Assembly: GCA_022562055.1 (NCBI GenBank)
Contig: JADFQA010000031.1
Location: 1 to 39,131 of the forward strand
DNA length: 39,131 nucleotides
Source of the DNA: Acidobacteriota bacterium
GTDB taxonomy: Bacteria; Actinomycetota; Acidimicrobiia; Spongiisociales; UBA5794
Direction: 5' to 3'
Shown: one piece after another, positions 1-39,131 of the stretch
Position numbering within the stretch: the stretch's first letter is position 1
Layout of the letters: the number at the start of each line of letters is the position of its first letter
Made by a program: the position numbers and the translations under genes
The notes under the pieces: generated by a model
Databases searched by the model: none
Told to the model about the DNA's origin: nothing
The model's input: only the letters and a program-made list of their open reading frames with translations

Positions 1-282
1 GATCGCGTCTGGGGGATAGACAACGGATTGACGTTTCATCATCTTCCGAAACTCCGCACGGTCCTGTGGGGTTTTGCGGACCGTGAACTGCCAGATCATA
101 TGGTTGATTGTCTTGAGCGGCTGGAGGTAGCGATGCGGGGCGGCCTTCGGAATCGCATTGCGGCACTGCTATCCGAATCCGAGGCGGTCGCGACCGCGGC
201 GCGATTGGCATCGTTGTTAACACTTCGCGCGCATCCCGCTCCACCAGTAGACCGGCAACCGCTGCCATGGCCGTGGTGGTAG
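1..282 (+). CDS. SCO1664-family (PI3/4-kinase-like) protein, C-terminal part
   Basis: This is the 3' end of a gene that begins outside the window; the frame is open from base 1 and stops at TAG 280-282. The first residues read RVWGIDNGLTFHHLPKLRT, followed by VLWGFADRELP. From memory this matches the conserved His/Asp-rich end of the SCO1664 family (phosphatidylinositol 3/4-kinase-like fold), where a G(I/V)D(H/N)G...F motif precedes KLRTVLWG(W/F)AG. The substrate of this family is not established. The remaining 60 residues are a helical tail ending in a Pro/Trp-rich stretch. The ATG at base 28 lies inside the conserved motif, so it is not the start. The family call rests on the short conserved segment. 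Confidence 0.62.
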   Translation, partial: DRVWGIDNGLTFHHLPKLRTVLWGFADRELPDHMVDCLERLEVAMRGGLRNRIAALLSESEAVATAARLASLLTLRAHPAPPVDRQPLPWPWW

Positions 283-345
283 GGGCGATGACGGCACAGT
301 CGGTGGAACCTTGGACGGCGCCTACATCGCACTAGTCTCCGGCGA

Positions 346-1587
346 ATGAACCGCGAAACCGACCAGGAATCGCTGCGCCGAACGCTGTGGCGGATGGTCG
401 CCATCATCGCGATCCTAGGAGCTGTGTCCTACGGTGCGCTCGCATATTTCGTCGCCGGCGAAATCGCCGACCCTGAATCGACGGTACGCGTCGGCGACGA
501 CTACTCGACGTTCCATGCCGCAGCGCAGATCTTACTTTTTGGTGAGGCCGACACCCTCTACGACGTGGATGAGGTTGCCGCGGTTCGGACCGCGTTGAGA
601 GGAGAAGTCACCTCCGCCGCGCCTGCTTATGTCAATCCTCCCGCCTTTGCGATGCTCCTGGTTCCGCTCGCTTCGCTGCGTTACGGGGCAGGCCTTGCGG
701 TGTGGACCGTGGCGGGATTTCTCGCCTTGGGTGTGTCGTTGCGACTTCTGCACACACCGAGACCATGGCTGGTGTTGGCCGTCGCAGCGACGTCGATCAA
801 TGGTTTCATTGGTGTGCGGCTTGGGCAGGCCCAGATGTTTTGGGCCGCGCTGTATGGAGCAATTCTGTGGAGGCTCCGGGGTTCCGCACAGGTCCAGGCC
901 GGGCTTTTCGCCGCCCTACTATCGCTCAAACCTCAGTTGCTGGCCCCACTCGTATTGTGGTGGATGATCGATTGGCGCCAGTACTGGCGGGCGCTCCTCT
1001 CCGTAGGTGCGGGGTCGGCGGTCCTGGCGCTGCTGCCGATGGTGCTGTTCCCCGGGTCATACGACGGCTATTTCGCCTTGCTGCGCGAGTCGTCGGCCTC
1101 CGCGTTGCAGGAGGGGATTCCCTGGGGTGCGACTCTTCCGTATGCGCTGTTCGCCATCACCGGCCCGTCCACATTTGTCGCCACAGTCGGGTTCGTCCTC
1201 AGCAACCTGTTACTCGTCGGCCTCGTCGTTGTTGCCGTCCGCGGCCGGTGGCACCAGGACGTCATGTTTGTCGTGGCGATCCTCGGCGCCGCAGCACTTT
1301 CCAACCACCTGCTCCTCTACGACTGGATGGTGCTTGTGCCTGCGGGTGTAGTGGTAGCGCGATATCTCCCAAGAAAAGGCGTCGACCTACCCGCCATGAT
1401 CGTTTCGATTGTGTACGCGTCCTTCGTGCAGATGGCTTTCGGGGCATCGGTATATCGCAGACTCGGGTTTACGGTGCAGATCACCTCGTTCGTCCTGATT
1501 TTCGTTGGCATCGTGGCTGTGAGGCGCATGCGGTCAACCGACGGCGCCGCGCTGGTCACTGAATCTGGATTGGAAACCACGATATGA
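346..1587 (+). CDS. GT87-type polytopic membrane glycosyltransferase, copy 1
   Basis: A 413-residue integral membrane protein with about ten hydrophobic segments. It shows the pattern of glycosyltransferase family 87 (DUF2029, GT-C fold), whose actinobacterial members transfer mannose from polyprenyl-phosphate donors outside the membrane. After TM1 (about residues 15-35) the first extracytoplasmic loop carries GDDYSTFHAAA, with an acidic residue where GT-C enzymes keep their catalytic Asp. This is followed by YVNPPAFAMLL and, near residue 195, LKPQLLAPLVLWW, both typical of the family. The next gene is a paralogue that starts inside this stop codon (ATGA, 1584-1587), so the two are co-translated. 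The acceptor is not predictable from sequence. Confidence 0.8.
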   Translation: MNRETDQESLRRTLWRMVAIIAILGAVSYGALAYFVAGEIADPESTVRVGDDYSTFHAAAQILLFGEADTLYDVDEVAAVRTALRGEVTSAAPAYVNPPAFAMLLVPLASLRYGAGLAVWTVAGFLALGVSLRLLHTPRPWLVLAVAATSINGFIGVRLGQAQMFWAALYGAILWRLRGSAQVQAGLFAALLSLKPQLLAPLVLWWMIDWRQYWRALLSVGAGSAVLALLPMVLFPGSYDGYFALLRESSASALQEGIPWGATLPYALFAITGPSTFVATVGFVLSNLLLVGLVVVAVRGRWHQDVMFVVAILGAAALSNHLLLYDWMVLVPAGVVVARYLPRKGVDLPAMIVSIVYASFVQMAFGASVYRRLGFTVQITSFVLIFVGIVAVRRMRSTDGAALVTESGLETTI

Positions 1588-2804
1588 AGTCAGAGGCAGG
1601 GCGGGAGTCACTCCGCAGAAACCTCTGGCGTGGTGTCGCCGTCATACTCGGCGTTGGCGCCGCGCTCTACGTTTTGTCGATCTACAGCGTCGCGACCGAT
1701 TCGGACCATCGCAGCCAAACAGGCAACGTGGTTGGTGTTGACTACTCGACCTTCCACGCCGGTGCAACGATGCTGCGCTATCGCGACGCGGACCAGCTGT
1801 ACGACCTCGAAGCCATGACGGACCTTCTGCAGGAAGTACGTCGCGGCCCGGTAGGGCTGGAGCCGACGTACCTCAACCCACCGGCCTTCGCAATGGTGCT
1901 GACACCCTTCGCACCCCTGCGTTACGAGGTCGGTCTCGCTCTGTGGACCACTCTTGGGATTGTGGCATTCTTCTTTGGGCTTCGTTCCATCGGGACGACG
2001 CGACCCGCGTTCGTGCTCGGTGCAGTGCTGGTGTCGGTACCGGGGTTTCTCGGCGTGACGCTCGGTCAGGGCCAATTCTTTTGGGCTGCGCTCTACGCGG
2101 GTGTCTTGTCGCGGCTGCGGGCGGGACAAGCAACGCAGGCCGGTCTGCTCGCTGCTGTACTGATTCTGAAACCCCAGCTACTTGCCCCGATCGTTCTTTG
2201 GTGGCTGATTGACTGGCGACGCCACCACCGGTCACTCGTCACCGTTGCAGTCGCGGCATCGGCGATATCGCTTGCACCAGCAGTGCTTTTTCCGGGCTCG
2301 TACAGCGGTTACCTATCCATGCTCAAAGCTGCCTCGGACGCGTTTCCCCTCAATGGGATCCCGATGGGGGTGACGCTTCGGGACACAGTGGATGCTTTCA
2401 CCGGGGGGTCTTCGGTATGGTCAGGCGCCATCGTATTGGGCGGTGTTGCGGTGTTTGCCATCGTGCTCGTGCGTGGCGTTCGATCAGAGTGGGGCACCGA
2501 CGTTATGTTTATCGTGGCAACGGTTGGGGGACTGCTGGTCATCCCGCACCTCGTCATGTACGACTGGGTGGTGCTGGTACCGGTCGGGATCGTGTTTGCT
2601 CAACACATTCCTGCGCGTTCGGTGGCACTGCCGATGATCATCGTGGGGCTGCTGTATACGTTGCTGTTCCAGGCTGCGTTTGGTATTGCATCCTTCGAGC
2701 GGTTTGGGTCGAGCATCCAGATTGCGGCATTGGTACTGGTATCCTCCGCGGTATTCGGAGTCCGCCAGATTCTCCAGGAGCCCACGTCAGCACACATGTC
2801 ATAG
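1584..2804 (+). CDS. GT87-type polytopic membrane glycosyltransferase, copy 2
   Basis: A 406-residue paralogue of the preceding gene, with the same order of motifs: VDYSTFHAGA in the first outer loop, YLNPPAFAMVL, a QGQFFWAALYAG segment and LKPQLLAPIVLWWLIDWR. It begins at the ATG that overlaps the upstream stop by four bases. The N-terminal regions (ESLRR-LWR) are also alike, so this is a tandem duplication that has since diverged widely at the residue level. Having two linked GT87 enzymes suggests successive sugar additions or a heteromeric pair; that is inference. There are 84 bases before the next gene and no obvious terminator. Confidence 0.8.
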   Translation: MKSEAGRESLRRNLWRGVAVILGVGAALYVLSIYSVATDSDHRSQTGNVVGVDYSTFHAGATMLRYRDADQLYDLEAMTDLLQEVRRGPVGLEPTYLNPPAFAMVLTPFAPLRYEVGLALWTTLGIVAFFFGLRSIGTTRPAFVLGAVLVSVPGFLGVTLGQGQFFWAALYAGVLSRLRAGQATQAGLLAAVLILKPQLLAPIVLWWLIDWRRHHRSLVTVAVAASAISLAPAVLFPGSYSGYLSMLKAASDAFPLNGIPMGVTLRDTVDAFTGGSSVWSGAIVLGGVAVFAIVLVRGVRSEWGTDVMFIVATVGGLLVIPHLVMYDWVVLVPVGIVFAQHIPARSVALPMIIVGLLYTLLFQAAFGIASFERFGSSIQIAALVLVSSAVFGVRQILQEPTSAHMS

Positions 2805-2888
2805 AGCTTGGACGTCGCTAGCGGTCCATGGTCCGGAGATGTATGGACGCGCGGCCAAGTGGTAGCTTGATTCCCGGGAGGTACCCAG

Positions 2889-4028
2889 GTGGCGCGTAAG
2901 ACTGTCCGCTACACAATCGACAAGGTGCCGGCGAAGCTTCGTTGGCGACCGCGAGTCAGCGGTTGGGGCATCTTTTTCGGTGCGGTTGGCGGACTTGGCG
3001 TCGTCGTTCTGCTCCAACAAGCTGGGCTGCGTGTCCTCACTCGCACACTTTCAATCCAGGGTCTCTCGGCCGCGATCGTTTCCGGCATCATCGTTCCATC
3101 GCTTGTGTACATGATTTCTGTCGGTGCCTACAACCGCCGCCTGCGACACTACCTCAAAGGATCCGCCGGCCGTGCGATGGCAGCGACGACCACGGTCGCT
3201 GTCCTGGCAGTATCGACCGCCGCCCTTCTCGTCTCCAGTGCGAGTCCAGCTCATGCAACGGTCACTGGTCCGTGTCGAGTGACTCTCAACGGAGTCGACG
3301 TCGCCCCCCTCCAACCTACCGCGGCTGACGCGATACTCGTTGACGCGGAGGGGTCTCTCACGGGGACCCTAGAGTTTCCCAGCGAGATCGACGGTGGCTC
3401 GATCGATCTGATGTACGCCGGGTTTACCACGTTCAATTTTCAACAGTGGGATGGGTTGGTTGACAACGGGGATGCGATTGATTCGGGTGGCGGTGTGGAG
3501 TCGCGTACCGTGCGTACCGACGTTGTCGCAAAGTACGCCGCCGGCGTATACGACGTGTTCGGCACGGTCGTGTTTGAGAACGGGCAAACCTGTGATGTCG
3601 CGTTTGCGTTCAAGATTGATGTGCCGCCGCTCGAGACACTAGTCGGTAGAGGTGCTGCGGTGGCAGCCGCGTTTGGGCTTCTGGGGACATTCGGCGTCAT
3701 CGTAGGCCGGACACGCGAAGGCGCCGCGTTGTTGGCGGCCCTTGATCGCCAACTCGGGAGTCTTCCAACTCCAGATCCCCTCGAACAAGAGCGAATCGGC
3801 GCCGCCACGCTCATTCACGAGCCGGCACAGGTGATGGATGCCTCAGGCCCGGGCAATACGGCTCCCGATTCGAACTCTCCATCGGACCCTGAAGCTGTCG
3901 AAGCGCGGTCCGCCGCACCAACGGCCTACGCAGAACGCGGACCTATGCCGGTACCCGATCTCGATTTCGACAACTCCGAAGACGGCGATCACACAGGCGA
4001 ACCGGATCTACCGGAAGCAGGTCGTTGA
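2889..4028 (+). CDS. Unknown membrane-anchored protein with extracellular domain and acidic tail
   Basis: Not recognised as a named family. The GTG start is preceded by GGGAGG about six bases upstream. The N-terminus is very basic (about residues 1-23). It is followed by hydrophobic segments near 26-46 and 58-77 and a third at about 97-123 that ends in ASPAHA, like a signal-peptidase site. Then comes a roughly 125-residue domain with two cysteines (near 130 and 236) and beta-rich character, presumably outside the cell. A last TM follows (about 257-277), and then a cytosolic tail rich in Pro, Glu and Asp. Topology is inferred. It follows the GT87 pair on the same strand and may be a cell-envelope protein. 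Codon use resembles that of its neighbours. Confidence 0.6.
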   Translation: MARKTVRYTIDKVPAKLRWRPRVSGWGIFFGAVGGLGVVVLLQQAGLRVLTRTLSIQGLSAAIVSGIIVPSLVYMISVGAYNRRLRHYLKGSAGRAMAATTTVAVLAVSTAALLVSSASPAHATVTGPCRVTLNGVDVAPLQPTAADAILVDAEGSLTGTLEFPSEIDGGSIDLMYAGFTTFNFQQWDGLVDNGDAIDSGGGVESRTVRTDVVAKYAAGVYDVFGTVVFENGQTCDVAFAFKIDVPPLETLVGRGAAVAAAFGLLGTFGVIVGRTREGAALLAALDRQLGSLPTPDPLEQERIGAATLIHEPAQVMDASGPGNTAPDSNSPSDPEAVEARSAAPTAYAERGPMPVPDLDFDNSEDGDHTGEPDLPEAGR

Positions 4029-4064
4029 CTCGACTCTGTAACCCCCGACGAATGGCGATGATGC

Positions 4065-4448
4065 TCATTTCCGCAAAAACAGTGACGCCCACCAGATGAA
4101 GAGGCCTTGGAAGGGGAGTCTGGCCCAGGCGACAACTGGGTTTGCGAACGAGGCAGGGAGGCGACGGTCATCGATGCCGCCCTGGAGCGCCATCCAGACA
4201 TTTGCTGGAAACACAACAATCAGCGTGACGATGAGTCCCGCAGCGGACCAGCGACGCCAAGCTGGGACGAGTAGACCGAGCGCAAACCCTATTTCCATAA
4301 CACCGGTGACGTAAACCAGCGAACGTTTTGCGGGGAGGATGGGAGGGATGAGCGCCTCGTACGCCTCAGGGCGCACGAAGTGGTAGGTCCCCGCTGAGGT
4401 CATAAACAACGCGAGCGTCACAAGGAGCGCCCAACGGACAGGACTCAC
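4065..4448 (-). CDS. DoxX-like small membrane protein
   Basis: A 127-residue protein with four hydrophobic segments. It has the DoxX/DoxD layout: an early FVRPEAYEALIPP motif after TM1, a GVMEIGFALGLLVP segment in TM2, then NVWMALQGG before TM3-4. DoxX proteins are poorly characterised, and some act in thiosulfate/quinone or thiol redox complexes. Its GTG start overlaps the stop of the formate dehydrogenase gene (GTGA, 4445-4448), so it is the last gene of that operon. This raises the possibility of a membrane or redox role linked to formate oxidation; that is inference from position. It converges with the unknown membrane gene ending at 4028, with 36 bases between. Confidence 0.72.
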   Translation of the reverse strand: MSPVRWALLVTLALFMTSAGTYHFVRPEAYEALIPPILPAKRSLVYVTGVMEIGFALGLLVPAWRRWSAAGLIVTLIVVFPANVWMALQGGIDDRRLPASFANPVVAWARLPFQGLFIWWASLFLRK

Positions 4449-7216
4449 GGACTGGCTGTGAGACGGGTGGGTGTCTGGTACGACCCGGGGAACACCGCCT
4501 GCACGTCGGTACCCTCCGCGGGCTCAATACGGGCCGCGCAGACCTTGTATTCGCCGGTGCCGGTCACGGCGTCACCGGCCTCAGTGGTGAGGAGATTGGC
4601 GCGAGCCTCGGCGAAGTGAAAAGGCATCCAAATGGTGTTCCGTTTTACCTGGCGCGACACCATGGCGCGGCAACGAACTCGGCCTCGCCGGGTTACGACA
4701 TCCACCATGGCCCCGTCTTCGACGCCAAGCGCACGTGCGGTACGAGGATGGATTTCGATGAACGCTTCCGGCTGCTTTTCCACCAGACCGTCGATTCGAC
4801 GAGTCTGCGAACCGGCGTTGTAGTGGTACAGCGTGCGGCCGGTGCTGAGGACTAGTGGATACTCAGGATCGGCCTGCTCGAATGGCGGGCGGTACTCGAC
4901 AGCTTGGAACAGGCCCTTGCCTCGTAACACGCCACCCTTGTGGAGATACACCGTGCTTGGCGCATCTGCTGTCTCGACCGGCCACTGAAGGCCATCTTCT
5001 TCGATGCGTTCGTGCGAGATTCCCGAAAATTGTGGCGTGAGCGCGGCCATTTCTGCGTAGATGTCCGCAACGCCGTCGTAGTGTGGGTTCTTGTATCCCG
5101 CACGCTCCATCACGTCGAGGATGATCTCCCAGTCGGCCCGAGCCTGGCCCGGTGGGTCGATCGCTTTGCGCACTCGTTGCACCCGCCGATCCGAGTTGGT
5201 GAACACGCCGTCTTTTTCGGCGAAGCACGCCGCCGGTAACACGACATCTGCGTATCGGCATGACTCATTGAGGAAGATGTCCTGAACGACCATGAACTCA
5301 ATACCGTTGAGCGCCTCTTCGAGCTTCCCAACGTTGGGTTCTGACATCACGATGTCTTCGCCCATGAGATACACACCCTTTACCTGGGTACCCATGACTT
5401 CCATCATCTCGTTGAGGTTGAGACCGGGGACGTCTGACTGCTCAGCGCCCCAGGCCTTGGCAAACTTGTCTCGGACTTCTGTGTCCTTCGCCCACTGATA
5501 ACCCGGATAGAACGTTGGTGTAGCCCCGGAATCATTGGCGCCCTGCACATTGTTCTGACCGCGGAGAGGGTTCATTCCCATAGATGCGCCACCTAGGTGG
5601 CCGGTCATCAACACAAGGTTTGATAGGGCATAGACGTTGTCGGTGCCGGTGGTGTGCTCGGTGATACCAAGCGTGTAATAGATGCCTGCCTTGCGCGTCG
5701 TGGCGTACTCCCGCGCTACCTCGCGGATCATCTCCGCCGGGACTCCGGTGACCGTTTCGGCCTTCTCCGGCGTGTAGGCCGCCACTGTCTTCTTTACTGC
5801 TTCGAAACCCTCGGTGTTTTGAGCTATCCACTCTTTGTCTTCGAGGCCCTCGTCGATGATGACATGGGCGAAAGCATTGAGGAGCCACACATCGCTGCCC
5901 GGTTCGATCTGGAGGTGCCACTTCGCAATCGACGTCATCCATATCGCCCGCGGGTCGGCAACGGCAAGCTTGGCGCCACGCCGGACCGCTTTCTTCATTT
6001 CCATTGCGATGATCGGATGGGCCTCAGATGTGTTTGACCCGATTACGAGAAGGAAGTCTGCATCGCGGATCTCGGGAATGGAGTTCGTCATCGCCCCGGC
6101 CCCGAACGTGGTTACCAGACCGGCAACCGTTGGAGCATGTCAGGTGGCGGCACACGAATGGACGTTATGGGTCCCGAACGCAGCCCTCGCCATTTTCTGA
6201 AAAAGGTAGTTCTCCTCGCCTGTGCAACGGCTCGAGGAGACGAACCCGAGCGAATGCGGGCCGTGCCTCTCCACTACCCCTTGCAGGCCCTCAACGACAC
6301 GGTCCAGCGCTTCGTCCCAGGTTGCTGGGCGGAGCACACCGTCGGTATTGCGTACGAGTGGATCAGTGAGCCGATCTTGGTGGTGGATGAAGTCGTTCGC
6401 AAACTTTCCCTTGACACACAGATTGCCGTCGTTGACCGTGGTCCCTGGTGCGGGAGCGGTGACCTTCACGATGCGGTTTGCTTCGCGGTCGACGTTGAGA
6501 TCGAGCTGGCACCCGACTCCGCAAAAATTGCATGTAGTGCGAATTTTCTCAAGTTCGCGTTCGGGCTTCCCGTATGCGAGAGCAACCTTCTCTGTCATTG
6601 CCCCTGTCGGGCACACCGAGACGCACCCGCCACACAACTCACACGTGGTGTCTGTGAGCGAAAGCTCATCCACGGTAGAGATCGTCATTTTGGCCCCGCG
6701 ATGTGAAAGCGTGATAGCGGTGACCCCCTCGACTTCGTCGCAGTACCTCGTGCACAACGCGCACCCAATACAGCGATCTTCTCTGAACTCGATGAAGCGA
6801 TTGGTGTCCATCGGACGGCCCTGGCGCGGCGAATCGACATGCGGCCAAAGGCCTGCGGTTCCGTGGATGTCTGCGAGTTCAAAGAGTCGGTTGGGGTTTG
6901 CGTCCTCAGCCACGGTGCGGTCCGACACAGTGTCGGCCATGTGCAGGGAAAGCGAGAATTGTCGGTTGCGGGCGACCCGTTTACTTTCGGTTGTGACGTC
7001 CATGCCGGCTTGTGTCTTGGAGTGGCACGAAGGCTGCATGAGGCGCGACCCGGTAACTTCGACAAGACAGATGCGACAGGCCGCGGCTGGGTCGATCCGG
7101 TCATCGTGGCAGAGCGTCGGAATGTCGACATCGATCCGGCGGGCCGCAGAGAGGATCGTTTCTCCCGGCCGGAAGTCCACTGTCGTCCCGTTGATTGTGA
7201 GGGTCTCGCCGGTCAT
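4445..7216 (-). CDS. fdhA: Selenocysteine-containing NAD-linked formate dehydrogenase, catalytic subunit
   Basis: A molybdo/tungsto-bis-PGD enzyme that oxidises formate to CO2. The gene reads as one frame of 923 codons only if TGA 6140-6142 is read as selenocysteine (residue 359). Upstream of it the protein ends HSCAAT; downstream it resumes HAPTVAGLVTTFGAGAM, the exact active-site context of FdhF-type enzymes (CARV-U-HGPSVAGL in E. coli, from memory). Domain order: plant-type [2Fe-2S] (Cys36, 47, 50, 64), two ferredoxin [4Fe-4S] motifs (Cys149/152/155/159 and 192/195/198/202), molybdopterin-domain [4Fe-4S] (Cys229/232/236/267), catalytic domain, then a C-terminal cofactor-binding domain. Start ATG 7216-7214 overlaps the NuoEF stop (ATGA). 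An upstream extension to 7300 would lie inside the NuoF gene and is rejected. A SECIS hairpin follows the TGA. The product is a soluble NADH-producing complex with the fused NuoEF subunit. Confidence 0.93.
6110..6142 (-). promoter_or_regulatory. UGA selenocysteine codon and bacterial SECIS hairpin
   Basis: On the minus strand the UGA (6142-6140) is followed by 11 bases and then a perfect 7-bp stem, GGUUGCC (6128-6122) with GGUAACC (6116-6110), including one G-U pair. The stem closes a GGUCU loop (6121-6117). From memory, the E. coli fdhF SECIS has the same 11-base spacing and a GGUCU loop on a GGUUGC stem. SelB recognises this loop with the bulged/loop U. The element is translated as part of the FDH protein (PTVAGLVT). 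Seen directly: pairing, loop and spacing. Inferred: SelB binding. Confidence 0.88.
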
Positions 7217-8742
7217 GCGGACACAGCCATTCCGAATTCGTTGGGGAAGTACTTCATCGCCGAAAGTAACGGTAGTGCAGCGGCCTGTCCGAGGCCACAA
7301 ATACTCGCTTCTTGCATGCCCCAGGTGATGTCCTCGACGTGTTCAAACGCATCAGTGTCACCGCTGCGATACTGCTCGATGATCTGACGGAGGAGCTGGG
7401 TCCCGATGCGGCACGGGGCGCATTGGCCGCACGATTCGTCCTCGAAGAACACTGCTTGTACCAGCGCCGCTTGCACCATGTCGACCGTGTCGTTGAGCAC
7501 TACGACGCCGGACGAGCCGAGCATCGATCCAACTTTTTGGAGCGAAGCAAAGTCGAGCGCGACGTTCACCATCGAAGCGGGAAGGAAACCCGAGCTGGCA
7601 CCACCAGGGGAGAAGGCCTTTAACGCGCCAGCCACTCCACCCGCCGTCTCGATGAGTTCGGCCATAGTGATGCCCATCGGTGCTTCGTACACACCGGGAC
7701 GCTGGATATGCCCCGAGATGCAGTACAGCTTGGAACCAGACTCCGTTCGGCCGAGAGCCTTGAACCAGCCACCACCTCGGGTCAGGATCGCCGGAATGGC
7801 CGCGATAGTCTCAACATTGTGGATCAGGGTGGGGGCCCCACGAAAGCCGGCTTCGACGGGGAATGGTGGTTTCATTCGGGGCAAACCGCGTTTTCCCTCA
7901 AGCGACTCGAGCAGCGCCGTCTCTTCGCCACAAATGTAGGCGCCGTGCCCGTCGACAAAATGCCAGCGGACTGTGTCGTCGAGGAGGCCTGCTGTGTCGG
8001 CCGCAGCCACCGCGGCCTTGAGGGCATCTCTGACTCCGCCAAACTCGCCACGCACATAGCAGTAGATGTCTTTGGCTTGCAAGGTTTGTGCCGCAATGGC
8101 GAGTCCTTCAACAACCAGGTGGGGGCGTCTCAGAATCACCTCTCGGTCTTTGAATGTCCCTGGTTCTCCCTCATCGGCGTTGAGCACGATGTAGCGTTCT
8201 GTGACTGGTTGGCCGGCAACGCCGCGCCATTTGATGTGCGCTGGAAAACCAGCTCCCCCTCTACCCGTCAGACCGGCGGACTCGAGTTGGCTGATTACCC
8301 ATTCTTGCCCGTTGTCACACGCCGCGGCGAAAGCCGCGTATGAGAACGAGTCGTCGCCTGCCAGGTTAATCGCGAGGTCGTCGGACGGGGGCGTGAGGTG
8401 AACCTCGGGAAGCGGGTTTTCACCGCGCGGATCCCAGCTCGCCGGTGCCTCGTCGCAGCGACCGAGACATGCCGCAGCGAGAAACTTCTGACCTGCCAGA
8501 CTCATTTCGTCGATCTTGTTTCCGCTGCCCGCCAGGAAACAACTCAGACCCTGGCAGACGCGGACGTCGGTGGGGTTGTACAACAAGGAGTAGAACGTAG
8601 CCACCCCGTACACATCGGCCTCGGGGACACCCGTCTCGGCATGGATTGCGGCGGACACGTCGTCTTTCAGCCCCCCGGCCAGCTCGATGCGGATGAGCAC
8701 TTCTTCGCGACGATTGTCAGCTTCGCGACGATTGTCAGTCAC
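7213..8742 (-). CDS. fdhB: Formate dehydrogenase NuoE-NuoF fusion (NADH/FMN) subunit
   Basis: A 509-residue electron-transfer subunit passing formate electrons to NAD+. The N-terminal thioredoxin-like [2Fe-2S] domain (about 20-105) has CQGLSC and CLGRC (Cys63, 68, 92, 96), as in NuoE. The N-terminal helical part of NuoE is short here. The NuoF-like part has GRGGAGFP (about 160), the NADEGEPGTFKDREV FMN site, GAYICGEETALLESLEGKRG, then CGQCAPCRIGT plus a distant Cys (SICGLGQ) for the N3-type [4Fe-4S]. GTG 8742 is chosen because GGGGGA lies six bases upstream and it overlaps the previous gene by eight bases. A longer frame to 8928 would run through that gene. Residues 4-15 are an exact DNRREA duplication. 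It lies directly upstream of fdhA with ATGA coupling. Confidence 0.92.
   Translation of the reverse strand: MTDNRREADNRREEVLIRIELAGGLKDDVSAAIHAETGVPEADVYGVATFYSLLYNPTDVRVCQGLSCFLAGSGNKIDEMSLAGQKFLAAACLGRCDEAPASWDPRGENPLPEVHLTPPSDDLAINLAGDDSFSYAAFAAACDNGQEWVISQLESAGLTGRGGAGFPAHIKWRGVAGQPVTERYIVLNADEGEPGTFKDREVILRRPHLVVEGLAIAAQTLQAKDIYCYVRGEFGGVRDALKAAVAAADTAGLLDDTVRWHFVDGHGAYICGEETALLESLEGKRGLPRMKPPFPVEAGFRGAPTLIHNVETIAAIPAILTRGGGWFKALGRTESGSKLYCISGHIQRPGVYEAPMGITMAELIETAGGVAGALKAFSPGGASSGFLPASMVNVALDFASLQKVGSMLGSSGVVVLNDTVDMVQAALVQAVFFEDESCGQCAPCRIGTQLLRQIIEQYRSGDTDAFEHVEDITWGMQEASICGLGQAAALPLLSAMKYFPNEFGMAVSA
8703..8738 (-). repeat. Perfect 18-bp tandem duplication in the FDH NuoE start
   Basis: The plus-strand unit cttcgcgacgattgtcag occurs twice back to back (8703-8720 and 8721-8738). 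It encodes DNRREA-DNRREA just after the GTG start of the NuoEF subunit. It is in frame, so it adds six residues without disrupting the gene. Its identity at every base suggests a recent slip or duplication. Confidence 0.9.
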
Positions 8743-9115
8743 TCGGATCCCCCGTTTTGGATCGCGAGAACCCACCAGATTGTCGGTTCGGGGACGAGCG
8801 GCCCTTCCGTGCCCTGCGCTGTCGGTCGATCTCGACGAGGACGCGCGGCGAACCATCCCGCGGTTGATAGTCGACGATACTGGAGCCGACGCCGTCAGGG
8901 CCAACGACTTCGGCGTGGCGTTGGACATCAGCCGCCGAAATCGTCACGGTCCAAATCGATCCAAGCAATGCAAAGTGCGGACCGTCACCGACGCCGAGGT
9001 GAATAGTCGCGTCGCGCGTAACCGCGCAGGAAACCGTGGACCCTCCCGCCAGCATCTGCATTTCGCTGTCAGTGACCCGCAGACGAATCTCGTTGTCGGT
9101 GAGCCGGACCTTCAC
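8735..9115 (-). CDS. Small DUF7009-like protein in the formate dehydrogenase operon
   Basis: A 126-residue protein of unknown function. The N-terminus KVRLTDNEIRLRVTDSEM followed by LAGGSTVSCAV resembles the DUF7009 pattern (KIRI-GNSIRLRLTQSEV..L), and the later TVTISAADVQ and RVLVEID fit the same fold. This match is from memory and is moderate. The last 30 residues are basic and low in complexity. GTG 9115 overlaps the fdhD stop (GTGA) and has a GAGGTGG ribosome site. The 3' end overlaps the NuoEF start by eight bases. Its position between fdhD and the FDH subunits suggests an assembly or accessory role. It could equally be a regulator; no catalytic residues are apparent. Confidence 0.7.
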   Translation of the reverse strand: MKVRLTDNEIRLRVTDSEMQMLAGGSTVSCAVTRDATIHLGVGDGPHFALLGSIWTVTISAADVQRHAEVVGPDGVGSSIVDYQPRDGSPRVLVEIDRQRRARKGRSSPNRQSGGFSRSKTGDPSD

Positions 9116-9954
9116 GCCACCACCTCGCCTTGGCAGGTGTAGACGTTGCAGGTATTCGACTTGGTGAACCCGACCAGCATCAGGTTGAACTCGGTGGCTA
9201 GATCGATCGCAAGCGTGCTGGGTGGTCCTATGGACACCAACGTGCCGATTTCCGCAACGATCGCCTTTTGGACCAGCTCGTAGCTTGCCCGCCCGCTCAC
9301 CACAAGCAGATGGTCGGCGGTGACCGGCGTATTGCTCGTGGCGCAAAAGCCGATCACCTTGTCAACAGCGTTGTGTCTCCCAATGTCTTCGCGGACAGCC
9401 ACGATGTCACCATCGGGGCGAACAACTGCGGCTGCGTGCAGGCCGCCCGTTGTTGCGAAGGTTGTCTGTCGGTTTGTGAGTGCGCTCGGTAGCGACATCA
9501 AAATTGCGAGCGACACCGGACTGTTGCGTTCGATGGGATGGCCGTGTCGGGTTACAAGATGCTCGATCGACGAGCGACCGCAGATACCGCACGCCGACGT
9601 GGTGAGCACGTTGCGGCGAAAATGATCGGGATCAAAGGCCAAGTCATCCGACAGGTGTGCGAGCACCTGATTGTGGAATGAGCCGTCCACCAGAACCTTT
9701 TCCACGGACTGAAGGTCGCCGACCCGGGCAATGATTCCTTCGGCCAAGAGAAACCCGATGGTGAGGTCTTCTTCGTCGCCTGGCGTCCGCATCGTCACCG
9801 TGAGGCGTTCCGTTGAACCGCGGTGTCGTATGAGTATCTCCAAGGGTTCTTCCACGGCCACAGGGTCGTCGGCTGGTGTTCGACCACCAGGTTCCACGCG
9901 TAGGATCTGGCGATCTAAGGAAGCAGCGCTTGTGGGTTGCCCGAAGAGGTCCAT
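9112..9954 (-). CDS. fdhD: FdhD sulfurtransferase for formate dehydrogenase maturation
   Basis: A 280-residue protein that carries sulfur from a cysteine desulfurase (IscS in E. coli) to the molybdenum cofactor of formate dehydrogenase, which is needed for activity. Visible family motifs are EEPLEILIRHRG near the start, GFLLAEGII, the sulfur-carrying SACGICG loop (two Cys in CxxC, about residue 120), TGGLHAAA, REDIGRHNAVDK and VSGRASYELVQKA, which binds the GMP part of the cofactor. The length is normal (E. coli 277). ATG 9954 lies three bases after the mobA stop. It sits directly upstream of the FDH structural genes, so cofactor maturation and enzyme are co-expressed. Confidence 0.95.
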   Translation of the reverse strand: MDLFGQPTSAASLDRQILRVEPGGRTPADDPVAVEEPLEILIRHRGSTERLTVTMRTPGDEEDLTIGFLLAEGIIARVGDLQSVEKVLVDGSFHNQVLAHLSDDLAFDPDHFRRNVLTTSACGICGRSSIEHLVTRHGHPIERNSPVSLAILMSLPSALTNRQTTFATTGGLHAAAVVRPDGDIVAVREDIGRHNAVDKVIGFCATSNTPVTADHLLVVSGRASYELVQKAIVAEIGTLVSIGPPSTLAIDLATEFNLMLVGFTKSNTCNVYTCQGEVVA

Positions 9955-9957
9955 GTG

Positions 9958-10530
9958 TTATGTGCTTGCCGTCAGAAATTGGTACTCGGCAGGGGTGTTG
10001 ATGTTGACGAGCTGTTGAGCGTCGTCCACCTGCACGCGGTCGACGTTTCTAACGCGCCTCAGGAACGCTCGCATGGAGCGGTCCCCCGATGCAATGCCAA
10101 ACATGGCCTTGGCAAGACACCCACGTCCATAGGCACCGCACAGTGGCTGGTCGCGGCTACCCGAAACGGCAATCCGAGCGTAAACCCCGCGAACTGCGGG
10201 CTCGGCGACCGCTCGCACGATGTCCGATGTGACGCGCGGCATATCCGCTGCCAAAAGAAAAACGCCATTGTCGGATTGATACTCCAGGGCCGCCATGAGT
10301 CCCGCTAACGGACCGGAGTCCGGAAAGGCGTCGGGAATTACCGGAACCGAGACCAGCCGTTGCACCTGCGCCGACCCACCGGCCACGATGACTTCCTCGA
10401 ACGCGCAAGACAAGATTTTGACCGCACGTTGCACAAACGTCGTTTCGTCGAGTCTCAGAAGCGCTTTGTCGGAGCCCATACGGACGCTGTCACCGCCTGC
10501 AAGAACCACTCCGAGAGTATGCCGAATCAC
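9958..10530 (-). CDS. mobA: MobA molybdenum cofactor guanylyltransferase
   Basis: A 190-residue enzyme that adds GMP from GTP to molybdopterin to form MGD, the cofactor required by the formate dehydrogenase encoded downstream. The nucleotide-binding start LGVVLAGGDSVRMGSDKALLRL is canonical. PLAGLMAALE, LLAADMP (metal-binding Asp) and QPLCGAY follow, as in MobA. The GTG at 10530 puts the signature at residue 5, as usual; a further GTG at 10557 is open but would add nine non-conserved residues. Neither has a strong ribosome site. This is the first gene of the minus-strand operon. It is divergent from the Dabb gene at 10636, so the operon promoter should lie in 10531-10635. Confidence 0.92.
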   Translation of the reverse strand: MIRHTLGVVLAGGDSVRMGSDKALLRLDETTFVQRAVKILSCAFEEVIVAGGSAQVQRLVSVPVIPDAFPDSGPLAGLMAALEYQSDNGVFLLAADMPRVTSDIVRAVAEPAVRGVYARIAVSGSRDQPLCGAYGRGCLAKAMFGIASGDRSMRAFLRRVRNVDRVQVDDAQQLVNINTPAEYQFLTAST

Positions 10531-10635
10531 GAGGTGAGTGTACCGACGTCCTTGCACAGTCTTTGCGGGTCGGCGCTACTGTCGTGGAGTTGATGCCAGT
10601 ATCAAACCGGTACGCAGACAACCAACGAGGCGGTC

Positions 10636-10938
10636 ATGTTCAACCACATAGTGATGTTCTGGTGGAAGTCTGGTGTAACCGCGCAAGAGGTCGCTGTGGT
10701 ATCGGCGGGGTTGTCATCGTTGCCCGACCAAATCGCCGAGATCCGCCGTTACGAACATGGTTCCGACCTTGGCATCGGCACCGGGGCTACGAACGCAGAT
10801 TACGTGCTGCTTGCAGAGTTCGACAGCTCTGAAAGCTGGCGAATCTACGCCGAGCATCCCGCCCATGTCGCGGTCATCGAGACGTCGATAAAGCCGATTG
10901 TTGACAAGATCGAACGCATCCAATTCGAGATCACCTAG
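10636..10938 (+). CDS. Dabb (stress-responsive A/B barrel) domain protein
   Basis: A 100-residue single-domain protein. The start FNHIVMFWWK, the central RRYEHGSDLG and the segment NADYVLLAEFDSSESWRIYAEHPAHVAV match the Dabb family, ferredoxin-like dimeric alpha/beta barrels. Family functions range from small-molecule enzymes to stress proteins; the substrate here is unknown. ATG 10636 has AGGCGG seven bases upstream. The stop overlaps the convergent THEP1 gene by four bases. Confidence 0.88.
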   Translation: MFNHIVMFWWKSGVTAQEVAVVSAGLSSLPDQIAEIRRYEHGSDLGIGTGATNADYVLLAEFDSSESWRIYAEHPAHVAVIETSIKPIVDKIERIQFEIT

Positions 10939-11474
10939 CGTGCAGCTATTGCGCCTTGCAACAAAGAAACCAGATTCTTGGCGAGTTCGTCTCGCGTATG
11001 AAAGTTGACCGGAAGCGTTGTCACTCCGTCCATGTGTTTGAGATGATCAACGAACGGGTCAAAGTTTTGTGGCGCCGTCGCCGGCACGAGACCAGGCCGA
11101 AGGAACAGCGACGCCACACCTTCTCGGAATCTCGTCGACATCAGTTGTACCGGTCCGAGTTCATCAACGATAGTGACGCCGCGCCCACCCTGGATCGCCG
11201 GGATTGCCAGACGTTCGAAGGTCTCAAGATCAACACCCGAGGTCTCAAATCGTGTCTTGGAATCCATCGATGTATGCGCCAACTCGCAGGTCCGTCCGCC
11301 AACGATCTCGACGGTTAGCCCAAGGCTGTGACGATGGTCGTCGATTTCGGATGACAATATTCCGCTAGCTGCCACCCATGAGGTATTCATCTCTGTAGCG
11401 ACATCGCGGCACACAGTGGTTTTACCGATTCCGGCCCGTCCGGTGACAATGAACGTTGTTGCTGTGTGAGCCAT
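10935..11474 (-). CDS. THEP1-family nucleoside-triphosphatase
   Basis: A 179-residue P-loop NTPase. The N-terminal Walker A GRAGIGKTT (about 12-20) and the Walker B-like VDELGPVQL (about 102-110) are diagnostic of THEP1/DUF265 NTPases (DEIG is common in the family). These hydrolyse ATP/GTP slowly, and their cellular role is uncertain. In some genomes they are linked to molybdenum cofactor or nucleotide metabolism, and the nearby mobA/fdhD cluster makes that worth noting. ATG 11474 has AAGGAG six bases upstream. The gene converges on and overlaps the Dabb gene. The 108 bases between it and tdh hold no recognisable gene. Confidence 0.85.
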   Translation of the reverse strand: MAHTATTFIVTGRAGIGKTTVCRDVATEMNTSWVAASGILSSEIDDHRHSLGLTVEIVGGRTCELAHTSMDSKTRFETSGVDLETFERLAIPAIQGGRGVTIVDELGPVQLMSTRFREGVASLFLRPGLVPATAPQNFDPFVDHLKHMDGVTTLPVNFHTRDELAKNLVSLLQGAIAAR

Positions 11475-11582
11475 TGTGCTCCTTCGTCGGAAGCTGGAGC
11501 TGTGGGTGCTCTATCTGCCTGTCGGCAACAGCGTTCCAGGATTAACGAACGCGACGACGTCACACAAAGATGCGCCGTTGGT

Positions 11583-12617
11583 CTAGGTCGTTTCCCAATT
11601 CAGGATTACCTTGCCGCATTGACCCGAGCGGATCACTTCAAATGCGTTCTCGAATTGTGCCGCATCGAAGTGGTGGGTGATCACGGCTGACACGTCGAGT
11701 CCTGTCTGCAACATGGAAGTCATTTTGTACCAAGTCTCGAACACCCGCCTACCGTAGATTCCGCGCAGCGTGAGACCGCGGAAAATGATGTCCGTCCAGT
11801 CGATTGGCTCAGTTTCTGACGGAGGAATGCCGAGCAGCGCGATATTTCCTCCATGGTTCATTGCCGTGATCATGTCGTGTAGTGCCCTAAAGTTGCCGGA
11901 CATTTCGAAGCCGACATCAAAACCCTCCGTCATACCAAGCTCGGCCATAGCGTCAACAGCAGTGCCAACCGTTGCATTGATGACGGCGTCCGCACCCATT
12001 TCAGATGCGATGTCGAGCCGGAAGTCGTTGATGTCTGTCACCGCGATGTAGCGAGCGCCGACGTGTCTGGCGATTGCCACCGACATAACTCCGATGGGGC
12101 CGGCGCCGGTTATCAGCACGTCTTCGCCGACGAGGTCAAACTCGAGCGCAGTGTGCGTTGCGTTGCCAAGAGGATCGAGGATGCAGGCAATGTCGTCAGA
12201 AATCGAGTCTGGTATTGGGAAGACATTCGTTGCCGGGATGGTCACGAACTCTGCGAATGCACCGGGACGGTTCACGCCCACACTCGACGTGTTGCGGCAG
12301 TAGCGCCGCCGCCCCGCTCGGCAATTGCGACAGTGGCCGCACGTTACGTGTCCCTCGGCGGAGACTCTTTGATCCACCGACAGCCCTTCAACGAGATCGC
12401 CCATCGAGTCGATAACCCCGACGAATTCGTGGCCGATCGGCATCGGGGTTTCGATCGTCGCCTGCGCCCACTCGTCCCAATCGACAATGTGGAGGTCGGT
12501 GCCACACACTGACGTCTTGGTCACACGAATGAGGACGTCTTGTGGCCCGAATTCGGGGACTTGCACATCCTCAAGCCACAGTCCCGGTTCAGGACGAGTT
12601 TTTACCAGTGCCTTCAC
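11583..12617 (-). CDS. tdh: L-threonine 3-dehydrogenase
   Basis: A 344-residue zinc-dependent medium-chain dehydrogenase oxidising threonine to 2-amino-3-ketobutyrate with NAD+. It shows the catalytic zinc site [14 protein letters not shown] (Cys about 38), GHEFVG, the structural zinc cysteines [15 protein letters not shown], and the Rossmann motif [13 protein letters not shown]. It also has the Tdh-specific [14 protein letters not shown] and VITHHF. The length matches E. coli Tdh (341). The GTG start at 12617 overlaps the kbl stop (GTGA). With kbl it forms the two-step threonine to glycine plus acetyl-CoA pathway. Confidence 0.94.
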
Positions 12618-13804
12618 GCGATCACCGCCAAATTCTTGCCAACGTGGGTGAAGGCAGCAACGGCGGTGTCGATCTGGTCGAACGTGTGGGCTGCAGACAT
12701 CTGTGTGCGGATACGCGCCTCGCCGCGAGGCACCACTGGGAACGAGAATCCGACCACATAGATTCCCTCGTCGAGCAGCCGGTCGGCCATTTTTCCGGCA
12801 AGTGTTGCGTCCCCGATCATGACTGGGATGATCGGATGCCGGTCCCCAGTCAGCGTGAACCCGCTCTCCGTCATCGCAGTGCGAAATCGGACGGCGTTAG
12901 CTGCCAGTTGGTCGCGAAGATCGGTTGAGGATTCAATGAGGTCGAGCACTGCGATCGATGTGGCGGCAATCACCGGGGCGAGAGAGTTTGAGAAGAGGTA
13001 CGGCCGCGAGCGCTGGCGTAACCACTCGACGATCTCCTTGCGTCCCGAGGTGTAACCACCCGACGCTCCGCCAAGAGCTTTTCCGAGTGTGCCGGTCACG
13101 ATGTCAACGCGGTCCTGAACACCCCAGTGGTCGGGGGTTCCCGCACCGTGCGGTCCGGTGAAGCCCACAGCGTGCGAATCGTCGACCATCACAAGTGCGC
13201 CGTATTTGTCGGCGAGGTCGCAGATGTTTTTGAGGTTGGCAATGATGCCATCCATCGAGAAGACACCGTCGGTGGCGATGAGCCTGGTGCGGACCCCTGC
13301 GGATTCGCGTAGACATCGTTCCAGGTCGGTCATGTCGTTGTTGTTGTAACGGAAGCGCTCTGCTTTGCAGAGTCTGACACCGTCAATGATTGACGCGTGG
13401 TTCAACGCATCCGAGATGATTGCATCTTCGGGGCCGAGGATGGTTTCAAACAATCCGGTGTTTGCGTCGAAACATGATCCATAGAGGATGGTGTCGTCGG
13501 TGCTGAGGAAACTGGATAGTCGGCCCTCGAGCTCCTTGTGGATGTCTTGCGTTCCGCAAATGAACCGTACCGACGCCATCCCGTATCCGTGGCGGTCCAG
13601 TGCGCGGTGGGCCGCGGCGATGAGACGTTCGTCGTTTGCGAGACCTAGGTAGTTGTTTGCGCAGAAGTTGAGGGGTGACGAATCATCGACCAACCGGATT
13701 CGTGCCTGCTGTGGAGTCGCAATGAAGCGCTCAGTCTTGTAGAGACCTTCGTTTGCGAGCTGGTCAATGTCTTGTGTCAGCCGCTGTAGAAACGCTGCAT
13801 CGAT
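12614..13804 (-). CDS. kbl: 2-amino-3-ketobutyrate CoA ligase (glycine C-acetyltransferase)
   Basis: A PLP enzyme cleaving 2-amino-3-ketobutyrate with CoA into glycine and acetyl-CoA. Motifs [49 protein letters not shown] and [15 protein letters not shown] (PLP lysine) track E. coli Kbl closely. Homology extends upstream of the first ordinary start (TTG 13693) through FLQRLTQDI and [11 protein letters not shown] to about 13798, and an in-frame TGA lies at 13810-13808. The only sensible start there is ATC 13804-13802, eight bases after GGAGG. It gives 396 residues against 398 in E. coli. An ATG at 13800 is out of frame and stops after seven codons. So either a rare AUC start is used or there is a one-base frameshift at the 5' end. 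Confidence 0.9.
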
Positions 13805-13827
13805 AGGTCACACCTCCCGGTAGCGAG

Positions 13828-13856
13828 ATTCTCGTGAGTGTTCGGCTGTCCGTCAA
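13828..13856 (-). promoter_or_regulatory. Probable sigma-70-type promoter of kbl-tdh
   Basis: On the minus strand, TTGACG (13856-13851) is followed after 17 bases by GAGAAT (13833-13828), matching five of six and four of six consensus positions. Transcription would begin near 13821, just ahead of the GGGAGG ribosome site (13818-13813), giving a very short leader. This supports translation starting close to 13804. Confidence 0.55.
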
Positions 13857-13881
13857 CTTACGTGATTGTGGATGCCGGCGC

Positions 13882-14047
13882 TCACACGATGTCTCTGTCC
13901 GAGGCCCACACAGCAAGTTCGTGACGAGATGAGAGCTGAAGTTTCCTCAGCACAGCTGAGACGTGTGTCTCAACCGTTTTGATCGAGATACCGAGCTTGC
14001 GCGCTACCTGTTTGTATGCAAAACCCCGGGCAATATGGCGGAGCACC
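13882..14047 (-). pseudogene. LuxR-family regulator, C-terminal HTH remnant
   Basis: The minus-strand frame ending at TGA 13884-13882 reads VLRHIARGFAYKQVARKLG followed by ISIKTVETHVSAVLRKLQL and then SSRHELAVWASDRDIV. This is the complete C-terminal helix-turn-helix of a NarL/LuxR response regulator. Homology stops abruptly at about 14047, exactly where the end of an IS3-like element begins; the usual receiver domain and the TxREREV lead-in are gone. There is no credible start codon. It is most likely the dead tail of a two-component regulator. Confidence 0.82.
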
Positions 14048-14181
14048 TTGGTCTTCCCCCGTTTTTCCGGTCACGTTGGTGTTCCCCCGGTTTTCCGGAG
14101 TCAGCTTGCTTGAATCGCTAGGCCGGTGGTCGGGTTGTCGTGGTGGATTCTTTCATACTCGTTCGGGCTGTGCATTCCGAG
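14048..14181 (-). mobile_element. End fragment of an IS3-family element
   Basis: The minus-strand frame to TGA 14103-14101 gives SLGMHSPNEYERIHHDNP, then TTGLAIQAS. This is the usual C-terminus of IS3-family OrfB transposases (HxSLGxxSPxEYE). Beyond the stop are two near-identical copies of a 23-base motif (14048-14070 and 14076-14098, core ttcccccg/ttttccgg), as expected for a transposase-binding terminus. The remainder of the element is missing: its inner side is fused near 14181 to a LiaF-like coding remnant, and its outer end abuts the LuxR remnant. Confidence 0.6.
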
Positions 14182-14428
14182 CGATGTCAATGTCGTCGTG
14201 ACGGCCCGGATCGGTCTGGGGGCGCTCGAAACCGGAACCCACGGTCTGTTGGGCGCTGGCGGCCACGATGGTCCGCACACACTTGCCGTTGCCGGCGCAT
14301 CGTCCGAGTTCATAGTGAGCGATGAACGAGCCTACCGACAGGCCGGTAACCCGGGAGCGACGCTGTACATCAACGTCGACGTAGGGCTGGGCGCGGTGAG
14401 CGTCGTCCGGACAGAATTCGCACCGTGA
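14180..14428 (+). pseudogene. LiaF/PspC-like protein, C-terminal remnant
   Basis: The plus frame from about 14180 reads SDVNVVVTARIGLGALETG and ends with YINVDVGLGAVSVVR to TGA 14426-14428. The paired V-x-V-x-x-x-x-G-L-G-x-(L/V) strands are characteristic of the C-terminal beta domain of LiaF/PspC-type envelope-stress proteins. These often sit beside a LuxR-type response regulator, as here. The N-terminal membrane part is absent and upstream sequence is IS3-derived. An ATG at 14126 lies inside the IS fragment and is not the native start. The next gene overlaps its stop (GTGA). Confidence 0.6.
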
Positions 14429-14445
14429 GGGAGAAAGATGCTGTG

Positions 14446-14736
14446 ATGAATGAACGACACAAAGTATCGGTGACGAGTCTCGTAGTCGGTGCGGCCATGG
14501 TTGCAATCGCTGTCTTCGGCCGATGTGGCATCGGGTGGGGTAATTTGGCGAGGTGGCCGTGGCCCCTCGGGTCCGTGCTCGTCGGGTCAGGAATCCTGCT
14601 GGTGTTAGGAGCGCTGCGCGCAGACACGGACGTTGCGGACCCTGGTTCGGCTACGGTCACACCTACAGGAATACCGAATGTACCTTTCGAGTTCCAAGAG
14701 CATGAATCATCTGAATCTGACAACGTTGCTGAATGA
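14446..14736 (+). CDS. Small two-TM membrane protein of unknown function
   Basis: A 96-residue protein with two hydrophobic segments (about 10-28 and 38-57) and an acidic, Ser/Glu-rich tail. Similar small proteins accompany PspC/LiaF envelope-stress operons, which fits the remnant just upstream. ATG 14446 is used because AGGGAG lies about 13 bases before it; GTG 14443 and GTG 14425 (overlapping the LiaF-like stop) are alternatives. No family is recognised. It overlaps the start of the CoA-binding gene by 35 bases. Confidence 0.5.
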   Translation: MNERHKVSVTSLVVGAAMVAIAVFGRCGIGWGNLARWPWPLGSVLVGSGILLVLGALRADTDVADPGSATVTPTGIPNVPFEFQEHESSESDNVAE

Positions 14737-15109
14737 GCCAGACACGACAGTTGCGCTAGTTGGTGCAACAGATAACCCAATGAAATACGGTGCGACGATC
14801 TATCGCAACCTGAAATCGAAGGGGATCCCGGTGGTTGCAGTCAACCCGAACCGGTCGACGGTCGACGGCGACCCCGCGTACGCGTCTCTCGCTGACCTTC
14901 CCGAGGCCCCGACCATCGTCAACCTTGTGGTTCCCCCACGAATCGGTCTCGGAGTGTTGCGCGACATGGCTGAGCTTGGATATCAATACGTTTGGTTCCA
15001 GCCCGGTGCGGAGTCGCCCGAACTGATTGCACTCGCCGATGAGCTTGGCCTCCACTACATCTCTAACGCTTGCACCATGGTGGTTGGGCGCACGCGGAGC
15101 AACGCCTAG
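14702..15109 (+). CDS. YccU-like CoA-binding protein
   Basis: A 135-residue Rossmann protein. VALVGATDNPMKYGATIYRN is the nucleotide-binding start, followed by GIPVVAVNPN, YASLADLPEAPTIVNLVVPP and YVWFQPGAESPELIALADE, the standard CoA_binding_2 layout (YccU in E. coli, 137 aa). The function is unproven; the domain binds CoA in acyl-CoA ligases. ATG 14702 gives the family length; longer starts at 14633 or 14681 add non-conserved residues. The stop TAG (15107-15109) is part of the CTAG at which the first IS481 element is inserted, so the protein appears intact. Confidence 0.8.
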   Translation: MNHLNLTTLLNEPDTTVALVGATDNPMKYGATIYRNLKSKGIPVVAVNPNRSTVDGDPAYASLADLPEAPTIVNLVVPPRIGLGVLRDMAELGYQYVWFQPGAESPELIALADELGLHYISNACTMVVGRTRSNA

Positions 15110-16080
15110 GTGTGCTCTTTGGGGAGGTTGTCCTTGAGGATGCTGTTGGGGGTTGCCCATCCGGGCGATCCGTGGTCTCGGTGGTGATTGTAGAAGTGGA
15201 TGAACCCTTGGTAGGCGTCGGTGCGTTGGCTTTGTGAGATCCAGGGTCCAATGTAGGCCCATTCTTCTAGCAGGATGCGGTGGAACCGTTCCACTTTCCC
15301 GTTGGTTTGGGGCCGATAGGGTCGGGTCTTTTTGACGACAGTGCCGGTGTCGGTACATGCCCGATACCAGAGTCCTGAGCGGTAACACGATCCGTTGTCT
15401 GTGATTACCCGCCCAGGTTTGATCCCGATCGATTGGTACCACGCTGCCGCCCGTTTCCAGAACCCCGCAGCGGTGGTGGCTTGTTCGTTGTGAAGGATCT
15501 CTGAATACGCAATACGGGTACGGTCGTCAATGGCGGTGTGGATATAGCGGTACCCGACTTGGCGGGACCTCGGACCCTCACCGGGGTAGCCGCGGCCCCG
15601 TGTCTTCCAGCCGCCACCGTCAGGGATTGCACCAAGTTTCTTGATATCGACGTGGATCAGTTCACCAGGCGTGTCTTGCTGATAGCGACGGACCGGTTCG
15701 GTGCGAGTGGCCCTGTCGCCACGATCCAGACGTCCCACACCGGCACGGTTCAAAATGTTCTGCACCGTCGATGCCGCCAGCCCCACCATGGAAGCAATGT
15801 GGTCGGTACCCCAACGGCGCTTCGTGCGCAGATGAATCACCCGTCGCCGTCTCGGGGTCCGGTTCGGCGACTGATGCGGCTTTGACGACCGATCCTGCAA
15901 CCCGTCAATGCCTTGAGCAACGAACCTGTCACGCCACTTGCGTACCGTCTTAGCGTCAACCTGGAACCGTTCCGCCGTCGTGACAATTGTCCATCCCTGA
16001 TCCAAAACGCACGCCACCATACGGCGGCGCCCTACCAGGGTGAGCGGCGCATTGCGATGCTGTGTTCTACCGTAAGCCAT
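15106..16080 (-). CDS. IS481-family DDE transposase, copy A
   Basis: A 324-residue transposase. The N-terminal HTH region (about 1-110) includes RFQVDAKTVRKWRDRFVAQG. The catalytic rve domain has GELIHVDIKKLG (first Asp), RVITDNGSCYRS (second Asp) and NGKVERFHRILLEEWAY (Glu). ATG 16080 has GGAGGG five to six bases upstream. The stop codon TAG (15108-15106) is formed by the target CTAG rather than by the element. It appears intact and presumably active. It differs from copy B at only about five residues. Confidence 0.94.
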   Translation of the reverse strand: MAYGRTQHRNAPLTLVGRRRMVACVLDQGWTIVTTAERFQVDAKTVRKWRDRFVAQGIDGLQDRSSKPHQSPNRTPRRRRVIHLRTKRRWGTDHIASMVGLAASTVQNILNRAGVGRLDRGDRATRTEPVRRYQQDTPGELIHVDIKKLGAIPDGGGWKTRGRGYPGEGPRSRQVGYRYIHTAIDDRTRIAYSEILHNEQATTAAGFWKRAAAWYQSIGIKPGRVITDNGSCYRSGLWYRACTDTGTVVKKTRPYRPQTNGKVERFHRILLEEWAYIGPWISQSQRTDAYQGFIHFYNHHRDHGSPGWATPNSILKDNLPKEHT

Positions 16081-16180
16081 GAGCCCTCCTTCGAGCTGCG
16101 AGTCGTTAACCCACAGTCCTACAAGGAGCGCTCACCCAAACACACCATCCACCCAGGGACAACGTCCCCGATTGTCACAC
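15110..16180 (-). mobile_element. IS481-family insertion sequence, copy A
   Basis: A 1071-bp element flanked on both sides by CTAG (15106-15109 and 16181-16184), consistent with a 4-bp target duplication at the IS481-preferred CTAG. Imperfect terminal inverted repeats of about 24 bp are visible (15110-15133 and 16157-16180): both start GTGTG and share GGGGA-GTTGTCC. It carries one transposase gene on the minus strand. It is nearly identical to copy B at 24170-25241, in the same orientation. Confidence 0.9.
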
Positions 16181-17032
16181 CTAGGCCGACACTGGCTCTG
16201 TGGAGGCTAAGGATGCGATCTGGTTGATGATCTCAGGTGCGCGGAGCACGCCATTGTGTCCGTGGCCTCGTGTGCTCACAAGGTTTACACCCCAACGTTC
16301 AGCCAGTAGCTTGGCCTCTTCGATCGGCACCATGTCGTCATCGACGTCGTGGATGATCAGGGTGTGGCCGGGTACGTTCATGTCGAGGATCTCTTTGGGG
16401 ATTCGGTCCCAGAGGTCTTGGCCGAATCTGTCCTCCATCGAGTGCTTAACCGCCTTGGCGACCGCGGGCCGAAGCTGAAGGATGGCTGCGAACGTTTCGA
16501 GAGCTTGATGGGGCCGCAGGCCGGGGGCCAGGAGTACAAGCCTGTCGGCTTTGAGCGAACGTTGCATCGCCATTGCTGTGGCCATTGCTCCCAGTGAATG
16601 GGCGACGACGATGTCGACCTTGCCGAGAGCGTTTCCGGCGATCTCGATGGCGTCCGCCATCTCGAAGGCGTCTGTGGAACGTCCGGCCTCGATGCCGTGG
16701 GCTGGGAGGTCGATGACCACACATCGGTAGCCCTGCTCTGTGAGCCGCTGGGCGATCCGGCGGTATTGGCGCGACGAGCCGGCCCATCCGTGGATCAGGA
16801 GGGCCGTTCGCGAACCATTGCCTGTCTCATAGCCGTGGACTACCGATCCCGCCGTCTCGAAGGTGATCCTGCGTGCCCCCGGTGGAATCTGCGGTGACCG
16901 AGGCCGCCCGAGTGGGAACGGCGTGAACCACAGATAGGTGGCGATACGGCCTGCCAGCGCGGGTGCGACGTACGAGAGGCCGGCGAGGCCCACGCTCACC
17001 GTCTTGAGCGCTGCCGCCTCCTTTCGGCTCAT
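16181..17032 (-). CDS. Alpha/beta hydrolase
   Basis: A 283-residue protein with an N-terminal hydrophobic stretch (about 10-38) and then a hydrolase fold. The oxyanion region is LLIHGWAGSSRQY, the nucleophile is Ser in VVAHSLGAMA (first Gly of GxSxG replaced by Ala), the acid is in IIHDVDDDMVP and the His in RGHGHNGVL. The substrate is unknown. ATG 17032 overlaps the stop of a 62-aa gene (ATGA). The TAG stop (16183-16181) coincides with the right-hand CTAG of IS copy A. It is divergently arranged with, and probably controlled by, the HxlR regulator at 17303. Confidence 0.88.
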   Translation of the reverse strand: MSRKEAAALKTVSVGLAGLSYVAPALAGRIATYLWFTPFPLGRPRSPQIPPGARRITFETAGSVVHGYETGNGSRTALLIHGWAGSSRQYRRIAQRLTEQGYRCVVIDLPAHGIEAGRSTDAFEMADAIEIAGNALGKVDIVVAHSLGAMATAMAMQRSLKADRLVLLAPGLRPHQALETFAAILQLRPAVAKAVKHSMEDRFGQDLWDRIPKEILDMNVPGHTLIIHDVDDDMVPIEEAKLLAERWGVNLVSTRGHGHNGVLRAPEIINQIASLASTEPVSA

Positions 17033-17217
17033 GCGACCCTCCGCACCTGAGGTGGGTCTTCCTGCATCAACCCGGCGGTCTCCGCGATCGGGCCGACGCC
17101 GTATTCGAGATCGGCCATGACCTCTTCGGGCGAGAGGCCAAGTTCGAACCCATCGAGATTGATCTCGATACGTCCCATAACAGCCTGTCGGGCTCTGTTC
17201 CTGTTGTTCCGCAACAT
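17029..17217 (-). CDS. 62-aa protein coupled to the hydrolase gene
   Basis: A short protein with a strong ribosome site (AAGGAGGAG just upstream of ATG 17217) and ATGA coupling to the hydrolase. It has a basic start (about residues 1-14), followed by an acidic segment INLDGFELGLSPEEVMADLE and a VGPIAETAGLM tail. No family is recognised. A longer in-frame start at 17337 would run through the operator and into the divergent hxlR gene and is unlikely. The coupling and shared operator suggest a small partner of the hydrolase. Confidence 0.65.
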   Translation of the reverse strand: MLRNNRNRARQAVMGRIEINLDGFELGLSPEEVMADLEYGVGPIAETAGLMQEDPPQVRRVA

Positions 17218-17230
17218 GTGCTCCTCCTTA

Positions 17231-17285
17231 GTGAGTTTTGTTGTGCAACCCACTATGGCATAGTTGGTTGCACAATGCAACTCAC
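17231..17285. promoter_or_regulatory. 55-bp symmetric operator between hydrolase operon and hxlR
   Basis: A two-tier palindrome centred on 17258. The outer arms are GTGAGTT (17231-17237) and AACTCAC (17279-17285). The inner arms are TTGTGCAACC (17241-17250) and GGTTGCACAA (17266-17275). Both pairs are perfect, with equal 3-base gaps. It lies between the divergent 62-aa/hydrolase operon and the HxlR gene, overlapping where both promoters must be. This is what a dimeric autoregulatory HxlR repressor operator would look like; binding is inferred. Confidence 0.75.
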
Positions 17286-17302
17286 TTAGGTATGATGTCG
17301 AC

Positions 17303-17815
17303 ATGGCACCGACAGAGTCCGGCGAGGCGGGCACCAACCGCTACGACATCGATTGCTCTGTGGCGCGAACCCTCGAGCACATCGGGGAGCGGTGGACTTT
17401 CATGGTCTTGCGCGACGCGTTCTACGGCGTCCGCCGCTTCGACGACTTCCAAGCCAGTCTCGGTGTGGCCCGGAACATCCTGACCAAACGTCTCACCAAG
17501 CTCGTGGACGCCGGGATCATGCGCAAAGAGTCCTACCAGGAGCATCCGCCCCGCTATGAGTACCGGCTGACTGAGAAGGGGCGGGATCTTGTGCCGATCC
17601 TCACCTTCCTTCTCGCATGGGGCGACAAGTGGGAGACCGAGAACGAGCCGCCGGTGCGGCTGATCCACACCACCTGTGGCAGGGTGATGCACACCCAGGG
17701 CGTGTGCTCGGTATGCGGCGACGAGATCAACGCCTTCAATCTGCGATTGGACCCGGTCCCACAGATCGTGGTCGAACGGGGCCTCAAATCGAAGCCGGCA
17801 GCCCACGCCACCTGA
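17303..17815 (+). CDS. HxlR-family winged-helix transcriptional regulator
   Basis: A 170-residue regulator. CSVARTLEHIGERWTFMVLRDAFYG followed by RRFDDFQASLGVARNILTKRL and later YEYRLTEKGRDL are the diagnostic HxlR/MarR-like winged-helix motifs, starting with the conserved Cys at about residue 17, a possible redox or aldehyde sensor. The C-terminal extension (about 115-150) has a CX(n)CX2C-like set (TTCGRVMH, CSVCGDE) that may bind a metal. ATG 17303 is preferred over a TTG/GTG at 17264, which would fall inside the operator. It is divergent from the hydrolase operon and probably represses it. Confidence 0.9.
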   Translation: MAPTESGEAGTNRYDIDCSVARTLEHIGERWTFMVLRDAFYGVRRFDDFQASLGVARNILTKRLTKLVDAGIMRKESYQEHPPRYEYRLTEKGRDLVPILTFLLAWGDKWETENEPPVRLIHTTCGRVMHTQGVCSVCGDEINAFNLRLDPVPQIVVERGLKSKPAAHAT

Positions 17816-17851
17816 ACCACTAGCAGGCGGCAGCCTTCTATATCTCAGCTC

Positions 17852-18409
17852 CTATGTGGTTTTGGTGAGTTCCTCGTAGATCTCGTCCATCCTCTCGGGC
17901 GGATAAGGCCTGTCGTTGTCGAGCCACCAGGTCAGGAGTGCGAGGAGCGAGCTGGCGAGGAACCCTGCTCGAACCTCGATCGGGATGGTGGTCTGGTCGT
18001 TGGCGTCCGGGCGCCGTTCCAGCTCCGATGTGGCGTGACCCAGCAACGTGCTGTGGATCATCTCGGTGACGATATCGATCCCGCGACCGCCGAGCAGCGC
18101 CTTGTATAGATGGTGGTACTCGCCCAGGTGGCGAAACAGGGCGAGGCTCGGCATGGTCGACCCGGCGTCGGTTTGCTCCTGTGCCATGTGCAGCTCCATG
18201 TCATCGGCGAGCTGGGTCCAGCTGATGAGAAGTTCGTCTTTTGTCTCGTAGTGGGCGTAGAACGTCGACCGGCCAACGTCGGCCCGGTCGATGAGGTCTT
18301 GCACCGTTATCTTGTCGTAGCCCTTCTCGATGATGAGCGACTCGAGCGCGTCGTCGAGTCGCTGCTTGGTTCGGCGCACCCGCCGGTCCGGTGGTCGCTT
18401 GTTGGTCAT
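17852..18409 (-). CDS. TetR-family regulator, likely repressor of the DHA2 exporter
   Basis: A 185-residue protein. RRTKQRLDDALESLIIEKGYDKITVQDL followed by IDRADVGRSTFYAHYETKDELL is a textbook TetR HTH (about residues 10-57); the rest is the variable ligand-binding domain with a TetR_C-like YHHLYKALLGG. ATG 18409 is chosen. An upstream alternative at 18460 adds residues over the promoter. It is divergent from the DHA2-type exporter at 18640 with 230 bases between them containing two inverted repeats. That arrangement is usual for a repressor and its drug pump. Confidence 0.92.
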   Translation of the reverse strand: MTNKRPPDRRVRRTKQRLDDALESLIIEKGYDKITVQDLIDRADVGRSTFYAHYETKDELLISWTQLADDMELHMAQEQTDAGSTMPSLALFRHLGEYHHLYKALLGGRGIDIVTEMIHSTLLGHATSELERRPDANDQTTIPIEVRAGFLASSLLALLTWWLDNDRPYPPERMDEIYEELTKTT

Positions 18410-18479
18410 TGTTACCTTCTCGGTTTCCGGGCAATTGCTGGGGTGTGTCCCGTACCGCACGGTTCGGGGCTTTTGACTC

Positions 18480-18541
18480 TTGACACCCCAGTGTCCGATA
18501 CATACTGTTTGTTATCAGACATGATGTTCTATACCGAACAT
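18480..18541 (+). promoter_or_regulatory. Exporter promoter with two candidate TetR operators
   Basis: A consensus TTGACA (18480-18485) is followed 17 bases later by TACTGT (18503-18508), a plausible promoter for the exporter gene. Two inverted repeats overlap or follow it: TGTCCGATA/TATCAGACA (18492-18500/18513-18521, one mismatch) and ATGTTC/GAACAT (18524-18529/18536-18541, perfect, 6-base spacer). Both fit binding of a dimeric TetR protein. The assignment of each site is inferred. Confidence 0.5.
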
Positions 18542-18639
18542 ACTATACAGAATCAGGTGCGGGTCCTCAAGTGGGAATCCGCGGGCTCAGCAATCGCCTG
18601 GTTCCACGAATCAGCCGTTGTTGACGGCGAGGAGGTTTC

Positions 18640-20286
18640 ATGAAGACGCTCGAACCAACCCAGATACAAGCCGAGGGGAGCCGGCAAGAGGCAACCTCGG
18701 CGGCCGAACTGCGCAAACACCGTCTGCGGTGGTGGACGCTTGCCGTCGTCTCGGTGACTCTGGTGCTCGACACGATCGATGAGACGATCCTCAACGTGGT
18801 GCTGCCCACTCTTCAAAAAGAGCTGGGGGCGTCGGCGTCCGCTCTGCAGTGGATGGTCAACTCCTACATTCTGGTCTTTGGTGGTCTGCTGCTGATCATG
18901 GGCGCTCTGGGTGACCGTTTCGGCAGGGCACGGATGCTGCGAGCCGGTCTGGTGGTGTTCGGTGTCACGTCGTTCGCCGCGGCGTATGCAGACACCGCAG
19001 GGCAGTTGATCGCTGCCCGCGCCGTGATGGGAGCCGGGGCGGCGATGATGATGCCGGCGACCCTCTCAATAATCGTCGACGTGTTCAAAGGTAAGGAGAG
19101 GGCCAAAGCGATCTCCATCTGGGCTTCTCTGGCGGGAATCGGTCTCTTCCTGGGCCCGGTCCTCGGCGGGCTGTTGCTACAGCACTTCTACTGGGGTTCG
19201 GTGTTTCTGGTGAACGTGCCCATCGCCGCCGTCGCCCTCGTAGCCACTTTCGTTCTCGTACCTGACAGTCGCGACCCGCAAGCCAAACCGCTGGACATAC
19301 CGGGCGCGATCCTATCGGCGGGGGCGATCGCAGCGCTGATCTATGCCATCATCGAGGGACCCGGCCAAGGATGGACATCTCCCCAGATTGTGGCATCGGC
19401 GGTGGCCGCGGTCCTGTTGGGCATCGGTTTTGGTATCCGCGAGACCCGAACCAGGTACCCGCTGCTGGACTTCGCCTTCTTCAGACGAGCCCGGTTCTCC
19501 ACCGGCGCCGCCGCTATCAGCCTGGCGTTCTTCGCCATGGCGGCCCTGATTTTCGGTTTGACCCAGTACCTGCAGTTCGTGCAGGGCTACACCCCGCTGG
19601 AGGCGGGCATCCGGTTCCTGCCGGCGTCGCTGGGTCTGATGGTCGGCGCCATCGGCAGCGAAATGCTGGCGCTCCGCTACGGAACCACCAAGGTCGTCAC
19701 CGGAGGCATGTTGCTCCTAGCCGCGACCATGCCCCTGATACTGTTGTGGGAGGTTGACACCCCCTACTGGGCTGTGGGAGGTGTCATCGCTTTGGTGGGG
19801 TTCTCGGCGGCAACCATCTTTGCCCCGTCCACCGAGGCGGTGATGGGCTCGGTACCCGAAGAGAAGGCCGGTGTCGGGTCAGCCATAAACGATCTAACCA
19901 GGCTGATAGCCACCGCTCTTGGCATCGCAGTGATCGGCTCGGCAATGAACTCGATCTACTCCAGCAGGGTCGCCGCCACGGTGATCGCACTGCCCGCCGA
20001 GGCAGCCGCCGCGGCCAAAGACTCCGTGGGAGCTGCGCTCCAGATAGCCGCCTCGCTCCCCGGCGAGTCCGGCGCGGCGCTGTCCGCCGCCGCCGCCGCA
20101 GCGTTCACAGACGCCTTTGGCCTGGCGATACTCATAGGCGCCGCCGTCATCTTCCTCGGAGCCCTGGTCGTGGCCAGGACGATGCCCGCCCACCACGAAC
20201 CCCTACCCGAGGCCAAACCAGAAGAAGTCCAGGAAGTGGAGGCACTACCCGTTCCGCTGCCCGAGTACGAACCTGTCGGGTCTTAA
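18640..20286 (+). CDS. DHA2-family (EmrB/QacA-like) 14-TM drug/H+ antiporter
   Basis: A 548-residue major facilitator. LDTIDETILNVVLPTLQKEL in TM1 (motif D1: LDxTIVNVALP-like), QWMVNSYILVFGGLLLIMGALGDRFGRARML (motif A) and GAGAAMMMPATLSII followed by a Gly/Pro-rich motif C (IGLFLGPVLGGLL) identify a proton-driven exporter. The length supports 14 TMs. Substrates of such pumps are lipophilic cations, antibiotics or dyes; none can be assigned here. ATG 18640 has GAGGAGG five bases upstream. The C-terminal 35 residues are Glu/Pro-rich and cytoplasmic. It is controlled most likely by the divergent TetR gene. Confidence 0.93.
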   Translation: MKTLEPTQIQAEGSRQEATSAAELRKHRLRWWTLAVVSVTLVLDTIDETILNVVLPTLQKELGASASALQWMVNSYILVFGGLLLIMGALGDRFGRARMLRAGLVVFGVTSFAAAYADTAGQLIAARAVMGAGAAMMMPATLSIIVDVFKGKERAKAISIWASLAGIGLFLGPVLGGLLLQHFYWGSVFLVNVPIAAVALVATFVLVPDSRDPQAKPLDIPGAILSAGAIAALIYAIIEGPGQGWTSPQIVASAVAAVLLGIGFGIRETRTRYPLLDFAFFRRARFSTGAAAISLAFFAMAALIFGLTQYLQFVQGYTPLEAGIRFLPASLGLMVGAIGSEMLALRYGTTKVVTGGMLLLAATMPLILLWEVDTPYWAVGGVIALVGFSAATIFAPSTEAVMGSVPEEKAGVGSAINDLTRLIATALGIAVIGSAMNSIYSSRVAATVIALPAEAAAAAKDSVGAALQIAASLPGESGAALSAAAAAAFTDAFGLAILIGAAVIFLGALVVARTMPAHHEPLPEAKPEEVQEVEALPVPLPEYEPVGS

Positions 20287-20303
20287 CCGGCCAGACACAT
20301 CCC

Positions 20304-20351
20304 AACCCTACCGAGATCCAACGGCGGCCTCGGGCCCGGCTCGGTTGGGTT
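20304..20351 (+). terminator. Hairpin after the exporter gene
   Basis: AACCCTACCGAG (20304-20315) pairs with CTCGGTTGGGTT (20340-20351), 11 of 12 positions, around a 24-base GC-rich loop, 18 bases after the exporter stop. There is no T-run, so it may be a factor-dependent terminator or an mRNA 3'-end stabiliser. Confidence 0.35.
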
Positions 20352-20484
20352 CAGCGGTTCGTCACCAAATCGAAAGAGAACCGTAAAGCACCACCCGGCA
20401 TCTGCTGCCGGTCAAACAATGTTCCCTCGTTTAGTAAGAAAGACGAAAGATGATGAAGAAACTTAGACCCAGATTGAATTCCAG

Positions 20485-20631
20485 CTCGTCGACCCATTCA
20501 CGACCCGGCCCTTCGGGACGGAAAGCGCCCGGGGCCAACATTCCGGACCGTTCCAGTCCGGCGAGAACCGACTCGACCACTGCCATAGACAGGTGGAGGG
20601 CTGAGGCGGTGTCGGCTGCGGTGAATCGGCC
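20485..20631 (-). pseudogene. Lhr-type helicase winged-helix fragment
   Basis: In the otherwise gene-free 20287-20697 stretch, the minus strand encodes GRFTAADTASALHLSMAVVE, then SVLAGLERSGMLAPGAFRP and GPGREWVDE. This resembles the winged-helix segment of Lhr/Lhr-like helicases (GxFT..D.A..L.L....VE..L..LE..G....G.FRPGG.GREWCD), recalled from memory. After VDE the frame becomes unrelated and stops at 20433-20431. No helicase motifs are present. It is best read as a scrap of a displaced Lhr gene, which indicates rearrangement just before the ABC transporter. Confidence is limited by the short match. Confidence 0.4.
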
Positions 20632-20697
20632 GTGGGAGCTCAAATGACGACTAACCACACCCTTGAGAGGACCCTCGACGACCTTGAGGCCCTCGCG

Positions 20698-21426
20698 ATG
20701 ACCTCGTCTGCTGCCCGAGCCGTGGAAGCGACCAAGATCTTTGGATCAGGTGATACCGCTGTGACCGCGATCGACCGTGTGTCAGTCGAGTTCCAGCGAG
20801 AGCGCTTCACGGCCATTATGGGTCCGAGCGGCTCGGGCAAGTCGACCCTCATGCATTGCATGGCCGGACTCGACCATCTGACGTCGGGTCAGGTGTTTAT
20901 CGGTGATCAGGACCTCGGTGATCTCAAGGACCGGGAGCTCACCAAGGTGCGACGCGACCGGGTGGGGTTCATCTTCCAGGCTTTCAACCTGGTCCCTACT
21001 CTGACGGCGCTGGAGAACATCACTCTCCCTATGGACATCGCCGGCCGTGACCCGGACCAGGCCTGGCTCGACTCGGTGATTGAGAACCTGGGGCTCGGTG
21101 ATCGGCTCGGACATCGACCCGCCGAGTTGTCGGGCGGTCAGCAACAGCGAGTCGCGGCTGCCCGCGCGCTGGCCGGTCGACCGGAGCTGATATTCGCCGA
21201 CGAGCCGAGCGGCAACCTCGACTCCACCTCGAGTGCCGAGCTGCTCGACCTCCTCGCTCAGGCAGTCCGCGAGTTCGGTCAGACGATCGTGATGGTCACC
21301 CACGACCCGATTGCAGCCAGCTACGCGGATCGGGTGATATTCCTCCAGGATGGCCGGATCGTCGGTGAGATGACCCAGCCGACGCCCGACCGGGTGCTTG
21401 ACCGTATCAAATCGTTGGAGGCCTGA
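20698..21426 (+). CDS. MacB/LolD-type ABC transporter ATPase
   Basis: A 242-residue ATP-binding subunit. KIFGSGDTAVTAIDRVSVEF, then Walker A MGPSGSGKSTL (about 42-49), Q-loop FIFQAFNLVPTLTALENI (with the NLVPTLTALEN pattern of the MacB class), signature LSGGQQQRVAAARAL, Walker B LIFADEPSGNLDS and the His-switch VTHDP are all intact. ATG 20698 starts the usual family N-terminus and has GAGG about nine bases upstream; ATG 20644 or 20632 would add 18-22 residues over the Lhr fragment. It pairs with the FtsX-like permease two bases downstream. It energises extrusion or mechanotransmission at the cytoplasmic membrane. Confidence 0.93.
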   Translation: MTSSAARAVEATKIFGSGDTAVTAIDRVSVEFQRERFTAIMGPSGSGKSTLMHCMAGLDHLTSGQVFIGDQDLGDLKDRELTKVRRDRVGFIFQAFNLVPTLTALENITLPMDIAGRDPDQAWLDSVIENLGLGDRLGHRPAELSGGQQQRVAAARALAGRPELIFADEPSGNLDSTSSAELLDLLAQAVREFGQTIVMVTHDPIAASYADRVIFLQDGRIVGEMTQPTPDRVLDRIKSLEA

Positions 21427-21428
21427 CG

Positions 21429-23978
21429 ATGCTTAGCGTTACTTTGAAGAGCCTTTGGGCCCACAAGCTGCGTTTGGGCCTGACGGGCCTGGCAATCGTC
21501 CTCGGGGTGGGTTTTATCTCGGGAACCTTTGTCTTCACCGACACCATCAACAAGGCGTTCGACGGCATCTTCGAAGACGCCTTCCGCGGTGTCGACATTG
21601 TCATCTCAGCCGACTCGGAGCTGCAGTTCGGAGAGGGCGTCTATTTGCCGGAGTCAGAGATCCAGAAGTTAAGCGAGGTCGAAGACATCGACCAGCTGGT
21701 CCCTGTTCTCCGAGGCTTTGGGGTCGTGATCCTCGACAAGGACGGTGAGCCGATCGGCGGCGGAGGGCCACCGCAGCTCGCCATCAGTTTCACGGAAACC
21801 GATGTGGGTACCGGCGGATTCAACCTTCGCTCCGGCAGGTACCCACAAGGACCTGGAGAGGTGGTGATCGACGCCCGAACCGCAACTGACAACGGCTTCG
21901 CCATTGGAGACACCGTCTCCGTGGTAGCTCCAACCAGTCCGGCCCGTGGGTACACACTGGTGGGGATCGCCGGGTTCGGAGGGATGAACAATCTGGGTGG
22001 CGTCACCTCGGCTCTGTTCGACCTAGCGACACTTCAGGTTCTCTTAGATCGTGAAGACCAGCTAACCGGTGCCAGCATTCAGGTCGCCCCCGGTGCCAGC
22101 GTCGATGAAGTAATCGCCGAACTCCAACCGTCGCTTCCCGAGGGCGCACGAGCACGTTCGGGTCAGACAGCTGCCGAGGAGCGGGCGGGCAAGATCCAGG
22201 AAGGGCTGGCCTTTTTCAAGACTTTCCTTCTGACCTTCGGCTTTATTGCCGTCTTCGTCGGGGCGTTCATCATCGCCAACACTTTTCGCATCACCGTGAC
22301 CCAGCGGACCAAGGAGCTGGCCCTGTTCAGGGCACTGGGCGCCTCGGCCCGGCAGGTGAAGCTGATGGTGCTGACCGAGGCGGTTGTGATCGGGACGGTT
22401 GCCTCCATCGTGGGTATCGGCGTCGGGTTTGGCATTGCCATAGCACTCAGGGCAGCCCTTGAAGCATTCGGGATTGCGCTGCCGACGGCCGCGCCAACGC
22501 TGCAACCGCGGACGATCGTGGTTGCCCTGATCGTGGGCGTGGGGGTTACCGTGATATCGGCCATCCTCCCTGCCAGACGAGCCTCGCGGCTGCTACCGAT
22601 CGCGGCCCTTCGCGAGGACCATGACGCTTCGGGTCGCAAGGCTCTGACCACCCGGGCCATCGTTGGCTCGATGGTGACGGCTACCGGTCTCTCGGTGCTT
22701 TTCTTCGGTCTGTTCGCGGACCTTGATGCTGGGCCACCCGAGATCGTCTATGTGGGTGTTGGTGCAGCAATCGTCTTCATCGGCGTGTCGATCCTGAGCG
22801 CACTGGTCGCGCAGCCGATGGCGCGGGTAATCGGTTGGCCGTTCGCCAGGCTGTACCGCGTTGCGGGCAAGCTCGCGCAGGAGAACGCCATCCGTAGTCC
22901 ACGGCGCACCTCGGCCACGGCTGCCGCTCTGATGATTGGTGTCACCCTGGTGACCCTCGCCTCAGTAATGGCTGCATCGGTCCGCGAGACCATCGACGAG
23001 ATCATCGGAAACGACATCGAAGCCGACGTCATCATCCGACCAACCAACGATCTCGACCCGAGTGCCTCGTTCACCCCAGAACTCGCAGCCCGCGCCGCCC
23101 AGGATGAGAGCGTGGCCGAGGTGACCCGCCTCCAGGCCGGAGCGGTTCTCCTAGATGAGAGCGAAACGTTCGTGACCGGTGTCGAACCGAACTATCCCGA
23201 CTTCTTTCCACCCCAAGCCTCGGAGGGTCGCCTCTCGCCTGGTGGTGGCGAAGTAGTGGTCCATCGGGGGATTGCTGACGACAACTCACTCTCCATCGGC
23301 TCAAAGCTGGTACTCACCTTCGAAGCGACGGGCGTGAGGACGTTCACAGTAGTTGGCATTGCAGAGGGCGACGCCTGGAACGGGATCATTGCCATCTCCC
23401 AACAAGACTGGATCGAAAACTACGAGGTCGAGTCCGACGCACAGGTATACGTGCGAGCCGCCGAAGGCTTCTCGCCGGAGGAGGTCAAGACCAGGTTGGC
23501 AGCCCTATCCGAAGACGTTCCCACCGCCCAGGTACAGACATTCGACGAGCTGCTGACCGACGCCGAGAAGCGGATCAATCAGCTCCTCAACCTGATCACC
23601 GGCCTACTCGGCCTCGCGGTGATCATTGCGCTGCTCGGAGTCACCAACACCATGACGCTGTCGGTGTTCGAACGGACACGAGAAATCGGATTGCTGAGAG
23701 CCGTGGGCCTCAGCCGTCGGCAGACAAGACGGATGGTGCGCTCCGAAGCGTCGATCATCGCAGTGTTCGGTTCTACGCTCGGCGTCGTGATCGGCGTGTT
23801 CTTCGCCTGGGCGATCCTGCAGGCGCTGGCCGACCGGGGATTCAGCGCCTTCGCGATCCCATTCGGCACGTTGGCACTCTGGATCATCGCCACCGGTCTA
23901 CTCGGCGTCGTCTTCGCCATCGCCCCAGCCTGGCGAGCCTCCAACCTCGATGTGCTTGACGCCATTGCCCACGAATAA
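21429..23978 (+). CDS. FtsX/MacB-like ABC transporter permease, two-domain
   Basis: An 849-residue permease with the architecture of two fused FtsX units. An N-terminal TM (about 10-35) and a MacB-PCD-like outer domain (about 40-250) are followed by three TMs that include TQRTKELALFRALGASARQVK, and a second TM (about 490) precedes another outer domain. The closing FtsX domain has ERTREIGLLRAVGLSRRQTRRMVRSE and ends in PAWRASNLDVLDAIAHE. The duplicated RT(R/K)E-x-(G/A)L-(L/F)RA(V/L)G loop is the signature. ATG 21429 lies two bases after the ATPase stop with GGAGG seven bases upstream, so the two are co-translated. Such exporters move lipids, peptides or antibiotics, or act on the envelope. Confidence 0.92.
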   Translation: MLSVTLKSLWAHKLRLGLTGLAIVLGVGFISGTFVFTDTINKAFDGIFEDAFRGVDIVISADSELQFGEGVYLPESEIQKLSEVEDIDQLVPVLRGFGVVILDKDGEPIGGGGPPQLAISFTETDVGTGGFNLRSGRYPQGPGEVVIDARTATDNGFAIGDTVSVVAPTSPARGYTLVGIAGFGGMNNLGGVTSALFDLATLQVLLDREDQLTGASIQVAPGASVDEVIAELQPSLPEGARARSGQTAAEERAGKIQEGLAFFKTFLLTFGFIAVFVGAFIIANTFRITVTQRTKELALFRALGASARQVKLMVLTEAVVIGTVASIVGIGVGFGIAIALRAALEAFGIALPTAAPTLQPRTIVVALIVGVGVTVISAILPARRASRLLPIAALREDHDASGRKALTTRAIVGSMVTATGLSVLFFGLFADLDAGPPEIVYVGVGAAIVFIGVSILSALVAQPMARVIGWPFARLYRVAGKLAQENAIRSPRRTSATAAALMIGVTLVTLASVMAASVRETIDEIIGNDIEADVIIRPTNDLDPSASFTPELAARAAQDESVAEVTRLQAGAVLLDESETFVTGVEPNYPDFFPPQASEGRLSPGGGEVVVHRGIADDNSLSIGSKLVLTFEATGVRTFTVVGIAEGDAWNGIIAISQQDWIENYEVESDAQVYVRAAEGFSPEEVKTRLAALSEDVPTAQVQTFDELLTDAEKRINQLLNLITGLLGLAVIIALLGVTNTMTLSVFERTREIGLLRAVGLSRRQTRRMVRSEASIIAVFGSTLGVVIGVFFAWAILQALADRGFSAFAIPFGTLALWIIATGLLGVVFAIAPAWRASNLDVLDAIAHE

Positions 23979-24079
23979 AGCGGACGCCATGGAAGCCAAT
24001 ACAGCAGCCGAGCTCGCACCGTATATGGGATCAGGCGGTGTGAAGTCCGCCGCCGCGGCTGACGAATCGTGGGAAATGA

Positions 24080-24169
24080 GTCGTTGCGTTAATCGCCGCA
24101 GGCATCCTGTCATCGCAATTGTTCAGCAAGGCCTTCACGACCGAGTCCGAGTTCACGAACGATCCCTAG
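24080..24169 (+). pseudogene. Possible MMPL transporter N-terminal scrap at IS copy B
   Basis: Between the permease stop and IS copy B (23979-24165) the only coding-like stretch is VVALIAAGILSSQLFSKAF followed by TTESEFTNDP. It is cut off by TAG formed at the insertion site CTAG (24166-24169). A hydrophobic helix followed by F-T-N-x-P is how many MMPL/RND proteins begin, but the match is short and from memory, and no start codon is in place. If right, the insertion or a linked deletion removed the rest of the gene: the sequence beyond the element is not MMPL. Confidence 0.3.
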
Positions 24170-25140
24170 GTGTGCTCTTCGGGGAGGTTGTCCTTGAGGA
24201 TGCTGTTGGGGGTTGCCGATCCGGGCGATCCGTGGTCTCGGTGGTGATTGTAGAAGTGGATGAACCCTTGGTAGGCGTCGGTGCGTTGGCTTTGTGAGAT
24301 CCAGGGTCCAATGTAGGCCCATTCTTCTAGCAGGATGCGGTGGAACCGTTCCACTTTCCCGTTGGTTTGGGGCCGATAGGGTCGTGTCTTTTTGACGACG
24401 GTGCCGGTGTCGGTACAGGCCCGGTACCAGAGTCCTGAGCGGTAACACGATCCGTTGTCTGTGATTACCCGCCCAGGTTTGATCCCGATCGATTGGTACC
24501 ACGCTGCCGCCCGTTTCCAGAACCCCGCAGCGGTGGTGGCTTGTTCGTTGTGAAGGATCTCTGAATACGCAATACGGGTACGGTCGTCAATGGCGGTGTG
24601 GATATAGCGGTACCCGACTTGGCGGGACCTCGGACCCTCACCGGGGTAGCCGCGGCCCCGTGTCTTCCAGCCGCCACCGTCAGGGATTGCACCAAGTTTC
24701 TTGATATCGACGTGGATCAGTTCACCAGGCGTGTCTTGCTGATAGCGACGGACCGGTTCGGTGCGAGTGGCCCTGTCGCCACGATCCAGACGTCCCAGAC
24801 CGGCACGGTTCAAAATGTTCTGCACCGTCGATGCCGCCAGCCCCACCATGGAAGCAATGTGGTCGGTACCCCACCGGCGCTTCGTGCGCAGATGAATCAC
24901 CCGTCGCCGTCTCGGGGTCCGGTTCGGCGACTGATGCGGCTTTGACGACCGATCCTGCAACCCGTCAATGCCTTGAGCAACGAACCTGTCACGCCACTTG
25001 CGTACCGTCTTAGCGTCAACCTGGAACCGTTCCGCCGTCGTGACAATTGTCCATCCCTGATCCAAAACGCACGCCACCACACAGCGGCGCCCTACCAGGG
25101 TGAGCGGCGCATTGCGATGCTGTGTTCTACCGTAAGCCAT
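24166..25140 (-). CDS. IS481-family DDE transposase, copy B
   Basis: A 324-residue near-twin of the copy A transposase, with the same HTH and DDE motifs intact. Residue changes seen include R-R-M to R-C-V in the GRR-VACV segment, AGV to AGL, PGW to PGS and PKE to PEE near the end. ATG 25140 with GGAGGG upstream is the start; an open extension to 25257 crosses the element end and is not used. The stop TAG is supplied by the target CTAG. Confidence 0.94.
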   Translation of the reverse strand: MAYGRTQHRNAPLTLVGRRCVVACVLDQGWTIVTTAERFQVDAKTVRKWRDRFVAQGIDGLQDRSSKPHQSPNRTPRRRRVIHLRTKRRWGTDHIASMVGLAASTVQNILNRAGLGRLDRGDRATRTEPVRRYQQDTPGELIHVDIKKLGAIPDGGGWKTRGRGYPGEGPRSRQVGYRYIHTAIDDRTRIAYSEILHNEQATTAAGFWKRAAAWYQSIGIKPGRVITDNGSCYRSGLWYRACTDTGTVVKKTRPYRPQTNGKVERFHRILLEEWAYIGPWISQSQRTDAYQGFIHFYNHHRDHGSPGSATPNSILKDNLPEEHT

Positions 25141-25241
25141 GAGCCCTCCTTCGAGCTGCGAGTCGTAACCCACAGTCCCCCAAAAGGAGGGCTCACCCAA
25201 ACACACCATCCACCCAGGGACAACGTCCCCGATTGTCACAC
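24170..25241 (-). mobile_element. IS481-family insertion sequence, copy B
   Basis: A 1072-bp element with CTAG on both sides (24166-24169 and 25242-25245) and the same 24-bp imperfect inverted ends as copy A (24170-24193 and 25218-25241). It lies in the same orientation. Differences from copy A are a handful of substitutions plus small indels between the transposase start and the right end (about 25165-25195). Together the two copies bracket about 8 kb of efflux and regulatory genes. Confidence 0.9.
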
Positions 25242-25284
25242 CTAGGCCGCACGACATTCGGCTGCGGCCCGTTAGATTTTGCCG

Positions 25285-26031
25285 ATGGAACAGTTAACTC
25301 TGCAGACGCGCACCTGGGGTGAGCGCGACAAACGGGCGCTCGTGCTTCACGGTTTGTCGTCGAACTCCGCAGGTTGGTGGCGCCTCGGACCCGACCTGGC
25401 CGATCTCGGATACACCGTCATCGCCCCTGATCTGCGGTCGCACGGCGAGAGTCCGAAGTCTGGCGATCTTTCGATCCCCGCATACGCCGGCGATGTGATC
25501 GCTCTCGGGTCCGGTTGGGACCTTGTGTTTGCACACAGCCTCGGTGCCGCCGTTGCGCTGGCGTGTTTTGCACAGGACGCCGGGTTTGCAAAAGCTCTCA
25601 TTCTTGAAGACCCGGCCATCCGGCTTGAGGACAATCCGATGATTCGCGCGTGGCTCCTCGACGTGTTTGACAGACCGCTCACGGAAGAGCAGCTCGCGCG
25701 CGACAATCCTCGGTGGCACGTGAATGACGCCCGGACCAAGGCGGAGGCGCTGCGTCAGTCCGGTCCGGAGGCGGTTGTCGACACGCTCGGGGCACCGACC
25801 TGGGACGGCACGAGTGTCTTGGCCAGCCTCTCGGTGCCGACATTATTGCTCGGTGCCGATCCGGCGTTGGGAGCGCTCGTGTCGTCGGAGTCCGGACGTG
25901 GCGCCGCTGCTGCAAACCCCCGAATCCGGTATGAGATGATCACCAACGGCAGTCATTCCATGCATCGTGACGAGTACGGCCTATTCTGGGGTGTTGTAAG
26001 GGAATGGTTGGCGACCGCGTCAGCCGCGTGA
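25285..26031 (+). CDS. Alpha/beta hydrolase (second, unrelated to the island copy)
   Basis: A 248-residue hydrolase-fold protein: LVLHGLSSNSAGWW (oxyanion hole), VIAPDLRSHGESPKSGD, nucleophile Ser in VFAHSLGAAVAL, cap region about 110-190, and His in NGSHSMHRDEY near the end. The acid is probably Asp in LLGADPALGAL. ATG 25285 is preferred to TTG 25279. No substrate is predicted. It begins about 40 bases after IS copy B, so its promoter may have been supplied or altered by the element. It overlaps the extended frame of the next gene. Confidence 0.87.
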   Translation: MEQLTLQTRTWGERDKRALVLHGLSSNSAGWWRLGPDLADLGYTVIAPDLRSHGESPKSGDLSIPAYAGDVIALGSGWDLVFAHSLGAAVALACFAQDAGFAKALILEDPAIRLEDNPMIRAWLLDVFDRPLTEEQLARDNPRWHVNDARTKAEALRQSGPEAVVDTLGAPTWDGTSVLASLSVPTLLLGADPALGALVSSESGRGAAAANPRIRYEMITNGSHSMHRDEYGLFWGVVREWLATASAA

Positions 26032-26069
26032 ACGGGACGTTGGACGTGACGAGATTTGTAGGAGACGAG

Positions 26070-26756
26070 ATGGTTGTACGGGGTCCGCTGTCGCAGGACA
26101 TCGCTCAGGATGGATTAGGTGATGCGTTGGCAAGCGTCGACGGGGTGGCTCGCACCGAGGTAGAGGTCGGCGACGACGGCCAGCAGGTCGTTCGCGTGTA
26201 TCTCGATGGGTCGCAGGCGCCCGAGGATGTTGCCAAGGCAGTGGAAGCCGCAGTTCAAAGCGGTGCCGACAACCTGCCCGCCACCATTGCCCCGACCAAA
26301 ACTGCCGACGCGCGGCGTCCGGGACTCGGTCGCGGGCTGGACTCTTTGCTGTCAGCAGCGGGTTCGTCCCCTGTGACGGGGACACCCTTGCACCAGATTC
26401 CCAAAGTGCAGTACTCGACCGGGGCAGCCGAGCTTGCGCTCGTTGCGATCGAAGAGTCGACTGACGGAATCGTCGTTCGCGCCCGCGACAGCCATGGCAG
26501 AGACGCCGTTGCCAACGTCGATGGCACTTCCGCGGGACTCAACTACGCCGTTAACGACGCGGTGGCCGAACTAGCTGGAGAGCCTTCTTCCCCTGAGGTG
26601 TTGGCCGTCGAGGTCCGTGACCATGAGCACGCTTCGGTACTGACGGTGCTCCTGGAAACCGCATCGGGAAAACGTGTCGCCGGTGCCGCGGTCGTTGAGG
26701 CGGGTATGCCCTTCACCCTGGGTCGCGCAATCTGGGCTGCGCTCGGTTCGGAATAG
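26070..26756 (+). CDS. Unknown protein with a ParB-like GLGRGLDSLL linker
   Basis: A 228-residue protein not recognised as a whole. ATG 26070 has GGAG five bases upstream; GTG 26028, which overlaps the preceding stop (GTGA), is an alternative. Domain-like parts are an N-terminal alpha/beta segment (about 1-75), a linker with PGLGRGLDSLLSAAGS (about 82-97), which is the phrase that opens ParB proteins, and a C-terminal alpha/beta repeat (about 115-228) with paired segments EESTDGIVVRARDSHGRDAV and ASVLTVLLETASGKRVAGAA. No ParB DNA-binding motif is present. It probably accompanies the hydrolase. The function is unknown. Confidence 0.6.
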   Translation: MVVRGPLSQDIAQDGLGDALASVDGVARTEVEVGDDGQQVVRVYLDGSQAPEDVAKAVEAAVQSGADNLPATIAPTKTADARRPGLGRGLDSLLSAAGSSPVTGTPLHQIPKVQYSTGAAELALVAIEESTDGIVVRARDSHGRDAVANVDGTSAGLNYAVNDAVAELAGEPSSPEVLAVEVRDHEHASVLTVLLETASGKRVAGAAVVEAGMPFTLGRAIWAALGSE

Positions 26757-26835
26757 CGTGATGCGGCTACCGATGAGCGGTGGCAACGCAACCGAGCGAA
26801 CCCGTTGATGCCGCGCGTCCTGCCTACGGTCGGCG

Positions 26836-27363
26836 ATGTCGATGAATCCTTTACCTGACATGGCCTTGGTCCGCGCTGCACAGCTCGGCGACGCCGCGGT
26901 GATCGTTGACATAGCAAATCACTACGTCTCTACCTCGCACGTCACTTTCAGCGATACGGCGTGGACCCTCGCCTCGACTAGCGAATGGGTAGGCCATCGC
27001 GACAACACGGACTCGCACAGGATGCTCTTCGTGGTAGAAGGTTCGGAGGCGAATGTTGTTGGTTACGCCTATTCGGATCCGTACCGCTCGAAGGATGGCT
27101 ACCGGTATAGCTGCGAGACGACGGTGTACATCGCACCATCCGCGCTAGGGCAGGGGCTCGGCAGGCAGCTCCTGGGGCACCTCGTTGAGCGATTGCGCGA
27201 TGTCGGGGCGCACCGAGCCTATGCCGTGATTGCCACACCGAATGAGGTGTCGATTGCGCTACATGCCTCCATTGGTTACAGGAGGGTCGGAGTGATGAAC
27301 GAAGTGGGTCGCAAATTTGACGAGTGGCGCTCGACCGAATTATGGGAGTGCCGTCTACGCTGA
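26836..27363 (+). CDS. GNAT N-acetyltransferase (phosphinothricin/methionine-sulfone type)
   Basis: A 175-residue acetyltransferase. VRAAQLGDAAVIVDIANHYV at the start, VVGYAYSDPYRSKDGYRYSCETTVYI, the acetyl-CoA loop LGQGLGRQLLGHL and SIALHASIGYRRVGVMNEVGRKF match the Pat/Bar/MddA group, which acetylates phosphinothricin or methionine sulfoximine/sulfone and related amino acids. The substrate in this organism is unverified. ATG 26836 is used, and a second Met follows at residue 3. The 3' end overlaps the convergent PPOX gene by nine bases. Confidence 0.9.
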   Translation: MSMNPLPDMALVRAAQLGDAAVIVDIANHYVSTSHVTFSDTAWTLASTSEWVGHRDNTDSHRMLFVVEGSEANVVGYAYSDPYRSKDGYRYSCETTVYIAPSALGQGLGRQLLGHLVERLRDVGAHRAYAVIATPNEVSIALHASIGYRRVGVMNEVGRKFDEWRSTELWECRLR

Positions 27364-27753
27364 AAGTTGTTCAGAGCGTCCGAGCACCCGTTCGACGTTG
27401 ATGGTGACGATCACGCGGTTGGGGTTGTCGCTCGTCGGTCTGTAGCGACGTTCAAATGCAGCTACTGCGTTGCGCAGCGTCGCGTCGTCCCTGGCGACAA
27501 AGGCTGGACCCTCAAGCGACAGCCATCGCGGTCCATCGACTTGACACACTGATGCGAACTTCGATCGCTCGATATTCTTGACCTTTTGCGAACCGGCGTC
27601 TGTCAGTATTCGTACGGCGCCGTTTGCATAAGTGAACCCGATCGCGACGCTGTGAGGTCGGCCGTCCGGCGACAGCGTCGTCAAAGTCGCAAGGTGGCGT
27701 TCGTCGAGGAACGAAAGGTCATTGGGCGTGAGGGCATCTGGTTGACGAGACAT
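27355..27753 (-). CDS. PPOX-class F420/flavin-dependent oxidoreductase-like protein
   Basis: A 132-residue split-barrel protein. LSFLDERHLATLTTLSPDGRPHSVAIGF is the standard opening of the PPOX-class F420-dependent family (TIGR03618-like), with VRILTDAGSQKVKNIERSKFASVCQVDGPRW and FERRYRP following. These reduce small molecules with F420H2 or bind FMN or heme breakdown products. The substrate is not predictable. ATG 27753 is divergent from the heme cluster, and 27754-27837 holds both promoters. It is convergent with the GNAT gene. Confidence 0.85.
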   Translation of the reverse strand: MSRQPDALTPNDLSFLDERHLATLTTLSPDGRPHSVAIGFTYANGAVRILTDAGSQKVKNIERSKFASVCQVDGPRWLSLEGPAFVARDDATLRNAVAAFERRYRPTSDNPNRVIVTINVERVLGRSEQLSA

Positions 27754-27837
27754 AGTCGGGCCATCGTACAGAGCAGCAAGACCTACGCTTTCGGTCCCCG
27801 AATTCGTTTGCTGCCGCCGCTGTGCGAATATGTCCGC

Positions 27838-28725
27838 ATGAGCCCCTCACATGGTTCCATCGAAGAGTACTACCGCGTTTTGCAAGCGGATCTCTGTGAA
27901 AGGCTGGCGGCGTTTGATGGCTCCGCTACGTTCGGCGCTGACCGCTGGGAACGCCCTGGAGGAGGCGGCGGTCTGACACGGGTAATTTCTGGCGGGGACG
28001 TGTTCGCAAGGGGTGCAGTCAACGTGTCAGTCGTGCATGGGCTGATTCCCACCAAGCTAGGGGAGCAGATCGGCGCTGCGGGTGAAAATTTCTACGCCAC
28101 CGGGATTTCGATGATTTTCCACCCGCGGAACCCGTTCGCGCCAACGATGCACGCCAACGTTCGTTACTTCGAGGTCGAGGGCGGGTCCGCGTGGTTCGCC
28201 GGTGGTTTCGATCTGACGCCGTATTACCTGTTCGAGGAGGATGCGCGGCATTTTCACAGTGTGTGTCGGCGGGTGTGTGACAATCACGCCGTCGCTGACT
28301 ATTCCACAATGAAGGCCGATTGCGACAGTTACTTCTTCCTCAAACATCGCGGCGAGGCTCGCGGTGTCGGCGGATTGTTCTACGATCGACACAGCGAAGA
28401 CTTGGATGAACAGTTTGCGTTCCAAAGGGAGCTTGGAGACTCGCTGTACGACAGTTACGTGCCGATTCTTGCCCGTCGCAGAGACACGCCGTTCAATGCC
28501 GCCAATGAGAGGTGGCATAGGGTCCGGCGTGGTCGGTACGTCGAATTCAATCTCGTATGGGACCGTGGGACGAAGTTCGGTCTCGAAACTGGTGGTCGTA
28601 CCGAGTCGATCCTCGTGTCGATGCCGCCAGATGTTTCGTGGGACTACGACTCGATTCCCGCCGAAGGCACGCCTGAACGCGAGCTTCACGACTTGGTTAC
28701 GGGTCCGCCGAGGGATTGGGTGTAG
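27838..28725 (+). CDS. hemF: Oxygen-dependent coproporphyrinogen III oxidase
   Basis: A 295-residue enzyme that decarboxylates coproporphyrinogen III to protoporphyrinogen IX using O2. It has GGGGLTRVISGGDVFARGAVN, the FHPRNPFAPTMHANVRYFEV histidine motif, GGFDLTPYY, LKHRGEARGVGGLFYD and RRGRYVEFNLVWDRGTKFGL followed by GGRTESILVSMPP, all hallmark HemF blocks. The length fits (E. coli 299). ATG 27838 is chosen; the frame is open upstream to 27586, but that part overlaps the divergent PPOX gene. There is no clear ribosome site, so it may be leaderless. It is separated from hemA by 90 bases and starts the heme cluster. Confidence 0.95.
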   Translation: MSPSHGSIEEYYRVLQADLCERLAAFDGSATFGADRWERPGGGGGLTRVISGGDVFARGAVNVSVVHGLIPTKLGEQIGAAGENFYATGISMIFHPRNPFAPTMHANVRYFEVEGGSAWFAGGFDLTPYYLFEEDARHFHSVCRRVCDNHAVADYSTMKADCDSYFFLKHRGEARGVGGLFYDRHSEDLDEQFAFQRELGDSLYDSYVPILARRRDTPFNAANERWHRVRRGRYVEFNLVWDRGTKFGLETGGRTESILVSMPPDVSWDYDSIPAEGTPERELHDLVTGPPRDWV

Positions 28726-28815
28726 CACCGAGGTCGTTGTCCGTACTTGTTGCGCCGATGGTGGCGACACCGCCAACGCGCACATTTCCCGACGTTCGGT
28801 CGACAGGTAACATCA

Positions 28816-30069
28816 ATGGAATCGTATTCGAATATCAATGGTCTAGAGTCAGCAGTGTTCCCCACATCCAGCGGAGTGCGCCCCATCTCCGACGTACGAA
28901 TCTCAGGCATAACGTTTGCGTATCCCGCGGCTTCATCCGGGGTCCGTGCGTCTATGGCGCTGGGTCGCGACGAACTTGCCGCTGCCTACCGCAAACTCGC
29001 TGACGCCGGTGAACAAGCCTTCATACTGTCTACTTGTCTCCGGTTCGAGTTGCTCGTTCCTGGCGACGACGGTGATTTGGACCGGGTACTGAAAACGATT
29101 CACGGTGATCGTGTCACAGCCGATACAGGCCTGATGAGGCAAGATCTTTCGGCTCTGCACCATGTGTATCGAGTTGCCGCCGGTGTCGAGTCGCCGGTAT
29201 TGGGCGAGCGGGAAATCCTCGCTCAGGTGCGTGAGTCTCTCAGTGTTGCTCGAGACGAAGGCAGATTGCGAGGGTCGTTTCGATCCCTTGTCGAGGGTGC
29301 AATTGGTGTCGGCCGAGCTGCCCGCGAGAGACTTCCTGAGTCACCTCATGGATCGCTGGCCGCGGTCGTTGCCCAGATTATGGGCCCTCACACCGCGGTC
29401 GCCGTATTTGGCGCCGGAACTATGGCGCGGTCGGTCGCTGCGGCCCTGCTTGCCCTCCCTGCACCGCCCGACGTCACCATGTACGTGCGCCGTCCAGAGG
29501 ATCTCAACATTGCGGATGTCGAGATTCGCTCCATGGCGGACGCTGGCGCTGCGCTGCGATCATTTCCCGCGGTAGTTTCGGCAACATCAGCCCAGCAGAG
29601 ACTGTTCTCGGTCGAAGAAATGCGGGCCGCCGTTGCTAACCGCATGACTCCCCTGACTCTGGTGGACCTCGCAATGCCGCCCGACTTCGAGCCGGGTGAT
29701 GTGGACGACATCTTGTACCTAGGCATCGACGACCTTGCCGACATTGCGCGTTTGTCGAACCGTTCAGCCGCCGCTGATGAGCTTATTGCCGACGCTGCCG
29801 TAGAAGCGCTCGCTCGTGCCCGAAACCACGCGAAGGCCGGTCCTGTAATCACGGCAATTATGGAGGATGCCAAGCGAGCGGTGGCAGAAGAGGTCGAGCG
29901 CTTTTCAGGGCGCCTCAAGAATCCAGAGGACAGGGCGGTGTTGGCGCAGCTCGCTTCAACCGTGTCCAAGCGCATCTTGCACAAACCGGTGTCCTACCTC
30001 TCTTCGGGGGACGAAGGCAATGAGGCTTCAGACCTGATGGCGCGAGCCTTCGGCGTCGATGATGGGTGA
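28816..30069 (+). CDS. hemA: Glutamyl-tRNA reductase
   Basis: A 417-residue enzyme that reduces glutamyl-tRNA(Glu) to glutamate-1-semialdehyde with NADPH, the first committed step of C5-route heme synthesis. It shows the nucleophile Cys in ILSTCLRFELL (family STCNRxE; here Leu replaces Asn), HHVYRVAAGVESPVLGEREILAQV, the nucleotide site VFGAGTMARSV, VVSATSA and LVDLAMPPDFEP (family D(I/L)A(V/M)PRD; here P-P-D), and a C-terminal dimerisation helix with SKRILHKP. ATG 28816 fits the family N-terminus, although about 30 residues precede the conserved core. It overlaps hemC by 11 bases. Confidence 0.94.
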   Translation: MESYSNINGLESAVFPTSSGVRPISDVRISGITFAYPAASSGVRASMALGRDELAAAYRKLADAGEQAFILSTCLRFELLVPGDDGDLDRVLKTIHGDRVTADTGLMRQDLSALHHVYRVAAGVESPVLGEREILAQVRESLSVARDEGRLRGSFRSLVEGAIGVGRAARERLPESPHGSLAAVVAQIMGPHTAVAVFGAGTMARSVAAALLALPAPPDVTMYVRRPEDLNIADVEIRSMADAGAALRSFPAVVSATSAQQRLFSVEEMRAAVANRMTPLTLVDLAMPPDFEPGDVDDILYLGIDDLADIARLSNRSAAADELIADAAVEALARARNHAKAGPVITAIMEDAKRAVAEEVERFSGRLKNPEDRAVLAQLASTVSKRILHKPVSYLSSGDEGNEASDLMARAFGVDDG

Positions 30070-30922
30070 GCTGACGCTCGCGACTAGGGGATCAGAACTT
30101 GCCTTGGCTCAGACGGCGTGGGTGGCGGATCGCTTGCGCCAAACCCACCCTGGGCTAGATGTGGGGATGCTGATCGTCGAATCGTCCGGCGACCGTGACC
30201 GCATCAGTCCCGTCGCAGCGCTCACCGAGATGGGTGCCTTTGTCCGTTCGCTGCAATACGCGGTGTTGGAGGGTCGCGCCGATGCGGCGGTGCATTCTTG
30301 CAAGGACCTGCCGACGGACTCTCCGGACGGCATATCAATTGCGGCGTTTCCCCAACGAGCCAACCCGTTCGACGTGCTGATTGGTGCTGACCTTGGAGAT
30401 CTTGCACGATCCGCCGTCATCGGCACCGGCAGTCCGCGTCGTCGGGCTCAGCTTTCACTGCTTCGACCCGACGTTACGTTTGTGGAGCTGCGCGGAAACA
30501 TCGGCACGAGGATTCGCAAGGTTCGCGAAGGCAATGTAGACGCGGCAATACTTGCCGCTGCCGGACTTGAGCGCCTGGGACGGGATAGCGACGCTGCCCA
30601 CTACTTCACTCTCGAAACGATGATTCCGGCACCTGCGCAGGGTTCGCTGGCGGTCGAGGCCACGGTCGAATCCGAGGCCTACGGCCTGTTGTCCGCGATT
30701 GATGACCCCGGCGTGCGTCTGAGCGCCGAAACCGAACGGTTGGTGCTCTCCGAAACCGGGGCAGGATGTCGTTCCGCGCTGGGTGCGTATGCCGTCGTAT
30801 CTGACTCGGGCATAACGCTACATGGATTCGTTGACGACGAGGGGGAACCGCGGAGGTTTGTTGCGCAAGCATCCACAAGCAGAGCCGTCGTGGAGGAGCT
30901 GGTGAAAGGACTCAAACTATGA
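30059..30922 (+). CDS. hemC: Porphobilinogen deaminase (hydroxymethylbilane synthase)
   Basis: A 287-residue enzyme joining four porphobilinogens into hydroxymethylbilane. It has LATRGSELALAQTAWVADRL, VRSLQYAVLEGRADAAVHSCKDLP, GTGSPRRRAQLSLLRPD, ELRGNIGTRIRKVREG, AAAGLERLG and APAQGSLAVE. The dipyrromethane cofactor cysteine is in TGAGCRSALGAYA. Two ATGs (30059, 30062) begin inside the end of hemA, giving translational coupling. The stop overlaps hemD (ATGA). Confidence 0.96.
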   Translation: MMGELTLATRGSELALAQTAWVADRLRQTHPGLDVGMLIVESSGDRDRISPVAALTEMGAFVRSLQYAVLEGRADAAVHSCKDLPTDSPDGISIAAFPQRANPFDVLIGADLGDLARSAVIGTGSPRRRAQLSLLRPDVTFVELRGNIGTRIRKVREGNVDAAILAAAGLERLGRDSDAAHYFTLETMIPAPAQGSLAVEATVESEAYGLLSAIDDPGVRLSAETERLVLSETGAGCRSALGAYAVVSDSGITLHGFVDDEGEPRRFVAQASTSRAVVEELVKGLKL

Positions 30923-31671
30923 CGCACCCTCCTCGGGTCGCTGTTACCACCACCGTGGACCGGTACGACGAGGTCGCGGGCGCGCTCAGCGTCGCAGGTT
31001 GCGAACCAGTCGCTCTCCCATGTATCGAGGTCGTTTTTGCTGAGGGTCAAGCGCTTGATGAGATTCGCGTCGGTGTTGCACACGCTGACATCGTGGTTCT
31101 CACAAGTCAGCGCCCGATCTCGCTGGTGTGGCCCGATGGCATGACTGGTGTCAAAGTCCTCGCGGTTGGAGATGCGACCGCCGACACCGCGCGCGCCGCC
31201 GGTGCGTCGGTTGTCGGCATCGGGAAAGGTGGCGGGCTCGCGCTGGCCAAACTTTTCGGCGACAAAGTGGCCGGTCAACATGTCGTATATCCGCACGCCG
31301 GCGGCGCACCCAACCCCGTCGAGAAGATGCTGGCCCACATCACCGCCAGCTTTACCTCGTTCGAGGTGTATCGGGTAGATAGCGTGGCGCCCGCAGACGA
31401 CGAAGTCGATGCTGCGATGTTCGCGAGCCCGAGTGCTGTCAGGTCCTGGGCAGCGGCCCGTGATTTTGATAGCCTCATCACCGCCGCAATAGGGGACACC
31501 ACCGCGTCGGCTCTCGCGGAGCACGGGGTGGTGCCGAACGTCATCCCTGACAGCCCAGGGATGCTTCCGCTCGTGTCCGCCACCGCAAAATACGTCCTAT
31601 CCAAAAACGCCTCCCAGGCCCAAACCGCCTCAAAGGCCCAAACCGTCTCAAAGGAAGTGACCGCCCAATGA
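30919..31671 (+). CDS. hemD: Uroporphyrinogen-III synthase
   Basis: A 250-residue enzyme that closes hydroxymethylbilane with D-ring inversion. Sequence conservation in HemD is low; identification rests on position between hemC and hemB and on weak signatures: VAVTTTVDRYDEVAGALSVAG at the start, ADIVVLTSQRPI, VLAVGDATADTARAAG (family vfAVG..TA..L...G) and MFASPSAVRSW near the second domain. The last 20 residues are a low-complexity tail (Gln/Ala/Ser/Lys) encoded by an 18-bp tandem repeat. ATG 30919 overlaps the hemC stop; the stop overlaps hemB. Confidence 0.87.
   Translation: MTHPPRVAVTTTVDRYDEVAGALSVAGCEPVALPCIEVVFAEGQALDEIRVGVAHADIVVLTSQRPISLVWPDGMTGVKVLAVGDATADTARAAGASVVGIGKGGGLALAKLFGDKVAGQHVVYPHAGGAPNPVEKMLAHITASFTSFEVYRVDSVAPADDEVDAAMFASPSAVRSWAAARDFDSLITAAIGDTTASALAEHGVVPNVIPDSPGMLPLVSATAKYVLSKNASQAQTASKAQTVSKEVTAQ
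31617..31652 (+). repeat. 18-bp tandem repeat in the hemD tail
   Basis: ggcccaaaccgcctcaaa (31617-31634) is followed directly by the same unit with one change (31635-31652). It codes for repeated (S/A)KAQT(A/V)S residues at the HemD C-terminus, outside the fold. The length is a multiple of three, so the frame and the downstream coupling to hemB are kept. Confidence 0.8.
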
Positions 31672-32642
31672 CTGCCTTCCCGTCCCGCCGAGGACGCCGC
31701 TTGCGGATGACGCCGGCGCTGCGAAACCAATTCGCAGAGACCAGAGTTTCCGCTGCGCAGTTTGTGCTTCCCGTCTTCATCGTCCCTGGGAAGAATGTTT
31801 CTCGGGCGATTCCGTCTATGCCCGGTCACAACCAGATGTCGGTCGATGTCGTTTGTGACGTGGCCCGTCGCGCCCAGGATGCCGGTGTCGGTGGCATGAT
31901 GTTTTTCGGAATCCCGGCAACCAAGGACTCCGAGGGGACGTCCGGTTGGGACGAAGCCGGTCCTGTACCACGAGTGCTCGAAGCGGTCGCGCAAGCCGCG
32001 CCCGAGCTGGTTCGGTGGGCCGACGTGTGCCTCTGTGAATACACCGATCACGGTCACTGTGGAGTGGTCGTTGACGGAGTGGTCGACAACGATGCGACGT
32101 TGCCGCTGCTGACCAAGGCGGCCGTTGTCTACGCCGACTCCGGCGCTCAGATTGTCACCCCGTCTGACATGATGGATGGGCGCGTTGCCGCGATTCGCAG
32201 CGGGCTCGACACGGCCAGCCATGCAGACACTGCTATCTGTGTTCATGCCGTGAAGTACGCGTCTGCGTATTACGGTCCCTTCCGCGACGCAGTCGGTTCA
32301 TCGCTGCAGTCGGGTGACCGGCGTTCTCACCAGATGAATCCGCCAAATCGACGCGAGGCCCGAGTTGAGGTCCTCGAAGACATTGCCGCCGGCGCAGACG
32401 TTGTGATGGTCAAACCGGCCGGGCCGTATCAGGACATCATCCGTCAGACTCGTGACATTGTGGATACTCCGGTCGCCGCCTATCAGGTGTCAGGCGAGTT
32501 CGCAATGATCAAGGCGGCGGCGGCCAACGGTTGGGTCGACGGCGATAGCGTGATGATGGAGTCGCTGACCGGGATTGCACGTGCGGGTGCAGATGTCATC
32601 GCCACCTATTTTGCGATCGAGGCGGCAGAGGCCTTGCAATGA
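31668..32642 (+). CDS. hemB: Porphobilinogen synthase (delta-aminolevulinate dehydratase)
   Basis: A 324-residue enzyme condensing two 5-aminolevulinate molecules to porphobilinogen. RRLRMTPALRNQFAET and FVLPVFIVPG open the fold. DVCLCEYTDHGHCGVV carries the zinc-binding cysteines (three, the zinc type rather than the Mg-Asp type). Schiff-base lysines lie in HAVKYASAYYGPFRDA and DVVMVKPAGPYQD. YQVSGEFAMIKAAA and MMESLTGIARAGADVIATYFA finish it. ATG 31668 overlaps the hemD stop (ATGA). Confidence 0.97.
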   Translation: MTAFPSRRGRRLRMTPALRNQFAETRVSAAQFVLPVFIVPGKNVSRAIPSMPGHNQMSVDVVCDVARRAQDAGVGGMMFFGIPATKDSEGTSGWDEAGPVPRVLEAVAQAAPELVRWADVCLCEYTDHGHCGVVVDGVVDNDATLPLLTKAAVVYADSGAQIVTPSDMMDGRVAAIRSGLDTASHADTAICVHAVKYASAYYGPFRDAVGSSLQSGDRRSHQMNPPNRREARVEVLEDIAAGADVVMVKPAGPYQDIIRQTRDIVDTPVAAYQVSGEFAMIKAAAANGWVDGDSVMMESLTGIARAGADVIATYFAIEAAEALQ

Positions 32643-33916
32643 ACTCAGCCGAGTGGTTTGCGAGAGCCGAAGCGGTGATGCCGGGTGGTGTCAACTCGCC
32701 GGTGCGTGCGTTTGGAGCTGTCGGGGGAATACCCCCTTTTGTAACCTCCGCATCGGGTGCGTATCTCTCCACGGTCGCTGGCGAACGCCTCATCGACTTT
32801 GTTTCGTCGTGGGGGGCGATCGTTTACGGACACGCCGACCCTGATGTCGTTGAAGCGGTCGCTGCTGCTGCCGCCAAAGGCACGTCCTTCGGTATGCCGA
32901 CGCCGGGTGAAGTCGAAATCGCTGAACTTATAACCGAGCTGGTGCCCTCGATTGATGTGCTGCGTTTCGTGAACTCTGGGACCGAGGCGACAATGTCCGC
33001 AATTCGGGTTGCCCGAGGCGCCACCGGCCGCGAAGTCGTGATCAAATTCGCCGGTTGTTACCACGGCCACGGTGACTCCTTTCTAGTCCAGGCCGGTTCT
33101 GGTGCGGCGACGTTCGGTGAGCCGAACAGTCTTGGTGTCCCCGCCGGCACAGTCGCCACGACCCGCGTCGTTGCTTACAACGACCTCGCCGCGGTGAAGG
33201 AGGCGTTGGCTCCCGGCGACGTGGCGTGTGTGATTGTCGAGCCTGTTGCCGGCAACATGGGTGTGGTGCCGCCATCGCCGGAGTTTCTTGACGGGCTGCG
33301 CACAATGTGCGACGGCCGTGAGACCCTTCTTATATTCGACGAAGTCATGACCGGTTTCCGTATTGCACGCGGTGGTGCCCAGGAGCGGTATGGGGTCACC
33401 GCCGATCTGACGGTTCTCGGCAAGATCGTCGCGGGTGGCACCCCGGCGGCTGTGTACGGCGGCCGCGAGGACCTCATGCGACTTGTGTCGCCAGATGGCG
33501 GCGTGTACCAGGCGGGGACACTTGCAGGTAACCCTCTCGCTGTAGCGGCAGGACTCACGACTCTGCGTCGTCTGCAAAACGATGACGCACTCTATGAACA
33601 GTTGGAGCGTTCGGGGCAGTACATGCAGGATCGCCTTGAGGCTGTCCTGAGAGATACGAAAATTGTCGGTTGCGTGCAACGGGTCGGATCCATGATGACG
33701 GTCTTTTTCGGTGTCGAAGTCGTCACTAGATGGGGCGACGCCGAGCAGTTGGACACTGCTAGGTTTGCGAAATATTTCCACGCCGCGCTGGACGGGGGAG
33801 TGATGCTGCCACCATCGGCATATGAGGCGATGTTCCTCACGGCCGCCCATTCGGACGAGATCACAGAGCAAGCCGCCGATGTGCTGGTGGCGGCAATTAG
33901 GGGTCTCGCCGAGTGA
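32639..33916 (+). CDS. hemL: Glutamate-1-semialdehyde 2,1-aminomutase
   Basis: A 425-residue PLP enzyme that turns glutamate-1-semialdehyde into 5-aminolevulinate. MPGGVNSPVRAFGAVGG, YGHADPDVVEA, FVNSGTEATMSAIRVARG, KFAGCYHGHGDSFLVQAGSG, VEPVAGNMGVV, FDEVMTGFR and the PLP lysine in TVLGKIVAGGTPAA are all present. ATG 32639 overlaps the hemB stop (ATGA); the stop overlaps hemE (GTGA). Full length. Confidence 0.97.
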   Translation: MNSAEWFARAEAVMPGGVNSPVRAFGAVGGIPPFVTSASGAYLSTVAGERLIDFVSSWGAIVYGHADPDVVEAVAAAAAKGTSFGMPTPGEVEIAELITELVPSIDVLRFVNSGTEATMSAIRVARGATGREVVIKFAGCYHGHGDSFLVQAGSGAATFGEPNSLGVPAGTVATTRVVAYNDLAAVKEALAPGDVACVIVEPVAGNMGVVPPSPEFLDGLRTMCDGRETLLIFDEVMTGFRIARGGAQERYGVTADLTVLGKIVAGGTPAAVYGGREDLMRLVSPDGGVYQAGTLAGNPLAVAAGLTTLRRLQNDDALYEQLERSGQYMQDRLEAVLRDTKIVGCVQRVGSMMTVFFGVEVVTRWGDAEQLDTARFAKYFHAALDGGVMLPPSAYEAMFLTAAHSDEITEQAADVLVAAIRGLAE

Positions 33917-34905
33917 AGATCCTCGATGCGTTCGCCAGGGAACCGATGGATACACCGCCCGTGTGGCTGATGCGCCAGGCTGGTCGCTACTTGCCTGAGT
34001 ATCGCGAGATCCGCAAGAAACACTCCTTCCAGGAGTCGGTGAGCACACCTGAGATCGCTGCCGAAATAACGCTGCAGCCTGTCCGACGCTTTGGGTTCGA
34101 TGCCGCGATCCTTTTTGCAGACATCATGACGCCGCTTGAGGCGGTCGGTGTCAACATGACATTTGACCCGGGGCCCCGCTTGGAGCCAATGACTCTCGCG
34201 CAAATCGCCGACCTCCCAGAACTGGAGGAGGAGCGGGTTGGGTATGTCGCCGAAACGCTTCGAATCGTGCGCCGCGAACTACCCGAGGACACCGCCCTCA
34301 TCGGTTTTGCAGGGGCGCCGGTGACCGTCATGGCGTATCTGCTCGAGGGTGGAGGATCGAACGAATTCATGGCCATGAGGACGGCTTTCCGAAATGACCC
34401 GATCGCTGCCCGGGCCGCTGTTGAGAGTCTTGGCCGCGCCATGAACACCTATCTTTCGATGCAAGTAGCAGCCGGCGCCGACGTGGTCCAACTGTTTGAT
34501 ACATGGATCGGAGCGCTCGACAGCTCGGCGGCGGGGCAGGTCGGCCTTGCCGGCGCGCGAACCGCTCTTGCGGGTCTCAGAACGCCGCGGATGTATTTTG
34601 CGCCGCACGCCCAGCATCTCCAGCAGAACATGACACAAGTAGGCGCCGACGGGTACGGCATTGATTGGCGTGAGCCGATCGGTAGTCAGTGGAACCGGAT
34701 CGACAGTGATGCCGTGATCCAGGGGAATCTCGATCCGGCGGTGTTGCTAGCCGATCCTGCAACAATTCGGTCTGGCGTGCAAGAGATCCTGCGACAAACC
34801 GCTGGACGGCCGGGATTCGTCTTCAATCTCGGCCATGGCATTCACAAAAACACGCCGATCGACCACGTAACAACACTGGTGGATGCCGTAAGAGGAGAAA
34901 CCTGA
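33913..34905 (+). CDS. hemE: Uroporphyrinogen decarboxylase
   Basis: A 330-residue enzyme that removes four acetate carboxyls from uroporphyrinogen III to give coproporphyrinogen III. PPVWLMRQAGRYLPEYREIR is the diagnostic N-terminal block. AAILFADIMTPLEAVG (catalytic Asp), IGFAGAPVTVMAYLLEG, VQLFDTWIGAL and FNLGHGIHKNTP (family LGHGI.p.tp) follow. The GTG start at 33913 overlaps the hemL stop. Its TGA shares one base with the hemH ATG. Confidence 0.96.
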   Translation: MKILDAFAREPMDTPPVWLMRQAGRYLPEYREIRKKHSFQESVSTPEIAAEITLQPVRRFGFDAAILFADIMTPLEAVGVNMTFDPGPRLEPMTLAQIADLPELEEERVGYVAETLRIVRRELPEDTALIGFAGAPVTVMAYLLEGGGSNEFMAMRTAFRNDPIAARAAVESLGRAMNTYLSMQVAAGADVVQLFDTWIGALDSSAAGQVGLAGARTALAGLRTPRMYFAPHAQHLQQNMTQVGADGYGIDWREPIGSQWNRIDSDAVIQGNLDPAVLLADPATIRSGVQEILRQTAGRPGFVFNLGHGIHKNTPIDHVTTLVDAVRGET

Positions 34906-35945
34906 TGGAAGATTTTGCAGCGCCGCTGCCGCCAATCCCTGGTCGCGTCGGTATCGTTGTCGCCCAGTTAGGTGGCCCCCGAGACCTTGGCGAAGTGCGT
35001 GGGTTTATCAAGGGTATTTTCACAGATCCTGATGCCGTCCCGATTCGCGGGGGCAACGTAACGCGACAAGTAGTTGGGTCGGTGATCTCAACACTGCGGG
35101 CACCGTTGGCCAAGAAGTACTACCGCCAGATCGGATCGGGATCCCCAATCCTGCCGATCACTCAGTCGCAGGCTCACCTTGTTGGGGAGGAACTCCGTCG
35201 ACGTGGACACGACGTCGTAACCGCTGTCGCTATGCGAAACGGAAGACCAGACACGAGAGATGCGGTTGAACTTATACGCCGTCTTCGGGCCGAACATCTT
35301 GTCATGCTTCCCCTGTACCCGCAGTTCACCTTTGCGACCGTCGGGTCAGCTGAGAAGGAGCTGCGACGCGTCATCGCCCGGGTTGGTCAGTACGACCCAG
35401 CAGTGCTGCGGACGTGGCACAACCACCCAAGCTATATTGCGTTGCAGGCCAAACTCCTCACCGCAACGATTGAGCAACTGCCCGAGGACGAGAGGGAGGG
35501 CGTAGCTGTGCTCGTGTCGGCGCACGGTCTCCCACTTAAGGTCGTCGCCAAGGGTGACCCGTACCCCGAGGAGACCGAGCGGACGATGGCCGAGGTAGTA
35601 AAGCGTCTGCCATACCGTGTCGATGCGCGTCTCGGATATCAGTCGCGGACCGGGCCCATCAAATGGATCGGACCCGGGACGGAGGAGGTCATAGACGGTT
35701 TCGTGGCCGATGGACACAAAACCATTGTGATGTGGCCCGTCACGTTCGTGTCTGATCATGTCGAGACCCTCTACGAGACGGACATCTTGTTCAAAGATCA
35801 CGCCATCGAAGTCGGTGTTGAGAAGTACCTGCGGGTCCCGGTGTTCAACGACATGCCCGACGTTGGGGCGGTGCTTGCAGACGTCATTGAACCGCTGGTG
35901 GTCGATGCAGTCAGTGGGACCGGAACCCCCTCGGTCCGCACATGA
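34905..35945 (+). CDS. hemH: Ferrochelatase
   Basis: A 346-residue chelatase inserting Fe2+ into a porphyrin. GIVVAQLGGPRDLGEVRGFI, YYRQIGSGSPILPITQSQA, LPLYPQFTFATVGSAEKEL, SAHGLPLKVVAKGDPYPEE (the catalytic His is in the SAHGLP motif), LGYQSRTGPIKWIGPGTEEV, then FVSDHVETLYETDI are the family blocks and include the conserved His and Glu. Both proto- and copro-ferrochelatases share these; the presence of hemF in the cluster favours protoporphyrin as substrate. It is coupled on both sides (TGATG; ATGA). Confidence 0.95.
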   Translation: MEDFAAPLPPIPGRVGIVVAQLGGPRDLGEVRGFIKGIFTDPDAVPIRGGNVTRQVVGSVISTLRAPLAKKYYRQIGSGSPILPITQSQAHLVGEELRRRGHDVVTAVAMRNGRPDTRDAVELIRRLRAEHLVMLPLYPQFTFATVGSAEKELRRVIARVGQYDPAVLRTWHNHPSYIALQAKLLTATIEQLPEDEREGVAVLVSAHGLPLKVVAKGDPYPEETERTMAEVVKRLPYRVDARLGYQSRTGPIKWIGPGTEEVIDGFVADGHKTIVMWPVTFVSDHVETLYETDILFKDHAIEVGVEKYLRVPVFNDMPDVGAVLADVIEPLVVDAVSGTGTPSVRT

Positions 35946-37282
35946 ACAGAACCGAAGTCGTGGTAATCGGCGGAGGTCTTGCAGGGCTGTTCGCTGCGAT
36001 CGAGTTAGCTCAACGCGACGTGGACGTTGTCGTCCTCGAAGCAGCGAAGGATGCGGGTGGGGTTGCGAGATCGATAGTCGACTCTGGGTATTTACTCGAC
36101 GCCGCGGTCGGCTCATTCGTGTTGCCGCACCCATATCTGACGCCAATCCTTTCCCGGTTGGGTGTCGAACTAGTGCAAGCGGACAAATGTTCGCGTCGCA
36201 GATGGGTGTCGCACAAGCAACGTTTGAGGGTTTTGCCGATGGGTCTCAAACAGTTGGCCACGTCTGGTTTGCTCGGTCCCGTTGGCAAGGTGCGGGCCGT
36301 GTTTGAGCCTTTGCTCGGGCGTGGATCCACGAGCGACGATGAGTCGCTGAGTGAGTTCCTCAGTCGGCGATTTGGGCGCAGTGCTGGGCAGACAATGTCG
36401 TCGCTCATCGCGTCTGGCGTGTATGCGGGCGACCCCGAGCTGCTGTCGGCTGCCTCCTCATTCCCCCGGCTCTACGGACTCGAATCTGAGTCTGGGTCGA
36501 TCGTGCGAGCAATGTTGTCAGCAAGAAACAACCGTCCTGCTGATCTGGCCCCGCCAAGCCTGCATGCTCCCGTCGGTGGAATGGCGTCTGTGGTGGACTC
36601 TTGCGCGGATGTTCTGGGCGAGAGACTTCACACGCAAACGAAGGTCACCAAGCTGGAGCGCTCGGAAGGGCAGTGGACGGTCGAGTCTTCGAAGGGTTCG
36701 TGGACGGCAGAGGATGTTGTTGTTGCGGTCCGCCCCGACCAGGCGAGCGGATTCTTGCCAAAGCCTGTGGCGTCGACGATGTCGGTAGCGCGTTCAGCCC
36801 CGGTGGTGGTAGTCGGCGTGGGTGGGAGAGCTGCTGACCTGCCGTTTCCTTACGGATTCGGGTATCTCACCATGCCGGGAGAGAACCTGCGTACGGTCGG
36901 CGTGATATTTGAGTCAGCAATGTTTCCAGGCCGGGCACCGTCTGGACATCGTATGGCAAAAGTTATCTTGGGAGGTTCACGCAACCCATACATGGTGGAG
37001 TGGTCCGACGAGCAGCTCGCTCAGATCGCGGTCGAAGAGCTCGCCTGGACACTGGACCAGACGCTGGAGGCGTCCTGGCTTGCGGTGGTTCGCCACCGTG
37101 CGGGAATTCCCCAATACGAGATCGGTCACGCCGCTCGGCGGGCCCACACCAACCGGGCCCTTGAGGCATATCCCGGGTTGCGGCTGATCGGGTGGGGGTA
37201 CGACGGTGTTGCAATCGCAGATCGGGCCAAGGAGGCCGTCGAACTAGCAGACGCCATCACCGGGTCGAACACCGTCGTGTAA
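35942..37282 (+). CDS. hemY: FAD-dependent protoporphyrinogen oxidase (HemY type)
   Basis: A 446-residue flavoenzyme removing six electrons from protoporphyrinogen IX (or from coproporphyrinogen III in CgoX members). It has the ADP-binding fold VVVIGGGLAGLFAAIELAQR with the acidic residue in VVLEAAKDAGGVARS, a GVYAGDPELLSAASSFPRLYGLE substrate-domain block and a C-terminal FAD block (LRLIGWGYDGVAIADRAKEAVELA). ATG 35942 overlaps the hemH stop. It is the last gene of the cluster, 42 bases before the tRNA-Val gene. Confidence 0.93.
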   Translation: MNRTEVVVIGGGLAGLFAAIELAQRDVDVVVLEAAKDAGGVARSIVDSGYLLDAAVGSFVLPHPYLTPILSRLGVELVQADKCSRRRWVSHKQRLRVLPMGLKQLATSGLLGPVGKVRAVFEPLLGRGSTSDDESLSEFLSRRFGRSAGQTMSSLIASGVYAGDPELLSAASSFPRLYGLESESGSIVRAMLSARNNRPADLAPPSLHAPVGGMASVVDSCADVLGERLHTQTKVTKLERSEGQWTVESSKGSWTAEDVVVAVRPDQASGFLPKPVASTMSVARSAPVVVVGVGGRAADLPFPYGFGYLTMPGENLRTVGVIFESAMFPGRAPSGHRMAKVILGGSRNPYMVEWSDEQLAQIAVEELAWTLDQTLEASWLAVVRHRAGIPQYEIGHAARRAHTNRALEAYPGLRLIGWGYDGVAIADRAKEAVELADAITGSNTVV

Positions 37283-37323
37283 CTTGACTCTGCAAACTTG
37301 CCGCTACACTCCGGCTCCGCCGG

Positions 37324-37401
37324 GGGCGTTTAGCTCAGCCCGGTTAGAGCGCTTCCCTTACAAGGAAGAAGTCGGCGGTTCGAATCCGTCAACGCCCACC
37401 A
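37324..37401 (+). tRNA. tRNA-Val (anticodon UAC), CCA encoded
   Basis: Acceptor GGGCGTT (37324-37330) pairs with AACGCCC (37391-37397), with discriminator A 37398 and genomic CCA to 37401. The anticodon stem CTTCC/GGAAG (37352-37356/37364-37368) carries loop CTTACAA with TAC at 37359-37361, which reads GUN valine codons. The D-arm GCTC/GAGC and the T-loop TTCGAAT are canonical. Confidence 0.97.
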
Positions 37402-37403
37402 TC

Positions 37404-37429
37404 GAAACCCCCTGTAAAAGGGGGGTTTC
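37404..37429 (+). terminator. GC-rich hairpin after tRNA-Val
   Basis: GAAACCCCC (37404-37412) pairs with GGGGGTTTC (37421-37429) around an 8-base loop, two bases beyond the tRNA 3' end. It is probably the tRNA (and heme operon) terminator; there is no U-run, but the stem is stable. It is also where phage attachment cores often sit, next to a tRNA end. Confidence 0.55.
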
Positions 37430-37470
37430 CCCAATGAACACAGGGTTTTCTGCGCACCCACCGTCAGACT

Positions 37471-37536
37471 TCGTTTCCCGTCGTTTCCCGTGAAAACCCG
37501 TCGTTTCGCGCCCTCCTGCGCCCTTTTCGCGCCCTC
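37471..37536 (+). repeat. Short direct repeats next to tRNA-Val
   Basis: tcgtttcccg occurs at 37471-37480 and 37481-37490, with a variant tcgtttcgcg at 37501-37510. tcgcgccctc occurs at 37506-37515 and 37527-37536. The sequence in 37430-37610 has no convincing gene. The repeats could be integrase arm-type sites or simple low-complexity DNA. Confidence 0.4.
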
Positions 37537-37610
37537 TGATTTGGCTCTCCCCGCCCCATCACCCCCACCACCCAGGGGGACACACCAAACACGGGACCAA
37601 CACACACACC

Positions 37611-37642
37611 CCCACGACCGTGTGGGCTACTCTTTTTCTTTC
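37611..37642 (+). terminator. Candidate intrinsic terminator
   Basis: CCCAC (37611-37615) pairs with GTGGG (37622-37626) across loop GACCGT. A T-rich tail (ctactctttttctttct) follows. The stem is short (5 bp), so the assignment is moderate. It overlaps the apparent start of a plus-strand frame at 37620, which argues that that frame is not a gene start. Confidence 0.4.
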
Positions 37643-37667
37643 TAGAGGCTGGGGACTAGCACACCGC

Positions 37668-37811
37668 TTGGTGCAATTTTCGTTGCGCAACGAAAAACTG
37701 TCATGGAACCATCACCGGGTGATAGCGTCTTTGGAACCCAAAGATCAAGCCTACTTTCTCACAGAAGCCGAATCACAAGACTGGTCGGCACGGGATTTGC
37801 GTGACGAGGTT
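37668..37811 (+). pseudogene. Fragment of an accessory DNA-binding-type protein
   Basis: The plus frame gives LVQFSLRNEKLSWNHHRVIA followed by SLEPKDQAYFLTEAESQDWSA and RDLRDEV. The pattern LSW(S/N)HH..(V/I)ASL.P.(D/E)Q......AE...WS.R(D/E)LR is common in actinobacterial plasmid/phage accessory proteins of HTH character (recalled, unverified). After RDLRDEV the frame loses protein-like character. No start codon with a ribosome site is visible. It is probably a relic of a mobile element beside the tRNA. The surrounding 37430-38044 otherwise shows no gene. Confidence 0.35.
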
Positions 37812-38044
37812 CCGTCGTGGACTGCTTCGTTGCCGAGATCCAAGTCCTGTGTCGTTCGCTCCTCTTCTCCCAAACAATTACCACCAAGCGTACGCTCAAA
37901 AAGGTTGCGATGTCAGGGGGTCATTGCAACACTTGGGCAAGTTTCTCTGATGGTGTCATGTCGTTGTGGGCAGTGGCTGATTCATTTGCATCGGGCATGG
38001 ACCGTTGGCTAGGCTCGACAATCAGGCCTACTGGAGGAGCGTCT

Positions 38045-38374
38045 ATGTCCAAGTACATTATTTTCTACTCATACTCGAACGCTGCGGTCAAAGGTATGAT
38101 CGATCATCCCAGCGACCGAACCGCAGCCGCGAGAGAAATGGCCGCTTCAGTCGGTGGATCGGTCGAAGCTGGCTATTGGATGCAGGGGAACCATGACGGC
38201 TTTATTATCGTCGACTTTCCCGACAGTGTCAGCGCCGCTGCCATATCTGCGGCCGTAGCGGCTACTGGGGCAATGTCGAGTATCGAAACCCACGAAATCT
38301 TCGACGATGTTCAACAGGAAGCGATCGTGAAAGCTGCCAAGACGGCTCTGCAGGCCTACACACCACCGCACTAG
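38045..38374 (+). CDS. GYD-domain protein
   Basis: A 109-residue protein. KYIIFYSYSNAAVKGMIDHPSDR, then AAREMAASVGGSVEAGYWMQGNHDGFIIVDFPD and AAAISAAVAATGAMSSIETHEIF match the GYD family: ferredoxin-like, dimeric, unknown function, with the G-x-Y/H-D motif at NHDGFIIVDFP. ATG 38045 is preceded by GGAGGAG eight bases upstream. Longer starts (37817) run into non-coding sequence. It may be a host gene that bounds the phage-like region. Confidence 0.85.
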   Translation: MSKYIIFYSYSNAAVKGMIDHPSDRTAAAREMAASVGGSVEAGYWMQGNHDGFIIVDFPDSVSAAAISAAVAATGAMSSIETHEIFDDVQQEAIVKAAKTALQAYTPPH

Positions 38375-38500
38375 ACATACATAGAGTAGGCGTCCTGAAC
38401 GGTGCATGCCGTGCCCGCACAGAGCGGGACTTACCGGCCACCCTGGAGATCCTCGCAGCGGGGAAAGGTGGCCGTGCGAGAACCAAACACGGAGAGGTCT

Positions 38501-38671
38501 CTAATTCGACTTTGTTCCGGGGAGTCGGGCGGCCCACCATTGCAACGGTTGCGCCGGTGGGGTGTCGCCGTCCTTCGGGTCTGACATGGTGAGAACGATC
38601 CGGCCGTCGCCGCTGGTTGTGACACCAGCGACGACCACGTTGAGCCGATCCGAACCGTCTGCAAGACTCAC
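38501..38671 (-). CDS. 56-aa protein behind the phage capsid gene
   Basis: A short frame starting at GTG 38671-38669, which overlaps the capsid stop by one base (TAGTG), and ending at TAG 38503-38501. It reads SLADGSDRLNVVVAGVTTSG, then DGRIVLTMSDPKDGDTPPAQ and LQWWAARLPGTKSN. Alternating strands and a Pro/Trp tail look protein-like. No family is recognised. The stop-start overlap suggests co-translation with the capsid gene. Downstream, 38375-38500 holds no gene, only a CCCGC/GCGGG hairpin at 38414-38428. Confidence 0.5.
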   Translation of the reverse strand: MSLADGSDRLNVVVAGVTTSGDGRIVLTMSDPKDGDTPPAQPLQWWAARLPGTKSN

Positions 38672-39131
38672 TACGCCGCCGTAGCGATGTTGAGAAGTCT
38701 GAATGCATCTATGTGCGTGACGTCAGCACCCACCCGCCACCAGTACACGAAACCCCTTTGACCGCTTGGCCGGTTGTTCCCGGTAGCGAAAAGCTGCGGA
38801 ATAAACTCGAGTGTCGAGCCGACCCGGTCAACGATTCTGTATTCCTTGAAGTCGCCACAAAGCAAAATGAAATTATCAGCCGTTTGGGCGGCGTCAATAT
38901 CACTTGTGTCGCCCATCGAGGACGCTTCGAAGAATGGTTTCCGTAACAATCGGTCGCCGTCAATCAGTGGCGGTTCGGACCCCGAAGGGTTGAAGAATCT
39001 GCTGATCGTGTTGACCGTCGGTAGTCCCATTGTCCAGCTAGCGTTGGCCCGGTGACGTGCTGGCAGAGCCTCCAACGTCGTGTAGCAATCCGCTGCGACA
39101 AACACTTCGGCCGTCGCTGGCGTCACTTCCG
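38671..39131 (-). CDS. Phage major capsid protein (HK97 type), C-terminal part
   Basis: The C-terminal 153 residues of a gene that enters from the right edge. FVAADCYTTLEALPARHR, ASWTMGLPTVNTISRF, LLRKPFFEASSM, then NFILLCGDFKEYRIVDRVGSTLEFIPQLF, GNNRPSGQRGFVYWWRVGADVTHIDAFRLLN are recognisable as the P- and A-domain end of HK97-fold major capsid proteins from actinophages. The remaining N-terminus is outside the window. It points toward tRNA-Val, so the window contains the edge of a prophage or remnant, with integrase and other genes presumably to the right. Confidence 0.85.
   Translation of the reverse strand, partial: EVTPATAEVFVAADCYTTLEALPARHRANASWTMGLPTVNTISRFFNPSGSEPPLIDGDRLLRKPFFEASSMGDTSDIDAAQTADNFILLCGDFKEYRIVDRVGSTLEFIPQLFATGNNRPSGQRGFVYWWRVGADVTHIDAFRLLNIATAA

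What the first reader, a model, noticed from the sequence alone, without database searches (positions are those of the whole stretch)
17231..17285. Two-tier symmetric operator for an HxlR-controlled hydrolase circuit
Perfect 10-bp inner and 7-bp outer inverted repeats share one centre (17258), with equal 3-base gaps. They span the whole divergent promoter region between hxlR and the 62-aa/hydrolase operon. The symmetry is far above chance and predicts a large dimer or dimer-of-dimers footprint with mutual control of both directions. HxlR proteins often sense reactive electrophiles via the conserved Cys seen here.
Basis: partly seen in the sequence, partly recalled or inferred. Interest (0 to 1): 0.5.

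Follow-up and report, generated by a model that had tools for sequence, protein, structure and literature searches.

The report
Paired, helix-phased HxlR regulator binding sites
The symmetric DNA between a regulator gene (hxlR) and a small enzyme operon looks like two side-by-side regulator binding sites three DNA turns apart, and the same pairing, usually spaced by whole helical turns, recurs before many related regulator genes.

Summary
The wider dyad, 27 of 32 pairs, is the best palindrome of the window; the next best has 20.

The "two-tier single operator" reading is recast. The block is two 25-bp operators, O1 (17230-17254) and O2 (17262-17286), 32 bp apart. Two tandem palindromes are symmetric about their midpoint anyway. 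In five orthologous loci both operators persist, while the perfect inner 10-bp repeat falls to 5-7 of 10.

A matrix from those six loci finds a site (score 12 or more) before 41 of 80 non-orthologous HxlR genes and in 1 of 1600 shuffles. Where two sites are found, they lie about 2, 3 or 4 helical turns apart: 36 of 39 loci in the discovery set, and 15 of 17 in a held-out set with bins fixed beforehand.

Best explanation: two HxlR dimers on one DNA face cover the promoters of hxlR and of the divergent 62-aa/hydrolase operon and repress both. Binding, repression, cooperativity and inducer are untested. No other near-match to the consensus was found in this genome.

The parts
17230..17254 (.). 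Operator O1, 25 bp, AGTGAGTT-N9-AACCCACT; covers the proposed start region of the divergent 62-aa/hydrolase operon
   Evidence: Imperfect dyad 7/12; conserved in 5 orthologous loci; in 138 genomes of the order the exact pattern occurs at 5 places, each upstream of an hxlR gene, reversed control 0
17255..17261 (.). 7-bp spacer ATGGCAT between O1 and O2
   Evidence: 4 of 7 columns invariant in six loci; palindromic here, not in L043 (ATTGCAC)
17262..17286 (.). Operator O2, 25 bp, AGTTGGTT-N9-AACTCACT; lies between and over the hxlR promoter hexamers
   Evidence: Imperfect dyad 9/12; conserved in 5 orthologous loci; 32 bp from O1
17268..17296 (+). Proposed hxlR promoter: TTGCAC (17268-17273), 17-nt spacer, TATGAT (17291-17296)
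   Evidence: Scan found the overlapping TGCACA-N16-TATGAT, 9 of 12, shuffles mean 0.1; TATGAT or TATCAT ends 6 nt before the ATG in all six loci; the TTGCAC-N17 register is my reading
17252..17280 (-). Proposed divergent promoter: TTGCAT (17275-17280), 17-nt spacer, CATAGT (17252-17257)
   Evidence: My reading of the sequence; it did not pass the scan; the -10-like hexamer reads CATAGT in five of the six loci and AATAGT in L043
17223..17229 (-). Ribosome-binding-site-like AAGGAGG of the 62-aa ORF
   Evidence: Sequence
17303..17815 (+). hxlR, 170-aa regulator with N-terminal Cys18 and a C-terminal H-x2-C-x9-C-x2-C motif
   Evidence: PF01638 83 bits; H122, C125, C135, C138 and C18 invariant in 16 homologues
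17029..17217 (-). 62-aa ORF, first gene of the divergent operon
   Evidence: Same length and 60-76% identical in 5 orthologous loci; overlaps the hydrolase start by ATGA; pairwise dN/dS 0.30-1.05 over 15 pairs, so the coding evidence from dN/dS is mixed
16181..17032 (-). alpha/beta hydrolase gene, 283 aa, second gene of the operon
   Evidence: PF00561 and PF12697; 74-88% identical in 5 orthologous loci

Best explanation
The block is a pair of tandem 25-bp operators for the neighbouring HxlR protein, with centres 32 bp (about three helical turns) apart. One HxlR dimer binds each operator, so two dimers sit on the same face of the DNA, probably cooperatively. O2 overlies the hxlR promoter and the -35 region of the divergent operon; O1 overlies the -10/start region of the divergent operon. 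Bound HxlR would therefore repress both its own gene and the 62-aa/hydrolase operon, and an unknown signal, perhaps read by Cys18 or by the C-terminal Cys/His motif, would release it. Shown by computation: the two sites, their conservation next to hxlR, and the helical quantisation of spacing across the subfamily. Inferred: binding by this HxlR, repression rather than activation, cooperativity, and the signal.
For: O1 and O2 are conserved in position and spacing in 5 of 5 orthologous loci; 26 of 32 half-site columns are invariant against 12 of 25 columns of operator middles and linker. A DNA-only pattern hit 5 places in 138 genomes of the order and 2 in 396 of the phylum; the six distinct places all lie by an HxlR gene (L058 confirmed by Pfam), and the reversed control gave 0. 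A matrix from the 12 sites of the six loci scores 12 or more upstream of 41 of 80 non-orthologous HxlR genes against 1 of 1600 shuffles. Density at score 10 or more is 128 sites in 41.7 kb of hxlR upstream DNA against 3 in 143.7 kb of the rest of 49 loci (broadened matrix, itself trained on 43 of those sites). Spacing in the 2-, 3- and 4-turn bins: 36 of 39 (bins seen there); 15 of 17 held-out loci with bins fixed beforehand. Period 10.5: R = 0.80 and 0.75, 0 of 20,000 random sets as high.
Against: 26 of 80 discovery loci have one site and 15 none at the threshold used; in the held-out set 7 of 35 have one and 11 none. The averaged second-site profile peaks at 32 bp (z 9.1) but also at 27 bp (z 5.6), is weak at 42 (z 2.0) and shows nothing at 22 (z -0.3), so the 2-turn class rests on individual loci. 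Spacings of 27, 29, 57, 35 and 36 do not fit. The promoter scan found only the hxlR promoter, not the divergent one. No binding or expression data; B. subtilis HxlR is an activator (PMC7835342), so activation of one direction is not excluded.
Confidence: 0.78

Rival explanations
1. One large two-tier operator, symmetric about 17258, bound by a dedicated tetramer (dimer of dimers) whose recognition depends on the common centre.
For: The 27/32 dyad in this window; two dimers at fixed spacing may well contact each other, so the models overlap.
Against: Symmetry about 17258 falls to 19-23 of 32 and the inner repeat to 5-7 of 10 in orthologues. In relatives the spacing varies by whole turns: 21-23, 31-33, 41-43. 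Some loci have three sites at the threshold, such as L140 and L139.
Confidence: 0.1
2. The palindromes belong to the neighbouring TetR-family regulator (17852-18418), not to HxlR.
For: A tetR gene lies about 40 bp downstream of hxlR.
Against: The operators persist in L042, L043 and L045, where no tetR match was found in the fetched flanks, and the motif occurs before HxlR genes throughout the set.
Confidence: 0.03
3. HxlR acts as an activator of the divergent operon (as B. subtilis HxlR does on hxlAB) while repressing itself.
For: B. subtilis HxlR activates hxlAB (passages of PMC7835342). O2 covers the hxlR promoter, so self-repression and activation of the other side could coexist.
Against: O1 lies on the proposed -10/start region of the operon and O2 on its -35, a repressing position; but that promoter is itself only proposed.
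Confidence: 0.15
4. The inverted repeat acts as RNA or DNA secondary structure (hairpin or cruciform).
For: Long inverted repeat, part of it possibly in the 5' leader of the operon.
Against: No terminator-like site in the region. The recurring unit is a gapped 25-bp site with helical phasing, which fits protein binding. No RNA folding was run here.
Confidence: 0.02

Closest known systems
CatR (MarR/DUF24 family) at the B. subtilis catDE promoter
   Same: Same protein family level; a DUF24 repressor with two boxes at one promoter (figure legend seen among passages of PMC6212828).
   Different: Box spacing was not read; the regulated genes are different; the window protein has a C-terminal H-x2-C-x9-C-x2-C motif.
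B. subtilis HxlR at hxlAB
   Same: HxlR family; sequence match to PDB 7bze, 7bzd. I recall two 25-bp tandem sites (Yurimoto 2005), but that paper is not held, so this is recall only.
   Different: Activator that senses formaldehyde by a Cys11-Lys13 bridge (PMC7835342 passages); the window protein has Val at Cys+2.
YodB/QsrR quinone-sensing repressors
   Same: Family, N-terminal redox Cys (passages of PMC6798810); PDB 5hs7 matched.
   Different: YodB uses Cys6 with Cys101/108; here the other cysteines form a C-x9-C-x2-C motif; no quinone gene is next to it.
4gcv and 2f2e (PA1607), solved HxlR-like regulators of unknown function
   Same: Best sequence matches in the PDB, E 7e-30 and 8e-25.
   Different: Alignments stop near residue 131, before the C-terminal Cys pair.

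Membership tests
HxlR/DUF24 regulators (PF01638) | Match to the HxlR winged-helix domain above the curated cut-off | tested here: met
   83 bits, cut-off 20.8
HxlR/DUF24 regulators (PF01638) | Conserved N-terminal cysteine | tested here: met
   C18 invariant in 16 aligned proteins
HxlR/DUF24 regulators (PF01638) | Dimer that binds a palindromic operator at its own or a neighbouring promoter | not testable with these tools
   Only sequence evidence: conserved dyads upstream of hxlR
Formaldehyde sensor of the B. subtilis HxlR type | Cys and Lys two residues apart on helix 1 | tested here: not met
   Cys18-Ser19-Val20; Val or Ile at that place in all 16; requirement from PMC7835342 passages
YodB-type disulfide switch | Second cysteine near the C-terminus that forms an intersubunit disulfide | tested here: inconclusive
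   C125, C135, C138 exist but in a metal-site-like pattern; no redox data
Helically phased tandem operators | Two copies of the site spaced by a whole number of DNA turns | tested here: met
   32 bp in the window and 5 orthologues; bins met in 36 of 39 and 15 of 17 two-site loci
Helically phased tandem operators | Cooperative binding that depends on phase | not tested
   Needs binding assays

The most novel reading that the evidence does not exclude
A whole clade of HxlR regulators with an N-terminal Cys and a C-terminal Cys/His motif, spread over many families of this phylum, shares one 25-bp operator code (nGTnnGTTgC-N5-gCAACnnACn) and places operators in phase-locked arrays at 2, 3 or 4 helical turns, so that dimers always stack on one DNA face; spacing, not a large palindrome, encodes cooperativity.
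Probability: 0.6. Interest if true: 0.55.

Novelty: new member of a known kind. Interest (0 to 1): 0.42.

Why it matters
HxlR regulators are common and most have no known operator. A site matrix that transfers from six loci to about half of 80 distant homologues, with a spacing rule that held in an independent set, lets targets of uncharacterised HxlR proteins be predicted from sequence and makes phase-dependent cooperativity directly testable. For this locus it predicts a self-regulated switch with one target operon: a conserved 62-aa protein and an alpha/beta hydrolase of unknown substrate.

Tried and rejected
The half-site search gave 54 matches at up to 1 mismatch, fewer than the reversed control (98), so half-sites alone are not informative. 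One search translated the wrong frame and one search had an off-by-one register; both were replaced and no number from them is used. A symmetry-only scan of upstream regions against simple shuffles was mostly not significant by itself; it only suggested the shared motif, which was then tested with a matrix. The averaged second-site profile supports 32 bp, also 27 bp, and not 22 bp. The AlphaFold model of the 62-aa protein is too weak to use (mean pLDDT 60); the HxlR model is weak overall (65) with the winged helix at about 77-89 in most blocks; no fold search was run on either. Pfam and NCBIfam gave no family for the window's 62-aa protein (a LEM-domain hit at E 0.033 in 2 of 6 orthologues is taken as chance). 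The second HxlR gene of the genome has only one weak site, 747 bp upstream of its match. One place (G643:C346, at a contig end) was dropped; the other 80 of 81 non-orthologous places were used. The bins 21-23, 31-33 and 41-43 were set after seeing (52-54 was added as the next turn); only one search tests them blind. Paper searches listed no paper on helically spaced HxlR operators; of the 84 papers holding the word HxlR only 40 were listed and titles/abstract starts seen, and most subscription papers are not in the library, so prior description is not excluded.

Full report
What is there. The inverted repeats are exactly as reported and form the strongest palindrome of the window: 27 of 32 pairs at centre 17258, next best 20. 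The block lies between the start of a 62-aa ORF and the start of hxlR. The HxlR assignment rests on PF01638, 83 bits.

Anatomy. The block divides into O1 (17230-17254, AGTGAGTTTTGTTGTGCAACCCACT) and O2 (17262-17286, AGTTGGTTGCACAATGCAACTCACT) with a 7-bp spacer. Each is an imperfect palindrome (7 and 9 of 12 pairs), and O1 matches the reverse complement of O2 at 21 of 25. Two palindromes in tandem are necessarily symmetric about their midpoint, so the common centre at 17258 needs no separate explanation.

Orthologues. Five orthologous loci (85-88% protein identity; L041-L045) carry hxlR, the 62-aa ORF and the hydrolase in the same divergent order. Both operators are kept at 32-bp spacing. The symmetry about 17258 drops to 20, 22, 20, 19 and 23 of 32 and the inner repeat to 7, 5, 5, 5 and 6 of 10. 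Half-site columns are invariant at 26 of 32 positions, against 12 of 25 in the operator middles and linker. TATGAT or TATCAT ends 6 nt before the hxlR ATG in all six loci, so hxlR may be leaderless (inference).

Specificity. The pattern AGTGRGTT-N9-AACYCACT has 5 places in 138 genomes of the order, with 0 in the reversed control; four are these orthologous loci and one (L017) lies upstream of a 46%-identical HxlR gene. In 396 genomes of the phylum it has two places, this one and L058, beside an HxlR gene confirmed by Pfam. In the window's own genome nothing else matches with 0-2 mismatches; at 3 mismatches there are fewer hits than in the reversed control (44 in all against 98). The genome is 97% complete in 83 contigs, so a missed site is possible, and a site far from this consensus would be missed.

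The subfamily. A matrix built only from the 12 sites of the six loci was run on up to about 350 bp upstream of 80 other HxlR genes of the class (80 of the 81 non-orthologous places; one dropped at a contig end). It scores 12 or more in 41 of 80 and 6 or more in 53 of 80, against 1 and 13 of 1600 dinucleotide shuffles. With a broadened matrix, 39 of 80 have two or more sites, 26 one and 15 none (shuffles: two or more in 0.05%). Spacings of the two best sites: 21-23 bp in 10 loci, 31-33 in 22, 41-43 in 4, others 3. With the orthologue-only matrix on 76 non-redundant loci, 49 have a primary site; the best second site falls in the bins (12 of 61 offsets) in 14 of 14 at score 10 or more, 20 of 21 at 5 or more, 25 of 27 at 0 or more, and 32 of 49 without threshold. 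The mean profile, however, peaks at 32 (z 9.1) and 27 (z 5.6), not at 22.

Held-out test. With matrices and bins fixed, 35 HxlR genes of the phylum outside the class (all such rows) gave 17 loci with two or more sites, 7 with one and 11 with none; 15 of 17 spacings fall in the bins, the others being 35 and 36. With the orthologue-only matrix it is 13 of 13. Across both sets the best period is 10.4 bp; with one value per family and spacing class, 30 of 33 lie in the bins. Outside hxlR upstream DNA, sites at score 10 or more are rare: 3 in 143.7 kb of 49 loci, against 128 in 41.7 kb. Two of the three form a 32-bp pair in L068 upstream of a thiolase gene that precedes hxlR on the same strand.

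Mechanism. O2 overlies the hxlR promoter that the scan found. A divergent promoter, TTGCAT-N17-CATAGT, can be read with its -35 in O2 and its -10 at the edge of O1, but it did not pass the scan. If both are right, two dimers on one DNA face shut both directions. Shown: sites, conservation, spacing rule. Inferred: binding, repression, cooperativity, signal. The formaldehyde bridge of B. subtilis HxlR cannot form here because the Lys is Val or Ile. The invariant H122, C125, C135, C138 look like a metal site (inference).

What is known. Two boxes for one DUF24 repressor are in print: CatR at catDE (PMC6212828, passages). I recall two 25-bp tandem sites for B. subtilis HxlR, but could not read that paper. 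The listed papers of ten searches did not describe helical quantisation of HxlR operators; the library is partial. So the locus is a new member of a known kind, and the phased operator code of the clade is the newer part.

Verdict. Real, well conserved and mechanistically readable, but of a familiar kind: interest 0.42.

Noticed in passing
window 15105-16192 and 24165-25252: Two IS481-type copies, same orientation, 98.4% identical over about 1090 bp, flank an ~8-kb block holding the hydrolase/62-aa/hxlR module, tetR, an MFS efflux gene and an ABC transporter: composite-transposon-like layout.
   Followed up: partly
window 16181-17815 and L041-L045: The hxlR module is 85-88% identical in genomes of three families of the order but was not found at that identity in the two held genomes of the same genus; the 62-aa protein was found in 3 of 60 relatives, the same three that hold the hxlR orthologue. 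This suggests horizontal transfer as a unit.
   Followed up: partly
L058 1501-1525 and L068 3225-3281: Operators also occur beside hxlR genes paired with a thiolase gene, divergent in L058, same-strand in L068, hinting at fatty-acyl or ketoacyl metabolism as targets of some clade members.
   Followed up: no
L140, upstream of hxlR (-117, -95, -62) and L139 (-133, -101, -78): Three sites at the threshold, spaced 22+33 and 32+23 bp: possible operator arrays.
   Followed up: no
loci L093, L097, L114, L125, L128, L133 upstream regions: The loci with 22-bp spacing tend to have GTTC/GAAC rather than GTTGC/GCAAC inner arms, so spacing class and sequence variant may go together.
   Followed up: no
L041, L042, L044, L045 record titles: The orthologue contigs are titled Acidobacteria bacterium, while the tools place some of them in the window's order; the labels may be wrong. 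I did not check the taxonomy.
   Followed up: no
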